Part shown: positions 1 through 64,000 of the stretch, one piece after another
Layout: the number at the start of each line of letters is the position of its first letter
How positions within the stretch are numbered: position 1 is the first letter of the stretch
Assembly: GCA_004017535.1 (NCBI GenBank)
Contig: SAJS01000006.1
Span: 124,001 to 188,000, forward strand
Source: Mesorhizobium sp.
GTDB taxonomy: Bacteria > Pseudomonadota > Alphaproteobacteria > Rhizobiales > Rhizobiaceae
Reading direction: 5' to 3'
Length of the DNA stretch: 64,000 nucleotides
Translations under genes and position numbers: made by a program
The notes under the pieces: generated by a model
Database searches by the model: none
What the model was told of the DNA's origin: nothing
The model's input: the letters and a program-made list of their open reading frames with translations, nothing else

Positions 1-1002
1 ACGCCGGGCATGGATGCGCATGGCAGCTACGTGTCCCTGTCGCGGCATCGCGATGGGATGGACCTGCATTACGCCAGCGACGATTTTGCTACGCGGGAAA
101 AGCTCGTCCGGACCCTGTCACGTGACCGCGCCAAGGACATGGCGTCAGATTACGACCAGATCGATCCCGCGCAACACTATGCCGAGCGGCGCGGAATCAC
201 CTTCCGCCAGCGTGTGGCCGAGATCATGCGCCGGATCGTTCCGGAGAAGCTCCGCGACAGGACCGAAGGGTTGATGGACGGGTTGCGCGCGCCCGCAGGC
301 GCCGAGTTCGGCCAAGACCGGTGGCGCAGCCCGGAAAGAGGAGATGGTGGGACTAGGCACGGCGATGCCGGCGTCGCACACGAAAGAGAAGCTGCTGCCA
401 GGGGAGCGCAGCGCGAAACGGGTGCGTCGCTGGACCCGGAAGCGGCGCTGCGCCGCGCTCGCACGAATGCGCTTGTGCGTCACGCTCGAGCGCTCCTTGC
501 TATGGCGAGTAGCGGAAATCCGGACGGGCAGGGGACTCCTGAGCAGATGCGCGAATTGAGAGAGGCGCGCGACGCTTTCGAGAAGGTTCGGCCTCATGGC
601 TGGCGCGACGCCGAAGCGGCCTATGTCAAGGATCCCAAGCTAGTTCGTGAAGCGGCCGCCGGCCGAGTCAATCGCATCGTACTCGCTCTCCAGCTTGAAA
701 CCGAAATCCGCACCGGACTGGACGCCGATCCGATCGGCCGCGCCGACCGTTTTGTGGAACGCTGGCAGAAGCTCCACCGGACCAGCCAGGATCAATACCA
801 GTCCGGCGACATGTCCGGTTACAAGTCAACGCGCTCGGCCATGTTCGACATGGCCAAGAGCCTCGAACGCGATCCGCAACTGGAATCGCTACTCGCCAAT
901 CATAAGAAGGCGCTTGGCATCGAAGTCGAGTCCGGCCGGCGCCTGGGTGTGGAACTCGCGTTCAGCCATGGCATCGGCAGGGGTCGCGGAATCGGTATCT
1001 GA
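1..1002 (+). CDS. traA: Ti-type conjugative relaxase TraA, C-terminal part (5' end outside window)
   Basis: The frame is open from base 1, so the gene starts upstream of the window and only the last 333 residues are visible. Near the left edge the residues YVSLSRHRD match motif VI of the RecD-like helicase domain found in MobA/TraA relaxases of rhizobial plasmids and ICEs. After that comes the long, charged, poorly conserved helical C-terminal tail of that family. TraA nicks oriT and unwinds the transferred strand in conjugation; the nicking domain is not in view. With the recombinase at 9477 it argues for an integrative conjugative or mobilizable element. Whether the upstream part is intact cannot be told. 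The ATG at base 10 is internal and not a true start. Confidence 0.8.
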   Translation, partial: TPGMDAHGSYVSLSRHRDGMDLHYASDDFATREKLVRTLSRDRAKDMASDYDQIDPAQHYAERRGITFRQRVAEIMRRIVPEKLRDRTEGLMDGLRAPAGAEFGQDRWRSPERGDGGTRHGDAGVAHEREAAARGAQRETGASLDPEAALRRARTNALVRHARALLAMASSGNPDGQGTPEQMRELREARDAFEKVRPHGWRDAEAAYVKDPKLVREAAAGRVNRIVLALQLETEIRTGLDADPIGRADRFVERWQKLHRTSQDQYQSGDMSGYKSTRSAMFDMAKSLERDPQLESLLANHKKALGIEVESGRRLGVELAFSHGIGRGRGIGI

Positions 1003-1130
1003 ACCCCTCCAATTTGCCGCCGTTCCTACGCCCAACATCGATGAGATGACAAATCGGATTGCGCACGAGCCTTGGGTGTCCTGTCTGGTTCCAGCAGGTG
1101 TCAAATGCTCTCGCAAAAGGCAAGGCTGCC

Positions 1131-1352
1131 ATGCCTGAACCGGATCGTATCATTCGCCTCAGGACCGTCCTCGCGCGGACCGGCTTGTCGCGCTCAACGA
1201 TGTACCGCAAAATCGCCGAAGGCACGTTCCCGGCTCAGATCAAGATCAGCGTTAACGGCGCTGGCTGGCGTGAATCCGACATCAATCAGTGGGTCACTGA
1301 TCCTGTCCGCTGGCATACCAGACCCGGACGAAAAAACAGCGCTGGTGGTTGA
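1131..1352 (+). CDS. AlpA-family helix-turn-helix regulator
   Basis: This is a 73-residue protein. It has the AlpA/Phage_AlpA layout: the segment RLRTVLARTGLSRSTMYRKI (residues 10-29) is a winged helix-turn-helix, followed by GTFP and a WRESDINQW recognition segment near residues 46-54. Such proteins act as excision or transcription regulators of prophages and integrative elements, typically switching on the integrase or excision genes. The longer frame starts at 1059, but the family begins with a short leader just before the RLxxV segment, so the ATG at 1131 is preferred. It lies between the relaxase and the large nuclease-like protein, which fits a role in controlling the element. Confidence 0.8.
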   Translation: MPEPDRIIRLRTVLARTGLSRSTMYRKIAEGTFPAQIKISVNGAGWRESDINQWVTDPVRWHTRPGRKNSAGG

Positions 1353-1383
1353 ATAGCACGTTGCCGTCATTGAGCACTCCTCG

Positions 1384-1548
1384 ATGAGCAAGTTCAAGAA
1401 TGGCCGGTTCCCGACCGTGTGGTTCTGGAGAGAAATCCGTGGCTCGTGCAGTCGGATGAGACCGGCTAGCCAAAAAACCTGGGAAGTATGCGGATCTCAA
1501 TTTGAGTTCGATGACATCATCCGCTCTTTCGGTGAGAATGAAGCATGA
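1384..1548 (+). CDS. 54-residue ORF coupled to the large nuclease-like gene
   Basis: This small ORF is not recognisable by family. It starts with ATG at 1384 and encodes 54 residues, including an aromatic, basic N-terminal stretch (VWFWREIRG). Its TGA (1546-1548) overlaps the ATG (1545-1547) of the 2125-residue gene in an ATGA junction, the usual sign of translational coupling. No strong Shine-Dalgarno sequence is seen before its own start, so it could also be only a leader that delivers ribosomes to the large gene. Conservation has not been tested. The call rests on the open frame and the ATGA overlap alone. Confidence 0.4.
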   Translation: MSKFKNGRFPTVWFWREIRGSCSRMRPASQKTWEVCGSQFEFDDIIRSFGENEA

Positions 1549-4500
1549 CCTCTCGAATACGCCGAGTCGCCGCACCACGCCATGAGGTAGATCCGCAATG
1601 GCTGGTTGCTGGACCTACGAAAGAAACTGTTAGTCCCCCGGTCAATACGCGGGGGGACATGCTTCCGTTCCTGGGACTCAGTTGGGAGGATTTTGAGAGA
1701 CTTTGTCGACGGCTCGCTGAAGCCAGCGGGGATGTCGAGCGCGCATGGGCCTATGGTACGCGCGGACAGAAGCAATATGGCATCGATCTTCTCGTCCGTC
1801 GCACCGATGATAGCTATGAGGTCTGGCAAACTAAGCGTTACAAGAAAGCTATCGCCGGCGATGTAGCAGCGGCACTTGAGATTTTTCTGAAGCACCCATG
1901 GGCCGAAAAAGCGAAGCGATTTGTGCTTGTCTTCGCCTGCGCACTGGAAGAGACGAAAGTTGTAGAGTCGATCGAGGACGCCGGAACTAACCTCTCATCA
2001 AAAGGCATCGGATTTGATCCGCTGGATGCCGTTCGTCTCACGCAACGGCTGATACCGCATCCTGAGATTGTGGATGATTTTTTTGGCCGCTCCTGGGTTG
2101 AAAAGGTCTGTCCTCGCGAAGCGCTGACGCGGTTGGCCGCGCGAATACCAGCAATCAGCAAGGATGCTTCGACGGCGGCATATTACTCTCCAGTCAACGG
2201 CGAGGACCACCGCTTTGCGGCGTTATTGTCCAAACAAGAACAGATACTTGACGGTCTGACACAGGCTCAGGCCAATCTCGCCACCAAAGACGATGTCGCG
2301 GCTGTGGCGCGGAGTCTGCAGGGACATGATCCTGAGCCCGCAGTGCGATTGCCAAGAACGTTCGCCGACCGGGAGTTGCAGGCGGAGTATTCCAAAGCAT
2401 TGCGGCGGCGCGGTTTTAGCCGCACCGATACACCACGAGAACTCGCAACCCTTGCCGTCCGAGCGATCGATGGCGACTTGGCGCTTGCCTCTCCGTTGTT
2501 ACGGGCAGAGGTATGTGATCGGGCGGCCCGAGCCAATGCCTTGCCCGAGACGCGGGCTGCCGCCGAGCGGTTTCGCAGCCAGGCGGCAACCCTCGATCCC
2601 ACGCGCGATCTTTTCGTCCTCGATGCCTATCTGAAGGAGGCCGCGGGCAACGCTGACGCGGCGTTGCTCGATCTGAAGACGCGCGACGATATCGAGGCTC
2701 GATCAGCTGTATTTTTTATCTTGGTCCGAGAACGGGGAACAAGTGCTGCCTTGGAATGGGCGCGGGCGGAGAACTTCAAGGCAGCCGATTTTACGCCGCC
2801 CAGCGCCTTGAATCTCGTGATTAAGACAATTGAAAATGGAGATTTTGATGAGGCTCTGACGTTTGTCCAAGAAATCCCCAGCTCGTATTTCGATGAAATC
2901 GCGGCGTTGTATCTCCTAAGAGCGCAACTTGTTCTCGCGTCGCTGCTCCCGCAAGATCGCAGAGCCGCCCTCTTTCAGGGCCTGCCGGTTAACCCACGCA
3001 TCTTGCAATTCGCCAGCGGATCGAACGCGGATAGCTCTCTCAAAGCAGCGTTGGCTGATGTGCAGATCCTCACAGCCAAGGTGCAAGAGCTTGGAATTGA
3101 TCATCTAGTCGACTTTCTGTCAGAGTTGGCGCTTTGGCTTCGCCTTGAAATTCCCGATCAGTGCGATGGCGCCCGAAGGCAATTGACGGACGAACTCGCC
3201 GAGCCGAAAACTATACTTCAGCGTGTTCGCCTTGCGCTCGCCTATGGTGTTCCGTTTGAGAAAGATGCGCTCCAACGCAGTCTCGTACGACGAAAGGAGC
3301 TCGGTGGATGGTCGCCGGACGAGCGTTTCGCTGCCTTCCTTCTGGCCGTTCACGATGGTGACGAGAACACGATCAACGCTTTCTTTGAGGCACATCGCGA
3401 AGACCTATTCGCACAGAATGATCTCTCGCTCGGCTATCTCGCCACGCTCGAAGTGGAAGCACTTGCGCGAAGCGGCCGGGTCGATGACGCAAGGCAACTA
3501 CTTAATACGCATCGCGGCAAGCATTTAACAGACGACCAGGCCAAGGATGCCGAAGAGGCGATCGTTGCAATTGCAAATCAAGACGAGGTAGAGTGGCACC
3601 GGCAACGTTATGAGCAATCCAAAAACCTCCAAGAGCTCCAACTGCTGGTCGGGGGCTTGCGCGCTCGATGCGACACGAAACTGCTTGCTGAATACTCGCC
3701 TAGATTGGTCCGGGAGACCAGAACGCGCGATGATTTCGACGTAGCGATCAAGTCTCTTTATGGAGAAAAGCGCGACGTAGAACTCATTGAACTATGCAAC
3801 GAACTACCCGACCAGACGAGACTTGATCCCGAATACGAAGCGATAAAGGCATGGTCGTTGTATCGTATTGGTCGGGTTGTCGAAGCGCGCGCGATCGCGC
3901 GCAAGCTCTTTTCATCGCGAGGTGAGGCCAGTGATCGTGAGCTGGTCATCAATACGTCAGTAGAAACAGGCGACTGGGGATACCTACAGGGCCTTGTAGC
4001 GCGCGAGATGGACCGACTGGATAACCTTTCGCCAAAAGACTGCATTCGGATGGCCAGGCTCTGCCTTGAGATAGCCAGCCCGTACGTGAATCAGTTTCGC
4101 GATGCCGCGATCACAAAGGCACCCAACGATCCACACGTCTTTCTTTCAGCGTACGTGCTCGCAACCGAGCGTGGTGAAGAGGATCAGGAGCCGCGAGCTC
4201 ACGAATGGCTTCAAAAGGCGATCGAACTTTCCGGGGCCGACGGCCCCGTCCAAAGTATGTCGTTCCGCGGTGTGATCGAACAGGCGTCCGGCTGGAGAGA
4301 GCGAACTAGTAGGTTTGAAAAGGCGCTTCGCGAAGCGGAAATCCCCGTTTTCATTATCGCGCGCACTGTCAATCGACACTTGCTTGATTTGACCCTTGGC
4401 CAAAGCCACCGGAACCTCAACGTACAGGAGGGACGAGTAAGCTATCCGGTATTTGCTTTTTCAGGTGCAAGGACCATCGGCGAAGTTGTCCGTTCATCAA

Positions 4501-7500
4501 CGGTGGCGCTCGATGTCACAGCCCTGATAACCTTGGAGTATCTCGGCCTGCTCGAGCCGGCGTTGGCATACTTCAAGCAGGTAATCATCTCACCGCGCAC
4601 CCTCGGGTTTCTTTTTGCGGAACGGCAGTTCATTCGCGTTCAGCAGCCTTCGAAAGTTGCCAAAGCACTGCGTATTCAATCCCTGATCGCGAGTGGAAGG
4701 CTGAAGACCGTTCCACGTTCCGTCGGACATGCCACAGCGGCAGGCAATGAAATGGGCGGCGACTTGTTCACGCTGATCGAAACGGCTTCAGCTTCAGGTG
4801 GCTTGGTAGTGAGAACCGCTCCTGTCTCGAAGCTCGGTTCTTATCTCGAAGAAGTGGTCGACATGGACGCCTTCAAGTCGGTCCTCACCGATACGCACCG
4901 TGTCATGTCATTCCTGTCATCCAAGATCGATTCCGCGCGAAGAAATGCGGCGGAACCTTATCTTAGACAGGTGGACCAAGGCTGGCCAGAAGCGCAGCCT
5001 ATCGAAACCACGTCGACTCTCTACCTCGACGACCTCTCCGTCGCGTACCTCGATCATGTTGGCGTTCTGGATAGTCTAACGAGCGCTGTTACCAGTGTGT
5101 ACGTGCATGAGGATGTCGCCGAACAGGCTCAGGCCACTCTGCGTCATGCCGAAGCTGCCAACCGCTTGCTTACGGCCATTGACGAAATTCGCCGCAAAAT
5201 ATCGGCGGAAGTTGAAAGTGGTCGGATCGCCTTCTCCGCCAGACACGTATCGGAACGAGACGAGGGAGATGACGAGCACGAAGACCCGACCGTTGCGGCG
5301 CCCACGCTCGATCTTCTCTCTGACCTTGCTGACATTGACGTCGTGGTCGCTGACGATAGATGTCTGAACAAAATGCCAAATTGGTCCGACGGGGCGGGCC
5401 GAACGGTGCCATGTGCGACTACGCTGGATGTGCTCGCGTCGCTGCGTCGGTCCGGCCGACTAAGTGAAGATGATTATTGGTTGGCACGTCATCGGCTGCG
5501 TGCCGGCGGGTTCTACGCGGTACCGCTAGAGGCCGACGAGCTGCTGTATTGGCTAGGATTTGCGTCAAGTAAGGACGGACGGCTGGAAGAGACGCCCGAG
5601 CTCAGGGCAATCCGTGAAAGTATCGCTCTGCCGCAAATCCACGCGACTTTCCTCCCGCCGGAGGATTTGTGGTTGGCAGGTATACGGCTCGCGATTTACA
5701 GGGCGGTACGTCAGACGTGGAGTGCCGCGAACAGCGCAAAGGTAGCCGCAACTCGTGCCGATTGGTTGATGTCAATTTTGCCCGACCCGATGACTTGGTG
5801 CCTAAACCCCGATAATCAACCCCTTTGGTCAACTGCGCGGCAGCAGGCGGGTATGCAGACCGCGATGTTTCTGGTTTTCACTGAAGGTAGGAAAGGACGG
5901 CGGGGGGAGTATTTTTCTTGGGCCGAGGAGCGATTAGTCGACCCCATTCAAAAGTATCGGCCGGAAATTTGGGATGCGACTATCGAGTTCCTGAAATCGT
6001 ACATTGCGCGGCTCTGGATGATGGATGGCCAAGCGGATGTTGAGATTAGTCGCGAGGCGCTGACCGAACTACTGCTCAATCCGCTTCCGTTGTCTGTGCG
6101 GATGCCATTGCTCCTCGACGAGGAGTTCCGGGCCAAACTTGGTCTCAAGCCGCGCTTTTCCTACCCCTTAGGCAAGCAGCTTTCTGTTGAGACTGGCAGT
6201 CTTCATGATGCGCTTCGGGCAGCAATCCGGGGCCGTGCCAGTGCGATGATAACGCTAAGTGATGGACAGCGCGTGCGGGGTGGAGTCAGCCGCCTTCCCG
6301 ATGGGAAGGCAGGTTTGGTCGTGAAAGGCGAGCGCTTTTCTTTCAGCAATGCGGATCTTCTGAGTGGTGAGCGAGAGGCCCGGATCGCGAGTTTGCAACG
6401 TATTTTCTCAGCTCAACCGCTTTCAGAAAAGGAGGAGCGACACTGGCACAAGATCGCTGAAGATCGCGCCTTGGACGACAGTGAGTATGACGAACTGATG
6501 ACTACATTAGGCTATACACCTGAAGCGTTCGCAGCCGAGCTTCAGAAGCCGCAGTCGCTTAGCCGTGAAACGATGTTGCCAGATGTTCCTGCCTATTTTG
6601 ACCGACTCGTCGCACCGCTGGGCGAAAACAAGGACATAGAAACGTTCATACGAGGCGATCTCACAAGCGCTCGCCGATCGCTTCTTGAACGCAACCCTGC
6701 GGTAGCTGTCCGACGGATTGCTTTCACGGCATTGTGGCAACCGCTAATTCCGTTCGACCAGCTAGAGGGGCTTGCCGTCGCCGATCTATCCCCCTTGCTG
6801 GACGCGGAAGATCCTTTCACTCTTCTCTTCGGATTTGAGATGTGTCGCGCACTGCTTCACAAAGATAGTGCCTTTGTCGATCTCGGCAGCGCGTTCCTCA
6901 GAAAGTTGTTCGGTGACGCGGAAGCTTCAGAGCATCGTAATGAGATGTTTTCTGCATGCGCCATTGTGGCGACCATTGAAATCCGTCGCGCGGCGAAAGC
7001 AGCTTCCGCGCCGGTCTTCTGGACCAGGCTTGCAGCTCTGGCACACGCCGGTGTGTTAGCCAACGCTCTCGGTAGAATGCCTGACACGGTGGGCTTCTTG
7101 GGCTGGGTGACCCGCAATTTTTACCCGCACTATGTGTGGAGTTGCATTGTTGATCGCCCCGAGACTCCGCGGTGGTGCCCTGATTGGATCAGCCCAGATC
7201 ATATATTTGCGGAATTGGTCGGGCGCGCTCGTGGAGCATTCCATATGCTCGCGGAACCTAGCCGACCGGGCGCATGGGTGGAACTGATTGATGCAGCCAC
7301 TGCGCGCCTCGCCGATAACAAAGGCATCCTTATGGCGATGTTCCCCGGGCCATTTGATGATTTCTTACAAATGAATATCATTTCCCCGCTGCGAGAAGTG
7401 TTTGCTGAGGTCGAGATGAGCCTCGACCGAGCGAGGCGCCTTGCCGATGTACCGGGCTTCGCAGCGCTGACCTATGCCTCGATCCCCTCGGAGCGAGCGA

Positions 7501-7922
7501 TCAACAACGTGACGCGGATCTTGACCGTTGGAGTGAACGAGCCCATCGCCGATATCGAGTTGGAAGTTCGCTACTTGAGACTTGCAGCACACTTCGCGCT
7601 TGCCGGCCACTCTGAGGTTGTGGCGCAAGCCGTCATTGACCGTTGTTTTGTCATAGCGCACGGCGCCGATGTCTCCACGCAGATCACCGACCTTTTCGCC
7701 GTGATAATGGAAGCCAGCGCCGTCTATCGCGCTAGCCACAGATATCATGAGGTCATCGGCGAGTACGCGGCCCGTATCTGCTTCCTGGTGAATAGCAATG
7801 AGGCACTTGCCAGTCTTGGTGACATCTTCGACGTCCTAGTGCAACGCGATGAAAGGCTCACACAGGTGCTCGGCAAGGCCCGCGCGATTAATCTAACTAT
7901 CCGAAATCGAACAGTTCACTGA
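1545..7922 (+). CDS. Giant Mrr-like nuclease / helical-repeat / PIN-like protein, candidate anti-phage defence protein
   Basis: This 2125-residue protein has no P-loop that I could find. Residues 40-100 carry a PD-(D/E)xK signature of the Mrr-like type: WEDFERLC with E51, GTRGQKQYGID ending in D81, and WQTK (Q95, K97). Known proteins with this N-terminal block couple it to sensors in phage defence. Residues of about 270-960 are helical and TPR-like. Residues of about 985-1300 contain two PIN-like stretches: VALDVTALITLEYLGLL (D990, with E1069 and D1073 later) and LYLDDLSVAYLDHVGVLD (D1162/D1163, with ADDR at D1270/D1271). Near 1555-1605 there is a small beta-rich segment, and the rest is helical. 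The start at 1545 is supported by the ATGA overlap with the preceding ORF. An alternative ATG at 1659 (residue 39) has a GGGGGA sequence just before it. The GC content looks lower than in chromosomal neighbours. Confidence 0.7.
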   Translation: MTSRIRRVAAPRHEVDPQWLVAGPTKETVSPPVNTRGDMLPFLGLSWEDFERLCRRLAEASGDVERAWAYGTRGQKQYGIDLLVRRTDDSYEVWQTKRYKKAIAGDVAAALEIFLKHPWAEKAKRFVLVFACALEETKVVESIEDAGTNLSSKGIGFDPLDAVRLTQRLIPHPEIVDDFFGRSWVEKVCPREALTRLAARIPAISKDASTAAYYSPVNGEDHRFAALLSKQEQILDGLTQAQANLATKDDVAAVARSLQGHDPEPAVRLPRTFADRELQAEYSKALRRRGFSRTDTPRELATLAVRAIDGDLALASPLLRAEVCDRAARANALPETRAAAERFRSQAATLDPTRDLFVLDAYLKEAAGNADAALLDLKTRDDIEARSAVFFILVRERGTSAALEWARAENFKAADFTPPSALNLVIKTIENGDFDEALTFVQEIPSSYFDEIAALYLLRAQLVLASLLPQDRRAALFQGLPVNPRILQFASGSNADSSLKAALADVQILTAKVQELGIDHLVDFLSELALWLRLEIPDQCDGARRQLTDELAEPKTILQRVRLALAYGVPFEKDALQRSLVRRKELGGWSPDERFAAFLLAVHDGDENTINAFFEAHREDLFAQNDLSLGYLATLEVEALARSGRVDDARQLLNTHRGKHLTDDQAKDAEEAIVAIANQDEVEWHRQRYEQSKNLQELQLLVGGLRARCDTKLLAEYSPRLVRETRTRDDFDVAIKSLYGEKRDVELIELCNELPDQTRLDPEYEAIKAWSLYRIGRVVEARAIARKLFSSRGEASDRELVINTSVETGDWGYLQGLVAREMDRLDNLSPKDCIRMARLCLEIASPYVNQFRDAAITKAPNDPHVFLSAYVLATERGEEDQEPRAHEWLQKAIELSGADGPVQSMSFRGVIEQASGWRERTSRFEKALREAEIPVFIIARTVNRHLLDLTLGQSHRNLNVQEGRVSYPVFAFSGARTIGEVVRSSTVALDVTALITLEYLGLLEPALAYFKQVIISPRTLGFLFAERQFIRVQQPSKVAKALRIQSLIASGRLKTVPRSVGHATAAGNEMGGDLFTLIETASASGGLVVRTAPVSKLGSYLEEVVDMDAFKSVLTDTHRVMSFLSSKIDSARRNAAEPYLRQVDQGWPEAQPIETTSTLYLDDLSVAYLDHVGVLDSLTSAVTSVYVHEDVAEQAQATLRHAEAANRLLTAIDEIRRKISAEVESGRIAFSARHVSERDEGDDEHEDPTVAAPTLDLLSDLADIDVVVADDRCLNKMPNWSDGAGRTVPCATTLDVLASLRRSGRLSEDDYWLARHRLRAGGFYAVPLEADELLYWLGFASSKDGRLEETPELRAIRESIALPQIHATFLPPEDLWLAGIRLAIYRAVRQTWSAANSAKVAATRADWLMSILPDPMTWCLNPDNQPLWSTARQQAGMQTAMFLVFTEGRKGRRGEYFSWAEERLVDPIQKYRPEIWDATIEFLKSYIARLWMMDGQADVEISREALTELLLNPLPLSVRMPLLLDEEFRAKLGLKPRFSYPLGKQLSVETGSLHDALRAAIRGRASAMITLSDGQRVRGGVSRLPDGKAGLVVKGERFSFSNADLLSGEREARIASLQRIFSAQPLSEKEERHWHKIAEDRALDDSEYDELMTTLGYTPEAFAAELQKPQSLSRETMLPDVPAYFDRLVAPLGENKDIETFIRGDLTSARRSLLERNPAVAVRRIAFTALWQPLIPFDQLEGLAVADLSPLLDAEDPFTLLFGFEMCRALLHKDSAFVDLGSAFLRKLFGDAEASEHRNEMFSACAIVATIEIRRAAKAASAPVFWTRLAALAHAGVLANALGRMPDTVGFLGWVTRNFYPHYVWSCIVDRPETPRWCPDWISPDHIFAELVGRARGAFHMLAEPSRPGAWVELIDAATARLADNKGILMAMFPGPFDDFLQMNIISPLREVFAEVEMSLDRARRLADVPGFAALTYASIPSERAINNVTRILTVGVNEPIADIELEVRYLRLAAHFALAGHSEVVAQAVIDRCFVIAHGADVSTQITDLFAVIMEASAVYRASHRYHEVIGEYAARICFLVNSNEALASLGDIFDVLVQRDERLTQVLGKARAINLTIRNRTVH

Positions 7923-8121
7923 CTGTCAGTCTTGAACAGTCAACCGCTTCGCATGAGCGTCGCAGTTGATGGCGCATGAGTGACGTGCTCTAGTTCGCTC
8001 CCATCGAACGGCGGCTTTTGGGCAGGAGTAGACTCGGCCCGACGGTCCAGTGATGCGGCGGATTGCTCTCACGGATTGACAAACGTGTGCACCTGATGGC
8101 GCCCGCAGGTGTCGCCCTCGG

Positions 8122-8358
8122 CTAAGTGCTACTAGTACCGCGTGCCAAGCGCACGCCAGGGCCACCGCCATTTTCCGGAATGAACTCAATTCCTGCAGCT
8201 TCAAACGTTGCCAGTATAGTAGCCACGGTCGAGGCCTTGAGTTGTTCGCCTCTTTCGAAACGCGCGATGGTGTCGGGGGAAACGCCGGCATTCCGAGCCA
8301 AGTCTCTTGTGCCCCAGCCAAGCGCTACGCGCGCCATTTTACATTGGATTACGTTCAT
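8122..8358 (-). CDS. XRE-family transcriptional regulator
   Basis: This is a 78-residue protein that is little more than a lambda-repressor-like helix-turn-helix. The segment ALGWGTRDLARNAGVSPDTIARFERGE (residues 12-38, quoted in part as DLARNAGVSPDTIARFE) shows the Q/A-GVS-TIxxxE pattern of the fold. The tail KASTVATILATFEAAGIEFI is typical of single-domain Cro/CI-like proteins of rhizobial elements. It ends convergently with the large nuclease-like gene and is divergent from the gene at 8512. A palindrome lies 50-66 bases upstream of its start and a matching half-site about 12 bases upstream, so autoregulation and control of the divergent gene are likely. I cannot tell whether it also affects the nuclease gene. 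Confidence 0.88.
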   Translation of the reverse strand: MNVIQCKMARVALGWGTRDLARNAGVSPDTIARFERGEQLKASTVATILATFEAAGIEFIPENGGGPGVRLARGTSST

Positions 8359-8369
8359 TTCGTAACATC

Positions 8370-8424
8370 GATACGATTGCCGTTGATCTGCACGAGTAGC
8401 TGCGCTATCGTATCCCTGATACGA
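8370..8424. promoter_or_regulatory. Likely operator of the XRE regulator
   Basis: A perfect palindrome TCGTATC-CCT-GATACGA occupies 8408-8424. The same half-site GATACGA recurs at 8370-8376, just upstream of the XRE start at 8358. Short dyads of this size in a divergent intergenic region are the usual binding sites of XRE repressors. The assignment to this regulator is inference from position. Confidence 0.55.
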
Positions 8425-8511
8425 ATTGTGGAGCCCGACTGCTCGGCTGCTGACGGTGTTGAGACCACCTTCAGCAGCCTAACCACGCCCAAGCTTACCG
8501 GAGCTCGGATC

Positions 8512-9078
8512 ATGGCTGATTCCGACAATAGCACGACTTTGTCTTCCGTCACGCTAGGGGGAAGCGGCGAGGGTGCTGTAAAAGACCCTGCGCTTGCGCT
8601 GCTACGAGACTGGGTGAGGGCGCAGCATGTCTCACAGGTTCTCTGCCGACTTCAACAACGCCTGGAAACGCGCGTTCTCGCCGCGGCCTGTCCGACAGCG
8701 ATGGATGCCAAGGTTGGTTACTCGATCGCCTGCCAGGCAGAAGTCGAAGCTGCGACAGCGGCTTTGAAAATTCAGGATAGACTTCCGCGCACGCACGCGC
8801 ACTCACTTCGCGGCGTTGTTGCCAAGCTTGAGATAATCGTCGGCGCAGATCGCGACATCGAAGACCCGACAGACTTCCCTTGGCCACATATCGAATCGAT
8901 CCTGCGTGACTTGAAAGAAATCGTCGGGGACGTCCCGCTCGAGCGGCCTGACCGATCCATCGTTCAGGCAGATTGTAAGCGATACCAAGCAATCGCCGCC
9001 GATCTGGTCGGTCTCGGAAAGCAGGCCGCTGATCACCCCCTTGGACAGGAACCGGAGGTTGGTGCCGATACAGAGTAG
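8512..9078 (+). CDS. Hypothetical protein, 188 residues, on mobile element
   Basis: I do not recognise this protein. The open frame begins at 8242 but its first part is antisense to the XRE gene. The ATG at 8512, following GGAGCTCGG, gives a plausible 188-residue product. It has a Ser/Thr/Gly-rich N-terminus, then mostly helical sequence, no signal peptide and no membrane segment. A proline-tryptophan segment (DFPWPHIESIL) sits in the second half. It may share the divergent promoter region and putative operator with the XRE gene. The gene is followed by two further genes in the same direction, the last being the recombinase, so it may be part of the element's maintenance set. Confidence 0.6.
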   Translation: MADSDNSTTLSSVTLGGSGEGAVKDPALALLRDWVRAQHVSQVLCRLQQRLETRVLAAACPTAMDAKVGYSIACQAEVEAATAALKIQDRLPRTHAHSLRGVVAKLEIIVGADRDIEDPTDFPWPHIESILRDLKEIVGDVPLERPDRSIVQADCKRYQAIAADLVGLGKQAADHPLGQEPEVGADTE

Positions 9079-9152
9079 AAAAGGATATGTGGGCGCACAC
9101 AACGGCCATTCGGCGCTGAGGCGATTTCGGCGATCCTTATCTCGATGCGGAT

Positions 9153-9401
9153 ATGCTCGGGACAGGAACGGTGAGGGCGGCACGGCGCGCTACGAAACGC
9201 GACGTCAGACGCGATGCAGCCGCCGATCTGTCTTCCCGCCGGCGCGTCGTTGACGAGGCGTTCCTGGAACGGACGGCTCGCTTGTTCGAGGCTCGGATGG
9301 GGCGATCGCTATCAACCGAAGATGCCCGGCAAATCGTCGATAATCTCGGTGGCTTCTTTCGCATTCTCGCCGAATGGGACCGGATTGACCGGGGCGAGTA
9401 G
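9153..9401 (+). CDS. Small hypothetical protein upstream of recombinase
   Basis: This 82-residue basic protein has an Arg-rich first half (RAARRATKRDVRRDAA) and a second half with VDEAFLERTARLFEARMGR and DARQIVDNLGGFFRILAEWD. The second part resembles small helical proteins often found next to serine recombinases on rhizobial elements, but I cannot name a family. It ends 75 bases before the recombinase start and reads in the same direction, so the two may be co-transcribed. A role as a recombination directionality factor is possible given the size, charge and position, but nothing in the sequence proves it. Confidence 0.6.
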   Translation: MLGTGTVRAARRATKRDVRRDAAADLSSRRRVVDEAFLERTARLFEARMGRSLSTEDARQIVDNLGGFFRILAEWDRIDRGE

Positions 9402-9476
9402 CCAGCCCTTCATGTTTGCCCGATCGCCGGCTCAGTCCGTCGCAAAAGCGACCAAGAAGGGAAGGAGGCATCCAGG

Positions 9477-11576
9477 ATGAATCAGCGAATTGCGAAGGTC
9501 GCAAGGCCCGCAGGCCTTGTAAAGGCGCTGCTATACGCGCGTGTCTCCTCGAAGGAACAGGAGAAGGAGGGATTCTCCATCCCGGCGCAATGCAAGCTGC
9601 TGCGCGACTACGCCCTGCAACAGCGATTCGACATCGTGCAGGAGTTTATCGACGTCGAGACGGCCAAGACCACCGGCCGGACCAATTTTACCGAAATGGT
9701 CAAATATCTGCGAAAGCATCCCGGCATTCGGAGCGTCCTGGTCGAGAAGACCGACCGGCTCTACCGCAATCTGAAGGACTGGGTGACTCTTGATGAGCTG
9801 GATGTCGAAATCCACCTTGCGAAGGAAGGTGTGACGCTGTCGCGAGACTCGCGCTCGTCCGAAAAGTTCATGCACGGCATCAAGGTCTTGATGGCCAAGA
9901 ATTATATCGACAACCTGTCGGAAGAAGCCCGCAAGGGGCAGATGGAGAAGGCGGAGCAGGGTATCTGGCCGACAAAGGCTCCACTGGGCTATGTCAACAC
10001 CACGGGGAAAGATGGCAGAAAGGTTATCGAGCCGCATCCTGAACTGGCTCCAGTCGTCACACAGCTGTTCGAGCGCTACGCAACCGGCCAGTATTCGCTC
10101 AAGGCCTTGGCTAAGGCAGCCCATGGCGACGGGCTGATTTATCCCAAGAGCGGCAATCCGGTTCCGGTCAGCACCGTGCATATGATCCTGCGCAACCGCC
10201 TCTACACGGGCCTGTTCCAGTGGAACGGCAAATTGCACCACGGCAGGCACGAACCTCTTGTATCAATCGAATTATGGGAGCGGGTCCAGGGCGTCCTGAC
10301 GGGCCGCAATGCCGTACCGACCCACCCGATAGGCAACGAGTTCGCCTTCACCGGCCTGATGACCTGCACCGAATGCGGCTGCGCCGTCGTAGCGGAGATC
10401 AAGAAGGGCAAATACGTCTATTATCATTGCACGGGTCATACCGACAAAGGCCGGGGCGGATACGCTGATTGCCGCCGCAAATATGTCCGCGAGGAAGTGC
10501 TCGATCAGGCATTCGCCAACCTGCTCGACCGGTTGCATTTCGACGAAGAGATACTGGAGTGGGTAAAGGCTGCCCTCCTGGCCAGCCATGCCGACGAGCG
10601 CCGGGAGCATGAACAGGCGATCCATCGATGCCAGGTCGAGTACAAGCGGCTCGAGGATCGGCTGCACGCTATGTACCTCGACAAACTCGACGGTCGCATC
10701 GATAACGCCTTTTACGACCGCATGTCGGCGCAGTGGCGAACCGAACAGACGCGGCTGCTTCGCGAGATAGAGCGCCATGGCAGCGCCGAAGAATCATACA
10801 TGGAGGACGGCATCCGGCTGTTGGAATTAGCGCGCAACGCCAGCCGACTGTTTGCGAAACAGCCTGCGCACGAGAAAAAGCGGCTCCTGAATCTCGTGCT
10901 GTCGAACTGCCAGTGGGACCAAGGCGAGGTTCACGCCGTCTTCAGGCAACCGTTTGATCTACTTGCGGAAACGGTCGCATCCCAAGCGGCTACCGGCGCG
11001 CAGCAGACAGAATTATCGAGAGGGAGTCCAGTTTGGCTGGGGCGCCAGGATTCGAACCTGGGAATGTCGGTACCAAAAACCGATGCCTTACCGCTTGGCG
11101 ACGCCCCAGCAGGCGAGGCATGCCCGCTTGCGCGCGGCCTTATAGGACGGTGCGGCGCAAAGCTCAATGCCGCAACATCAACTAAAAGCGGCTGCGATGC
11201 AGGTCGCCATTTGCTGGCGGTTGTCGCTGATCGCCAGCGGCGTGTCTCGGGCATCCCGACGCCGCGCACCTGCTTCGCTCGCCTGGCCGACATCGGAGCA
11301 ATCAGCTTCCGCGAAGCCGACGATGCTCTGTTGCTCACGCCTGCGCCACACGCGCGCGGCAATCCTCGAGAACCGCCGCAAGCGTCTCCTCGAAAGAATG
11401 CTCGGGCGCCCAGCCAAGCAGGGTCCGGGCGCGGGTCGCATCGCCGACGATGCATGGCAGGTCGCTTGGCCTCATCCGCAAGGGATCCTGCTCTACGACG
11501 ATCTTGGCGCGGCTTTGCGCCAGCAGCAGATCCAGAATGTCTGCCATCCGCCAGGAGAGGCCGGACGCAAGGTTGA
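9477..11576 (+). CDS. Large serine recombinase of the integrated element; frame runs through the tRNA
   Basis: The N-terminus ALLYARVSSKEQ is the resolvase/invertase catalytic domain with S24 as the expected nucleophile. It is followed by the recombinase domain (KAPLGYVN, residues of about 170-280) and a zinc ribbon (TCTECGC then HCTGH and ADCRRK, residues of about 298-335). A coiled-coil region precedes residue 450. These are the features of large serine integrases, which insert and excise elements. An AAGGAGG at 9462-9468 supports the ATG at 9477. About 519 residues precede the tRNA, close to the usual family length. The same frame then stays open antisense through the tRNA-Gln gene and into the 3' end of the minus-strand reductase, giving 699 residues in total. 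The last 180 residues are therefore junction-dependent and probably not native. Confidence 0.85.
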   Translation: MNQRIAKVARPAGLVKALLYARVSSKEQEKEGFSIPAQCKLLRDYALQQRFDIVQEFIDVETAKTTGRTNFTEMVKYLRKHPGIRSVLVEKTDRLYRNLKDWVTLDELDVEIHLAKEGVTLSRDSRSSEKFMHGIKVLMAKNYIDNLSEEARKGQMEKAEQGIWPTKAPLGYVNTTGKDGRKVIEPHPELAPVVTQLFERYATGQYSLKALAKAAHGDGLIYPKSGNPVPVSTVHMILRNRLYTGLFQWNGKLHHGRHEPLVSIELWERVQGVLTGRNAVPTHPIGNEFAFTGLMTCTECGCAVVAEIKKGKYVYYHCTGHTDKGRGGYADCRRKYVREEVLDQAFANLLDRLHFDEEILEWVKAALLASHADERREHEQAIHRCQVEYKRLEDRLHAMYLDKLDGRIDNAFYDRMSAQWRTEQTRLLREIERHGSAEESYMEDGIRLLELARNASRLFAKQPAHEKKRLLNLVLSNCQWDQGEVHAVFRQPFDLLAETVASQAATGAQQTELSRGSPVWLGRQDSNLGMSVPKTDALPLGDAPAGEACPLARGLIGRCGAKLNAATSTKSGCDAGRHLLAVVADRQRRVSGIPTPRTCFARLADIGAISFREADDALLLTPAPHARGNPREPPQASPRKNARAPSQAGSGRGSHRRRCMAGRLASSARDPALRRSWRGFAPAADPECLPSARRGRTQG
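11034..11062. other. Putative right attachment site (attR) in tRNA 3' end
   Basis: The recombinase gene lies immediately next to the 3' end of tRNA-Gln, the usual geometry for elements that insert into tRNA genes and restore the 3' part. The exact core cannot be defined, because the other end of the element, where a repeat of this stretch would be expected, is outside the window. Confidence 0.35.
11034..11108 (-). tRNA. tRNA-Gln (anticodon UUG)
   Basis: On the minus strand a 75-base cloverleaf is seen. The acceptor arm is TGGGGCG/CGCCCCA, the anticodon stem TCGGT/ACCGA encloses the loop TTTTGGT (anticodon TTG), the T-arm contains GGTTCGAATCC, and CCA is encoded at 11036-11034. The acceptor and anticodon stems pair perfectly. 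Its 3' end faces the recombinase gene, so it is the probable integration target of the element. The gene appears intact and functional after integration. Confidence 0.95.
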
Positions 11577-12291
11577 AGATAGTGTTCGGCGCAAGCTTGT
11601 TGCTGTTCAAGACGGCGCGCGCATAGGCATTGGCGATGTCGTGCGCATCCAGGAAGTCGCGCCTGGCGTCGAGATTGCCGACGCGGATGACCGGCGGGGC
11701 CAGGCCTGCTTCGATCCGCGCGATCTGCATGGCGAAGGCCGGCACCGCGAATGCCTCGGTCTGGCCTGGTCCCGTATGATTGAAGGGACGCATCCGAACG
11801 CATTTCAACCCCCGGTACGACAGCGCGCCGAGCGCGAGGTCGGCCGCGGCCTTGGTAGCGGCGTAGTCGTCGATCGGGGCAAGCAGCGTGCTTTCGTCGA
11901 GCGGTCGCCCGGTCTTCGCGCTTTCGCCATAGACCAGGCCGGATCCGACATGAACGAGCCAGCAGTCAGGAGCCGTGTCGAGGATGGCATTGGCCAGGTT
12001 GAGCGCGCCGTCCACGTGGATGCGCCACGTGTTGCGTGGATTCGCCTGGGCGGCATCGAGGGCCGCGACCGCCGCCAGGTGGATGACGTGCGTTGGCCGA
12101 TGACGGGCCATGGCCTCATGGACGGCGGCCGTATCCGTCACGTCCAGCTCTTCGACCTGGCCGAAAGCGGGGTGCGGCCCCCCATCCTTGGAGGTCGCGG
12201 CAATGACGACCTCGGGGCCGCAGATATTGTGCAATGCCTCGGCGACATAGGGGCCGACGAAACCGTTGGCGCCGGTCATCAAAACGCGCAT
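11335..12291 (-). CDS. rmd: NAD(P)-dependent epimerase/dehydratase, GDP-6-deoxy-D-mannose reductase-like
   Basis: This is a 318-residue short-chain dehydrogenase with the Rossmann motif TGANGFVG (G7, G10, G13). It also has a VGSGLVYG serine segment, a YAATK catalytic pair and the FNHTGPGQ segment that is typical of Rmd and related GDP-4-keto-6-deoxymannose reductases. The expected reaction is NADPH-dependent reduction of GDP-4-keto-6-deoxy-D-mannose to GDP-D-rhamnose. The context supports this, because gmd lies 66 bases upstream in the same direction and a phosphomannomutase follows further upstream. The ATG at 12291 is preferred because it places the Rossmann motif at the usual distance. Formation of another GDP-deoxysugar, such as 6-deoxytalose, is not excluded. 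The 3' end lies near the tRNA and mobile element junction, but the gene appears complete. Confidence 0.8.
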   Translation of the reverse strand: MRVLMTGANGFVGPYVAEALHNICGPEVVIAATSKDGGPHPAFGQVEELDVTDTAAVHEAMARHRPTHVIHLAAVAALDAAQANPRNTWRIHVDGALNLANAILDTAPDCWLVHVGSGLVYGESAKTGRPLDESTLLAPIDDYAATKAAADLALGALSYRGLKCVRMRPFNHTGPGQTEAFAVPAFAMQIARIEAGLAPPVIRVGNLDARRDFLDAHDIANAYARAVLNSNKLAPNTIFNLASGLSWRMADILDLLLAQSRAKIVVEQDPLRMRPSDLPCIVGDATRARTLLGWAPEHSFEETLAAVLEDCRARVAQA

Positions 12292-12357
12292 GCCGGCCTC
12301 ACGAACCATGAAGCGTTGTACCGCGTGGCGGAACGCGGCGTCACAACGACTTCCCTT

Positions 12358-13437
<1,080 letters not shown>

Positions 13438-13440
13438 TCA

Positions 13441-14865
13441 TTATACGGCCCCGGCCTTATCCGCCAGTGTGGCGTCTCGCGCCCGTTCCAGCGCCATTGC
13501 TACGATTTCGCTTGCCCTTTCATGGCTGGCGGCCTCGGCATAGCAGCGAAATTCGGGAGCGTTGCCTGAAGGCCGCAGATGGATGATCTCGCCGCGGGTC
13601 ATTCGCGCTCTCAGACCGTCGGTCTCATCTACATCCGCCACCATGCCGAAGGGTGCCAGGAACCGCTGCAACGCGTCGCGGTCGGCGAGCTTGCGCATCA
13701 AGCCGCGCGATGTCTCGACCGGGAAGTTCTCGAGCCGCTCGCTGGCGCAGACCGGAAGATTCCAGCTTTCACGCAGGTTGGACAGCGATTTCCCCGTCGA
13801 TGCCACCGTGCCCAGCACCGCCAGGATCGGTAAGAATGAATCCCGCGTCGGCAGCGCCGACAATATTTTGCCATTTACCAGGCAGTCGGATCCCAGCAGA
13901 ACTCCGCCATTGGCTTCGAAGCCGACGACGATGCCGCCTGCCGGCCGCGCGGCGTCCATGCCCTCGATGACGAAAGGCGATCCGACCTTCGTTCTCCTGA
14001 CGCTGAACCCGAAAACCTCGGCTACGCCCGAGTTGGAGGTGACCGGCGTCACCACGACATCGGCCTTGAGGAAGAGCGCCGTGGCCAGCCCGATCAGGTC
14101 ACCGCGGAACAATTCGCCATTTTCGTCGATGACGAGAGGGCGATCGGCGTCGGCATCGGCCGAGACCACCGCGTCGAATTTGACCTCGCGCACTCGGTCC
14201 CGCACCATCGCCAGCGTTTCCTGGCTGACGGCCTCGGTATCGACAGGCACGAAAGTGTCTGTCTTGCCGATGGCAATCACATCGGCGCCGAAGGATCGCA
14301 GGACCTCGACCAGCAACTCTGCCGCAACGGTGCTGTGCTGGTAGACGCCGAGCCTCATTCCGGAAAGGGCGCCAGAGGGCAGGATTGCCTCCACACGGTC
14401 TCGAAAGGCCGCGAGCGCCTGTTCATGGCCGGCTTGCCAGTCCGCACAGGTCGGCGGCCAGGGATATTGATCCGACAGTTCGGCGACATGAGCGGTGATC
14501 GCGGCCTCGTCCGCCTTGTCGATCTCGCCCTTTGGTCCATAGAACTTGATGCCGTTGCGGTCGGCGGGGATATGCGAGCCGGTCACCATCAGCGCCGCGG
14601 CGCCCTGCCGGCGGGCATAAAAGGCAAGCGCCGGTGTGGGGATCGGACCGCAATCGACCGGCTGGAAGCCGGCCGCGGCCAGCGCCGCCATGCAGTCCTG
14701 CGCGATTGCCGGGCTGCTGTCGCGCAAGTCCCGCCCCACGAAGACCTTGCCTTGCTGAAATCCAGTCGACCGCAGGCGCCGGGCGAAGCCCTCAGTGTAA
14801 AGTCCGCTTGGCCTTCCGACCAATTCGGAAGCCAAACCCCGAACGCCGCTTGACCCGAATTTCAT
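13441..14865 (-). CDS. Phosphomannomutase/phosphoglucomutase family protein
   Basis: This 474-residue protein is of the alpha-D-phosphohexomutase superfamily. KFGSSGVRG at the N-terminus is the substrate-binding start of the family. VTGSHIPADRNGIKFY carries the phosphoserine loop. SADADADRPLV is the metal-binding DxDxD segment, and RPSGNAPEFRCYAEA is the C-terminal phosphate-binding loop. It most likely interconverts mannose-6-phosphate and mannose-1-phosphate to feed GDP-mannose synthesis for the Gmd/Rmd pair downstream in the same direction. No GDP-mannose pyrophosphorylase is visible in the window. The metal-binding loop reads DADADR rather than the more common DGDxDR, as in a subset of archaeal-like mutases. 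Phosphoglucosamine or phosphoglucomutase activity cannot be ruled out from sequence alone. Confidence 0.85.
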   Translation of the reverse strand: MKFGSSGVRGLASELVGRPSGLYTEGFARRLRSTGFQQGKVFVGRDLRDSSPAIAQDCMAALAAAGFQPVDCGPIPTPALAFYARRQGAAALMVTGSHIPADRNGIKFYGPKGEIDKADEAAITAHVAELSDQYPWPPTCADWQAGHEQALAAFRDRVEAILPSGALSGMRLGVYQHSTVAAELLVEVLRSFGADVIAIGKTDTFVPVDTEAVSQETLAMVRDRVREVKFDAVVSADADADRPLVIDENGELFRGDLIGLATALFLKADVVVTPVTSNSGVAEVFGFSVRRTKVGSPFVIEGMDAARPAGGIVVGFEANGGVLLGSDCLVNGKILSALPTRDSFLPILAVLGTVASTGKSLSNLRESWNLPVCASERLENFPVETSRGLMRKLADRDALQRFLAPFGMVADVDETDGLRARMTRGEIIHLRPSGNAPEFRCYAEAASHERASEIVAMALERARDATLADKAGAV

Positions 14866-14959
14866 GAGCGCGCTTTTGCTGTTGGAAGATCGCCGTTGTT
14901 TGTTGGAGTGAGCCGAGCCCGGCTGTCAACAGCAAAAAACCTCGAAATCCGCGTCCTTT

Positions 14960-15304
14960 CTAATGTCCCCACACCGCCAGTTCGTTGCCGGCCGGATCGG
15001 TGAAATGAAACCGTCGGCCGCCGGGGAAGGAAAAGATCGGCTTGACGATGGTGCCTCCGGCGCTCTCGACCGCGTCCAGCGTTTCCTCGAGGTTCTCGGA
15101 GTAGAGCACGGGCAGCGGTTTGGCTGGCGCTTCCCCGGCATCGGCCTGGAAACCGCCGTCGAGCCCTTCGGCGAAAGCGGAATAGGTCGGGCCGTAGTCG
15201 GTGAACGACCATGAAAAGGCAGCGCTGTAGAAGGATTTGACGCTGTCCAGCGTGCCGCCAGTTGCCGGCAATTCCAGATAGTCGAGTTTTCCGTTGAGTT
15301 TCAT
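14960..15304 (-). CDS. VOC-superfamily (glyoxalase-like) protein
   Basis: This 114-residue single-domain VOC protein has a betaalphabetabetabeta pattern with LDYLELPA at the N-terminus, FYSAAFSWSF in the first module, and FHFTDPAGNELAVWG at the C-terminus. The last segment holds the conserved metal-binding Glu of this family. Members include glyoxalase, dioxygenase and antibiotic-resistance homologues, so the substrate is unknown. The ATG at 15304 is preferred to the GTG at 15307. A GTTC-N7-GTTC element lies 17-31 bases upstream of this start, which would match the alphaproteobacterial LexA pattern and raises the possibility of SOS control. Confidence 0.8.
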   Translation of the reverse strand: MKLNGKLDYLELPATGGTLDSVKSFYSAAFSWSFTDYGPTYSAFAEGLDGGFQADAGEAPAKPLPVLYSENLEETLDAVESAGGTIVKPIFSFPGGRRFHFTDPAGNELAVWGH

Positions 15305-15320
15305 CACGCTACTCCACTAC

Positions 15321-15335
15321 GTTCCTGTTATGTTC
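15321..15335. promoter_or_regulatory. GTTC-N7-GTTC element, LexA-like box
   Basis: The sequence GTTC-CTGTTAT-GTTC matches the direct-repeat operator known for alphaproteobacterial LexA. It lies between the divergent VOC gene and the pyruvate phosphate dikinase gene, very close to the VOC start. An eight-base match can occur by chance, so this is a weak assignment. Confidence 0.35.
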
Positions 15336-15519
15336 TATAACGCGCCATACCCTCCGGCAAGTCTTTTTGACGCAGCTTTTGCTTAATCGATTGTAGTGCC
15401 TGGGGGCGCTGTTCGGTGCCTTGCCTTTCGCACTGCAGCATCCTATCGCTCGGATCGCGAAGGCGGGGAACCGGGCCATGGTCCGGATGTTTCTATCTTC
15501 CAAGAACTGGAGGGCAAGC

Positions 15520-18204
<2,685 letters not shown>

Positions 18205-18344
18205 GGGGGCGTTCCGGGGGCGGCACCCCAAGGGACCTTACGGTTTTGTATGGAATGTCACGCGAACGTGCGCGTGACCGCCCTAAATCTCGACACCGTT
18301 TCGAGAGAGTTTCCGACACCGAACTTTTTGGTGGTCAGAAACCC

Positions 18345-19448
18345 ATGTTGCAGATTGCCCCCACTGCTTTCCGGTCGATCCTTGTCCTGCAGACCAAATT
18401 CATTGGCGACATCGTGCTTGCCTCGGCGCTGGCGAACAATCTGCAGCTCGCATATCCGGGCGTCAGGATCGTGTTTCTCTGTGAAACGCATTTGGCCGGC
18501 TTCCTGACTGCTCACGGCATTGCCGCCGAGGCTGTCCCCCTCAGCCGCGCGAGGATGCGTGGCTCGCCGTTCGAGCGGGGACGCGAGCTCTTCCGCGTTG
18601 TGCGGGAATTGCGGCGACGTCGCTTCGACATGACCATCGACATCACCGACTCGAAAACCTCGCGTCTTATTTCCGGGCTGGTCAATGCTCCGGTCCGGGT
18701 CGGCTATTCTCCGACGGAGCGGCCTCTGCGCTGGCATGAACGCCAGCCCGCCAATGTCAGGATGAAGCCCTTCGGATTTGGCAAGCAGCACTTTCTCTAC
18801 CGTTATCTGTCTCCGTTGGAGGCGCTCGGCGTCGACCTGCGCGTCAGGGCCCCGGCCATTCGACCGCTGCCATTCGAGACGACCCGCGTCCTGGCTTTGC
18901 TGGCCCGGCACCACATCCTCCCAAACGCCTTTGTCGCGGTTCACGCCGGAGCAAGTTTCGCCGGGCGCCGCTGGCAGCCGGAGCGCTTTGCTGAGGCAAT
19001 CGACAGGATTGCCGGCGAGACAGGCTTGCGCGTCGTCCTGGTCGGCGGCCCGGATGAAAACGAGGCAACCGACAGGATTGTGGCCGCGACGAAGACGCCT
19101 GTCGTCAATCTGGCGGGCGCGCTGCGGCTGGAAACCCTGCTTGCGGTGCTCAGGGAGGCGCGGCTGTTTCTCGGCAACGAAAGCGGGCCGATGCATATGG
19201 CGGCCGCGGCCGGCACGCCGGTTGTCGGCCTGTTCGGCCTGACCAATCCGGTCCGCTGGGCGCCGGTCGGCGTGCCCAGCATCTCGTTGCGGCCATCCAT
19301 GCCCTGCGACTGCGTCGGCGGCGACCTGTGCCGCCGGACCGATCCGAGCAAGGCCTGCTGCGTCTGGCGCCTGGAGGTCGATCCGGTGGTCGAGGCGGTG
19401 CTGGAGCTCCTGGCGCGTACCGAGGCGGTCCTGGAGGCCGCGGTCTGA
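18345..19448 (+). CDS. Glycosyltransferase family 9 (heptosyltransferase-like), first copy
   Basis: This 367-residue protein has the two Rossmann halves of ADP-heptose:LPS heptosyltransferases. ILVLQTKFIGDIVLASAL at the N-terminus matches the acceptor-side motif. VAVHAGASFAGRRWQPERFAE and LFLGNESGPMHMAAAAGTPVVGLFG are the nucleotide-sugar side motifs, including the HMAAAxGTPVVGLFG signature. It probably adds a sugar to lipopolysaccharide core on the inner face of the inner membrane. An unusual Cys-rich tail (PCDCVGGDLCRRTDPS, then KACCVW) follows the catalytic core. A paralogue follows 192 bases downstream in the same direction. Start choice: ATG at 18345, because the longer frame upstream overlaps the end of the PPDK gene. 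The acceptor and donor are not known. Confidence 0.88.
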   Translation: MLQIAPTAFRSILVLQTKFIGDIVLASALANNLQLAYPGVRIVFLCETHLAGFLTAHGIAAEAVPLSRARMRGSPFERGRELFRVVRELRRRRFDMTIDITDSKTSRLISGLVNAPVRVGYSPTERPLRWHERQPANVRMKPFGFGKQHFLYRYLSPLEALGVDLRVRAPAIRPLPFETTRVLALLARHHILPNAFVAVHAGASFAGRRWQPERFAEAIDRIAGETGLRVVLVGGPDENEATDRIVAATKTPVVNLAGALRLETLLAVLREARLFLGNESGPMHMAAAAGTPVVGLFGLTNPVRWAPVGVPSISLRPSMPCDCVGGDLCRRTDPSKACCVWRLEVDPVVEAVLELLARTEAVLEAAV

Positions 19449-19640
19449 CATCCGCGGGAATGCCGCCCGTCGGCCGCGTCGCCCCTTGGAGCAATTCCAG
19501 GAGAGGCCTGAAACGTCGTGCTCGACGCATTCGCCTTTCCGTGAGACGGGAAGCCCTTTTCGGCGCGTGAGTCGCTCTGGTCCACAATCTTGCAGTCTTG
19601 TATATGAGAGCCACGTGAAACACGCGCATGGCGGCTCCAC

Positions 19641-20798
19641 ATGTCGACGTCTCAGCCCAGCTTCGTGGACTCCGATCCGTCCGGCGCCCGGACACGGACG
19701 TCGCAGCGTCGCTCCGGCCCTATCCGGTCGATCCTGATCCTGCAAACGAAGTATATTGGCGATCTCGTTCTTTCTTCCGCGCTGGCGAAGAATCTGAGGC
19801 TCGAATACCCCGGCGCCCGCATCGTCTTCCTCTGCGACTCCCGCTTCGCCGGGTTCCTCACGGCCAACGATATCGCCTCGGAGGTTGTGACCTTCCGCCG
19901 TTCCCATATGCGCGGCACACCGCTGCGACGCGCGCAGGAACTCATTGTCACGCTCTTTCGGCTGCGCCGCTCCCGTTTCGACATGGCCATCGACATCACC
20001 GACACGCGGACGTCGCGGTTCATCTTAGGGCTGGTTGGTGCGCGGGTTCGCGTGGGGTATCAGGCGGGCAAAAGTCCCTTGCCTTGGCTCGACTTCCGAT
20101 CCGCCAATGTCAAGGCAAAGCCGTTCGGCTACGGCGAGCGGCACTTTCTCTATCGATATCTTTCGCCGCTGGAGGCGCTCGGCATAGACCTGCACCAGCG
20201 GGTTCCCGCCATCGGGCCGTCATCGTCTCAGACGGCGAAAGCCTTGGCGCTGCTGGACAAGTTCCACCTTCGGCAGAGCGCCTTCGTCGCGGTGCATGCC
20301 GGGGCGAGCTTCCCCGGACGCCGCTGGCAGCCCGAGCGCTTTGCCGTCGCAATCGACCGGATATCGGCCGAAACCGGTCTCAGGGTTGTTCTGGTCGGCA
20401 GTCCGGACGAGCGCGAGGCAGCCGAAAAGATCTTGGCGACTGCGACAGCGCCGATCGTCAATCTGGTCGGAGCCCTCCCGCTCGAAACGTTGCCGGCGCT
20501 GCTCCAGCAGGCGCGGCTGTTTCTGGGCAACGACAGTGGCCCCATGCATATGGCCGCCGCGGTCGGCACTGCCGTCGTCGGCCTGTTCGGACTGCAGAGC
20601 CCGGTCCGCTGGGGACCGGTCGGCGTGCAGAGCATCGCGGTGCGCCCGGCCATGCCCTGCGACTGCGTCGGCGGGGACCTGTGCGAACGGCCTGACCCCA
20701 ACAAGGCGTGCTGCGTGTGGCGCTTGGAGGTCGATACGGTTGCCGATGCCGTGCTCCAGCTGCTGGCGCGGACGGAGGGCTTGGAAGCCGCAGTGTAA
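19641..20798 (+). CDS. Glycosyltransferase family 9 (heptosyltransferase-like), second copy
   Basis: This 385-residue paralogue of the preceding gene shares nearly every motif in the same order: ILILQTKYIGDLVLSSAL, HFLYRYLSPLEALGIDL, VAVHAGASFPGRRWQPERF, LFLGNDSGPMHMAAAVGTAVVGLFG, and the Cys cluster PCDCVGGDLCERPDPN then KACCVW. It differs by a longer polar N-terminus of about 30 residues. The two genes look like a tandem duplication that has diverged, so they may add successive sugars or use different acceptors in LPS core assembly. The start at 19641 gives a leader with no recognisable function; later starts are possible because the fold begins near residue 28. Confidence 0.88.
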   Translation: MSTSQPSFVDSDPSGARTRTSQRRSGPIRSILILQTKYIGDLVLSSALAKNLRLEYPGARIVFLCDSRFAGFLTANDIASEVVTFRRSHMRGTPLRRAQELIVTLFRLRRSRFDMAIDITDTRTSRFILGLVGARVRVGYQAGKSPLPWLDFRSANVKAKPFGYGERHFLYRYLSPLEALGIDLHQRVPAIGPSSSQTAKALALLDKFHLRQSAFVAVHAGASFPGRRWQPERFAVAIDRISAETGLRVVLVGSPDEREAAEKILATATAPIVNLVGALPLETLPALLQQARLFLGNDSGPMHMAAAVGTAVVGLFGLQSPVRWGPVGVQSIAVRPAMPCDCVGGDLCERPDPNKACCVWRLEVDTVADAVLQLLARTEGLEAAV

Positions 20799-20902
20799 GG
20801 CGAAAGCAAATTTTCGCGACTGCCGCCTCTGGCGCTGTTTGTCGTCCCGATTTTTGCCTAGATGCCGGTTTTGTTGAGACAAAGTTTGTTGGCAGCACGA
20901 CC

Positions 20903-21676
20903 ATGGCCGTGCGCGCTGGCTTGGAATGGATGATGGGTCTGCTTCGAAATTCTCTTTGCGTGCTTGCGCTGTCGCTCTTGGCGGCGTCGGCCGGCAATGC
21001 CGCGACGCTTCTCGAGCCGACGCTCCATCTGAAGCCCCAAGCCCCGGAAGGGGGTGGGCGAGTTGCCCTGACACTCGACGCTTGCGGGGGAAAGACCGAC
21101 ACAAGAATACTTTCGGCTCTTGTCGACAATCGCATATCGGCGACCATCTTCGTTACCGGCATCTGGCTTAAGCGCAATGCCGCGGCCGTCGAGATCATGC
21201 GAGCCCATCCCGATCTGTTCGAGCTGGAAAACCATGGCGGCCGCCACATTCCCGCGGTCGATACGCCGCGGAAGATTTACGGCATAAGCAGCGCCGGCAG
21301 CCCGGACGCCGTGCAGGCCGAGGTTGAATCCGGCGCCGCGGCGCTCGCCAGCGCGGGCGGACCGGCGCCCAAATGGTTTCGCGGCGCCACCGCGGAATAC
21401 AGCCCATCGGCGATCGCCATGATCCGCAAGCTGGGCTTCAAGATCGCCGGCTTCTCGGTCAATGGCGACGGCGGCTCGCTGCTCGGCGCCAAGGAAACGG
21501 CACGCCGCATCGGCGCCGCCAAGGACGGCGACGTCATCATCGCACACATTAACCAGCCGACGCATGCGGCCGGCGAGGGCGTGGTTCAGGGGCTGCTCGC
21601 CTTGAAGCAGAAAGGCATGACCTTCGTGCGCCTGGACGATGCCGACGGTATAGGCAACGACGGCACCACCGATTGA
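20903..21676 (+). CDS. Secreted polysaccharide deacetylase (NodB-homology domain)
   Basis: This 257-residue protein starts with a signal-peptide-like segment (LLRNSLCVLALSLLAASA, then a GNAA cleavage-like site). It contains a NodB-homology fold: VALTLDACGG corresponds to motif 1 (the metal/catalytic Asp), ELENHGGRH to motif 2 with its His residues, and GDVIIAHINQP to the later His motif. It would act in the periplasm or outside, removing acetyl groups from a polysaccharide or a peptidoglycan-like substrate. It is located just after two LPS-type glycosyltransferases in the same direction. The frame extends upstream to 20708 but overlaps the preceding gene. The ATG at 20903 is chosen, with ATGs at 20930 and 20933 as alternatives. 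Confidence 0.8.
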   Translation: MAVRAGLEWMMGLLRNSLCVLALSLLAASAGNAATLLEPTLHLKPQAPEGGGRVALTLDACGGKTDTRILSALVDNRISATIFVTGIWLKRNAAAVEIMRAHPDLFELENHGGRHIPAVDTPRKIYGISSAGSPDAVQAEVESGAAALASAGGPAPKWFRGATAEYSPSAIAMIRKLGFKIAGFSVNGDGGSLLGAKETARRIGAAKDGDVIIAHINQPTHAAGEGVVQGLLALKQKGMTFVRLDDADGIGNDGTTD

Positions 21677-21745
21677 GCGGGCGGTGCGGCGGCTGAATTT
21701 TGGCAGCCATACCCTTCCGAGATTGACGTGAACGCCCATCCCTTC

Positions 21746-21793
21746 GTCATCCACGGGTCTGCGCTGCGTCGCTTCGCTCCTGCTCCGCCCTGA
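21746..21793. repeat. Dispersed intergenic repeat, copy 1 (inverted relative to 54541)
   Basis: This 48-base stretch reads, on the opposite strand, GGGCGGAGCAGGAGCGAAG and continues as CGACGC...GCGCAGACCC. Apart from two single-base length differences it matches the stretch at 54541-54590, but in the opposite orientation. Repeats of this form are common between genes in rhizobial genomes. No coding potential is seen here. Confidence 0.7.
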
Positions 21794-21847
21794 CGCTTGG
21801 GCTTCGCCTGTCTCAGACCGCAGCGACGGCCCAGCCCAATCGAAAAC

Positions 21848-22237
21848 TCAGCTCGGTTCGGCTTCGACCGTTACCTTGCTCGTGTAGAACGCGCCGTGGT
21901 TGCGGATCTCGGTCATTTCGTCGAACGGATGTTCATAAGCCCACATGGCATTCGTGCCGGCTTCGCCGGCCGCCTGGACGCTCCAGTAGCTGGCATCGCC
22001 CTTGTAGGGGCAATGCGTCGAGTGCTCGGTGCCGGCGAGCTTGCTGAAGTCGATATCGTCGAACGGGATGTAGAAGGCCGCCGGGTAGGGGGGTTCTGAA
22101 AGCATCTTGGCCCGGGTGGATCTTGCGATGATGGTATCGCCGGCGCGCACGGTGACGCTGCCGCGATAGGGTTCGACGGTGATCACCTTGTCGGGATTGC
22201 GCTGGAAGCCGGGGGCAGGGTTGGCGGGCTTGTCCAT
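21848..22237 (-). CDS. DUF427 family protein
   Basis: This 129-residue protein has the DUF427 pattern: VTVEPYRGSVTVRAGDTIIA, then YPAAFYIPFDDID, HCPYKGDASYW and WAYEHPFDEM. This is a small cytosolic beta-tunnel domain widely present in Actinobacteria and Rhizobiales. The function is not established. The frame reaches 22300, but the ATG at 22237 has GGAGACC upstream and gives the usual family N-terminus, so it is chosen. Two repeat units flank the gene, and it appears to be a single-gene unit. Confidence 0.85.
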   Translation of the reverse strand: MDKPANPAPGFQRNPDKVITVEPYRGSVTVRAGDTIIARSTRAKMLSEPPYPAAFYIPFDDIDFSKLAGTEHSTHCPYKGDASYWSVQAAGEAGTNAMWAYEHPFDEMTEIRNHGAFYTSKVTVEAEPS

Positions 22238-22249
22238 GAATGGTCTCCT

Positions 22250-22296
22250 GGAGCAATTCCAGCAAAAGTGCGAAGCGGTTTCCGTCGGGAATTGCG
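22250..22296. repeat. Palindromic intergenic repeat with AAAAGTGCGAAGCGG core
   Basis: Inverted arms CAATTCC (22254-22260) and GGAATTG (22288-22294) enclose a core reading CAAAAGTGCGAAGCGGTTT. The same core with different arms makes up the tandem repeat at 26459-26580. This points to a family of mobile or structural intergenic repeats typical of Rhizobiales. No gene is seen in 22238-22438. Confidence 0.6.
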
Positions 22297-22438
22297 TCAA
22301 AACAAAGAGAACGGTTTGCCGTCCATGAAACAGTGAAACGTTCTCGCGGCAGACTTACATGTGTCGGCTCAGTGCGCCGCGCAAGCCCGCGCGGCGCGAG
22401 GCTTCATCACCATTCATTGAACGTCTGTTGGCCAGCCG

Positions 22439-22795
22439 TCAGGCGGCTGTCTTGAAGGCATCCATGAGGCCGGCATAGGCGGCGGCAATGCCGGCCACCG
22501 GATTGGTGCTTCTTGCCGCGGTTTCGACCTTGAGCGCGCCGCCGCTGGTCGGCAGCGTCAGCAGCAGGAACTGGCGATTGCCCGCGTCGCCGATGCAGGC
22601 GGCTGCGACATGCTCGCCATTCTCGCCGTTTTCGACGCGCATCTTGAACAGCAGCGTTCCGCCGACAGCCTCAAGCGCGCCGCCGACGACTTCGGCAAAT
22701 TCATCTTCGGAAACGGTTTTGATGTCCGGCGCCAGATCGTCCAGACTTTCGGCAAGCGTGCTTTCGAGGGCTTTTTCGTCGAGCTGCGCGTCCAT
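22439..22795 (-). CDS. Conserved hypothetical protein
   Basis: This 118-residue acidic protein has no signal peptide or membrane segment. It begins MDAQLDEKALESTLAESLDD, followed by an alpha/beta segment with GTLLFKMRVENGENGEHVAAACIGD and ends in an Ala-rich helix. I do not recognise the family. Codon use is the same as in the chromosomal neighbours. The frame extends to 22822, and the ATG at 22795 is chosen as the first within a normal distance of the adjoining promoter region. It is divergent from the acyl-CoA ligase gene with a gap of 190 bases. No function is proposed. Confidence 0.65.
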   Translation of the reverse strand: MDAQLDEKALESTLAESLDDLAPDIKTVSEDEFAEVVGGALEAVGGTLLFKMRVENGENGEHVAAACIGDAGNRQFLLLTLPTSGGALKVETAARSTNPVAGIAAAYAGLMDAFKTAA

Positions 22796-22985
22796 GCGAA
22801 CCACTCCATTCGCCAATCTCACCCAGCCCGTTAACGAAACTTAACGGCGAGGATGGCCGGATTATGGCGGTTTTCCCGGTTCTTCGATCCATCCACGGGC
22901 TTCGACTTATGGCGGCTGGACAATCCGCCGGTTCGTTCCACAATGTGCGGAACAAACGACGCGAATGCGCCAAGGGGAGGAATAG

Positions 22986-24614
22986 ATGCTCGGATTGATG
23001 CAGGAATGGCCGCTGCTTTGCCATAAGCTGATCGACCACGCCGAACGCCAGCACGGCAGCCGGGAGGTCGTGTCGCGTTCGATCGAAGGTCCGATCGTTC
23101 GCACGACCTTCTCCGAAATCCATCGCCGGTCGCTCAAGGTGGCGCAGCGTCTGGAGCGTGACGGCTTCGTGCTCGGCGACCGTATCGCGACCCTTGCCTG
23201 GAACACGGCCCGCCATATCGAAGCCTGGTACGGCATCATGGGCATCGGCGCGATCTACCACACGCTGAACCCGAGGCTTTTTCCCGAGCAGATCTCCTGG
23301 ATCATGAACAATGCCGAGGACAAGGCGATCTTCGTCGACCTGACCTTCGTGCCGCTCCTGGAAAAGATCGCGGGTGCGGTGAAATCGCTGCGACGGGTGA
23401 TCGTGCTGACCGACCGGGCGCATATGCCGCAAACGACGCTGGCCAATGCCGTCGCCTACGAGGAATGGCTGGCCGAGGCCGACGGCGATTTCGCCTGGAA
23501 GACGTTCGACGAGAACACCGCCGCCGGCATGTGCTACACTTCGGGCACGACGGGCGACCCGAAAGGCGTGCTTTACAGCCACCGCTCCAATGTCCTTCAC
23601 GCCATGATAGCCGCCATGCCCGACGCCATGGGCCTGTCGACGCGCGATGTCGTCCTGCCCGTCGTGCCGATGTTCCACGCCAACGCCTGGGGGCTCGGCC
23701 AGAGCGGACCGATGATCGGCGCCAAGCTGGTGATGCCGGGCTGCAAGATGGACGGCGCCTCAATCTACGAACTGCTCGACACGGAAAAGGTGACGTTCAG
23801 CGCCGCGGTGCCCACCGTCTGGATGATGCTGCTGCAATATCTGGAAGAGACCGGCAAGAAGCTGCCTTATCTGAAGAAGGTCGTGATCGGCGGGGCATCC
23901 TGTCCGCGCGCCATCACCGCCAAATTCCAGGATGATTACGATGTGCAGGTGGTGCATGCCTGGGGCATGACGGAGATGTCGCCGCTCGGCACGCTCTGCA
24001 CGCTGAAGCCACAATATGAGACGCTGACCGGCGAGGCGCGGCTCGATGTCCAGGCCAAGCAGGGTTTTCCGCCCTTCGGCGTCGAGATGAAAGTGACCGA
24101 CGACGATAACAACGCGCTGCCTTGGGACGGCAAGACCTTCGGGCATCTCAAGGTGCGCGGTCCGGCGGTGGCCCGCGCCTATTATGGCGGCGCTGGCGCC
24201 GAGCAGTTCGATGCCGACGGCTGGTTCGACACGGGCGATGTCGCCCATATCGACGTCAGCGGCTACATGCAGATCACCGATCGCGCCAAGGATGTCATCA
24301 AGTCCGGCGGCGAATGGATATCGACCATCGACCTGGAGAATCTCGCCGTCGGCCACCCGGACGTGGCGGAGGCGGCGGCGATCGGCATCCCGCATTCGAA
24401 ATGGGGCGAGCGGCCCTTGCTGGTCGTCGTCAGCAAGCCCGGAAGGGAGCCGAGCAAGAAAGACATCCTCACCTTCATGAGCGGCAAGGTGGCGAAATGG
24501 TGGATGCCCGACGACGTCGCCTTCGTCGGCGAAATTCCGCACACCGCCACCGGCAAGATCCAGAAGACCAGCCTGCGCGCCCAGTTCAAGGATTACCGCC
24601 TGCCGACGGATTGA
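22986..24614 (+). CDS. Acyl-CoA synthetase / AMP-dependent ligase
   Basis: This 542-residue ANL-superfamily ligase carries the P-loop-like [12 protein letters not shown] (around residue 180), [12 protein letters not shown] (A5-type motif), the [12 protein letters not shown] hinge-side motif and [10 protein letters not shown] near the C-terminus with the catalytic Lys. It activates a carboxylic acid to an acyl-adenylate and then to acyl-CoA. Sequence style is that of the medium/long-chain or 3-methylmercaptopropionyl-CoA ligase group (DmdB/FadD-like), but the substrate cannot be fixed here. An AGGGGAGG sequence precedes the ATG by a few bases. It stands apart from other fatty acid genes, so the pathway is unclear. 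Confidence 0.9.
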
Positions 24615-24695
24615 CGAAAATGTTCGATCTTCCGGCTTCAAGCCCGCGCCAAAAACCGCTAACTCTCGGCCCGGGTTGGGAAGATACGGCGAAGA

Positions 24696-25481
24696 ATGGC
24701 ATCTATTCCTGAACGGCAGACGTCGAGGGCGGCCGGCTGGTCGCGGCGGATCGGGGCATTTTCCCTCGTTCTTTTGCTCACCGCCGTTGCCGGTTACCGG
24801 CTCGGATTCGTCGAGACGCCGCCTTTCCTGTGGGTGCTTGCGGTCGTCGCGCTGCTGGCGGCGCTCGCCCTGTTGCTGGCGGGTCTCGGCCTGTCGAGGG
24901 TCTGGAGCTTCGGCGATCGCGGCGGCCGCGATCTCAGCGTCGGCGCGCTGCTGGCGCTGCTTGTTCTGGCGCCCTACGGCGTCGCCGTCTACTGGGCCAC
25001 GATCTACCCGCCGCTGCGCGACATCTCGACCGATCTCGACGACCCGCCGGTTCTGGACACCAGCGACCGTACAAGCGACATGAACGAGCTGTCGCCGCCG
25101 ACCCCTGGCGAACAGAGCCTGCAGGCTGATGCCTATCCGCTGGTCAGCGGCCACAGCTACAATTTGCCTTTCGAAACCGTCGTCGACGCTGTCGAAACCG
25201 TGCTCGACCGCCGCGACTGGCAGCTGACGGCGCCTTATCCCGACATCAACGGGCAGAGCGAGGCGACGATCAATGCGCTGGCCAAGGGCTTTGTGCTCGG
25301 ACTGCCGGCCGATGTCGCCATCCGCGTCACCGACGATGGCGAGCAGGTCATCGTCGACATGCGCTCGGCCTCCCGCTACGGCCGCTACGACCTCGGCGAC
25401 AACGCCGCCCGTATCACGGATTTCCTCGGCGAGTTGGACCAGGAAGTCGCCGGGCAGGTTGGCGCGGCGCCGGCCGAGTGA
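24696..25481 (+). CDS. DUF1499 membrane protein
   Basis: This 261-residue protein has three hydrophobic segments in its first 110 residues (IGAFSLVLLLTAVAGY, FLWVLAVVALLAALALLL, GALLALLVLAPYGVAVYW). A soluble C-terminal domain with LVSGHSYNLPFETVVDAVE, QSEATINALAKGFVLGLPADVAIRV and RSASRYGRYDLGDNAARI corresponds to DUF1499. The domain probably faces the periplasm. The function is unknown for the family. It is 81 bases after the acyl-CoA ligase in the same direction and ends where the convergent MBL-fold gene ends, so it is the last gene of this unit. Confidence 0.8.
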   Translation: MASIPERQTSRAAGWSRRIGAFSLVLLLTAVAGYRLGFVETPPFLWVLAVVALLAALALLLAGLGLSRVWSFGDRGGRDLSVGALLALLVLAPYGVAVYWATIYPPLRDISTDLDDPPVLDTSDRTSDMNELSPPTPGEQSLQADAYPLVSGHSYNLPFETVVDAVETVLDRRDWQLTAPYPDINGQSEATINALAKGFVLGLPADVAIRVTDDGEQVIVDMRSASRYGRYDLGDNAARITDFLGELDQEVAGQVGAAPAE

Positions 25482-26390
25482 TCAGCCGGCGGGACTGAAA
25501 ATGCCGTCGATCGCCGGGTCGCCTTCGGTGGCGATCAGGCCGCGCGCGACCAGATCCTCGAGATGGGCCAGCACCGACAGCCCCGCGGCGCCGTGCAGGC
25601 GGGGGTCGGTGTCGCGATAGATCGCCGCGACCATCTCCCTGATCGTCCGGTCGCCGGCGCGGATGCGTTCAAGGATCGCCCTTTCACGCATCTTGCGATG
25701 CGTTTTCAGGCCGCGCATGAACCTTTGGGGCGCGGTCACGGGCCCGCCATGGCCCGGCAGCAGCAGACGATCCTCGCGCGCCAGCAGCCTGTCGAGAGAG
25801 CCCATGTAATCGGCCATGGCGCCGTCCGGCGGCGCGACGATCGAGGTCGACCAGGCCATGACATGGTCGGCCGAAAACAGGGTGCCGGTGCCCTCGAGGG
25901 CAAACACGGCATGGTTGGCGGTGTGGCCGGGCGTGAGGACGGTGCGGATCGCCCAGCCGTCGCCCTCGGTCAGTGCATTGTCGGCCAGCGCAATATCGGG
26001 CACGAAGGCCAGGTCGGCGCTGGCGTCGAGCGGATTGATCTCGCCGATGCGCAAGGGCCGCGCCGGCCGGTGCGGGCCTTCGGCAAATGTCGGTGCGCCA
26101 GTTCGCTCCTTCAGGCGCGCCGCGAGGGGCGAATGGTCGCGATGGGTGTGGCTGACGAAAATGTGGCTGACCGGCCGGCCAGCGATCGCCGTGAGCAGCG
26201 TTTCGAGATGCGCGTCGTCTTCCGGCCCCGGATCGATCACCGCCAGCGTGTCGCGGCCGACGAGATAGCTGTTGGTGCCGTGGAAGGTGAACGGACTCGG
26301 ATTTCCAGCGGTGATGCGCAGCACATCCGGCGCAACCGTGACCGCCCGGCCGTAGGCCGGGTCGAAGCTGGTATCGAATTCAAGCGCCAT
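25482..26390 (-). CDS. MBL-fold metallo-hydrolase
   Basis: This 302-residue metallo-beta-lactamase-fold enzyme has the metal-binding motif SHTHRDHSPLA (HxHxDH). Further ligands sit in LTPGHTANHAVF, FSADHVMAW and LLPGHGGPV. The C-terminal winged-helix-like region (GLSVLAHLEDLVARGLI) resembles the LACTB2/RNase Z-like hydrolase subgroup of the MBL family with a C-terminal helical domain. Probable roles are thioester or phosphoester hydrolysis; the substrate is unknown. The stop codon directly abuts that of the convergent DUF1499 gene. The upstream region toward BioY is filled with repeats. Confidence 0.85.
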   Translation of the reverse strand: MALEFDTSFDPAYGRAVTVAPDVLRITAGNPSPFTFHGTNSYLVGRDTLAVIDPGPEDDAHLETLLTAIAGRPVSHIFVSHTHRDHSPLAARLKERTGAPTFAEGPHRPARPLRIGEINPLDASADLAFVPDIALADNALTEGDGWAIRTVLTPGHTANHAVFALEGTGTLFSADHVMAWSTSIVAPPDGAMADYMGSLDRLLAREDRLLLPGHGGPVTAPQRFMRGLKTHRKMRERAILERIRAGDRTIREMVAAIYRDTDPRLHGAAGLSVLAHLEDLVARGLIATEGDPAIDGIFSPAG

Positions 26391-26458
26391 GCCGGATTCC
26401 TTTGCAATGCGGCAAAATGATTGCCGCCCGATACGGAAGCCAATATAGGAAATTCAAT

Positions 26459-26518
26459 GCATGTCGCCCAAAAGTGCGCAGCGGTTTTGGGACAACGGCA
26501 TGCATCAAGAAAGTTTTT
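26459..26518. repeat. Tandem repeat unit 1 (60 bp)
   Basis: The unit contains CCCAAAA and TTTTGGG as inverted arms around a GTGCGCAGCGG core and ends with CATGCATCAAGAAAG. It is repeated with two differences at 26521-26580, an offset of 62 bases. No start signal or gene is seen in it. It lies between the divergent MBL hydrolase and bioY genes. Confidence 0.9.
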
Positions 26519-26520
26519 GA

Positions 26521-26580
26521 GCATGTCGCCCAAAAGTGCGCAGCGGTTTTGGGACAACGACATGCATCAAGAGAGTTTTT
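26521..26580. repeat. Tandem repeat unit 2 (60 bp)
   Basis: This is the second copy of the 60-base unit at 26459, nearly identical (G to A after GGGACAAC, and A to G in CAAGAAAG). The pair occupies most of the region upstream of bioY, so it could form a long hairpin in the leader or affect promoter spacing. Confidence 0.9.
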
Positions 26581-26630
26581 TGAAGCCAGCAAATCAGCCA
26601 CCCGATGAATCAGCCAGAATGAGGAAGACC

Positions 26631-27221
26631 ATGGCAATTGCAACCACGATGCGTCCGCTCGTTTCTCTCACTCTGCCGGAGCGGGGTGCCGCGCGGCTCG
26701 CGACCCAGCTCTTCCTGGCGCTTGCCGGAACCCTGCTGCTCACGCTTTCGGCCAAGACCAAAGTGGTGCTCGGTCCAGTCGATATTTCGCTGCAGACGTT
26801 GGCCGTGCTGCTGATCGCTTCGGCTTTCGGCCTGCGGCTGGCCGTCGCGACGCTGCTTCTCTACCTCGCCGAAGGCGCGTATGGCTTGCCGGTCTTCCAG
26901 GGCACGCCGGAAAAGGGCATCGGCATCGCCTATATGCTGGGCTCGACGGGCGGCTACCTCGCCGGTTTCGTGGTCATGGCGGCGATCGCCGGCTGGGCCG
27001 CCGACCGCGGCTGGGACCGCAGTCCGTTCAAGCTGTTCGGCGCGATGCTGACCGCCGAGGTCGTCATGATGGCCATGGGCTTTGCCTGGCTGGCGATGCT
27101 CATCGGACCGGAAAAGTCCTGGCAGTTCGGCGTCCTGCCTTTCATCGTCGGCGACCTGATCAAGGTGGCCTTGGCCGCCAGCCTAGTGCCGGCCGTGTGG
27201 GCATTGGTCAAGCGCGGCTGA
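26631..27221 (+). CDS. bioY: Biotin transporter substrate-binding subunit BioY
   Basis: This 196-residue polytopic protein has about six hydrophobic segments and the BioY family pattern: VVLGPVDISLQTLAVLL, LYLAEGAYGLPVF, GGYLAGFVVMAAIAGW. BioY is the S-component of ECF-type biotin transporters and can act alone or with BioM/BioN. Those genes are not next to it here. A GAGGAAG sequence precedes the ATG at 26631; the ATG at 26619 is an alternative. I looked for the palindrome TTATnnATAA of the alphaproteobacterial regulator BioR upstream and saw none. A strong terminator follows at 27240. Confidence 0.9.
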   Translation: MAIATTMRPLVSLTLPERGAARLATQLFLALAGTLLLTLSAKTKVVLGPVDISLQTLAVLLIASAFGLRLAVATLLLYLAEGAYGLPVFQGTPEKGIGIAYMLGSTGGYLAGFVVMAAIAGWAADRGWDRSPFKLFGAMLTAEVVMMAMGFAWLAMLIGPEKSWQFGVLPFIVGDLIKVALAASLVPAVWALVKRG

Positions 27222-27239
27222 TCGCGATCGACGCAAGAA

Positions 27240-27276
27240 GGGCCGGCGGGCGACAGGCGCCCGCCGGCCCTTTTTT
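27240..27276 (+). terminator. Rho-independent terminator after bioY
   Basis: A perfect 13-base stem (GGGCCGGCGGGCG paired with CGCCCGCCGGCCC) with a five-base loop is followed by six T residues. It lies 18 bases after the bioY stop and insulates the rfb operon from it. Confidence 0.95.
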
Positions 27277-27440
27277 ATGCCGCGGTCGGATTTCGCTCGA
27301 AACCACCGCGTGCCGGATGGTAGAAAGCGAGACCAGCGTCGGGAAGGAATCAAACCCGACATTGACAAGCCAGTGCCCGAAACCTAAGCACGGGCAACTT
27401 GGCATCTGGGCGGGGGCCGCGGTAGTTCAAGGAGAGCTTG

Positions 27441-28331
27441 TTGAAAGGAATTATCCTTGCGGGCGGCGGCGGAACACGACTTTATCCGCTAACATTAGCT
27501 GTATCTAAGCAAATACTGCCGATCTACGACAAGCCTATGATCTATTACCCGCTGAGCGTGCTGATGCTCGCGGGAATCCGCCAGATCCTGGTCATTTCAA
27601 CTCCGCGCGACTTGCCGGTTTTCCAGGCTTTGCTGGGCGACGGCTCCGAATTCGGCCTGGAGCTCTCCTATGCCGAGCAGCCGCAGCCCAACGGACTCGC
27701 CGAGGCTTTCATCATTGGCCGCGACTTCATCGGCAAGGACAGCGTTTCGATGATTCTCGGCGACAACATCTATTTCGGCGGCGGCCTATCGCAGCTCTGC
27801 CGCGAGGCGGCGGCGCGCGACGGCGGCGCCTCTGTCTTCGCCTATTATGTCGACGATCCGGAGCGCTATGGCGTGGTCTCCTTCGACAAGGTCACCGCCA
27901 AGGCTCTGACGATCGAGGAGAAGCCGCAAAAGCCGAAGTCCAACTGGGCTGTGACTGGTCTCTATTTCTATGACAACAACGTGGTCGACATTGCTTCGAC
28001 CATCCGCCCCTCGGCGCGCGGCGAGCTCGAGATCACGGCGGTCAACAATGTCTACCTCGAGCGTGGCGAGCTGCATGTCCACCGCCTCGGCCGCGGCTAT
28101 GCTTGGCTGGATACCGGCACGCATGACAGCCTGCTCGAGGCCTCTTCCTTCGTGCGCACGATCGAGCATCGCCAGGGCGTCAAGATCGCCTGCCCCGAGG
28201 AGATTGCGCTGGAGCAGCGCTGGATCAGCGCCGACAAGGTTCTGGATCGCGCCGCGCTGCTCGGCAAGAACGAATATGCCGCCTATCTGCGCCGGCGGGT
28301 GGCCGATCTGATGGAGGAACAGGGTGCTTGA
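27441..28331 (+). CDS. rfbA: Glucose-1-phosphate thymidylyltransferase
   Basis: This 296-residue enzyme catalyses the first step to dTDP-L-rhamnose, glucose-1-phosphate plus dTTP to dTDP-glucose. [17 protein letters not shown] and [18 protein letters not shown] are the nucleotide and sugar binding motifs of Rml[37 protein letters not shown] and [15 protein letters not shown] follow in the usual order. The start is a TTG. Two TTG codons stand side by side (27438, 27441), and the second gives MKGIILAGG as in the family and the better spacing from the AAGGAG at 27429-27434. A weak start fits the modest level needed. It is the first gene of the coupled rfbACBD operon. Confidence 0.95.
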
Positions 28332-28892
28332 GGTCAGGCCGCTCGGCCTCGACGGCGTGCTGGAGATCGTGCCGAAGCGGCATGGCGACGCGCGCGGTTT
28401 TTTCACCGAGACCTGGAATGCCGAACGCTTCGGCGAGGCCGGCATCCATCTCGCCTTCGTGCAGGACAACCATTCCTACTCCGCCGCGGCCGGTGTGCTG
28501 CGCGGGCTGCACTACCAACTGCCGCCGCGCGCGCAAGACAAGCTGCTGCGTGTCGTCAGGGGCAGCGTGTTCGATGTCGCGGTCGACATCCGCCGCGCCT
28601 CGCCGACTTTCGGCAAATGGGTGGGGCTGGAGGTGTCGGCCGAGATGGGCAACCAGATCCTCGTGCCGAAGGGCTTCGCGCATGGCTTCGTCACGCTCGT
28701 GCCGGATACGGAGGTGATCTACAAGGTGACTGACACCTATTCGCCCGAGCATGACCGGTCGATCCGTTTCGACGACCCTGCGATCGGCATCGCGTGGCCG
28801 GCGCTAGCCGGCGGATACCAGCTTTCGGACAAGGACCAAAAGGCGCCAACGCTGGCCATGGCCGAGGTGTTTGCGTCGGCGGAGAGGGCGGC

Positions 28893-28896
<4 letters not shown>
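28324..28896 (+). CDS. rfbC: dTDP-4-dehydrorhamnose 3,5-epimerase
   Basis: This protein has 190 residues, the usual length of RmlC. Cupin fold with [35 protein letters not shown] (with the catalytic His), [24 protein letters not shown] and [12 protein letters not shown]. It inverts C3 and C5 of dTDP-4-keto-6-deoxyglucose. The start is a GTG at 28324, inside the last codons of rfbA (8-base overlap). It ends in an ATGA overlap with rfbB. Both junctions point to translational coupling. Confidence 0.95.
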
Positions 28897-30022
<1,126 letters not shown>

Positions 30023-30026
<4 letters not shown>

Positions 30027-30970
30027 GGCTTGCCGTGACCGGACGCGAAGGCCAGGTCGCCGCCAGCCTGGTCGAGGCGGCGCGGGGCCGCGACGAGGTG
30101 GAAGTCGTCGCCGTCGGCCGCCCGGCGCTCGACCTTGCGCGGCCCGACACGGTGCTCGCCGCACTGGAAGCGGCAAGGCCCGACATCGTCGTTTCCGCCG
30201 CCGCCTACACCGCCGTCGACCAGGCCGAGGACGAGAAGGACCTGGCCTTCGCGGTGAACGCCACCGGCGCCGGCAAGGTGGCCGAAGCCGCGGCAAGGCT
30301 CGGCGTGCCGGTGATCCATCTGTCGACCGACTACGTGTTCGACGGCGCCAAGGATGGCGCCTATGTCGAGACCGACCCGACCGCCCCGCTCGGCGTCTAC
30401 GGCGCCTCCAAGCTCGCCGGCGAGGAGGCGGTGGCCGCCGCCAATCCGCGCCATATCATCCTGCGCACGGCCTGGGTCTACAGCCCCTTCGGCAAGAACT
30501 TCGTCAAGACGATGCTGCGGCTGGCCGCCGACCGCGACGAGATTGCCGTCGTCGCCGACCAATGGGGCAACCCGACATCGGCGCTCGACATCGCCGACGC
30601 CATCCTGCATGCGGCGGCGAGGCTGGCCGACGACAGGAATTTCGCCGCCTTCGGTGTCTGCCATCTGGCGGGCGAGGGCGACACCAACTGGAGCGGCTTC
30701 GCACGCCACATCCTCGACACAAGCCGGACGCTGGGTGGCCCGTATGCGAAAGTGCGCGATATCGCGACGGCGGATTATCCGACCAAGGCGAGGCGCCCGC
30801 AAAATTCGCGGCTGTCGAGCGCGAAGTTTGAGGGTGTGTTCGGGTGGCGGGCGCCGCACTGGCGGGAGGCGGCGGGGAGGGTGGTCAGCAGGCTCCTGCA
30901 CGATCGAATAGATAATTGCTGTTCGCTTGTTGGGACGGCGAACTTGTCTGGCAGTGCGACGCAGCGATGA
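30023..30970 (+). CDS. rfbD: dTDP-4-dehydrorhamnose reductase
   Basis: This 315-residue RmlD carries [12 protein letters not shown] at the N-terminus (nucleotide binding), [30 protein letters not shown] (YxxxK) and [16 protein letters not shown] near the C-terminus, which are all diagnostic. It reduces dTDP-4-keto-L-rhamnose to dTDP-L-rhamnose. It starts with GTG overlapping the rfbB stop. After [13 protein letters not shown], where homologues normally end, there are about 24 extra residues including a CC pair. The stop then overlaps the ATG of the next gene (ATGA). Loss of the old stop and re-joining with the downstream gene is a possible reason. Confidence 0.93.
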
Positions 30971-33900
30971 TCCCTTTTACGTCGACGACGTTTCGGTTCC
31001 CTGACCTTGTAGCTCCATCTGCGTGGGTCGAGCATGTCCCGTTCATGTTCTGGCTCGTCGACGCGCTTCGTCCGCGTCGGTTCGTCGAGCTTGGCACACA
31101 CACCGGGGTCTCTTACTGCGCTGCCTGTCAGGCTATCGAACTGCTGCATCTTTCTTGCAGCAGCTACGCAATCGACACCTGGAAGGGTGATGAGCATGCG
31201 GGCTTTTATGGCGAGGAGATCTATTCCGCTTTAGCCGCCTATCATGCGCAAAAATATGCGGCCTTTTCGTCTCTCGTGCGGTCGACTTTCGATGAAGCAG
31301 TCAGCCATTTCGAGGATGAAAGCATCGATCTGCTGCATATTGACGGCCTGCACAGTTATGAGGCTGTCCGCCATGACTTCGAGACCTGGCGGCCGAAGCT
31401 GACGCAGAACGCCATTGTGCTGTTTCATGACACGAATGTTCGCGAGCGCGATTTCGGCGTCTTTCGCTTTTGGAACGAGGTATCGGCGGGCCGGCCGCAT
31501 TTCGAATTCCTGCATGGACATGGCTTGGGCGTTCTGGCGCTTGGCGATAGCTACCCAGAGGCAGTCAAAGCGCTTTTGACCGCCAGCAAACAAGAGAGTG
31601 CCACCGAGGCCATACGAACCGCTTTCGCGCATCTTGGCCAAGCCGTCGCCCAAGGCGAGAATGCTGCCCGTTCGGCAACGGAGGCGGAAACGAACCGCAA
31701 AGAGTGGCGGCGACAGGTCGATCAGCGCGACAATGAGATTGTTGCGCTGAAGACTGAGCATGACAAGGTCCGTGCCGTCGCCCAAGCGTTGGAATTGGCC
31801 AATGCAAATCTTGCGGCAAAGAACAATGAGATCGCGGCGTTGGAACAGAGGGTCGCGCGCGCTCTTGAATTGGCCGATACAAATCTCGCGGCAAGGGACA
31901 ATAGCATCGCGATGCTTGAGCGTCAGGTGCAAGACCGCGATCACCAGATGATCGCATTGAAGCGCGAGATGGAATTGGTTCGTATCAGCCGGGTCTGGCG
32001 CTATCGATCTCTGCTACGAAGACTGGCGTCGTTTCCCGGCAGGATGGCTTTCTATCTCGGGCGACCCATCGTGCCGCGCGCGCTCTATCACCTGGAAAGT
32101 GTGACGTCTGGGAAGCAGGCCACGGAGTGGACGGTAACCGGCGATGATCCGCAGCTCGAACTCCTTTGGCCGGGTTCCTTGACGCTTGCCCCTGGATACT
32201 ACCGGCTCACCTTGCGCGGACCGGCCGATGCGGAAGCGTTCGCGGACACTCGCCTTTATGTAGACAGCGGCAGAGGATATAACGAAGTCGAGCGGATCGA
32301 TTTGCGATTTCATTCGAATGGCGGAGGCTTGGCCGAGACGATCTTCCCCCTTTACGCGGAAGTCACAAAACTTCGATTCGATCCGAGCGACCGTTCCCGC
32401 CAGATCGTGATCGATCACGCCCGGCTGCGCAAAGTAGGGCGGCTCGAATACTATGCGCGGCTCATCGCGAGGCTTGCGCTTCGCCACGTGAAGAGCCCCA
32501 GCGCGCTGGGACGGTCTGCCAAACGCGCTGCTAACATATTGAGGGACGGCGGCCTGTCGGGATTTGCGGCCACTCTGCGTTCTGCGGAGGCGCGCGGCGC
32601 TCTGGGCAGCATCACCTATGAAGGGTGGATTGCTCTCAATGACACGCCGACGGAAGACGATATTGCGAACCTTCGCCGCCGTCTGGCCGAGCTGAAGGCG
32701 AGGCCCCTCATTTCAGTGCTCATGCCGGTCTATAACACCCCCGATGGGCTCCTTCGGGAAGCGATCGAAAGCGTGCGTGCCCAGATCTATCAGAACTGGG
32801 AACTCTGTATTGCGGACGACTGCTCGACGAAGCCGCACATGCGACTAATTCTGAACGACTATGCAAAACGCGACCCTCGTATCAAAATCGTGTTTCGCGA
32901 GGAGAATGGCCACATCTCCCAGGCGTCAAATTCCGCGCTCGAACTCGTCACCGGCGAGTGGGTTGCCATGCTCGACCATGACGATGAATTGCGCCCGCAC
33001 GCGCTTGCCGAGGTGGCGCTGGAACTCGATCGCCATCCCGACTCAGAGTTGATCTACAGCGATGAGGACAAGATCGATTCGCAAGGCAGGCGTTACGACC
33101 CCAACTTCAAGCCGGATTTTTCGCGTGAGCTTTTCCGGTCACAGAACTATCTCAACCATCTTACAGTGCATCGCGCCGAGAATATTCGCGCTGTCGGCGG
33201 TTGGCGCCCTGGCTTCGAGGGCAGTCAGGACTATGACCTCAATCTGCGCATCTTTGAGCGTATAGACCCTCGGAAAATCCGGCATATTCCGAAGGTGCTG
33301 TATCACTGGCGCGCGGTGGAGGGCTCGACCGCGCTTGATGGTTCGCAGAAGAGCTACGCTTACACGGCCGGATTGCGCGCTCTGGAAGAGCATGTCGAAC
33401 GAATGAGGCTGCCGGCAAGAGTCGAGGAAGCGCCAGGCACAACCTGTTATCGCCTTCGGTTCTCGGTGCCTGATCCGCAACCGCTTGTCAGCCTTGTCAT
33501 TCCAACCCGGGACAAGGTGGACCTCTTGCGAAATTGCTTGAATTCCATTCGCGAGAAGACCACCTACGGCAGCTACGAAATTATCGTGGTCGACAATGGG
33601 TCAGTGGAGCAAGAAACGCTTGCCTATTTCAGCGAGCTGAAAAAGGCGAAGAATATGCGCGTGCTCCACTACGACAAGCCGTTCAATTATTCGGCTATCA
33701 ACAACTTCGCTGTCCTGAACGCGAAGGGATCGATCATTGGTTTGATCAACAATGATATCGAAGTGATCTCGCCTGACTGGCTGACGGAGATGGTCTCTTG
33801 GGCCGTTCAACCGGACATCGGCTGCGTCGGCGCGAAGCTCTATTATGCCGATGATACGATCCAGCATGGTGGAGTAATTGTCGGCGTGGGCGGCGTTGCG

Positions 33901-34302
33901 GGGCATTCACACAAAAATTTCCCTCGCCATCACGCAGGGTACTTTGCCAGGTTAAAGGTGCTGCAGAACCTTTCGGCCGTCACGGCAGCTTGCCTCCTGA
34001 TCCGCAAGAATGTGTTCGAAGAAGTGGGAGGTCTCAATGAGGTAGACCTGACTGTCGCCTTCAACGATGTCGATCTTTGTCTGAAAGCGCAGGAAGCCGG
34101 ATACTCGAATGTCTGGACGCCCTATGCCGAGCTTTACCACCTAGAGAGTGTCTCGCGCGGTGCGGAGGACGCTCCGGAAAAAGTAGAACGGTTTAAGAAT
34201 GAAATTATGTTCATGCAACGGCAATGGAAGAAAGTCATTGACCGAGATCCTTTCTACTCTCCTAACTTAACAAAGGGGCGTGATGACTTCTCTCTAGGTT
34301 GA
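30967..34302 (+). CDS. Methyltransferase / coiled-coil / double family-2 glycosyltransferase fusion
   Basis: This is an 1111-residue protein. Residues of about 35-200 form a class I SAM-dependent methyltransferase with ELGTHTGVS (residues 41-49), DLLHIDGLHSYE and VLFHDTNVRERDFG. Residues of about 215-340 are a heptad-rich coiled coil with repeated ALELANANLAAKNNEIAAL-like units. A beta-rich segment follows at about 375-480. The C-terminal half has two GT2 domains: ISVLMPVYN (about 580) with MLDHDDELRP (about 668), and VSLVIPTRDKVD (about 841) with INNDIEV (about 927). It probably extends and caps or modifies a rhamnose-containing O-polysaccharide at the inner membrane. The ATG at 30967 overlaps the rfbD stop (ATGA), so it is part of the same operon; an upstream ATG at 30916 is less likely. 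Confidence 0.85.
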   Translation: MIPFTSTTFRFPDLVAPSAWVEHVPFMFWLVDALRPRRFVELGTHTGVSYCAACQAIELLHLSCSSYAIDTWKGDEHAGFYGEEIYSALAAYHAQKYAAFSSLVRSTFDEAVSHFEDESIDLLHIDGLHSYEAVRHDFETWRPKLTQNAIVLFHDTNVRERDFGVFRFWNEVSAGRPHFEFLHGHGLGVLALGDSYPEAVKALLTASKQESATEAIRTAFAHLGQAVAQGENAARSATEAETNRKEWRRQVDQRDNEIVALKTEHDKVRAVAQALELANANLAAKNNEIAALEQRVARALELADTNLAARDNSIAMLERQVQDRDHQMIALKREMELVRISRVWRYRSLLRRLASFPGRMAFYLGRPIVPRALYHLESVTSGKQATEWTVTGDDPQLELLWPGSLTLAPGYYRLTLRGPADAEAFADTRLYVDSGRGYNEVERIDLRFHSNGGGLAETIFPLYAEVTKLRFDPSDRSRQIVIDHARLRKVGRLEYYARLIARLALRHVKSPSALGRSAKRAANILRDGGLSGFAATLRSAEARGALGSITYEGWIALNDTPTEDDIANLRRRLAELKARPLISVLMPVYNTPDGLLREAIESVRAQIYQNWELCIADDCSTKPHMRLILNDYAKRDPRIKIVFREENGHISQASNSALELVTGEWVAMLDHDDELRPHALAEVALELDRHPDSELIYSDEDKIDSQGRRYDPNFKPDFSRELFRSQNYLNHLTVHRAENIRAVGGWRPGFEGSQDYDLNLRIFERIDPRKIRHIPKVLYHWRAVEGSTALDGSQKSYAYTAGLRALEEHVERMRLPARVEEAPGTTCYRLRFSVPDPQPLVSLVIPTRDKVDLLRNCLNSIREKTTYGSYEIIVVDNGSVEQETLAYFSELKKAKNMRVLHYDKPFNYSAINNFAVLNAKGSIIGLINNDIEVISPDWLTEMVSWAVQPDIGCVGAKLYYADDTIQHGGVIVGVGGVAGHSHKNFPRHHAGYFARLKVLQNLSAVTAACLLIRKNVFEEVGGLNEVDLTVAFNDVDLCLKAQEAGYSNVWTPYAELYHLESVSRGAEDAPEKVERFKNEIMFMQRQWKKVIDRDPFYSPNLTKGRDDFSLG

Positions 34303-34317
34303 TCGAGAAGCGTATCA

Positions 34318-35193
34318 ATGGTCGGGTTCAGTTCGCAAAAAAATGAAAGTCGACGCTCAATATCCCATGGTGATGGAATAAATCCTATGCGGTTAGATTG
34401 GAATTCTCGGCTGGCACTGGAACCTCGTGCGAAACGGATTACTTCGGCATTGAATCTAGCCGGAAAAGGCATCGAATACGGCCCGCTGCACGCCGCGCTT
34501 TTGCACAAACCGCACTATGACGTTAGCTATGTGGACTATGCGAACCGGGCTTCTCTGGTAGCGCATCATGGCAAGAACCCTAGCGTTGATGTTAATCTGA
34601 TCCCGGATATCGACATAGTCACCGGCGGCAAGCTAATTTCCGAATTTCTCCCGAAGGAGTCGGTAGATTATGTTGTAGCGTCGCACGTAATGGAACATGT
34701 ACCTGATCTGCTCGGTTGGCTCGAATCGAATCTGCATGTACTCAGGTCGGGTGGTCGGATTGCCGTGGCGTTTCCGGACAAACGCTACTGTTTCGATCTG
34801 AAACGAAAAAGCAGCACGATCTCTGACCTAATGGCGGCTTACCTAGAGGGGCGTACTAAACCTGGCTTCCAGCAAATTTGCGATCATTTCTGGAATGTTA
34901 GCAAAGCCAACCCTATAGATTGCTGGAAGAAGGCAACTACCAAGGAGAATGCTGAATACATTCACGATAGAAGCACTATCATCGAAACTCTCCGTATGAT
35001 GGGGGCGAGAGACGATTATGTGGATTGCCATTGCTGGGTTTTTACGGATGGCCATTTTCTGAAGACGATGAATGAAATAAGGTCAATCCTTAATATTGGA
35101 TTTGAGGTGATTTCGTTCTACCCGACCCAGCCAAACACGTTGGAGTTCTACGCAACCTTTGAGAAGGTACGAGTACGGGGTACTGCAAAATAA
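34318..35193 (+). CDS. SAM-dependent methyltransferase-like protein
   Basis: This 291-residue protein has a core VDYVVASHVMEHVPDLLGWL (class I methyltransferase motif after strand 4), followed by LRSGGRIAVAFPDKRYCFD. GIEYGPLHAALLH takes the place of the glycine-rich motif I and is altered (YGPL), so SAM binding is less certain. It is probably involved in modifying a sugar of the surface polysaccharide. It follows the fusion glycosyltransferase by 15 bases in the same direction. Base composition is noticeably more AT-rich than in the rfb genes, suggesting a separate origin. The start is uncertain: ATG at 34318 or at 34387. Confidence 0.75.
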   Translation: MVGFSSQKNESRRSISHGDGINPMRLDWNSRLALEPRAKRITSALNLAGKGIEYGPLHAALLHKPHYDVSYVDYANRASLVAHHGKNPSVDVNLIPDIDIVTGGKLISEFLPKESVDYVVASHVMEHVPDLLGWLESNLHVLRSGGRIAVAFPDKRYCFDLKRKSSTISDLMAAYLEGRTKPGFQQICDHFWNVSKANPIDCWKKATTKENAEYIHDRSTIIETLRMMGARDDYVDCHCWVFTDGHFLKTMNEIRSILNIGFEVISFYPTQPNTLEFYATFEKVRVRGTAK

Positions 35194-35354
35194 CCGAGTC
35201 TCTTTGCATGCGTCGAGGTTCGGGTGCCCCGACTCAACGGCTCTGCAGGCGGGAGATAAATAGGGTATATCGATGATGTTGGAGTTGGAAACCCATCATA
35301 TCTCAGGTTAGTGTTCAAAAGAACGTTGGAATTTACACGGGGGTGTAAGATCAA

Positions 35355-36146
35355 ATGCAGAAGTATGACAAAGTATTTTTTTTGCATATCCCGAAAACTG
35401 CGGGAACGTCGTTTAACAGTATGTTCAGGCCGCTATTTTCATCAGACAGGTACTTTGATCATATGGAGAGCAGGCCAGAGTTATTTAAGTCATTGCAGAG
35501 CGACGGTTTTCCTTTTTTTATATCTGGCCATTTAAATTTTGAATTTGCTCGATCTTTGATCGAGAGGAAGGATGTTTTTACCATCACTATATTGCGAGAG
35601 CCAATTTCTCAGCTAATTTCTCACTTAAAATGGGTAAAATATGTGGGTAGTCCAAAGTACCCGGATCCCGCTGCAATAGACCCAGAGATTTTGGAATTTT
35701 CGCGCGACCTTTTTCAGGTCCCCCTTAATGACACCGCTAGGATCGCCACTCTTCTAGATCACCCGGTTGGAGTACGGCTTTTTGACAATCTGCAGGTCCG
35801 ATACTTGTCTGATCCAGTCATTCCGCGGATCGGCAAAATGCAAAGAAGAATTGCGGTCAAAAATATCGAAAAATTCAAGTTTCTATTTACGTTGGACGAT
35901 ATGAACCTGGCGCTCAAGAAGTTAACGCAAATTTTTCCTGGAACTAACGATATAACTGTATGTAATGTGGCTCAGATCGAGGACGAAGTAGATTTAGAAG
36001 ACCCAAAAGTTGTCGATTTCTACCGCCGACGTACCGTTTGGGATCGAGAGCTCTATTCTGCTGCCCGAGAATTCTCGCTGAGGTTTCATCTTTCTGACGC
36101 AAAGGCAAAAATGCGCTGGCTTCCAAGGTTTGCCTTGGGCAACTAA
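35355..36146 (+). CDS. Sulfotransferase family protein
   Basis: This 263-residue protein has the 5'-phosphosulfate-binding loop FLHIPKTAGTSFNSMF (residues 9-24) and the 3'-phosphate-binding segment ITILREPISQLISHLKW (R81, S85/S89). Both are typical of the HIPKTAGT carbohydrate sulfotransferases. It would use PAPS to sulfate a sugar of the surface polysaccharide. The PAPS source is the cysD-cysNC pair at 50866-53711. The gene is among the most AT-rich of the window (runs of A and T at 35380-35640), which suggests horizontal acquisition. It stands between two methyltransferase genes and ends convergently with the next one. Confidence 0.8.
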   Translation: MQKYDKVFFLHIPKTAGTSFNSMFRPLFSSDRYFDHMESRPELFKSLQSDGFPFFISGHLNFEFARSLIERKDVFTITILREPISQLISHLKWVKYVGSPKYPDPAAIDPEILEFSRDLFQVPLNDTARIATLLDHPVGVRLFDNLQVRYLSDPVIPRIGKMQRRIAVKNIEKFKFLFTLDDMNLALKKLTQIFPGTNDITVCNVAQIEDEVDLEDPKVVDFYRRRTVWDRELYSAAREFSLRFHLSDAKAKMRWLPRFALGN

Positions 36147-36179
36147 CCCTGAACAGCATTGCTCGGGGCCGGGAAGCTC

Positions 36180-36956
36180 TTATTTTCGCGCCACTAGAGC
36201 CAGCGCTGGACCATTCGGGTGTGCTGGATGGTCGAATTCGATTGCTTCCACTGTGAAGCCGGAGTCGGTGATCGCCCTCATCAGGGAATCTCGGGTGAGC
36301 CAAAACGCCCATGGCTTTCCGCCGCCGCAGAAGCCGGCCCAGTTGAGGGCTTCTTCGTAATTGCGTTTGCACACAGTGTATGAGTTGCCGTCGACTGCGA
36401 TCTCGTACGGTTCTTCGAACTGTCTGCCCAGGTTTTGTCGAGCCCGTAGGGATTCGGCATAATAGTGCGTCCAAAGGAAGATCGTATCGGACACCCTCGC
36501 AATATTTCGAAGAAATTCAACTGGGTCGATCATATGATAAAGTATGCCTGAGGCCACACAGACGTCGAAGCGCTCGCTGGTTTCCGATAGATAGCGCATC
36601 GCGTCCCCATAACGAAACTGGGCACGATTGAGGTTGAAGATTTCCTTCACGCAGAGGCATTTCAGGTAGGATCGCGAATTTGCCTCGATAGCGACGATCG
36701 ATTTTGCGCCCGCCCCATGCATCATGTAGGTGTGCCCCGCTTCAAGGGGGCCGAGTTCGAGGATGTTCTTTCCTGCGAAGCCCCCGGTGGTGTTCGAGAG
36801 CCATTCGATCCTGGGATCCTCAAACAGGGCCGCACTTCCGGGAGTTGCCATGACTCCAGTATCGGTTGGAAACTTGGACGACCACTCGTCCCTGAAGATA
36901 TCAATGACATTCTGGGCGCTCGGCGCCGTCGTCACGTATGCGTCTAAGATATCCAT
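36180..36956 (-). CDS. Class I SAM-dependent methyltransferase
   Basis: This 258-residue protein has motif I as NILELGPLEAGHTYMMH, motif II in SIVAIEAN and motif IV/V in FDVCVASGILYHMIDPVEFL. This layout is frequent in methyltransferases of polysaccharide clusters, which methylate sugar hydroxyl groups or chain ends. The start is ATG at 36956; the TTG at 36959 is in the same frame. It is on the minus strand, 158 bases after the GT-C-like gene of the Gtr-type operon, and may be its last gene. No promoter is evident in the gap. Confidence 0.85.
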   Translation of the reverse strand: MDILDAYVTTAPSAQNVIDIFRDEWSSKFPTDTGVMATPGSAALFEDPRIEWLSNTTGGFAGKNILELGPLEAGHTYMMHGAGAKSIVAIEANSRSYLKCLCVKEIFNLNRAQFRYGDAMRYLSETSERFDVCVASGILYHMIDPVEFLRNIARVSDTIFLWTHYYAESLRARQNLGRQFEEPYEIAVDGNSYTVCKRNYEEALNWAGFCGGGKPWAFWLTRDSLMRAITDSGFTVEAIEFDHPAHPNGPALALVARK

Positions 36957-37117
36957 CAATGTTCCTCAATATCGAATGGTGGGGCGCAGCTAAGCCGTCG
37001 TATGCTGGCGTCTGAGCGGCGCAACGTTACGTCTGATCTCTTATCCATACTGCAGTTTGCGTTTTTTGCAGCCGGATTTCGTCATGCTAAAGTTGGTTGC
37101 AAGGCGAGTGGCGCGAT

Positions 37118-39046
37118 CTACCCGGCGGCGCCCGGCTCTCTGAGAACGCATGAAACACTGAGCTCTTTCACAATGGAGGGCTGGCTGTCCGAAACCGGGT
37201 CAAGCCGAAACTCGTTCCTGAAGCCGTGCGGTTCGATCACGAGGAACCGCACCGTGTTTTCGTCCCCGGCGGGGATTTGCCGGGTGCGGCTGTCGGCCTG
37301 GGAGAAAACCGGAGCGCCCCATGGGCGATAGAAGAGCTGAACGACCGTGGGGCTTTTGACGCCGACGGTGGCTTCTACGCGGACTGCCAGGCAATGATGG
37401 AGGCCATCCGCCTGTCCGACTGAAAAGGCCATTTGAACATCCCTGCCGGGGGACAGACTCAGAATGCCGGGACGAATCTCGACCGTGGCGTTGCTCACCG
37501 TGACTTTGTCCGTCGGCCTGTCCAGCACGTTCCAGATCGGGTTGCGAGGAGCGCTTTCAAGCAGGTCGGGCGGAAAGTAGCGTATGAATGACGCGCCCAT
37601 TCTTGCCGCATTGGCATATGCAGACGTCATGTCGCGAGGATAAAGCGTCGGACAATCGATGGGCCCTCCCGCAAGCAGCTTCGCGTGCAGGCACGCGCCG
37701 TTCCGAAAGCTCAGATCGGACGTCTGCCGAAAATAGGACGCGTGGGCAAAAACTCCTGCCGCCATCGTGAAGACGACCACGCAACCCGCCGTCACCACGG
37801 CGGCGCCACGAATTGCGCCCTCCCTCTGGGGCCACAGCGTCATTGCCATCATGATGGCGCCCACAAACACCCATGGCCAAATCAGCGTCGCCCAAAAGAA
37901 ATGAAAGCGCGCGAAGCCAAAGGCGAAGAGTTGCAAAGGCGTGGATATGTTGGCGGGGCGCAAATCGGTTCGACCGGCGGCGACCATCAAAAGGTAGAAA
38001 AATATCGATGCGAACAAGAGCAGGCTGACCAATCCCAAACGGGCGGGGGCCGAATGCCGGGTTTCCGCCGTCATGACATTGCGCAGGCCGGCTATCGCGA
38101 CCGCCACGGCAAGGGCCAAGCAAAGCAAGGCGATCAAAAGAGATCGCAATGGATGCGAGGCCGTCAGCATGAGGCTGCGGCCTATCTTGCCGAACATGTA
38201 GAACCAGAATTCGGGACTATTCGGCAAGGCCCAGGGTGTTCCTGAATGCACCTGGCCATGTTGAACGAATACGAGGACGTATCCTTGCACGACAACGGTG
38301 ATAATGGCCGCGCAGAGCAGCGCGACCGCGTCTGGTATCAATTCGCCGTAAGCTCGCCGGTTACCCGCTATGCAGACAATGAGGGTGACGGTCAGCGCGA
38401 GTAAGGAAAATGCGCCTGAAGTATAAGCCAATCCGGAGAGAATTCCCAGTGCAAAAAGAATGGAAGAACGAAGGGGCCATAACCATCGATGCGTAATCAA
38501 GATGTAAATCGCCGCGAGAATGAATATAAGCGGCAAGGCTTGATGATAGGCTATGTTTTGCCGTCCCCAATAACTGTCCGACTGAAGCATAAATAAGGTG
38601 AGAGAGAAGGCGCACGCCGCAAGAAGGCGGTCCTTGATAGCTTTGTTGATTAGAATCCATTGAAAGAAAAGGATCAAGCCAAGGACGGAAACCATCGAGA
38701 GGAATTGGTCGACTACGGAATTTCCTTTGAATATGATGAAAGCAAGGGATTCAAGGAGTTTTCCGACAGCGTACATGGTGTCGTTTGCCGGGGTAAAAAG
38801 ATACCCGATATTTAAAGAGCCGGTGGTGCCATCAAAATAGTCGCGCCAGTCGTCAAAATATGGAAGGTCTACCCCGTAGTTAATCCACTGGATTGCCATC
38901 CACCCAAGGCAGGACATCGGGAGAGCAATGAAGAGGGCGATGATAATGCGCTCCGCAGATGTCGCCGCATGGCGCGGTTGGCGCGTCGTTTGGGAGCTAG
39001 GTTCGAGCACGAGTCCCGTCGTTTGAGATCCGACAGAATGTTCCAT
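37118..39046 (-). CDS. Polytopic membrane protein, GT-C-like glycosyltransferase candidate
   Basis: This 642-residue protein has about eleven hydrophobic segments between residues 30 and 440, and a soluble C-terminal domain of about 200 residues beginning around ASYFRQTSDL. Early in the chain is DLPYFDDWRDY, an acidic pair in the first extracytoplasmic loop as in GT-C enzymes and Gtr glycosyltransferases of phage serotype-conversion operons. It would transfer a sugar from a polyprenyl carrier to the O-polysaccharide in the periplasm. The family is not certain. The ATG at 39046 shares a base with the GtrA stop (TAATG), so translational coupling supports it; an ATG 7 codons upstream is possible. 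Confidence 0.65.
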   Translation of the reverse strand: MEHSVGSQTTGLVLEPSSQTTRQPRHAATSAERIIIALFIALPMSCLGWMAIQWINYGVDLPYFDDWRDYFDGTTGSLNIGYLFTPANDTMYAVGKLLESLAFIIFKGNSVVDQFLSMVSVLGLILFFQWILINKAIKDRLLAACAFSLTLFMLQSDSYWGRQNIAYHQALPLIFILAAIYILITHRWLWPLRSSILFALGILSGLAYTSGAFSLLALTVTLIVCIAGNRRAYGELIPDAVALLCAAIITVVVQGYVLVFVQHGQVHSGTPWALPNSPEFWFYMFGKIGRSLMLTASHPLRSLLIALLCLALAVAVAIAGLRNVMTAETRHSAPARLGLVSLLLFASIFFYLLMVAAGRTDLRPANISTPLQLFAFGFARFHFFWATLIWPWVFVGAIMMAMTLWPQREGAIRGAAVVTAGCVVVFTMAAGVFAHASYFRQTSDLSFRNGACLHAKLLAGGPIDCPTLYPRDMTSAYANAARMGASFIRYFPPDLLESAPRNPIWNVLDRPTDKVTVSNATVEIRPGILSLSPGRDVQMAFSVGQADGLHHCLAVRVEATVGVKSPTVVQLFYRPWGAPVFSQADSRTRQIPAGDENTVRFLVIEPHGFRNEFRLDPVSDSQPSIVKELSVSCVLREPGAAG

Positions 39047-39423
39047 TATTGTCTGCGCAGTATCCATCGAGAAACCAGAAAGTTGAGGACCGTCGTGACG
39101 GCCAGCGTTGCGAAGAATGCCGCAGCATGGTTTTGCAACGCCCGCTCGAGAAATTGAAGGGTCGCCAACCCCGCTACAAACACCACCGCGACCGAACTGC
39201 CGACGGCCAGCCGATCCGCGAAGCCGGTGCGCCCGCCTGGAAAAACCCGATCCGGATAGAAGACCATCACGAATACGAGGCCTGCCAGCCAGGCAATTGT
39301 GTAGGAGATTGCTGACGGGAGCACGGTCAAGCCGGCAAAGTAGACGGCGCTCGTCAGCGCGGTGTTCAATCCGCCGGCCACAAGAAAGCGGATTGCGTCT
39401 GAGCCTATCCGGTCAATGGCCAT
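39046..39423 (-). CDS. gtrA: GtrA-family membrane protein
   Basis: This 125-residue protein has four hydrophobic segments and the GtrA signature: IRFLVAGGLNTALTSAVYFAG at the start, AWLAGLVFVMVFYPDRVF in the middle and VLNFLVSRWIL at the end. GtrA is thought to flip the polyprenyl-linked sugar across the inner membrane. The long frame begins at 39612, but the ATG at 39423 matches the family length. It overlaps the preceding gene by 11 bases and the following gene by the TAATG junction. Confidence 0.9.
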   Translation of the reverse strand: MAIDRIGSDAIRFLVAGGLNTALTSAVYFAGLTVLPSAISYTIAWLAGLVFVMVFYPDRVFPGGRTGFADRLAVGSSVAVVFVAGLATLQFLERALQNHAAAFFATLAVTTVLNFLVSRWILRRQ

Positions 39424-40363
39424 CCGGTCTGACCATGGCGAGGAAATCCGAATAGTCCCTGATGTAGTCGCTTGCATCATAGGGATGCGAAGCCATAACG
39501 AGCAACGCAGTATCCGGTTGGAATTTGTACTGAATGCCCCACACTCCGGGAGGCAGGTGAAGACCGATCGAGGGATCTGCCAGCGACACCTCCTTTCTGT
39601 CGCGCCCGTCATCGACGACCACTTGCAGGCGACCGTGGGCGGCGATCAGGAATTGATGGCACTGGCGATGCGCATGCTCACCCCTGACCTTGTCCGAAGG
39701 CACGCCGTAGACGAGAAATGAACGCAAGGGCTTGAAGGGCAGGTTCTGTCCGAACTCAAGCGGGGCCAGTTCGCCGCGCAGATCACTAAAGTGCGGCAAC
39801 CGCCAGAGCTCACACCCACCAACGCCAAGCGCCATTCTGTCACCGGCAGCGCCGGGGGTCGCTTGCGTCATCACGGGCTCGACCTGCGGGCCGGTCTGAT
39901 AGCCGACGATGATGGCCGGATTTCCTACGACCACGGCGTTGGCCGGCACGTTCTTGGTCACCACGGCGCCGGCGCCGATCATAGCCTGGCGACCGATGGT
40001 TGTCCCGGGCAGGATCGTTGCGTTGGCGCCGATCGACGCGCCGTCCTCGACGATCGTCTCGAGAAACGACTCCGGATAGTGTTTCGAACGCGGGAACCGG
40101 TCGTTTGTAAAGGTGGCATTCGGACCGACGAACACGCGATTGCCCAGCCGGACACCGTCCCACAGCTGAACGCCGCTTTTGATCGTGACGTCATCGCCGA
40201 CTGTCACGTCATTTTCGATGAAGACATGATCGCAGATGTTGCAGTTCGCGCCGATCACCGCCCCTGGGAGGACATGGGCAAACGCCCATATGAGTGTGCC
40301 GTTGCCGACGCTCGTGCTTTCGCAGATGCCGTGCTGGTGAACAAAAAAAGTCTTGTCGTTCAT
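39413..40363 (-). CDS. Fusion of acyltransferase (FdtC-like) and sugar 3,4-ketoisomerase (FdtA-like)
   Basis: This 316-residue protein has two domains. The N-terminal half (residues of about 20-165) has left-handed beta-helix hexapeptides (VIGANCNICDHVFIEN, VGDDVTIKSGVQLWDGVRLG, ATILPGTTIGRQAMIGAGAVVTKNVPANAVVVGNPA), as in acetyltransferases of 3-amino-3,6-dideoxyhexoses. The C-terminal half (residues of about 175-310) is a cupin of the FdtA/WxcM type, with RGEHAHRQCHQFLIA and SIGLHLPPGVWGIQYKF. A cupin of this type isomerises dTDP-4-keto-6-deoxyglucose to a 3-keto sugar, which the neighbouring aminotransferase (41295) would aminate and the beta-helix domain acylate. The order is the WxcM type. 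The ATG overlaps the stop of the gene upstream (ATGA). Confidence 0.85.
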   Translation of the reverse strand: MNDKTFFVHQHGICESTSVGNGTLIWAFAHVLPGAVIGANCNICDHVFIENDVTVGDDVTIKSGVQLWDGVRLGNRVFVGPNATFTNDRFPRSKHYPESFLETIVEDGASIGANATILPGTTIGRQAMIGAGAVVTKNVPANAVVVGNPAIIVGYQTGPQVEPVMTQATPGAAGDRMALGVGGCELWRLPHFSDLRGELAPLEFGQNLPFKPLRSFLVYGVPSDKVRGEHAHRQCHQFLIAAHGRLQVVVDDGRDRKEVSLADPSIGLHLPPGVWGIQYKFQPDTALLVMASHPYDASDYIRDYSDFLAMVRPDGH

Positions 40364-41310
40364 GCGGACGTTCCGTCGACAATGCGGCTTATTATCCGCA
40401 ATGGCCGCGATTTGGTGTTTTCAACGGCGCGCCAGAGATAACACCCAAGGATGCCTTGCACCGCGAGGATCGCTGACCCGAATCCTACGATAAGCAGCAC
40501 CAATGTCGTGTACCCGGCAGAGTCGATCTTGCCCAGCAAGCGGGCGATTACGGTCATCGCGGCAAACACAAGGCTGAGGATGCAGCCCGCGATCCCCACC
40601 CATAGTGTAAGCACGATCGGAAAGTCGGAAAACGAGAAGATCGAGTCCATCATATATCTGAGGCGGCGTCCCATGCCCCAGGCGCTTTTTCCGTGCTCCC
40701 GTTCGCGGCGGTGATACGGCACGAATTCCCGCCTGAAGCCAACCCAGAAGAGTTGCACGACCAGCGAGCTGTTCGGTTCCTCGATTGACAGGATCGCTTC
40801 CAGCACCTGGCGGTTGCAGCCAAAAATATCGACGCCGCCGCTGGGCATGCTTGGCAGAATCAGCCTGCGGTAAACGCCCCAAAAAGCCCGGGACAGAAAC
40901 CGCGTCCAAAACGGATCGTCTCGCCCCGCCCTGCGGCCGAAGACGACGTCAGCAGCGTCTTTCTCCAATATCGAAAAGAACTCGACAATGAGGTCCGGCG
41001 GCTCTTGAAGGTCGGCCGCCATGGCAGCCACATACGTGCCCGATGCATGCTCAAGCCCGGTCCTAATGGCGGTGAAGGAGCCAAAGTTCCGACTGTGAAA
41101 GATGATCTTGTAGTCGTAGCCGGTATCCTTCAAAGCCGTGACCAGCAGCGCGCCGGATGCATCCGGCGACCCATCAATAACGAAGACAAACTCAATATCG
41201 CCCCCATACCTGCCGTGAAAACCGGCAACTGCCTGCATCAGGGCGGGGATATTCGCCTCGTTTCGATAGATGGGAAAGACGATGGAACGCGCCGTCACAT
41301 TGCCTCCCAT
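40360..41310 (-). CDS. Polyprenyl-phosphate glycosyltransferase, GtrB-like (GT2)
   Basis: This 316-residue protein has the GT2 core SIVFPIYRNEANIP, FVIDGSPDAS and MAADLQEPPDLI (the DxD-like site in ADLQEPP). Two C-terminal hydrophobic segments (PIVLTLWVGIAGCILSLVFA and TLVLLIVGFGSAILAVQGIL) complete the DPM1/GtrB layout. Such enzymes load a sugar from a nucleotide donor onto undecaprenyl phosphate at the cytoplasmic face. The donor here could be dTDP-3-acylamino-3,6-dideoxyhexose made by its operon partners. It overlaps the aminotransferase by 16 bases and the next gene by ATGA. Confidence 0.88.
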   Translation of the reverse strand: MGGNVTARSIVFPIYRNEANIPALMQAVAGFHGRYGGDIEFVFVIDGSPDASGALLVTALKDTGYDYKIIFHSRNFGSFTAIRTGLEHASGTYVAAMAADLQEPPDLIVEFFSILEKDAADVVFGRRAGRDDPFWTRFLSRAFWGVYRRLILPSMPSGGVDIFGCNRQVLEAILSIEEPNSSLVVQLFWVGFRREFVPYHRREREHGKSAWGMGRRLRYMMDSIFSFSDFPIVLTLWVGIAGCILSLVFAAMTVIARLLGKIDSAGYTTLVLLIVGFGSAILAVQGILGCYLWRAVENTKSRPLRIISRIVDGTSA

Positions 41311-42425
41311 TCACCAAGAGCCTTGCACACTTGCTCAATTTCGTCGCTCGTCAGGTCTGGGTGGCACGGGAGGGAACAAAGACGACCGATACTTGCCCTG
41401 GAGATCGCGAGATCTTGGGCCCCTTTCATGGGCAGGTCAGCCCAGCCAGCCTGATCGCAATCGAGCACGGGATAGTGGACATCGGTATCGATTCCGCGGT
41501 CCTTCATGAACGCCCGGAATGCATCCCGATCGTCGCAGAGCAGGACCGCAAGGTGCGCGACAGCGCCAGTGCCTCCATCGACGAATTGGAGCCGGCGCCC
41601 GGCAGCAGACCTGAATCGGTCAAGGATGGCGCGGCGCCGCGCATTGCGACTGTTCAAATCGGGAAGAAGGATATCCAAAATCGCGGCTTGGACCTCATCC
41701 ATGCGGGAGTTGCGCCCTCCCGGCAATGCCACATGATATTTGGAGCTCCAGCCATATTGGTGAAGCTGACGAACACGGTCTGCCAGCCTGGGATTGGAGG
41801 TTAGGACTGCGCCGCCGTCGCCCATCGCGCCGAGATTCTTGGTCGGATAGAAGCTGAAAGTGGCGATGTCACCAAGCGATCCGACCGTTTCATTCCTGAT
41901 GCGTGCGCCATGTGCCTGCGCGCAATCCTCGATGATCGGTATGTGCGACATGCCGGCATCGATAAGTCCCGCCCGGATGGCGGGAACGTCGACCACACCG
42001 CCGTAAAGATGGGTAACGACGATCGCAGCGGTGTCGGTACCCACTGCGTCCAGCACCGCTTGGATGCTTGCAAGCTGGCTGGCGGGTTCGATGTCGACAT
42101 AATGTGGAACAAGGTCGTTGTGCCAGCAGGCGCAACTGGCATATCCCCCGGCATTGGCCGCCACGATCACCTCGCGTCCATGCGAAGCGTTGAGCCCGAC
42201 GACCGAGCGCAGAGCGAGTTCGAGGGCGTCTGTTCCGTTCGCGACGAGGATGCAGTCAGAAGCTCCCACGAATTTCGCAAAGTTTGCTGCGAATCGCTTA
42301 ACCGCTGCGCCGTTGAGCCACCATCCGGATTGCAACGTGCTCGTTACTTCGCGCGCAATCTTGACCTCATAGCGCTGGTACAGGCGCTTGAGATCATTCA
42401 TCGGAACGGCGTTCGGCTTCGTCAT
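41295..42425 (-). CDS. DegT/DnrJ/EryC1 aminotransferase, FdtB-like
   Basis: This 376-residue PLP enzyme has LVANGTDALELALRSV, EDCAQAHGAR (the Asp that contacts the pyridine N) and FSFYPTKNLGAMGDGG with the PLP lysine, all in the order of sugar aminotransferases. With the ketoisomerase/acyltransferase fusion it would convert a dTDP-3-keto-6-deoxyhexose into a 3-amino-3,6-dideoxyhexose (Fuc3N or Qui3N type). The precursor is the product of RfbB encoded at 28893. It is the first gene of the overlapping operon reading leftward. The ATG at 42425 is preferred to two TTG codons upstream. A gap of 196 bases to the wzt gene probably holds its promoter, though none is obvious. Confidence 0.88.
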   Translation of the reverse strand: MTKPNAVPMNDLKRLYQRYEVKIAREVTSTLQSGWWLNGAAVKRFAANFAKFVGASDCILVANGTDALELALRSVVGLNASHGREVIVAANAGGYASCACWHNDLVPHYVDIEPASQLASIQAVLDAVGTDTAAIVVTHLYGGVVDVPAIRAGLIDAGMSHIPIIEDCAQAHGARIRNETVGSLGDIATFSFYPTKNLGAMGDGGAVLTSNPRLADRVRQLHQYGWSSKYHVALPGGRNSRMDEVQAAILDILLPDLNSRNARRRAILDRFRSAAGRRLQFVDGGTGAVAHLAVLLCDDRDAFRAFMKDRGIDTDVHYPVLDCDQAGWADLPMKGAQDLAISRASIGRLCSLPCHPDLTSDEIEQVCKALGEWEAM

Positions 42426-42621
42426 CAACAACTCAACAGCGTATCTTTATTGATCCCGGTATGCTTGCGTCGCAAAACTCTCAGAAATTCAGGTGTTGCT
42501 AACATAACCATCCGAGATACTGCCGGCTCGGACTTAGTGGAAAGCCAGAACCTCAGGCACAACTATTGAGATTCCGGCTTAGCCGCAACAGCTGCGCGCC
42601 ATTTTGCGAAACACTGCAAGC

Positions 42622-43365
42622 CTAGGGGCTGGCCGACGCCGCTTCGGCAGGTTTGACCGGCACCGCTGTTAGCGACTCCACTCGACCGCCTTTGAGCGTC
42701 AGCCTCTTCGTGCAAACGCTTTGGATAAGACTTTCGCTGTGGCTTGCCAGAACGATGATGCCTGCCTTTTCGGCCAGTTCGTCCATGCGCCGTTTGGCCT
42801 TTTCCTGGAAAGAAGCATCGCCGGCCCCGATCCATTCGTCCATCAGCAGGATTTCGGGGTCGAGCGCCGTCGCCACAGAAAAAGCGAGCCGCGCCGCCAT
42901 ACCCTGGCTGTAGGCCTTGAAGGGCAAGTCGATGAAGTCGCCGAGCTCGCTGAAGGCAATGATGTCTTCCATCTTTTCTTCGATCTCGGCTTCCGACCAT
43001 CCGTTGATCAAGCCCCGCAACACAATGTTGCGGCGGCCGGTCGCTTCGCGGCGAAACCCTATGTTGATGTTGAAAAGAGCGTCGACCTTGCCTTCGATCG
43101 CGACGCTCCCTCCAGAAGGCTCGTAGATTCCGTAGAGCACTTTCAACAGTGTCGTCTTGCCGGCTCCGTTCGGCCCGACAAGGCCAAGCCGCTCGCCGGC
43201 CTTCAGTTCGAAACCGACGCTGTCGAGCGCCTGAACAAACTGCTTTCGGCCAGCACCCTCGATCTTGCCGCCTGTCGGGCCCAAACGCCGATCCGGCGCC
43301 GAAAGCGTCAGTTTTTCGTGCAGCTTGTAGATCAGGCTGACGTTGTCCAGCTTTATGGAAACCAT
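42622..43365 (-). CDS. ABC transporter ATPase for polysaccharide export (Wzt-like)
   Basis: This 247-residue ATPase has Walker A VGPNGAGKTT (G64-T72 region), the signature YSQGMAARLAF and Walker B ILLMDEWIGAGD. This YSxGMxxRLxF signature and DEwxxaGD sequence mark exporters of O-antigen, teichoic acid or capsule. Wzt proteins of O9-type systems have a C-terminal carbohydrate-binding domain, which is absent here. The start is the ATG at 43365; a GTG precedes it. Seven bases separate it from the permease gene upstream. It exports lipid-linked polysaccharide across the inner membrane with that permease. Confidence 0.9.
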   Translation of the reverse strand: MVSIKLDNVSLIYKLHEKLTLSAPDRRLGPTGGKIEGAGRKQFVQALDSVGFELKAGERLGLVGPNGAGKTTLLKVLYGIYEPSGGSVAIEGKVDALFNINIGFRREATGRRNIVLRGLINGWSEAEIEEKMEDIIAFSELGDFIDLPFKAYSQGMAARLAFSVATALDPEILLMDEWIGAGDASFQEKAKRRMDELAEKAGIIVLASHSESLIQSVCTKRLTLKGGRVESLTAVPVKPAEAASASP

Positions 43366-43372
43366 CACATGC

Positions 43373-44164
43373 TCAAATCAGGAAAACGATCTGCCGGCGA
43401 TATCTGCCAAGCAGCAGCAACGCCGTCGCCCACATAACCAGAGCCACCGTCCCGGTGACTGCGAAGGCGTTGCCAGGAAATTGGCCGCTGAGGATCGGAA
43501 TGCGCGCAACGTCCAGGAAGTAAGCGAACGGATTCCATTGATACGCATATCTTTGGATGGCGTCTTTCCCGTTGTAAACCCAGAAGACGGGCGTGAAGAA
43601 CATCCCAACGCGCATCAGGTTGCCGACAATGAACTCGCTGTCTGGGAAGAACGCGCCGGTAAACGCAAAGACCGTGATGAGGGCCGGTGTCGCCAACAGG
43701 ATCAGAAGAAGCCCCACAAGCGACCATAGCCACGCCATGGTTAGCTCCGAGCCGCTCAGCAGCAGGATGACGATGCAACCTGCAATCGCGTAGCCGGCCC
43801 GGATCGCGGATTGCACTGTCAGCCGCATCACATAGACAAACAGCGGCAGCGTCGTGCCTTCGATGAAGCTTTCCTCCCGCTTGAACAGCGATACGCTCAA
43901 CGAGATGACCTCCATCAGGTAGAACCACACCATTAGCCCAATGGCCACATAGGCGGAATAGCCGGCGGCATCCTTGCCGGCGGGCTGGAACACGAAGACG
44001 AAGGTGCCCACGAAGGCGAGATAATTGACCAGCAGCCAGAGCGGTCCAAGCGTTGTGCGCCGGTGCTGGTCGCCGATGTCTTCATGAGCGAGGGCAATCC
44101 ATACCCTTCGCAGCCTCATCGCCCCGAAGATATCATCAAGGGCGTTGTTCAGTGCCGAAATCAT
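43373..44164 (-). CDS. ABC-2 type polysaccharide export permease (Wzm-like)
   Basis: This 263-residue protein has six hydrophobic segments with WLLVNYLAFVGTFVFVF, SAYVAIGLMVWFYLMEVI and NLMRVGMFFTPVFWV, and YQWNPFAYFLDVARIPIL near the end. This is the ABC-2 permease layout of O-antigen exporters. It forms a transporter with the ATPase encoded directly downstream. The gene is the first of this minus-strand unit and is divergent from the CapD/WbpM-like gene at 44551, with 386 bases between. Confidence 0.92.
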   Translation of the reverse strand: MISALNNALDDIFGAMRLRRVWIALAHEDIGDQHRRTTLGPLWLLVNYLAFVGTFVFVFQPAGKDAAGYSAYVAIGLMVWFYLMEVISLSVSLFKREESFIEGTTLPLFVYVMRLTVQSAIRAGYAIAGCIVILLLSGSELTMAWLWSLVGLLLILLATPALITVFAFTGAFFPDSEFIVGNLMRVGMFFTPVFWVYNGKDAIQRYAYQWNPFAYFLDVARIPILSGQFPGNAFAVTGTVALVMWATALLLLGRYRRQIVFLI

Positions 44165-44550
44165 CGCCGTGGTGCCACAATTATTGTTCTGTTGCTTCGT
44201 TCAACGCCCACACGACCGCCAAGCACCTCTTCATAGCCATTGCGACAGCCTTATGGCAACGCGGTGCGGCTTAATGAAGCCGGATCGTCATTCGGTGATA
44301 TTAGCAGAATCTGCTTGATACTGCGGCAGCTTCCTGAAGCGATTAACAGTCTGAGCGTTGTTGCTTCAAGGCAGATCATCAACAGGATCTCGTATACGCA
44401 AAAAACCGCTGGCTCTCCCGCTCGCTCCGCGCTAATGCGGTAACCGGGTGACGGGGGTAGGGACTTGCAATTCGGAGTGGTGCCGGACGATGGTCGGTCC
44501 GGCGACGTTCTGGTAGCGATCTCTCCACGCCTGGAGTTCAGTGCCACCCA
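44165..44550. promoter_or_regulatory. Divergent intergenic region between two glycan loci
   Basis: This 386-base gap separates two divergent units, so it must hold two promoters. No gene, strong hairpin or known operator was found. The composition is more AT-rich in its left part (44180-44400) than the flanking genes. No JUMPstart-like element was recognised. Confidence 0.4.
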
Positions 44551-46599
44551 ATGACTGCCTATGTAGAAGCCGTATCGGAACTCCGACCGAGGATGCGGCA
44601 GGCCATCATCATGATCCAGGACCTCGTGATGGTCCTGGTGGCGGTGGCGCTCAGCCTCATCCTGTCGCAGTCGCGGCTTTCTTTCGACGCGTTCTCCTTT
44701 GTCGGGCTGGCCTGCTGGGCGCTCATCGTGCTTGCCGCCCATCTGTTGTTTCGCTCCTGCGGCCTCTACAACACCGTCTGGCGCTTTGCCTCCACGCCCG
44801 ACTTCTTCAACATCCTCAAGGGCTGCGGCAGCCTCACGGTGGTCCTTTATCTGGCCTCGCTTGGCTTCCGCTTCTTCTTCCAGCCGGTCGCCGGCCTCAA
44901 CGAACGCCAGTTCATCGTCTTTTTCCTGGTCTCCTTCACCATCATTTCGGCGCCCAGGCTTTACTACCGCTTTCTGCGCGACGGCGCGTCCTGGCGCATC
45001 CTGCGCCGCGCCCCGGGCGACGCGCCGGTCAAGCAGGCGCTGTTCATCGGCCGGCTGAGCGAGGCGGACGTGATCGTGCGCTTCACCCGCACGGCGGTGC
45101 CGGCCGAATACGCCATTGCCGGCATCATGGCGACGGAGGCCGATGTGCCGCTGGGCACGCGGATCCAGGGCGTTCCGGTCGTGGCGCTCAGGCCGCGCCT
45201 GGTCGAGGTGCTGGAGGACTATGTCAGGGGCACGGAAAACCTCGATCTCCTGATCTTCGGCAATGGCGCCGAGCGCGACATCGAGGACTATGCCGAGCTG
45301 GTTCGCGTCGCCCGCCACAGCGGCATCGCCGTTGTCCAGTTCTCCGGCCTGTCGGAGCTGGGGCAGGGCGGCAGGCTGGTTCTCGATACCGTCGAGATGG
45401 AAACCATCATGCGCCGTTCGGCGGTTGCCACCGACACGACGCGCATCGGGGCCTTCGTCGCCGGCAAGCGGGTGATGGTCACCGGCGGCGCCGGCTCCAT
45501 CGGCCGCGTGCTTGTCAAGCGCGCGCTGGAGCTGGGCGCCGAGTCGGTGCTGGTGGCCGACAATTCCGAATTCGGCATTTTCCAGCTCGATCAGCTGATC
45601 GACGACAAGTACCGCGACCGGCTGACCAGCCGCATCGTCGACGTCACCGACCGGCCTCACATGATGCGTCTCGTCAGCGAGTTCAAACCCGCGATCCTCT
45701 TTCATGCCGCGGCGCTGAAGCACGTGCCGCTGCTGGAAGAGAACTGGGAAGCGGCGATCGAGACGAATGTCTTCGGCACGCTCGCCTGCGCCAAGATCGC
45801 CGCCGAATGCGGGGTGCCGCAGTTCCTGCTGATCTCCAGCGACAAGGCCGTCGCCCCGACTTCGGTGCTCGGCGTCACCAAGCGGGCGGCCGAGCAGATC
45901 GTCTCCTCGCTGCATGAGGCCCATGCCGCGCCGTCGCCCTTGCATGCCGCCGCGGCGAACGGTCATCGGGCCGGCGCGCATCACACCCATTCCGTGGGCG
46001 CGCATCGTTCCGGCACCAAGTTCATCGCCGTACGCTTCGGCAACGTCTTCGGCTCCAATGGCTCGGTGGCGACCATCTTCCAGGCGCAGATCGAGGCCGG
46101 CGGTCCGGTCACCATCACCGACCGGCGCATGACCCGCTATTTCATGACCGTGGCCGAGGCGGTCGATCTGGTCATCATGTCGGCCGCCGATGCCGAGCAG
46201 CGCCAGGGCAAGGACGATTACGCCATCTACATGCTCGACATGGGCAAGCCCGTGCCGATCCTCGAAGTCGCCGAGACCATGATCCGCATGGCCGGCAAAA
46301 GCCCTTACACCGACATTCCGATCCGCTTCACCGGCATCAGGCCCGGTGAGAAGCTGCACGAAATGCTGCATGGCGAGAATGAAGAGGTCGTCAAGCTCGA
46401 CATCGCCAAGATCTTCGGCCTCAGGAGCGACGTCGTGCAATGGTCCAAGATCGAGGCCGCGCTGCCGGCGCTGCTGGCTGCGATGCACGATCGCGACAAG
46501 GCCGCGGCGCTTGCCGTCCTGGCCGGAATCGACCGGGTGGAGGAAGATATCGGCACGCGCGGGCGGGCAGTGCCGCAAACGGCCGCACGGATCGGCTAG
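44551..46599 (+). CDS. Membrane-bound nucleotide-sugar 4,6-dehydratase (CapD/WbpM/PglF-like)
   Basis: This 682-residue protein has four hydrophobic segments in residues 18-135, then a regulatory nucleotide-binding region, and a C-terminal SDR domain. MVTGGAGSIG (about 308-317) is the NAD motif and ISSDKAVAPTSVLGVTKRAAE (about 428-447) carries the SDK site that replaces SYK. It likely forms UDP-4-keto-6-deoxy-GlcNAc, the first step to bacillosamine or QuiNAc/FucNAc. An unusual insert of about 32 residues (455-486) rich in His and Ala interrupts the domain shortly after this site. The sugar-phosphate transferase at 47602 and the reductase at 48209 would use its product. Confidence 0.9.
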   Translation: MTAYVEAVSELRPRMRQAIIMIQDLVMVLVAVALSLILSQSRLSFDAFSFVGLACWALIVLAAHLLFRSCGLYNTVWRFASTPDFFNILKGCGSLTVVLYLASLGFRFFFQPVAGLNERQFIVFFLVSFTIISAPRLYYRFLRDGASWRILRRAPGDAPVKQALFIGRLSEADVIVRFTRTAVPAEYAIAGIMATEADVPLGTRIQGVPVVALRPRLVEVLEDYVRGTENLDLLIFGNGAERDIEDYAELVRVARHSGIAVVQFSGLSELGQGGRLVLDTVEMETIMRRSAVATDTTRIGAFVAGKRVMVTGGAGSIGRVLVKRALELGAESVLVADNSEFGIFQLDQLIDDKYRDRLTSRIVDVTDRPHMMRLVSEFKPAILFHAAALKHVPLLEENWEAAIETNVFGTLACAKIAAECGVPQFLLISSDKAVAPTSVLGVTKRAAEQIVSSLHEAHAAPSPLHAAAANGHRAGAHHTHSVGAHRSGTKFIAVRFGNVFGSNGSVATIFQAQIEAGGPVTITDRRMTRYFMTVAEAVDLVIMSAADAEQRQGKDDYAIYMLDMGKPVPILEVAETMIRMAGKSPYTDIPIRFTGIRPGEKLHEMLHGENEEVVKLDIAKIFGLRSDVVQWSKIEAALPALLAAMHDRDKAAALAVLAGIDRVEEDIGTRGRAVPQTAARIG

Positions 46600-46665
46600 A
46601 CCGGTGCCCCCCGTCCGCAATCGCGTGTCGCAGCTTGTTCGAATGCTCCCGCGGGTTCCGGGACC

Positions 46666-47598
46666 GTGACCGCAAAGGATCAGCGCGTTGCCATTCTCAT
46701 GGGCACGAAGGATGGCGCGGCATTCATCGGCGAGCAACTGGAATCCCTTTTCGCGCAGTCCTGGCCCGCGGTCGATCTGTGGGTTTCCGACGATGGCTCG
46801 ACGGACGCCACGGTCGCAATCGTCGAGGCTTGGCGGTCCCGCTGGAACAAGGGCTCCGTCACGCTGGTGGATGGCCCGCGAAAGGGTTTCGCCGCCAATT
46901 TCCGCTCGATGATCATCGATCCCCGCATCGATGCCGATTACTGTGCCTTTTGCGACCAGGACGATGTCTGGGAGCCGGATCGGCTGGAGAGCGGCATCCG
47001 CTGGATGCAGGAAGAGGATAGCGACATGCCGCTCCTGTTCTGCTCGCGCACGGCGACCATTTCGCAGACCGGCCTGCCGGCCGGCTTTTCGCCGCTGTTT
47101 CGCCGCCCGCCGTCTTTCCGCAACGCGCTGGTGCAAAGCATCGCCGGCGGCAACACCATGCTCTTCAACCGCAAGGCGCGCGACCTCCTGGCGAAAGCAT
47201 CGGCAAGAACCGAATTCGTCAGCCATGACTGGTGGGCCTATCTCATCGTCACCGCCGCCGGCGGCAAGGTTCGCTACGAGCCGCGGCCGCTGGTCAGATA
47301 CCGGCAGCACGCGGCGAACCTGGTCGGCGCCAATGTCTCGTGGAAGGCAAGGCTTTCACGGCTCGGACGGCTGTTCCAGGGCCAGTTCGCCACCTGGACC
47401 GACAGCAATCTGAAGGGCCTTGCCGTCAACCGCGACCTCATCGCGCCCGATCCCGCACTCTGCCTTCGCCTGTTCATCAGGGCGCGCAAGGGCAGCACTT
47501 TCAGGCGCTTTCGCCTGCTCGGCAAAAGCGGCGTCTACCGGCAAACATTGATGGGCACGCTCGGGCTCTACCTTGCTTTCCTCTCGCGCCGGATCTGA
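46666..47598 (+). CDS. Glycosyltransferase family 2
   Basis: This 310-residue GT2 of the rhamnosyltransferase-like type has VAILMGTKDGAAFIGEQL, WVSDDGSTDAT and FCDQDDVWEPDRL (the DxD site), and a C-terminal helical region without membrane segments. It adds a sugar to the glycan on the cytoplasmic side. The start is a GTG at 46666. It follows the CapD-like gene by 66 bases and precedes the sugar-phosphate transferase gene by 3 bases, so all three are probably one operon. Donor and acceptor are unknown. Confidence 0.9.
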   Translation: MTAKDQRVAILMGTKDGAAFIGEQLESLFAQSWPAVDLWVSDDGSTDATVAIVEAWRSRWNKGSVTLVDGPRKGFAANFRSMIIDPRIDADYCAFCDQDDVWEPDRLESGIRWMQEEDSDMPLLFCSRTATISQTGLPAGFSPLFRRPPSFRNALVQSIAGGNTMLFNRKARDLLAKASARTEFVSHDWWAYLIVTAAGGKVRYEPRPLVRYRQHAANLVGANVSWKARLSRLGRLFQGQFATWTDSNLKGLAVNRDLIAPDPALCLRLFIRARKGSTFRRFRLLGKSGVYRQTLMGTLGLYLAFLSRRI

Positions 47599-47601
47599 AC
47601 C

Positions 47602-48138
47602 GTGACGGCAAAGCGGGTCTTTGATCTGGTTGTTGCGGCGGTGATGCTGGCGCTAACGTCGCCGATCGTGCTGGTCGCGATGCTGGCGATCCGGGCGACG
47701 TCGCCGGGCCCCGCCATCTTCTCGCAAATCCGCGTCGGCCGGGATGGCGCGCTTTTTTCCTGCCGCAAGCTGCGCACGATGCGTCGCGACACCCCTTCCT
47801 TGCCGACCCACCAGGCGCCGGCCAACTCGGTCACCGCGGTGGGCAAGGTGCTGCGCGCAACCAAGATCGACGAGTTGCCGCAGCTCTGGAACGTGCTCAA
47901 GGGCGAGATGAGCCTGGTGGGGCCGCGTCCGTGCCTGCCGACGCAGACGGAACTGATCGAACGACGCAAGCAACTGGGCGTGCTCACAGCACTTCCGGGC
48001 ATAACCGGGCTGGCGCAGATCAAGGGAATCGACATGTCGGATCCAAAACGCTGCGCCGAGACCGACGCGGCCTACGTCCGGGCGGCCTCCATCGGCCTGG
48101 ACCTCAGGATATTGCTGGGCACGTTCTACCGCGCATAG
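47602..48138 (+). CDS. Initiating sugar-phosphate transferase (PglC/WcaJ-type)
   Basis: This 178-residue monotopic enzyme has an N-terminal hydrophobic segment (VFDLVVAAVMLALTSPIVL), the KLRTMR motif and the catalytic block KIDELPQLWNVLKGEMSLVGPRP, diagnostic of bacterial sugar transferases. It links the first sugar phosphate to undecaprenyl phosphate. The short form without the four extra membrane helices is the PglC type. The start is GTG. With the dehydratase at 44551 it likely transfers a 6-deoxy-HexNAc phosphate. Confidence 0.93.
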   Translation: MTAKRVFDLVVAAVMLALTSPIVLVAMLAIRATSPGPAIFSQIRVGRDGALFSCRKLRTMRRDTPSLPTHQAPANSVTAVGKVLRATKIDELPQLWNVLKGEMSLVGPRPCLPTQTELIERRKQLGVLTALPGITGLAQIKGIDMSDPKRCAETDAAYVRAASIGLDLRILLGTFYRA

Positions 48139-48208
48139 AGCGTGATGCGGAAAGGGCAAACGCTCTTGGCTTAACGCAATTCCGGGCGGAAAACCGTCTG
48201 CGGTGGAA

Positions 48209-49138
48209 TTAACCGGCCTGCCGCGCCAGTCCCTCGAGCCGGCCGAGCGTGTCGGCTTCCGGCATCCAGCCCTCCGAGGCCAGCAGCGACGGATCGCAGA
48301 CCTGCGTCGCCACCAGAGCCTGCCACGACGCCTGTCGGCCACTGAGCGTCGCCAGCAGCCGGAACGGCCGGGCCGGCATGGAGACCAGCCGGGCGGACCG
48401 GCCGTATCCGCGCCGGAACGCGGCGATGATTTCAGACAGGGCAACCGGCGAGGCATCGCCCAGCACATAGGTCGGGCGCGGCGGCGTCGGACGGGCCAGA
48501 AGATGCGTCACGGCGCCGGCCACCGCGTCATGGGAGACCAGCGAACGAACCGCGGTCAAGGCGGACGCGGGCAGCGGCAGGCCGGTGGCTGCGAGACGCA
48601 TCAGCCCGCGCAGATTTCCCTTCATGCCTTCGCCATAGACCGGCGGCAGCCGCAGCGCCGTCGCGCCCGCATGTCCGGCGGCCGCAAAGGCCTCCAGCAT
48701 TGCGATCTCGCCTTCACGCTTGGAGCGCCCGTAGGCGCATTGCGGGGCAGCGGGCGTGGCCGCGTCGATCGTGCCGCTGACATCGGCCCCCACGACGGCG
48801 CGGATCGAGGAGAGATAGATGAAGCGCCCTTCGGCGCGCTTGGCGGCCGCCTGGGCGAGTCGTCCGGTCAGTGTCGCGTTGACAGCCCGCAAGTCGGCCT
48901 CGCCGGCGCCGCGATCGTTGTTGAGCGCCGCGCAGTGGACGACATGGGTCACGTCGCGCATCAGCGCAAGATAGGCTTCCTGCGGCGCATCGGCGCCGGG
49001 CAGCGCGACGGCATCGTCCGCGCCTGCCAGCCGCTGCGGCAGGCGCGAAGCGATCCGTATATCGAATCCGGCTTCGCGCAATCGGCCGACGACCCGGCGC
49101 CCGATGAAGCCTGTCGCCCCGGTGACCAGGACCTTCAT
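48209..49138 (-). CDS. NAD-dependent epimerase/reductase (sugar nucleotide)
   Basis: This 309-residue SDR protein has VLVTGATGFIGRRVV at the N-terminus, VVHCAALNNDRG, YLSSIRAVVG and CAYGRSKREGE (YxxxK). It resembles the WbpV/WbnF type, which reduces the 4-keto group of UDP-4-keto-6-deoxy-GlcNAc to UDP-QuiNAc, the sugar probably linked by the transferase encoded nearby. The opposite direction to 44551-48138 is notable. Its ATG overlaps the stop of the ligase-like gene (ATGA), so these two form an operon. Another SDR reaction on a related sugar is possible. Confidence 0.8.
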   Translation of the reverse strand: MKVLVTGATGFIGRRVVGRLREAGFDIRIASRLPQRLAGADDAVALPGADAPQEAYLALMRDVTHVVHCAALNNDRGAGEADLRAVNATLTGRLAQAAAKRAEGRFIYLSSIRAVVGADVSGTIDAATPAAPQCAYGRSKREGEIAMLEAFAAAGHAGATALRLPPVYGEGMKGNLRGLMRLAATGLPLPASALTAVRSLVSHDAVAGAVTHLLARPTPPRPTYVLGDASPVALSEIIAAFRRGYGRSARLVSMPARPFRLLATLSGRQASWQALVATQVCDPSLLASEGWMPEADTLGRLEGLARQAG

Positions 49139-50607
49139 GGTTGCCGGCTGGCGCCCGGCGCCACCGCAGGTGCGTCCTTGCCGGTCGGCGCCACCGTCCG
49201 CCCGGACGCAAGGTAGGTTCCGGAAATCAGGAACACCATCAACGTCGCGTCGAGAATGTCGTGGCCGACGAGGATGCCGGCCATTCCGCCGATGAGATAG
49301 GTGATGACCGCGACAAGGACCATCGTCGCGCCGAACCGCTCCACCGGATCGACGCTGAGGCGCAGCGTCCGTGCCGCGTTCCAGGCGGCGACGATGAAAA
49401 TCGAAGCCAGCGCCAGTGCCCCGAGCAGCCCGGCCTCGACCGTGGCGGTCAGGAAGCCGTTGTGAAAATGGCTGAAGCCCGCGCTCAGACCGAACTGCTC
49501 ATGAAAACCCTGCTTCATCAGGGCGCGACTGGCCGTGATGCCATGGCCGAAAATCGGCATCTCGCGAACCGCGGCAAGGCCGATCTCCCACATTGCCACG
49601 CGCAAGCCGAGCGCTGTCGAATGGTCGCCATTGGCGTTCAGCGCATCCCAGTCGCTGACCAGGAAGTCGGCTCGATCCATGATGGCGCGAGAGCCGATGG
49701 CGGCGATCGCCAGGGCGACCACGACGCCGATCACAGCCAAGCGCGCCATGCTGGCGTTGGTGAACCGACGGCGGTTGACGAGAAGCACGACGATACCGGC
49801 AATCGGCACCGCCACCCAGATCATGCGTGACCCCGAATACACGATCGCAATCGTTCCGGCGATCGCCGCCAGGACCAGCAGTTTCCAGCGTTTCTCGATG
49901 CCTGACAGCGCGCCGGCGAGGCACAACATGACGGCAAGGCAGGTGACGGTTGCGAAGACGATCGGGTTTCCGGCGCCGCCCTCGGCCCTCACGCCGAGCC
50001 AGTGATACTGGAATACGGCGATCGCCAATGCGCCGAAACAGGCCGCGGCGCTGGCCAGAATGGCGATGCGTGCCAGCGCGGTCTTCTCGGTAATGCTCCA
50101 GGTCGAATAGGAGATCGGGAAAAGCAGGAAGGTAACCAGCGGCAGGAAGAACCTCAGATCGGCGGCCAGTGTGCCATTGACGATCGAGGCGAGAACCATG
50201 GCCGCGCAATAGGCGTAGGTCGCCGCGGTCAAGGCGAGCATCGGCCTGTCGATGTTGAAGCGTCTCCGTCTGATGGCGAGCAGCAGCAAGGACCACACGC
50301 CGCCGGCATTGAAGGTGATGCTGACGAGCGATCCAAGCACCGGCGGCGAGAAAAAGCAGACGATCGAGAAATAGAAATTGATCTGTGCGGGCGTGAGCTG
50401 GCGCCGGATCTTTGTAAACGGGTTCAAATGGTCGCTTCGCAATTTCCAGGTTGCGCCCGGATCCGTGATGCCAGCTGATGGCTGGCCGGACGTACCCGTT
50501 TGCCGCGCCTTGCCCGTTCCCCGAGCCCATATAGCGGCTGGCGTCGTTCCGCGATAGGCCGGTTGACGATGTTCCGACAGAAATCCTTGGTTCGGAGCGG
50601 CTGGCAT
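49135..50607 (-). CDS. O-antigen ligase/polymerase-like membrane protein (Wzy/WaaL type)
   Basis: This 490-residue protein has about eleven hydrophobic segments starting near residue 80. The large periplasmic loop contains SRALMKQGFHEQFGLSAGFSHFHNGFLTATVEAGLLG, here noted for its HxH block (FSHFHNGFL), which is the key motif of O-antigen ligases and polymerases of the Wzy_C family. It would polymerise or ligate the glycan to lipid A-core. The first about 70 residues are polar and not conserved-looking, so a start further inside is possible, but the only ATG is at 50607. The stop overlaps the next gene (ATGA). Confidence 0.85.
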   Translation of the reverse strand: MPAAPNQGFLSEHRQPAYRGTTPAAIWARGTGKARQTGTSGQPSAGITDPGATWKLRSDHLNPFTKIRRQLTPAQINFYFSIVCFFSPPVLGSLVSITFNAGGVWSLLLLAIRRRRFNIDRPMLALTAATYAYCAAMVLASIVNGTLAADLRFFLPLVTFLLFPISYSTWSITEKTALARIAILASAAACFGALAIAVFQYHWLGVRAEGGAGNPIVFATVTCLAVMLCLAGALSGIEKRWKLLVLAAIAGTIAIVYSGSRMIWVAVPIAGIVVLLVNRRRFTNASMARLAVIGVVVALAIAAIGSRAIMDRADFLVSDWDALNANGDHSTALGLRVAMWEIGLAAVREMPIFGHGITASRALMKQGFHEQFGLSAGFSHFHNGFLTATVEAGLLGALALASIFIVAAWNAARTLRLSVDPVERFGATMVLVAVITYLIGGMAGILVGHDILDATLMVFLISGTYLASGRTVAPTGKDAPAVAPGASRQP

Positions 50608-50865
50608 CGGAACTTACGGTCCTTTCCCCGTTGCCGGGTTTCGAGCGCCCTGGCAGGATTTTCCTCTTTCTCGGCCTCGCTTGGAAAATTCGTTCCCTAA
50701 TCATCGCGCGTCCGGCGCGTCCCGCATTGTTATGAACAGCGCCGATCTGTTAGAACGCCCGCACGAAACAGTTTGTCCAAAGTGAGATTTGCGCCCGGGC
50801 GGCATGGAATTGCGCCTGCAATGCAAGATTTCCGCTCGACGGCACGAGAGAACGCTCGACAGTCC

Positions 50866-51771
50866 ATGAATATCGCACTCACGCATCTGCAGCGGCTTGA
50901 GGCCGAATCCATCCACATCTTCCGGGAGGTCGCCGCCTCCTTCTCCAAGCCGGTGATGCTCTATTCCGTCGGCAAGGATTCCTCGGTGCTTATGCATCTG
51001 GCGATGAAGGCCTTCTATCCCGCCAAGCCGCCTTTTCCCTTCCTGCATGTCGACACCACCTGGAAGTTCCGCGAGATGATCGCCTTTCGCGACCAGATGG
51101 CGCAGAAGCTCGGCTTCGACCTGCTCGTCCATGTCAACGAGGATGGCGTGCGCGAGGGCATCAATCCCTTCGACCATGGCTCCAACACCCACACCCATGT
51201 GATGAAGACGGTGGCGCTACGCCAGGCGCTCGACAAATACGGTTTCGATGCGGCCTTCGGCGGCGCCCGCCGCGACGAGGAGAAGTCGCGCGCCAAGGAG
51301 CGCATCTTCTCCTTCCGCAACGCGCAGCATTCCTGGGACCCCAAGAACCAGCGGCCGGAAATGTGGAAGATCTTCAACACCCGCATCGCTCCGGGCGAGT
51401 CGATCCGCGTCTTTCCGCTGTCCAACTGGACCGAGCTCGACATCTGGCAGTACATCCTGCAGGAAAACATCCCGATCGTGCCGCTCTATTTCGCCAAGGA
51501 ACGCCCGGTGGTCGAGCGCGACGGCATGCTGATCATGAAGGATGACGACCGCATGCGGCTGCGTCCCGGCGAGACGATCGAGCACCGGCTGGTGCGCTTC
51601 CGCACGCTGGGCTGCTACCCGCTGACGGGCGCCATCGAATCGGAAGCCGACACGCTGGAGGCCATCGTTGGCGAGATGCTGACCGCCCGCACCTCCGAGC
51701 GCCAGGGCCGCCTCATCGACCGCGACGAGGCGGGCTCGATGGAAAAGAAGAAGCGCGAGGGTTATTTCTGA
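50866..51771 (+). CDS. cysD: Sulfate adenylyltransferase subunit 2
   Basis: This protein has 301 residues, near the E. coli CysD length. It is a PP-loop enzyme with [14 protein letters not shown] (residues 33-46), [30 protein letters not shown] and [15 protein letters not shown]. It forms APS from sulfate and ATP with the CysN GTPase. The frame extends upstream to 50773, but the ATG at 50866 gives the standard length. It is followed after two bases by cysNC. In rhizobia this pair supports both cysteine synthesis and sulfated glycans (NodPQ type), so it could feed the sulfotransferase at 35355. Confidence 0.95.
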
Positions 51772-51773
51772 TC

Positions 51774-53711
51774 ATGCGCCACATCATGGCCAAGAGCCTC
51801 GCCCCGACCGATTCTATCCGCGACTATATGGCCGCGCAGGAAAAGAAGTCGCTGCTGCGCTTTCTCACCTGCGGCTCCGTCGATGACGGCAAGTCGACGC
51901 TCATCGGCCGCCTGCTCTCCGACACCAAGCAGATTTTTGAGGATCAGCTTGCGGCGCTTGAGAAGGACTCGCGCAAGCACGGCACCACCGGCGACGATAT
52001 CGACTTTGCGCTTCTGGTCGACGGGCTGGAGGCGGAGCGCGAGCAGGGCATCACCATCGACGTCGCCTACCGCTTCTTCGCCACGCCGAAGCGCAAGTTC
52101 ATAGTCGCGGACACGCCCGGCCATGAGCAGTACACGCGCAACATGGCGACTGGCGCCTCGACCGCGGATCTTGCCATCGTGCTGATCGACGCCCGCCAGG
52201 GCGTGCTGCGCCAGACCCGGCGTCATTCGATCATCGCCTCGCTGCTCGGCATCCGTCACATCGTGCTGGCGGTCAACAAGATCGATCTTATCGGCTTCGA
52301 CAAGGCTGCGTTCGACCAGATCGTCGCCGACTATGGCGAGTTCGCAAAACAGCTCGGCTTCGTCAGCGTTGTGCCGATCCCCATGTCGGCGCGTTTCGGC
52401 GACAACGTCACCAGCCGGTCGGAGCGCACGTCCTGGTATTCCGGTCCGTCGCTCATCGAGCATCTGGAAACCGTGTCGGTCGATGAAGCCGCCGTCGAGC
52501 TGCCATTCCGCTTCCCCGTGCAATATGTGAACCGCCCGAACCTCGATTTCCGCGGCTTCGCCGGCACCATCGCCTCGGGCACGGTTTCGCAGGGCGAGGA
52601 GGTCGTCGTCGCCAAGTCCGGCAAGGCGTCCCGGGTCAAGCGCATCGTCGCGCAGGGCGGCGACCTCGATCAGGCTGTCGCCGGCCAGGCGATCACGCTG
52701 GTCCTCGAGGATGAAGTCGAGGTGTCGCGCGGCAACATGCTGGTGTCGCCTGCGGCACGGCCGCAGGTTGCCGACCAGTTCGCCGCCAACATCGTCTGGT
52801 TCGACGAGCAGGCGCTGCTGCCCGGCCGCTCCTACATCCTGCGTACCGAAACCGATCAGGTCAGCGCTACGGTCACCGACCTCAAATACCGGGTCAACGT
52901 CAACGATTTCGCGCATGAGGCGGCGAAGTCGCTCGACATCAACGAGGTCGGCGTCTGCAATCTCTCGACCCGCGCGCCGATCACTTTCGATCCCTTTGCC
53001 GAGAACCGCACCACCGGCGCCTTCATCCTGATCGATCGCATCACCAATGCCACCGTCGGCGCCGGCATGATCCTGCATTCGCTGCGGCGCGCGGAAAACA
53101 TCCACTGGCAGTCGCTCGATGTCGGTAAGCGCGGCCGTTCCGACCTGAAGAACCAGCGCCCGGCGGTGTTCTGGTTCACCGGGCTTTCCGGTTCCGGCAA
53201 ATCGACCATCGCCAACCTGTTCGAAAAGAAGCTGTTTGCCTCCGGCCGTCACACCTACATCCTCGACGGCGACAATGTCCGCCACGGGTTGAACCGCGAT
53301 CTCGGCTTCACCGACGCCGACCGCGTCGAAAACATCCGCCGCGTCGCCGAAGTGGCCAAGCTGATGGCCGATGCCGGGTTGATCGTCATCGTCTCCTTCA
53401 TTTCGCCGTTCAGCGCCGAGCGCCGCATGGCGCGCGAGCTGATGGCCGAGGGCGAGTTCGTCGAAGTGTTCGTCGATACTCCGTTCGAGGAATGCGCAAG
53501 GCGTGACCCGAAGGGCCTTTATGCGCGCGCCCTGAGCGGCGAGATCAAGAACTTCACCGGTGTCGATTCTCCGTATGAGGCGCCGGAGAATCCGGAAATC
53601 CATCTCAAGACCCTCGGCAGGAGTCCGCAGGAGATGGCGGAAGCCCTCGAACACTGGCTGATCGAGCGCGACATTGCCGAGGAGCAGTATGACAATGGCG
53701 GCGGTATCTGA
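51774..53711 (+). CDS. cysNC: Bifunctional sulfate adenylyltransferase subunit 1 / APS kinase
   Basis: This 645-residue fusion has the N-terminal GTPase with GSVDDGKST (residues 34-42), [10 protein letters not shown] and AVNKIDLIG, then the beta-barrel domains. The C-terminal APS kinase (from about residue 460) begins with [15 protein letters not shown] (P-loop G470-T478) and [11 protein letters not shown]. The product is PAPS, the sulfate donor. This NodQ-type fusion is common in rhizobia. The gene overlaps the next gene (cysQ) by 23 bases. Confidence 0.96.
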
Positions 53712-54504
53712 CGACGAGGCGATGCTGGGCGTTTTCGAGCGCTTGGCGCTGGAAGCGGGGCGCGAGGTGATGCGCGTCTTCCATGAAGGCTGCGCCGTCG
53801 ACAGCAAGGCGGACTCTTCGCCGGTGACGGAAGCCGACCGCGAAAGCGAGAAGATCATCCTTGCCGGCCTGCGCGCCGCCTATCCGGATATCCCATGCGT
53901 GGCCGAGGAAGAGGTGGCGGCGGGTATTGCCACGCCCGATCTCGATGGCGCCTTCTTCCTGATCGATCCGCTCGACGGCACCAAGGAATTCGTCAACCGC
54001 CGCACCGATTTCACCGTCAACATCGCGCTGGTGCGCCATGGCGTTCCAGAGGTGGGCGTTGTCTACGCGCCCTGCACCGGACGCTTCTTCAGTGGACGGC
54101 CTGGCAAGGCCGAGGCGCTGGAGGTCGATGCCGATTATCGCATTACCGGCCGCCGGCCGATTACGGTGAGGGGAGGGGGCACGCCGCTGGCCGTCGTCGC
54201 CAGCCGTTCGCACAACACGCCTGAAACCGACGCCTTCATCCGCGATCTCGGTCCCGCCGAGATTGTCTCGATTGGCTCGTCATTGAAATTCTGCCTGCTG
54301 GCCGCGGCGGAGGCGGACGTCTATCCGCGCTTCGGCCGCACCATGGAGTGGGACACGGCAGCGGGCGACGCGGTGCTGCGCGCCGCAGGCGGCATGACGC
54401 GCACTTTGGACGGCCAGCCGCTCGTCTACGGCAAGCGCAACCAGGTGAGCGACAGCGATTTCGCCAATCCGCATTTTATTGCGAGCGGGAAGGGCGCGCC
54501 CTAA
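53689..54504 (+). CDS. cysQ: 3'(2'),5'-bisphosphate nucleotidase
   Basis: This 271-residue Li-sensitive phosphatase has [25 protein letters not shown] (metal site DPLDGT) and [16 protein letters not shown]. It dephosphorylates PAP, the inhibitory by-product left when sulfotransferases use PAPS. It starts with ATG at 53689, which overlaps the end of cysNC, and a GAGGAGCAG sequence stands before it. That makes a complete activation/recycling operon. Confidence 0.94.
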
Positions 54505-54540
54505 AGCGTTGGCGATTGGCAGCCGCCAATTGAGCGTCGT

Positions 54541-54590
54541 CATCCTAGGGCGGAGCAAGGAGCGAAGCGACGCGCGCAGACCCTAGGATC
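54541..54590. repeat. Dispersed intergenic repeat, copy 2
   Basis: This stretch contains GGGCGGAGCAAGGAGCGAAG and CGACGCGCGCAGACCC, the same unit as at 21746-21793 in the opposite orientation, with small differences. It lies in the 199-base gap between cysQ and a convergent aminotransferase gene. Confidence 0.7.
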
Positions 54591-54666
54591 CATGCCGTTA
54601 CGCTAAAGCATTGCAGCGGTTACCGAATTCTCCCCATTGTGCTCGACGTCGAAGGCCACGGCATGT

Positions 54667-54689
54667 ATCCTCGGGTCAAGCCCGAGGAT
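54667..54689 (-). terminator. Hairpin downstream of DegT gene (no U-tract)
   Basis: A perfect nine-base stem (ATCCTCGGG with CCCGAGGAT) closed by a five-base loop lies 15 bases downstream of the stop of the convergent aminotransferase gene. No T-run follows on either strand, so it may be a stabilising or repeat-type hairpin rather than a true terminator. Confidence 0.4.
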
Positions 54690-54703
54690 GACGAAGGTGC
54701 TGT

Positions 54704-55846
54704 TCAAGCCGCCGCGACATGTGCCGAGTTCGAGCCGATGTAATTCCGGATCGTCTCGATGATGCGGTCCTGGTCGGCTTCGCTGAGATAGGCGTGCATC
54801 GGCAGGCAGAGGATCTGCTTCGGCAGTTCTTCCGAGACGGCAAGGCCCGTCGGCGTGCGCGGATAGTCCTTGTAGGCCACCTGCTCATGCAACGGCTTCA
54901 CATAATAGATCACCGAAGGGATGCCTTTTTCGCCGAGATGAGCCTTGAGCCCGTCGCGCTTCGGTGTCTCGATCGCATACTGCGCCCAGGCCGAGCGGCC
55001 GTGGCCCAGATTACGCGACGCCTTGACGATGTCGCCGAGGCCCTTGGCATAGCGGTCGGCAACCACCTGGCGGGCCACCATTTCCTCTTCGAGGATGGCG
55101 AGCTTCTCGATCAGGATCGCCGCCTGCAGCGTGTCGAGGCGCGAATTGATGCCGACGCGGATATTGTCATATTGCGTCTCGCCCTTGCCGTGGAAGGCGA
55201 AGGAACGAAGCTTGTCGGCCATAGCACCGTCATTGGTGAACATCGCGCCGCCATCGCCGTAGCAGCCAAGCGGCTTCGCCGGATAAAAGCTGGTCGAGCC
55301 GACGTGACCGAAGGCGCCACACATCTTGGCGTCGGCGGAACCGCCCATCGACTGCGCGGCGTCCTCGATCACCAGGAGGTTCTCGCGCTTGGCGATCGCC
55401 ATGATCGCCTCATAGTCGGCGGCGAGCCCGAACAGGTCGACCGGGACGATCGCCTTCGGCTTGAGGCGGCCTTCCTTCTTGATCATCTCGATCGCCGCTT
55501 CGAGGCTGGCGATGTCGATGTTGTACGTATCGCGGTCAACGTCGACGAAGACCGGCTCGGCCTTGGCCAGCGCCACCACCTCGGCGGTCGCGGCGAAGGT
55601 GAAGCTCGGCACGAACACCGCGTCGCCCGGGCCGATGCCGGCGGCAAACAGCGGCAGGAGCAGCGCATCGGTGCCGTTTGCGCAGGCAACCACATGCTTG
55701 ACGCCGATATAGGCGGCGAGCTTGTTCTCGAATTCGGTGACCTGCGGCCCCAGGATGTAGCGGCCGTCCTCGACGACCTGGTCGATCGCGGCCTTCAGCC
55801 GGTCGCGGATACGTTCGCGCTGCGCGCCAAGATCGATGAACTGCAT
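54704..55846 (-). CDS. DegT/DnrJ/EryC1 aminotransferase (WbpE-like)
   Basis: This 380-residue PLP enzyme has the N-terminal signature FIDLGAQRERIRDRL, ACANGTDALLLPL, EDAAQSMGGSA (pyridine-contacting Asp) and STSFYPAKPLGCYGDGG with the PLP Lys. The sequence is close in style to WbpE/WlbC-type enzymes that aminate a 3-keto sugar of UDP-GlcNAc origin. This would be the second sugar aminotransferase of the window. No other gene of that pathway is adjacent, so the substrate is uncertain. The ATG at 55846 gives MQFIDLGAQ, the standard family start; the longer frame begins at 55915. Confidence 0.88.
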   Translation of the reverse strand: MQFIDLGAQRERIRDRLKAAIDQVVEDGRYILGPQVTEFENKLAAYIGVKHVVACANGTDALLLPLFAAGIGPGDAVFVPSFTFAATAEVVALAKAEPVFVDVDRDTYNIDIASLEAAIEMIKKEGRLKPKAIVPVDLFGLAADYEAIMAIAKRENLLVIEDAAQSMGGSADAKMCGAFGHVGSTSFYPAKPLGCYGDGGAMFTNDGAMADKLRSFAFHGKGETQYDNIRVGINSRLDTLQAAILIEKLAILEEEMVARQVVADRYAKGLGDIVKASRNLGHGRSAWAQYAIETPKRDGLKAHLGEKGIPSVIYYVKPLHEQVAYKDYPRTPTGLAVSEELPKQILCLPMHAYLSEADQDRIIETIRNYIGSNSAHVAAA

Positions 55847-56085
55847 GTCGGCCTCGAATGCCAATAAAATCGGCCCGCTGGTATCAGACTTGGCGCGGTT
55901 GAGAAAGCCAACCACGGCGAGGGCGAATTGCCCATGTGTCGCAGCCTGTTACCGCTTTTGCCGGCGCAATGCCCGAAAAGGCCGGAAATCCGTGCTTTGG
56001 GAGGCGCTTGAGGCCTCTCTTGTCGCGGCGCCCCGTTGTCGGGAAACATAAAGTGATCGGCCTGGAAGGGTGATCCGGCAGCGGA

Positions 56086-57009
56086 TCAGGCAATTTCGTG
56101 CCGCCATGGCGGGTTGGCGCCGGCCCGCGACACCGTCACCGCCGCCGCCCTGGCGCCGAGTTCCAGCGCCTTGCGGATGGCGTCCTCGGACAGGCTGCCG
56201 ATCGCCGCCTTGGTGAGCAGGCCTTGCTCATGCAGCGAAGCGAGGATGCCGGCATTGAAAGTATCGCCCGCGCCGACGGTGTCGACCACTTTGACCTTCT
56301 GCGGCATGACCGTGACCTTTTGCGCCTTGCTATAGCCGACCGCGCCTTCGCTGCCATGGGTGACGACGATCAGCTTCGGACCGCGATCCAGCCAATTGCG
56401 CACGACATCCTCATGCGAGCCGGCCTCGTCGAACCATTTCAGATCCTCGTCGGAGAGTTTCACGATGTCGGCCATCGCCATCATCTCGCGGATGCGCCGC
56501 AGGTGCTTGGCCTTGTCCGGGATGAAATTCGGCCGGATGTTCGGGTCGAGCATCATCACACGGCTTTCGTGCTCGCGCCGCATGAACTCCTCATAGGCCG
56601 ATCCCGCCGGTTCCGAGATCAGACTGATGGCGCCAAACAGCATCGCCTCGATCTCGGCGCCGAGCTTCGGCAGGTCCTCGATGGTCAGCATGCGCCCGGC
56701 GGTGTTCTCGTCATAGAAGGTGTAGGTCGCCTGGCCGTTGGTAAGCCGCACGAAAGCGAGCGTGGTCGGGCGAGGGGACGTGTGCGCATAGGTGGAGCTC
56801 ACCTTGCTGGCGCCGAGCGCGTCGCGGAACTGGCCGCCGAATAGGTCGGAGGAGAGGCCCGAGAAGAATCCCGCCGGGGCGCCCAGCCGTCCAAGCGCGA
56901 TCGCGGAGTTGAACACCGCGCCGCCGACATAGGGGGCGAAGGCGGCTTCGCCTTCCGTGGTGATGCGCGGCAGCATGTCGATCAGGGCCTCGCCACAGCA
57001 AAGGATCAT
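56086..57009 (-). CDS. frcK: PfkB-family carbohydrate kinase (fructokinase-like)
   Basis: This 307-residue kinase has CCGEALIDMLP, FAPYVGGAVFNSAIALGRLG and the C-terminal DTVGAGDTFNAGILAS (anion hole and catalytic Asp) of the PfkB family. With the sugar ABC importer encoded at 58888-61930 the probable substrate is D-fructose. It is the last gene of the leftward unit and its ATG overlaps the stop of the FucU gene (57006-57009). In the known frc locus of Sinorhizobium, the kinase FrcK sits in the transporter operon, so this arrangement differs. Confidence 0.85.
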   Translation of the reverse strand: MILCCGEALIDMLPRITTEGEAAFAPYVGGAVFNSAIALGRLGAPAGFFSGLSSDLFGGQFRDALGASKVSSTYAHTSPRPTTLAFVRLTNGQATYTFYDENTAGRMLTIEDLPKLGAEIEAMLFGAISLISEPAGSAYEEFMRREHESRVMMLDPNIRPNFIPDKAKHLRRIREMMAMADIVKLSDEDLKWFDEAGSHEDVVRNWLDRGPKLIVVTHGSEGAVGYSKAQKVTVMPQKVKVVDTVGAGDTFNAGILASLHEQGLLTKAAIGSLSEDAIRKALELGARAAAVTVSRAGANPPWRHEIA

Positions 57010-57452
57010 GTCGTCTTGGTCTCCGGCGGATGGATCACGCCCTTGCGGATGATGATGTTGGCAAAGAGCCTGGGTTCGCTGGTCGCGACGATCGCATGCG
57101 CGGCCTTGACGCGTGCATAGAAGTCGGGCCCGGCCAGCGCAACCACCTTGTGGCCCGGCGCGCGTCTGGCGCAGACCGATTCCATCTCGTGATGCACGGG
57201 GTCGGCCAGCGCCGGATCGCCCTGCACCGAGGCGCGGAACAGCGCTTCCGGCACTGCTTCGTCCACCGGCAGCACGCTGAGCACGGCGTCGAGGACGGGG
57301 ATGACCTGGTGGCCGTCGGCGCGGATCAGCCGCCGCGCCTGTTCCTCGGCCGGGTAATTGCCGTCGACGATCGCGATCTCGTCGCCATGGCCCATCGCCC
57401 TGAGCGTCGCCAGGAACTGCGGCCCGAGCAGCGAGGGGATGCCGATCAGCAT
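57006..57452 (-). CDS. RbsD/FucU-family sugar mutarotase
   Basis: This 148-residue protein has LIGIPSLLGPQFLATLRAMGHGDEIAIVDGNYPA, cited by its HGDEIAIVD block with the catalytic His, and FANIIIRKGVI at the C-terminus. These are the features of the RbsD/FucU fold. Members interconvert anomers or pyranose and furanose forms of ribose or fucose. Here the neighbours suggest fructose or another hexose, which would be an extension of the family. It lies directly between the repressor and kinase genes: two bases from one and overlapping the other. Confidence 0.9.
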   Translation of the reverse strand: MLIGIPSLLGPQFLATLRAMGHGDEIAIVDGNYPAEEQARRLIRADGHQVIPVLDAVLSVLPVDEAVPEALFRASVQGDPALADPVHHEMESVCARRAPGHKVVALAGPDFYARVKAAHAIVATSEPRLFANIIIRKGVIHPPETKTT

Positions 57453-57454
57453 GG

Positions 57455-58678
57455 TCAGGCGCCTCCGGTGGTGTTCGGTCTGACCAGGAAACGCTCGGAA
57501 AGCGGCAGGCTGGCGCCGCCCAGCGCCCGCGCATGGATGCCGACGGTGCCCTCGCGCACGAAGGGCAGCTTCAGTCCCTCGGCATCGATGCCGGAGATGG
57601 CTTGCCGGATCGCCTCGACAAGGCGGCGGCGCACATCGAGCGGCATCCAGCCGTCGATCACCGCCGCTTCGAAATCGATGACCGACGAGGCCGCGACGAT
57701 GGCATAGGCAAGCGCGCGCGAGGCGCTGGCGATCCATTCGTCTAGCTCGGGGCCGATGTCGCCCCACTCCTGCGGCGAGGTCCAAAGATAGGAGCCGTCG
57801 ATGCCCTTGGCGGAAAGCGCCTTCTCCAGCATTGCGATAGAGGCGACGTCGATGAGCTGCGTCGGCTTGCCGTCCGGCCCCGGCACCGGCATCGATCCGA
57901 GCGCGCCGGCGTTCCCCTTCGGCCCGCTGTAAAGACGGCCGTTGAGAACAATGCCGCCGCCGGCAAAGGCGCCGATATAGAAATAGACGAAGTCGCGCGC
58001 CGCGCCCGCCTGGCCGAAAACAAGCTCGGCGCCGCAGGCCGAGGTCGCGTCGTTCTGCAGGTAGACGGGGAACTCGCACTGCGCCTGGATGTCGGCGCGT
58101 ATGTCGCGATGGCGCCATTCGTCCATGACGTCGCGCGGCGCGCCGGCCGTGTCGGCCCAGTTCCATAGCTCGAACGGCATGGCGATGCCGAGCCCGGCGA
58201 TGCGCTTGTCCTGCGCCGGCGTCAGCTCGCCGCGCATCGTCTTGATGCCGGCGGTGACGAATTCGACGGTCTCGCGCGGCGCGGGATAGCGGTAGGAATG
58301 CTGCAGCATGGCGCGCACACTGCCGAGAAAGTCGATCAGCACCAGCTCGGCCGAGCGTCTGCCGATCTTGAGGCCGATGAAGAAGGCGCCTTCCGGGTTG
58401 AGCGCCATCGGGATCGACGGCTGGCCGATCTTGCCGCGCAGCGGCGCCTGGCGCACCAGCAGCTTGTCTTCCTCGAGCTCGCGCATGATCACCGACACAG
58501 TCTGGGCCGACAGCCCGGTCATGCGCGCGATATCGGATTTGGCCAGGCTGCCGTGCTGGCGCACCAGGGACAGCACCAACCGTTCATTGTGGTCGCGCAT
58601 GCCGCTTTGGTTGGTGCCGCGATGCAGCCGACTCTCCAAAGCCTCGGGCGAACCGTGCCTCGCAATGCCGGTCTCCAC
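57455..58678 (-). CDS. frcR: ROK-family transcriptional repressor of the sugar uptake locus
   Basis: This 407-residue protein has an N-terminal MarR-like winged helix (residues of about 28-90: LAKSDIARMTGLSAQTVSVIMRELEED) and a ROK kinase-like sugar-binding domain (LGIAMPFELW, VYLQNDATSACGAELVFG, FYIGAFAGGGIVLNG, GNAGALGSMPV). It is divergent from the binding-protein gene across a palindrome, and likely represses both directions until the sugar binds. The start is the GTG at 58678, because GGGAGGAACAGG stands directly before it. The longer frame to 58747 would reach into the operator. Confidence 0.9.
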   Translation of the reverse strand: METGIARHGSPEALESRLHRGTNQSGMRDHNERLVLSLVRQHGSLAKSDIARMTGLSAQTVSVIMRELEEDKLLVRQAPLRGKIGQPSIPMALNPEGAFFIGLKIGRRSAELVLIDFLGSVRAMLQHSYRYPAPRETVEFVTAGIKTMRGELTPAQDKRIAGLGIAMPFELWNWADTAGAPRDVMDEWRHRDIRADIQAQCEFPVYLQNDATSACGAELVFGQAGAARDFVYFYIGAFAGGGIVLNGRLYSGPKGNAGALGSMPVPGPDGKPTQLIDVASIAMLEKALSAKGIDGSYLWTSPQEWGDIGPELDEWIASASRALAYAIVAASSVIDFEAAVIDGWMPLDVRRRLVEAIRQAISGIDAEGLKLPFVREGTVGIHARALGGASLPLSERFLVRPNTTGGA

Positions 58679-58741
58679 CCTGTTCCTCCCGTTTGTTTCC
58701 CCGCGATGCTTTTCGTTCAGAATGAGTGAACGACGCAAGCG

Positions 58742-58777
58742 TGTCAATAATAAATAAGAGTGATTTAATTATTGACA
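58742..58777. promoter_or_regulatory. Divergent promoter/operator of the frc locus
   Basis: Ten-base arms TGTCAATAAT (58742-58751) and ATTATTGACA (58768-58777) form a perfect inverted repeat with an AT-rich spacer. The outer six bases of each arm are TTGACA reading outward, so the -35 boxes of both divergent promoters lie within the palindrome. Plausible but weak -10 positions follow at 17 bases. It is a likely ROK repressor site. Confidence 0.75.
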
Positions 58778-58887
58778 GCCGTTCTGTCCTGGTGTTTTTT
58801 GAGATGTGTCCACGCTGGGAGAAAAGGTGGATGCGCTTGGGACGCCGGGTGGCCGGCGTTCGCAACAGTTCCATTGGGAGGAAAATC

Positions 58888-59922
58888 GTGACCAAGAAAT
58901 CACTGCTGAAGTCCACCGTGTTTGCAGCTGCGGGCTTGGGGCTGATGGCGTTCGCTTCGTCGGCATCGGCCGCCGGCGTTGGCGCCTGCCTGATCACCAA
59001 GACCGACACCAATCCCTTCTTCGTCAAGATGAAGGAGGGCGCGACCGCCAAAGCCAAGGAGCTTGGCGTCGACCTCAAGACCTATGCCGGCAAGATCGAC
59101 GGCGACAGCGAAAGCCAGGTGGCGGCGATCGAAAGCTGCATCGCCGATGGCGCCAAGGGCATCCTGATCACCGCATCCGACACCAAGGGCATCGTGCCGA
59201 CGGTGAAGAAGGCGCGTGACGCCGGCCTGCTGGTGATCGCGCTCGACACGCCGCTCGATCCGATCGATGCCGCCGACGCCACCTTCGCCACCGACAACCT
59301 CGAAGCCGGCAAGCTGATCGGCGCCTGGGCCGCCGCGACGCTTGGCGACAAGGCCAAGGACGCCAAGATCGGCTTCCTCGACCTCACCCCCTCGCAGCCG
59401 ACCGTCGACGTTCTGCGCGACCAGGGCTTCATGATGGGCTATGGCATCGACGTGAAGGACCCCAACAAGATCGGCGACGAGGACGATCCGCGCATCGTCG
59501 GCCATGACGTGACCAACGGCAACGAGGAAGGCGGCCGCAAGGCGATGGAGAACCTTCTCCAGAAGGACAACACCATCAACGTCATCCACACCATCAACGA
59601 GCCCGCCGCCGTCGGCGCCTATCAGGCGCTCAAGGCCGTCGGTCTCGAAAAGCAGGTGCTGATCGTCTCGGTCGACGGCGGTTGCCCGGGCGTGAAGTCG
59701 GTCACCGAAGGCGTGATCGGCGCCACCTCGCAGCAATATCCGCTGCAGATGGCCGCGCTCGGCATCGAGGCCATCGCAAATTACGCCAAGGACGGCACCA
59801 AGCCGAAGCCGACCGAAGGCAAGAACTTCTTCGACACCGGCGTCAACCTCGTGACCGACAAGCCGGCCAACGGCGTGAAGTCCATCGACACCAAGGAAGG
59901 CCTCGCCAAGTGCTGGGGCTGA
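58888..59922 (+). CDS. frcB: Sugar ABC transporter, periplasmic binding protein (FrcB-like)
   Basis: This 344-residue type I periplasmic binding protein has a signal peptide ([23 protein letters not shown]) and the RbsB-like order: [53 protein letters not shown] and [13 protein letters not shown]. It captures the sugar in the periplasm and passes it to the permease. FrcB of Sinorhizobium has the same layout; the sugar is inferred to be fructose. The start is the GTG at 58888, with GGGAGGAAAA just before it. A hairpin lies between this gene and frcC. Confidence 0.92.
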
Positions 59923-59946
59923 TGCCCGCCTGAGCGCACAAACCTC

Positions 59947-59973
59947 GCGGCTGGGGACTTGATCCCCGGCCGC
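59947..59973 (+). other. Intercistronic hairpin between frcB and frcC
   Basis: An eleven-base stem (GCGGCTGGGGA with TCCCCGGCCGC, one G-T pair) and a five-base loop lie 25 bases after the frcB stop. No T-run follows. Such hairpins after binding-protein genes commonly protect the upstream mRNA and give unequal levels within the operon. Confidence 0.6.
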
Positions 59974-60080
59974 ATCGGGTGGACGATGCATTTTCGTAAG
60001 CGCTGATAAGCCCGGCGACAGACCGGAATGCGTAAACGCGGCACGGAGCCATGACGAAGTTCCGTGAGACGGGAGGAGAT

Positions 60081-61145
60081 ATGTCCCAAATCCAGGAATT
60101 CGAGAAGGTTCTCTCGGGCAGCGATACCAACGTCGCCGCCTTCGAGGAGCACGGCAAATCGTTTGTGAAGCGCGCCCAGCATTTCCTGCATTCCACGCCG
60201 GCGGCGGTGCCGCTGATCGTGCTGGTGCTGTCGATCATCATCTTCGGCGTCGCCATCGGCGGCCGCTTCTTTTCGTCCTACACTTTGACGCTGATCCTGC
60301 AACAGATCGCCATCGTCGGCATCCTGGGCGCCGCCCAGACGCTGGTCATCCTGACCGCCGGCATCGACCTTTCGATCGGTGTGATCATGGTGATCTCGGC
60401 CGTGATCATGGGCAACTGCGCCATCACCTACGGCATGCCGACCATCCTGGCCGTGCTGCTCGGGCTTGCCGCCGGCGCGGCCTGCGGCCTGCTCAACGGC
60501 CTGCTCGTCGCCTACATGAAGCTGCCGCCTTTCATCGTCACGCTCGGCACCTGGAACATCGTCATGGCGACGAATTTCATCTATTCGGCCAATGAGACGA
60601 TCCGCGACGCCGATGTCGACGCCCAGGCGCCGCTGCTGCATTTCTTCGCACTGAGCTTCAGGGTCGGTTCGGCCGTGCTGACGGCCGGCGTCATCGCCAT
60701 GGTGCTGCTGGTGATGCTGCTCTGGTATGTGCTGAACCACACCGCCTGGGGGCGCCATGTCTATGCCGTCGGCGACGACCCCGAGGCGGCCAAGCTCTCC
60801 GGCATCCAGACCAAGAAGGTGCTGATGGCCGTCTACACGCTTGCCGGCCTGATCGCCGCCTTCGCCGCCTGGGTCTCGATCGGCCGCAATGGCTCGATCT
60901 CGCCGTCCGCAGCCGTCACCGACTACAATCTGCAGGCCATCACCGCGACGGTGATCGGCGGCATCTCGCTCTTTGGCGGCCGCGGCTCGATCCTCGGCAC
61001 GCTGTTCGGCGCCATGATCGTCGGCGTCGTCTCGATGGGTCTCAACATGCTGGGCGCCGATCCGCAATGGAAAGTCCTGCTCACCGGCGTGCTGATAATC
61101 GGCGCCGTCGCGGTCGACCAGTGGATCAGAAAGGTTTCGGTGTAA
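60081..61145 (+). CDS. frcC: Sugar ABC transporter permease (FrcC-like)
   Basis: This 354-residue protein has about ten hydrophobic segments, and the RbsC/FrcC layout with QTLVILTAGIDLSIG, LVAYMKLPPFIVTLG and GDDPEAAKLSGI (the EAA-like loop), then FGGRGSILGTLFGAM. It forms the channel for the sugar with the ATPase at 61148. A start at 60051 is possible, but GGGAGGAGAT stands directly before the ATG at 60081, so that is chosen. About 70 residues at the N-terminus are cytoplasmic and polar. Confidence 0.93.
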   Translation: MSQIQEFEKVLSGSDTNVAAFEEHGKSFVKRAQHFLHSTPAAVPLIVLVLSIIIFGVAIGGRFFSSYTLTLILQQIAIVGILGAAQTLVILTAGIDLSIGVIMVISAVIMGNCAITYGMPTILAVLLGLAAGAACGLLNGLLVAYMKLPPFIVTLGTWNIVMATNFIYSANETIRDADVDAQAPLLHFFALSFRVGSAVLTAGVIAMVLLVMLLWYVLNHTAWGRHVYAVGDDPEAAKLSGIQTKKVLMAVYTLAGLIAAFAAWVSIGRNGSISPSAAVTDYNLQAITATVIGGISLFGGRGSILGTLFGAMIVGVVSMGLNMLGADPQWKVLLTGVLIIGAVAVDQWIRKVSV

Positions 61146-61147
61146 TC

Positions 61148-61930
<783 letters not shown>

Positions 61931-62068
61931 TCTCCAGGACAGGCAATTGCAGCAGGCAGGCTGTCGGCTCGATCACTTAATCGATTGAACGCATGCTGCA
62001 ATGCGATAGGATGGGCTGGGAGAAACGGCGAAAGCCGGTATGATCAGGCCAACTGAACGAGAGGCGAT

Positions 62069-64000
62069 ATGACATCCGCCATGACGATCGAAGCCCCTGT
62101 CCTCGACCATCCCGATCCTAAGACGCTTGCCGAAGAAGTCCTGATGTCGCTCAAATACCGGGTCGGCAAGGACACCACCGTCGCCACTCCCTATGACTGG
62201 CTGACCGCCTCGATCAAGGTGGTGCGAGACCGCATCGTCGACCACTGGATTCAGGCGACCAAGGAAGCGTACGACCAGCAGGAAAAGCGGGTTTATTACC
62301 TCTCGCTCGAATTCCTGATCGGCCGCCTGATGCGCGACGCCTTCTCCAATCTCGGCCTGATGGAGAACATGCGCGAGGCGCTGTCCTCGCTTGGCGTCGA
62401 CCTCGACCTGATCGCCGGCCTCGAGCCGGACGCAGCACTTGGCAATGGCGGCCTCGGCCGTCTCGCCGCCTGCTTCATGGAAAGCATGGCGACCGTCGAT
62501 ATCCCCGCCCATGGCTACGGCATCCGCTACGCCAACGGCATGTTCCGCCAGGAAATCCAGGGCGGCTGGCAGGTCGAGCTGCCGGAGACCTGGCTCGACC
62601 ACGGCAATCCCTGGGAGTTCGAGCGGCGCGAACGGTCCTTCGAGGTCGGCTTCGGCGGCTCGGTGGAATCGATCACCTCCAAGGATGGCCGGCTGGAGCG
62701 CCATGTCTGGAAGCCGACCGAGCACGTGCTGGCGGTCGCCTACGACACGCCGGTGGCCGGCTGGCGCGCCAACCGCGTCAACACGCTGAGGCTCTGGTCC
62801 GGCATGCCGATCGACCCGATCCTGCTCGACAAGTTCAATGCCGGCGACCACATCGGCGCGCTGGCCGAAAGCAACAAGGCCGACGCGCTGTCGCGTGTGC
62901 TTTATCCGGCTGACTCCCACATGGCCGGCCAGGAGCTGAGGCTCAGGCAGGAATATTTCTTCTCGACCGCCTCGCTGCAGGACATCGTCCAGCGCCACCT
63001 CAGCCAGTATGGCGACTTGAAATCGCTCCCCGACAAGGCGGCCATCCACCTCAACGACACCCATCCCGCGGTCGCGGTGCCGGAGCTGATGCGGCTGCTG
63101 ATGGACGTCCACGGTATGGATTTCGACCTTGCCTGGGACATCACCAAGCGCACCTTCGGCTACACCAACCATACGCTGCTGCCCGAAGCGCTGGAAAGCT
63201 GGCCGGTGCCGCTGTTCGAGCGGCTTTTGCCGCGCCACATGCAGATCGTCTACGCCATCAATGCGCAGGTGCTGCTGGAGGCTCGCGCCACCGGAAAATT
63301 CTCAGGCGACCAGATCGCACGCATCTCGCTGATCCAGGAAAATGGCGACCGCCGCGTCCGCATGGGCAATCTGGCCTTTGTCGGCTCGCATTCGATCAAC
63401 GGCGTCTCGGCGCTGCATACCGAACTGATGAAGGAGACGGTGTTCGCCGATCTCCACAAGCTCTACCCCGACCGCATCAACAACAAGACCAACGGCATCA
63501 CGCCCCGCCGCTGGTTGATCCAGTGCAATCCTGGCCTCACCGCGCTTGCCCGCGAGGCCATCGGCGACCGCTTCATGGACGATATTGAGAGGATCAAGGA
63601 TCTCGACCCCTTGGCCGCCGATGCCGCCTTCCGCGAGAAATTCGCCGCCGTGAAGCGCCAGAACAAGGCGCGGCTCGCCAACCTCGTCGCCGACCGTCTC
63701 GGCATCAGGCTCGACCCGTCGGCACTGTTCGACATCCAGGTCAAGCGCATCCACGAATACAAGCGCCAGCTGCTCAACATCCTGGAGGCGATCGCGCTCT
63801 ACGACCAGATCCGCTCGCATCCCGAGCGGGACTGGATGCCGCGCGTGAAGTTCTTCGGCGGCAAGGCGGCGCCGAGCTACCACAACGCCAAGCTGATCAT
63901 CAAACTGGCCAACGACGTCGCGAAGGTCATCAACGGCGATCCGTCGGTGCGCGGCCTGTTGAAAGTCGTGTTCGTGCCGAACTACAATGTCAGCCTGGCC
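62069..64000 (+). CDS. glgP: Glycogen/starch/alpha-glucan phosphorylase (3' end outside window)
   Basis: The first 644 residues of a GT35 phosphorylase are present. ALGNGGLGRLAACFMESMAT, YGIRYANGMFRQEI and LNDTHPAVAVPELMRLLMD are family blocks, along with NKTNGITPRRWL and VKRIHEYKRQLLN. The PLP-lysine region (C-terminal) lies beyond the window. It releases glucose-1-phosphate from glycogen. The ATG at 62069 is preceded by GAGAGGCG. It is likely the first gene of a glg operon continuing to the right; nothing in the visible sequence breaks the frame. Confidence 0.97.
   Translation, partial: MTSAMTIEAPVLDHPDPKTLAEEVLMSLKYRVGKDTTVATPYDWLTASIKVVRDRIVDHWIQATKEAYDQQEKRVYYLSLEFLIGRLMRDAFSNLGLMENMREALSSLGVDLDLIAGLEPDAALGNGGLGRLAACFMESMATVDIPAHGYGIRYANGMFRQEIQGGWQVELPETWLDHGNPWEFERRERSFEVGFGGSVESITSKDGRLERHVWKPTEHVLAVAYDTPVAGWRANRVNTLRLWSGMPIDPILLDKFNAGDHIGALAESNKADALSRVLYPADSHMAGQELRLRQEYFFSTASLQDIVQRHLSQYGDLKSLPDKAAIHLNDTHPAVAVPELMRLLMDVHGMDFDLAWDITKRTFGYTNHTLLPEALESWPVPLFERLLPRHMQIVYAINAQVLLEARATGKFSGDQIARISLIQENGDRRVRMGNLAFVGSHSINGVSALHTELMKETVFADLHKLYPDRINNKTNGITPRRWLIQCNPGLTALAREAIGDRFMDDIERIKDLDPLAADAAFREKFAAVKRQNKARLANLVADRLGIRLDPSALFDIQVKRIHEYKRQLLNILEAIALYDQIRSHPERDWMPRVKFFGGKAAPSYHNAKLIIKLANDVAKVINGDPSVRGLLKVVFVPNYNVSLA

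Follow-up and report, generated by a model that had tools for sequence, protein, structure and literature searches.

The window, a 64,000-nucleotide stretch of a Mesorhizobium sp. contig (SAJS01000006.1, positions 124,001 to 188,000), carries at 1545-7922 on the forward strand an open reading frame which starts with ATG, runs without interruption for 2125 amino acids, as a first-pass annotation had read it, and whose DNA has one matching place in its own genome. Upstream lie the C-terminal part of a TraA-type relaxase (10-1002, forward strand; NCBIfam NF010464), the start of which is outside the window, and an AlpA-like regulator (1059-1352, forward strand; PF05930, 63.8 bits). The NF010464 match extends over the whole relaxase piece with 350.4 bits, the cut-off for the full-length protein being 1015, and on the contig the relaxase reading frame comprises 1015 amino acids. 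Downstream a large serine recombinase is encoded (9477-11576, forward strand; PF00239, PF07508 and PF13408), in agreement with the earlier placement of the gene between relaxase and integrase. A tRNA-Gln (TTG) gene is found on the reverse strand at 11034-11108, and a proposed attachment repeat at 11013-11042, overlapping its 3' end, is identical at 28 of 30 positions to contig positions 78441-78470 outside the window (E 1.4e-6). The two repeats are probably the attachment sites bounding a tRNA-Gln element of approximately 56.6 kb, which has a G+C content of 58.4%, its flanks having 60.8 and 64.4%. A tRNA gene is absent from the left copy, which is located (contig near 78380-78470) within a reading frame similar to the C-terminal end of the serine recombinase, probably the trace of an earlier related element at the same site. 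Judged by eye from the N-termini of reading frames of at least 180 amino acids, the other genes of the element look catabolic, and a type IV secretion gene was not seen among them.

Four Pfam families match the 2125-aa protein at E <= 1, each judged against the cut-off of its own model, and domain searches and structure models give the order Mrr, TPR, HTH, PIN, PIN, permuted GreAB-C-like domain and helical C-terminus, all on the forward strand. The Mrr/PD-(D/E)xK effector domain (aa 29-191; 1629-2117) is delimited by blastp to the relatives L026 and L027 over aa 29-191 and contains the Mrr_cat match (PF04471) at aa 45-129, with 24.1 bits against a cut-off of 21. The fixed core, which according to blastp against the relatives begins at approximately aa 180-300, opens with TPR-like helical repeats (aa ~270-900, approximate limits; 2352-4244); the helical-repeat middle of the first-pass annotation is TPR-like, though TPR_19 scores 22.4 bits at aa 422-462, below its cut-off of 25, and TPR models are above cut-off in the relative L035. 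The HTH that follows (HTH_upst_double_PIN, PF24407; aa 908-976; 4266-4472) reaches 49.3 bits with a cut-off of 27. PIN-TPR-GreABC (PF20698) matches two stretches, the best at aa 989-1029 with 31 bits against a cut-off of 27.8 and a weak second one from aa 1160 (12.8 bits, E 0.49); together with structure model and conservation they mark PIN-like unit 1 (aa ~986-1092; 4500-4820), with D990 and E1026, and PIN-like unit 2 (aa ~1157-1280; 5013-5384), with D1162, D1270, D1271 and R1272. A small beta-rich, permuted GreAB-C-like domain (aa ~1537-1602; 6153-6350), defined by alignment A5 and a structure model, and an all-helical C-terminal region (aa ~1603-2125; 6351-7919), seen in the structure model, complete the protein. 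The HTH and the permuted GreAB-C-like domain had both been missed by the first-pass annotation.

PADLOC and NCBIfam gave 0 families each at E <= 1 on the giant protein. A PDB sequence search with the whole protein found no match, and in searches with the N-terminus, alignment A4 and alignment A5 the best E values were 0.45, 0.11 and 0.028, none of them meaningful. The P-loop motif [AG]xxxxGK[ST] is absent from the protein, as had been noted before, and an NTPase family is absent among its Pfam matches at E <= 1; with neither present, the identity as an Avs/STAND sensor is ruled out.

The conservation of the effector domain was assessed in alignment A6, the 11 rows of which comprise the window, six relatives sharing the core and four of the 18 plasmid proteins with a match to the N-terminus only. 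G74, Q77, G79, D81 and K97 are invariant (11/11), position 51 is E in eight rows and Q in three, and position 95 is Q in nine and S in two. From the PD-(D/E)xK signature proposed earlier (E51, D81, Q95/K97) the invariant D81 and K97, backed by the Mrr_cat match above cut-off, are retained, while E51 and Q95 are variable. Six plasmid proteins with a NACHT annotation carry homologous Mrr N-termini of 37-38% identity, which fits the earlier remark that this block is also attached to Avs-like sensors; from these Mrr-NACHT sensors the window protein differs by the lack of an NTPase or P-loop and by its core.

Relatives were compared at 24 separate loci in addition to the window, six from plasmids, eight from genomes and ten from a contig scan. 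While 27 plasmid records were matched, the match covers the core in eight of them (two pairs look near-duplicate), and six of these eight are included among the 24 loci. The contig scan, by one 9-residue pattern, led from 68 stretches to 12 loci, of which L038 and L049, as repeats of L033 and L032, were left out; as a single pattern was used, the family is under-sampled. PF24407 is above cut-off in 11 of the 13 single-gene or first-gene proteins scanned and below it in L036 (23.6 bits, or 27.6 when searched with its neighbours) and in L037 (15.2 bits), the weakest core relative (E 8e-5). The model is rare, being found in 3/101, 3/385 and 4/398 genomes with the own genome counted each time. A phage collection searched with the 606-aa PIN region gave no match, and the 37 pattern matches of an IMG/VR scan included no relative.

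According to the reading-frame lists, the 24 loci consist of 11 with one gene, 11 with two genes and two with more pieces, such that the protein is split over several reading frames in 13/24 relatives. In nine two-gene forms, similarity to the window ends at aa 1473-1504 in the first gene and resumes at aa 1497-1594 in the second, which places the split point behind the PIN region and ahead of the GreAB-C region. L031 and L048 are broken into extra frames and are perhaps decaying copies or assembly errors.

The N-terminus is the variable part of the protein. The BLASTP core match starts at aa 179-303 in 12 of 20 relatives (at aa 221-270 in eight of them), at aa 361 in L041 and at aa 670 or later in seven more distant relatives. 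In a Pfam scan of the N-termini of 21 of the 24 relatives (L044, L046 and L048 were left out), domains above cut-off were present in nine and belonged to seven kinds, namely alpha/beta hydrolase or DUF676 (L024, L031, L041), caspase (L029), Mrr (L033), nucleoside phosphorylase (L035), bDLD3 (L036), metallophosphoesterase (L042) and SMEK (L047). No such domain was above cut-off in the other 12; among these, similarity to the window marks L026-L028 and L037 as Mrr-like, in L032 the resemblance is limited to 37 aa, and an alpha/beta hydrolase match in L045 stays below cut-off. L033, the nearest core relative, is 40.9% identical to the window over 1214 aa of the core (aa 270-1490; score 2429), while the two effector domains score 49, which shuffled sequences reach as well (200 shuffles; mean 30.7, maximum 62). 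The cyanobacterial L026, on the other hand, is 37.5% identical over 160 aa of the effector (score 205) and 27.0% over 830 aa of the core (score 442), and L027, L028 and L037 point in the same direction. These comparisons indicate that the histories of effector and core are discordant and that the N-terminus is swapped on a fixed core.

Two further observations concern N-termini. At L036 (561-7515) the bDLD3 core protein stands beside a nucleoside phosphorylase fused to bDLD3, by its domain composition apparently an adaptor arrangement of the kind described in the text of Kaur et al. (2021; eLife 70394, PMC8195603). The proteins of L030 (from 7601) and L043 (from 7220) have similar N-termini with no Pfam match above cut-off, possibly an unnamed effector.

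Conservation of the PIN-like units was followed in alignments A4 (12 rows) and A1 (14 rows), with the window counted in both. D990 is D in ten and E in two rows of A4 and D in all 14 rows of A1, E1026 is kept in 12/12 and 11/14 rows, D1270 in 12/12 and 13/14, while D1271 and R1272 do not vary in either alignment. D1162 is present in all 12 A4 rows and in 6/14 A1 rows, where the column otherwise holds N in four cyanobacterial rows, S in two and a gap in two, amounting to a loss in six of the 12 ungapped rows; D1163 is found in 9/12 and 3/14 rows. PIN 1 lacks a third conserved acid. L035 and L036, with one PIN where others have two, retain D990 and D1271. That position 990 is acidic and D1271/R1272 are unchanged in all rows of A1 and A4 suggests catalysis or metal binding. 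The active-site positions of the first-pass annotation are upheld for D990 in PIN 1 and for D1270/D1271 in PIN 2, with D1162 less widely kept. E1069 (E in 6/12 A4 rows) and D1073 (D in 4/12) are ruled out as PIN acids by their poor conservation; with each Asp pair counted once, two of the five named positions are therefore not conserved, and E1026, which is conserved as the second acid in PIN 1, had not been listed.

The structure model of the PIN region, built from 12 sequences, has a mean pLDDT of 84.0 and displays two successive units, each with the order strand-helices-strand-helices-strand-helices-strand, which we take to be the order of the PIN fold. D990 and D1162 are located directly behind strand 1 of their respective units, and D1270/D1271 behind strand 4 of unit 2. 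The L035/L036 single PIN, a profile of two sequences, can be aligned in register with either unit by hhalign (E 3.6e-6 for PIN 1, E 1e-5 for PIN 2), so that the tandem pair looks like a duplication; the direct alignment of PIN 1 to PIN 2 reached only E 0.022 over 37 columns. The two PIN-like regions claimed at first thus reappear as two PF20698 stretches and two model units, while comparison with known folds did not confirm them: a PIN fold is absent among the best 50 of 220 Foldseek rows (best E 0.61), where the queries were whole multi-domain models in which small folds may be hidden, and hhalign against eight VapC-type PINs was not significant for PIN 1 (E 0.13), PIN 2 (0.8) or the single PIN (0.64). 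As neither comparison gave a significant match, the label PIN derives from Pfam and from the published prediction as worded in PMC8195603.

The model of the C-terminal part (mean pLDDT 85.8) consists of the beta-rich domain at aa ~1537-1602, with pLDDT 78-94 by blocks of ten, followed by helices only. In A5 the domain is aligned with those pieces of the relatives that match Permuted_GreAB-C (PF24388), although window aa 1498-1652 itself has no PF24388 match. Ten pieces were tested with this model; five are above cut-off (L039, L041, L042, L045, L047), two below (L040, L043) and three, the window, L038 and L049, without a match. Among whole proteins, L024 and L025 are above cut-off, L026, L028, L030, L035 and L036 below it, and no match is listed for L029, L032, L033, L034 and L037. 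Comparison of the domain with a two-sequence GreA profile gave E 0.2 in plain and 0.097 in doubled form, neither of them significant. The best 50 of 953 Foldseek rows for the C-terminal model, with none at E <= 0.001, are largely armadillo/HEAT-type or designed repeats.

These parts strongly suggest that the protein is a relative, fused into one gene, of the TPR-GreAB-C-PIN conflict system that Kaur et al. predicted (PMC8195603). As presented in the text of that paper, the constant, fast-evolving region combines TPR repeats with a GreA/B-C domain and a novel variety of the PIN domain, the N-terminus is EAD10 or one of 13 other effectors including an REase, and the genes mostly stand alone; the system is predicted to act on virus-hijacked RNA polymerase, the N-terminal effector serving as a suicidal back-up. 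The window protein shares with it a PIN domain of the PF20698 type and the variable N-terminal effector, here of the REase type, on a constant core. It differs from the description in that text, which places the PIN at the C-terminus, by a doubled PIN preceded by an HTH, by the permutation of the GreAB-C-like block and its position after the PINs, followed by ~520 aa of helices, and by the distribution of many relatives over two genes, features which, as the comparison is with the text only, may already be part of the published system. With the GreAB-C-like block and the helices behind the PINs, the protein is better regarded as a relative of double-PIN layout than as an archetypal member. The claim of an undescribed system had to be given up, since parts of the same kinds were predicted in 2021 and the Pfam models PF24407, PF24388 and PF20698 name exactly these parts; family, parts and REase-type effector are already in print, as far as the text of PMC8195603 extends, or in Pfam. 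In the open-licence literature, preprints excluded, we found neither text on a double-PIN or permuted GreAB-C form nor an experiment on this core. DS-3, a one-protein E. coli defence system described in the text of PMC13092281 as requiring its PIN active site, is likewise a single protein with a PIN, which in DS-3, as reported there, is split between N- and C-terminus.

The DNase-type N-terminus, the PIN-type regions and the location in mobile-element cargo favour the earlier proposal of a candidate defence or conflict protein, and the 2125-aa protein is likely a defence protein. While computation shows its domain composition, a constant core under exchanged N-termini, conserved residues of catalytic type and the mobile-element surroundings, we infer what the protein does, what triggers it, in which order the steps proceed and that it contacts RNA polymerase: it is likely an autoinhibited phage sensor with an RNA-cutting core, perhaps at RNA polymerase, in which Mrr serves as the terminal DNase. 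Its TPR-like and C-terminal helical regions would restrain it and recognize a sign of infection; the core of HTH, tandem PIN and permuted GreAB-C-like domain would engage nucleic acid, possibly a transcribing RNA polymerase, and cut RNA. Should infection continue, the Mrr domain would be released to cut the DNA of the invader or the cell's own, such that one domain would cut DNA and the other RNA, as the first-pass annotation had supposed. The RNA polymerase step would follow the prediction in the text of PMC8195603. That a fused TPR-GreAB-C-PIN relative, with an Mrr DNase in the variable slot, works as proposed we consider rather probable. A more specific reading, with the permuted GreAB-C domain in the RNA polymerase secondary channel, the tandem PINs as a pseudo-dimeric RNase with complementary acids (predicted as D990 and E1026 from PIN 1 and D1162, D1270 and D1271 from PIN 2) and Mrr unleashed if transcription persists, seems unlikely to us.

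The main rival takes the PIN/GreAB-C core as sensor or scaffold, in which degenerate PINs would bind RNA and leave it uncut while the N-terminal domain, as sole enzyme, does the killing in an Avs-like manner. The lack of part of the usual acids in PIN 1 and PIN 2 alike, the replacement of D1162 by N in the four cyanobacterial A1 rows and the diversity of the N-terminal domains, non-nucleases included, would fit such a core, whereas the acidic position 990 and the unchanged D1271/R1272 across A1 and A4 speak for catalysis or metal binding; we regard this alternative as doubtful, if still of some weight. The setting of the gene can also be read to mean that the protein guards the mobile element and not the cell, by excluding competing plasmids or elements or as an addiction-type module. 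The location between relaxase and integrase of the tRNA-Gln element and the core match in eight of 27 plasmid records (the two near-duplicate-looking pairs included) agree with this, yet the cargo position is silent on the target, one relative resides on a 5.7-Mb contig (G027) and a separate antitoxin gene was not recognized among the few neighbours scanned, which leaves the guarding of the element improbable.

A function outside of conflict, as an RNA quality-control factor coupled to transcription and equipped with a nuclease tail, would account for the combination of a GreAB-C-like domain with a PIN core, but is very improbable given the patchy presence of PF24407, the swapped N-termini and the mobile-element setting. 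With respect to the proposed defence function, the window provides a fused, uninterrupted family member with a DNase-type effector and, in D81, K97, D990, E1026, D1162, D1270 and D1271, candidate residues for testing the family, which would help to test the idea that bacteria sense viruses via the RNA polymerase secondary channel.

Among the neighbours of the window gene, PADLOC recognized AlpA only, and weakly (mad1, 16.9 bits). For nine neighbours of relatives, which were hand-picked and thus do not amount to an enrichment test, some PADLOC matches are strong and others weak, the strong ones being HmaB and HmaC by L034, a type I REase by L035, HEC-05 by L044 and a phospholipase effector by L045. 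Finally, window 8500-8552, in a small reading frame near the integrase end, is 81% identical over 53 columns (E 1.4e-6) to 16421-16470 of L030, the genome of which belongs to the same genus and carries a two-gene relative of the system.
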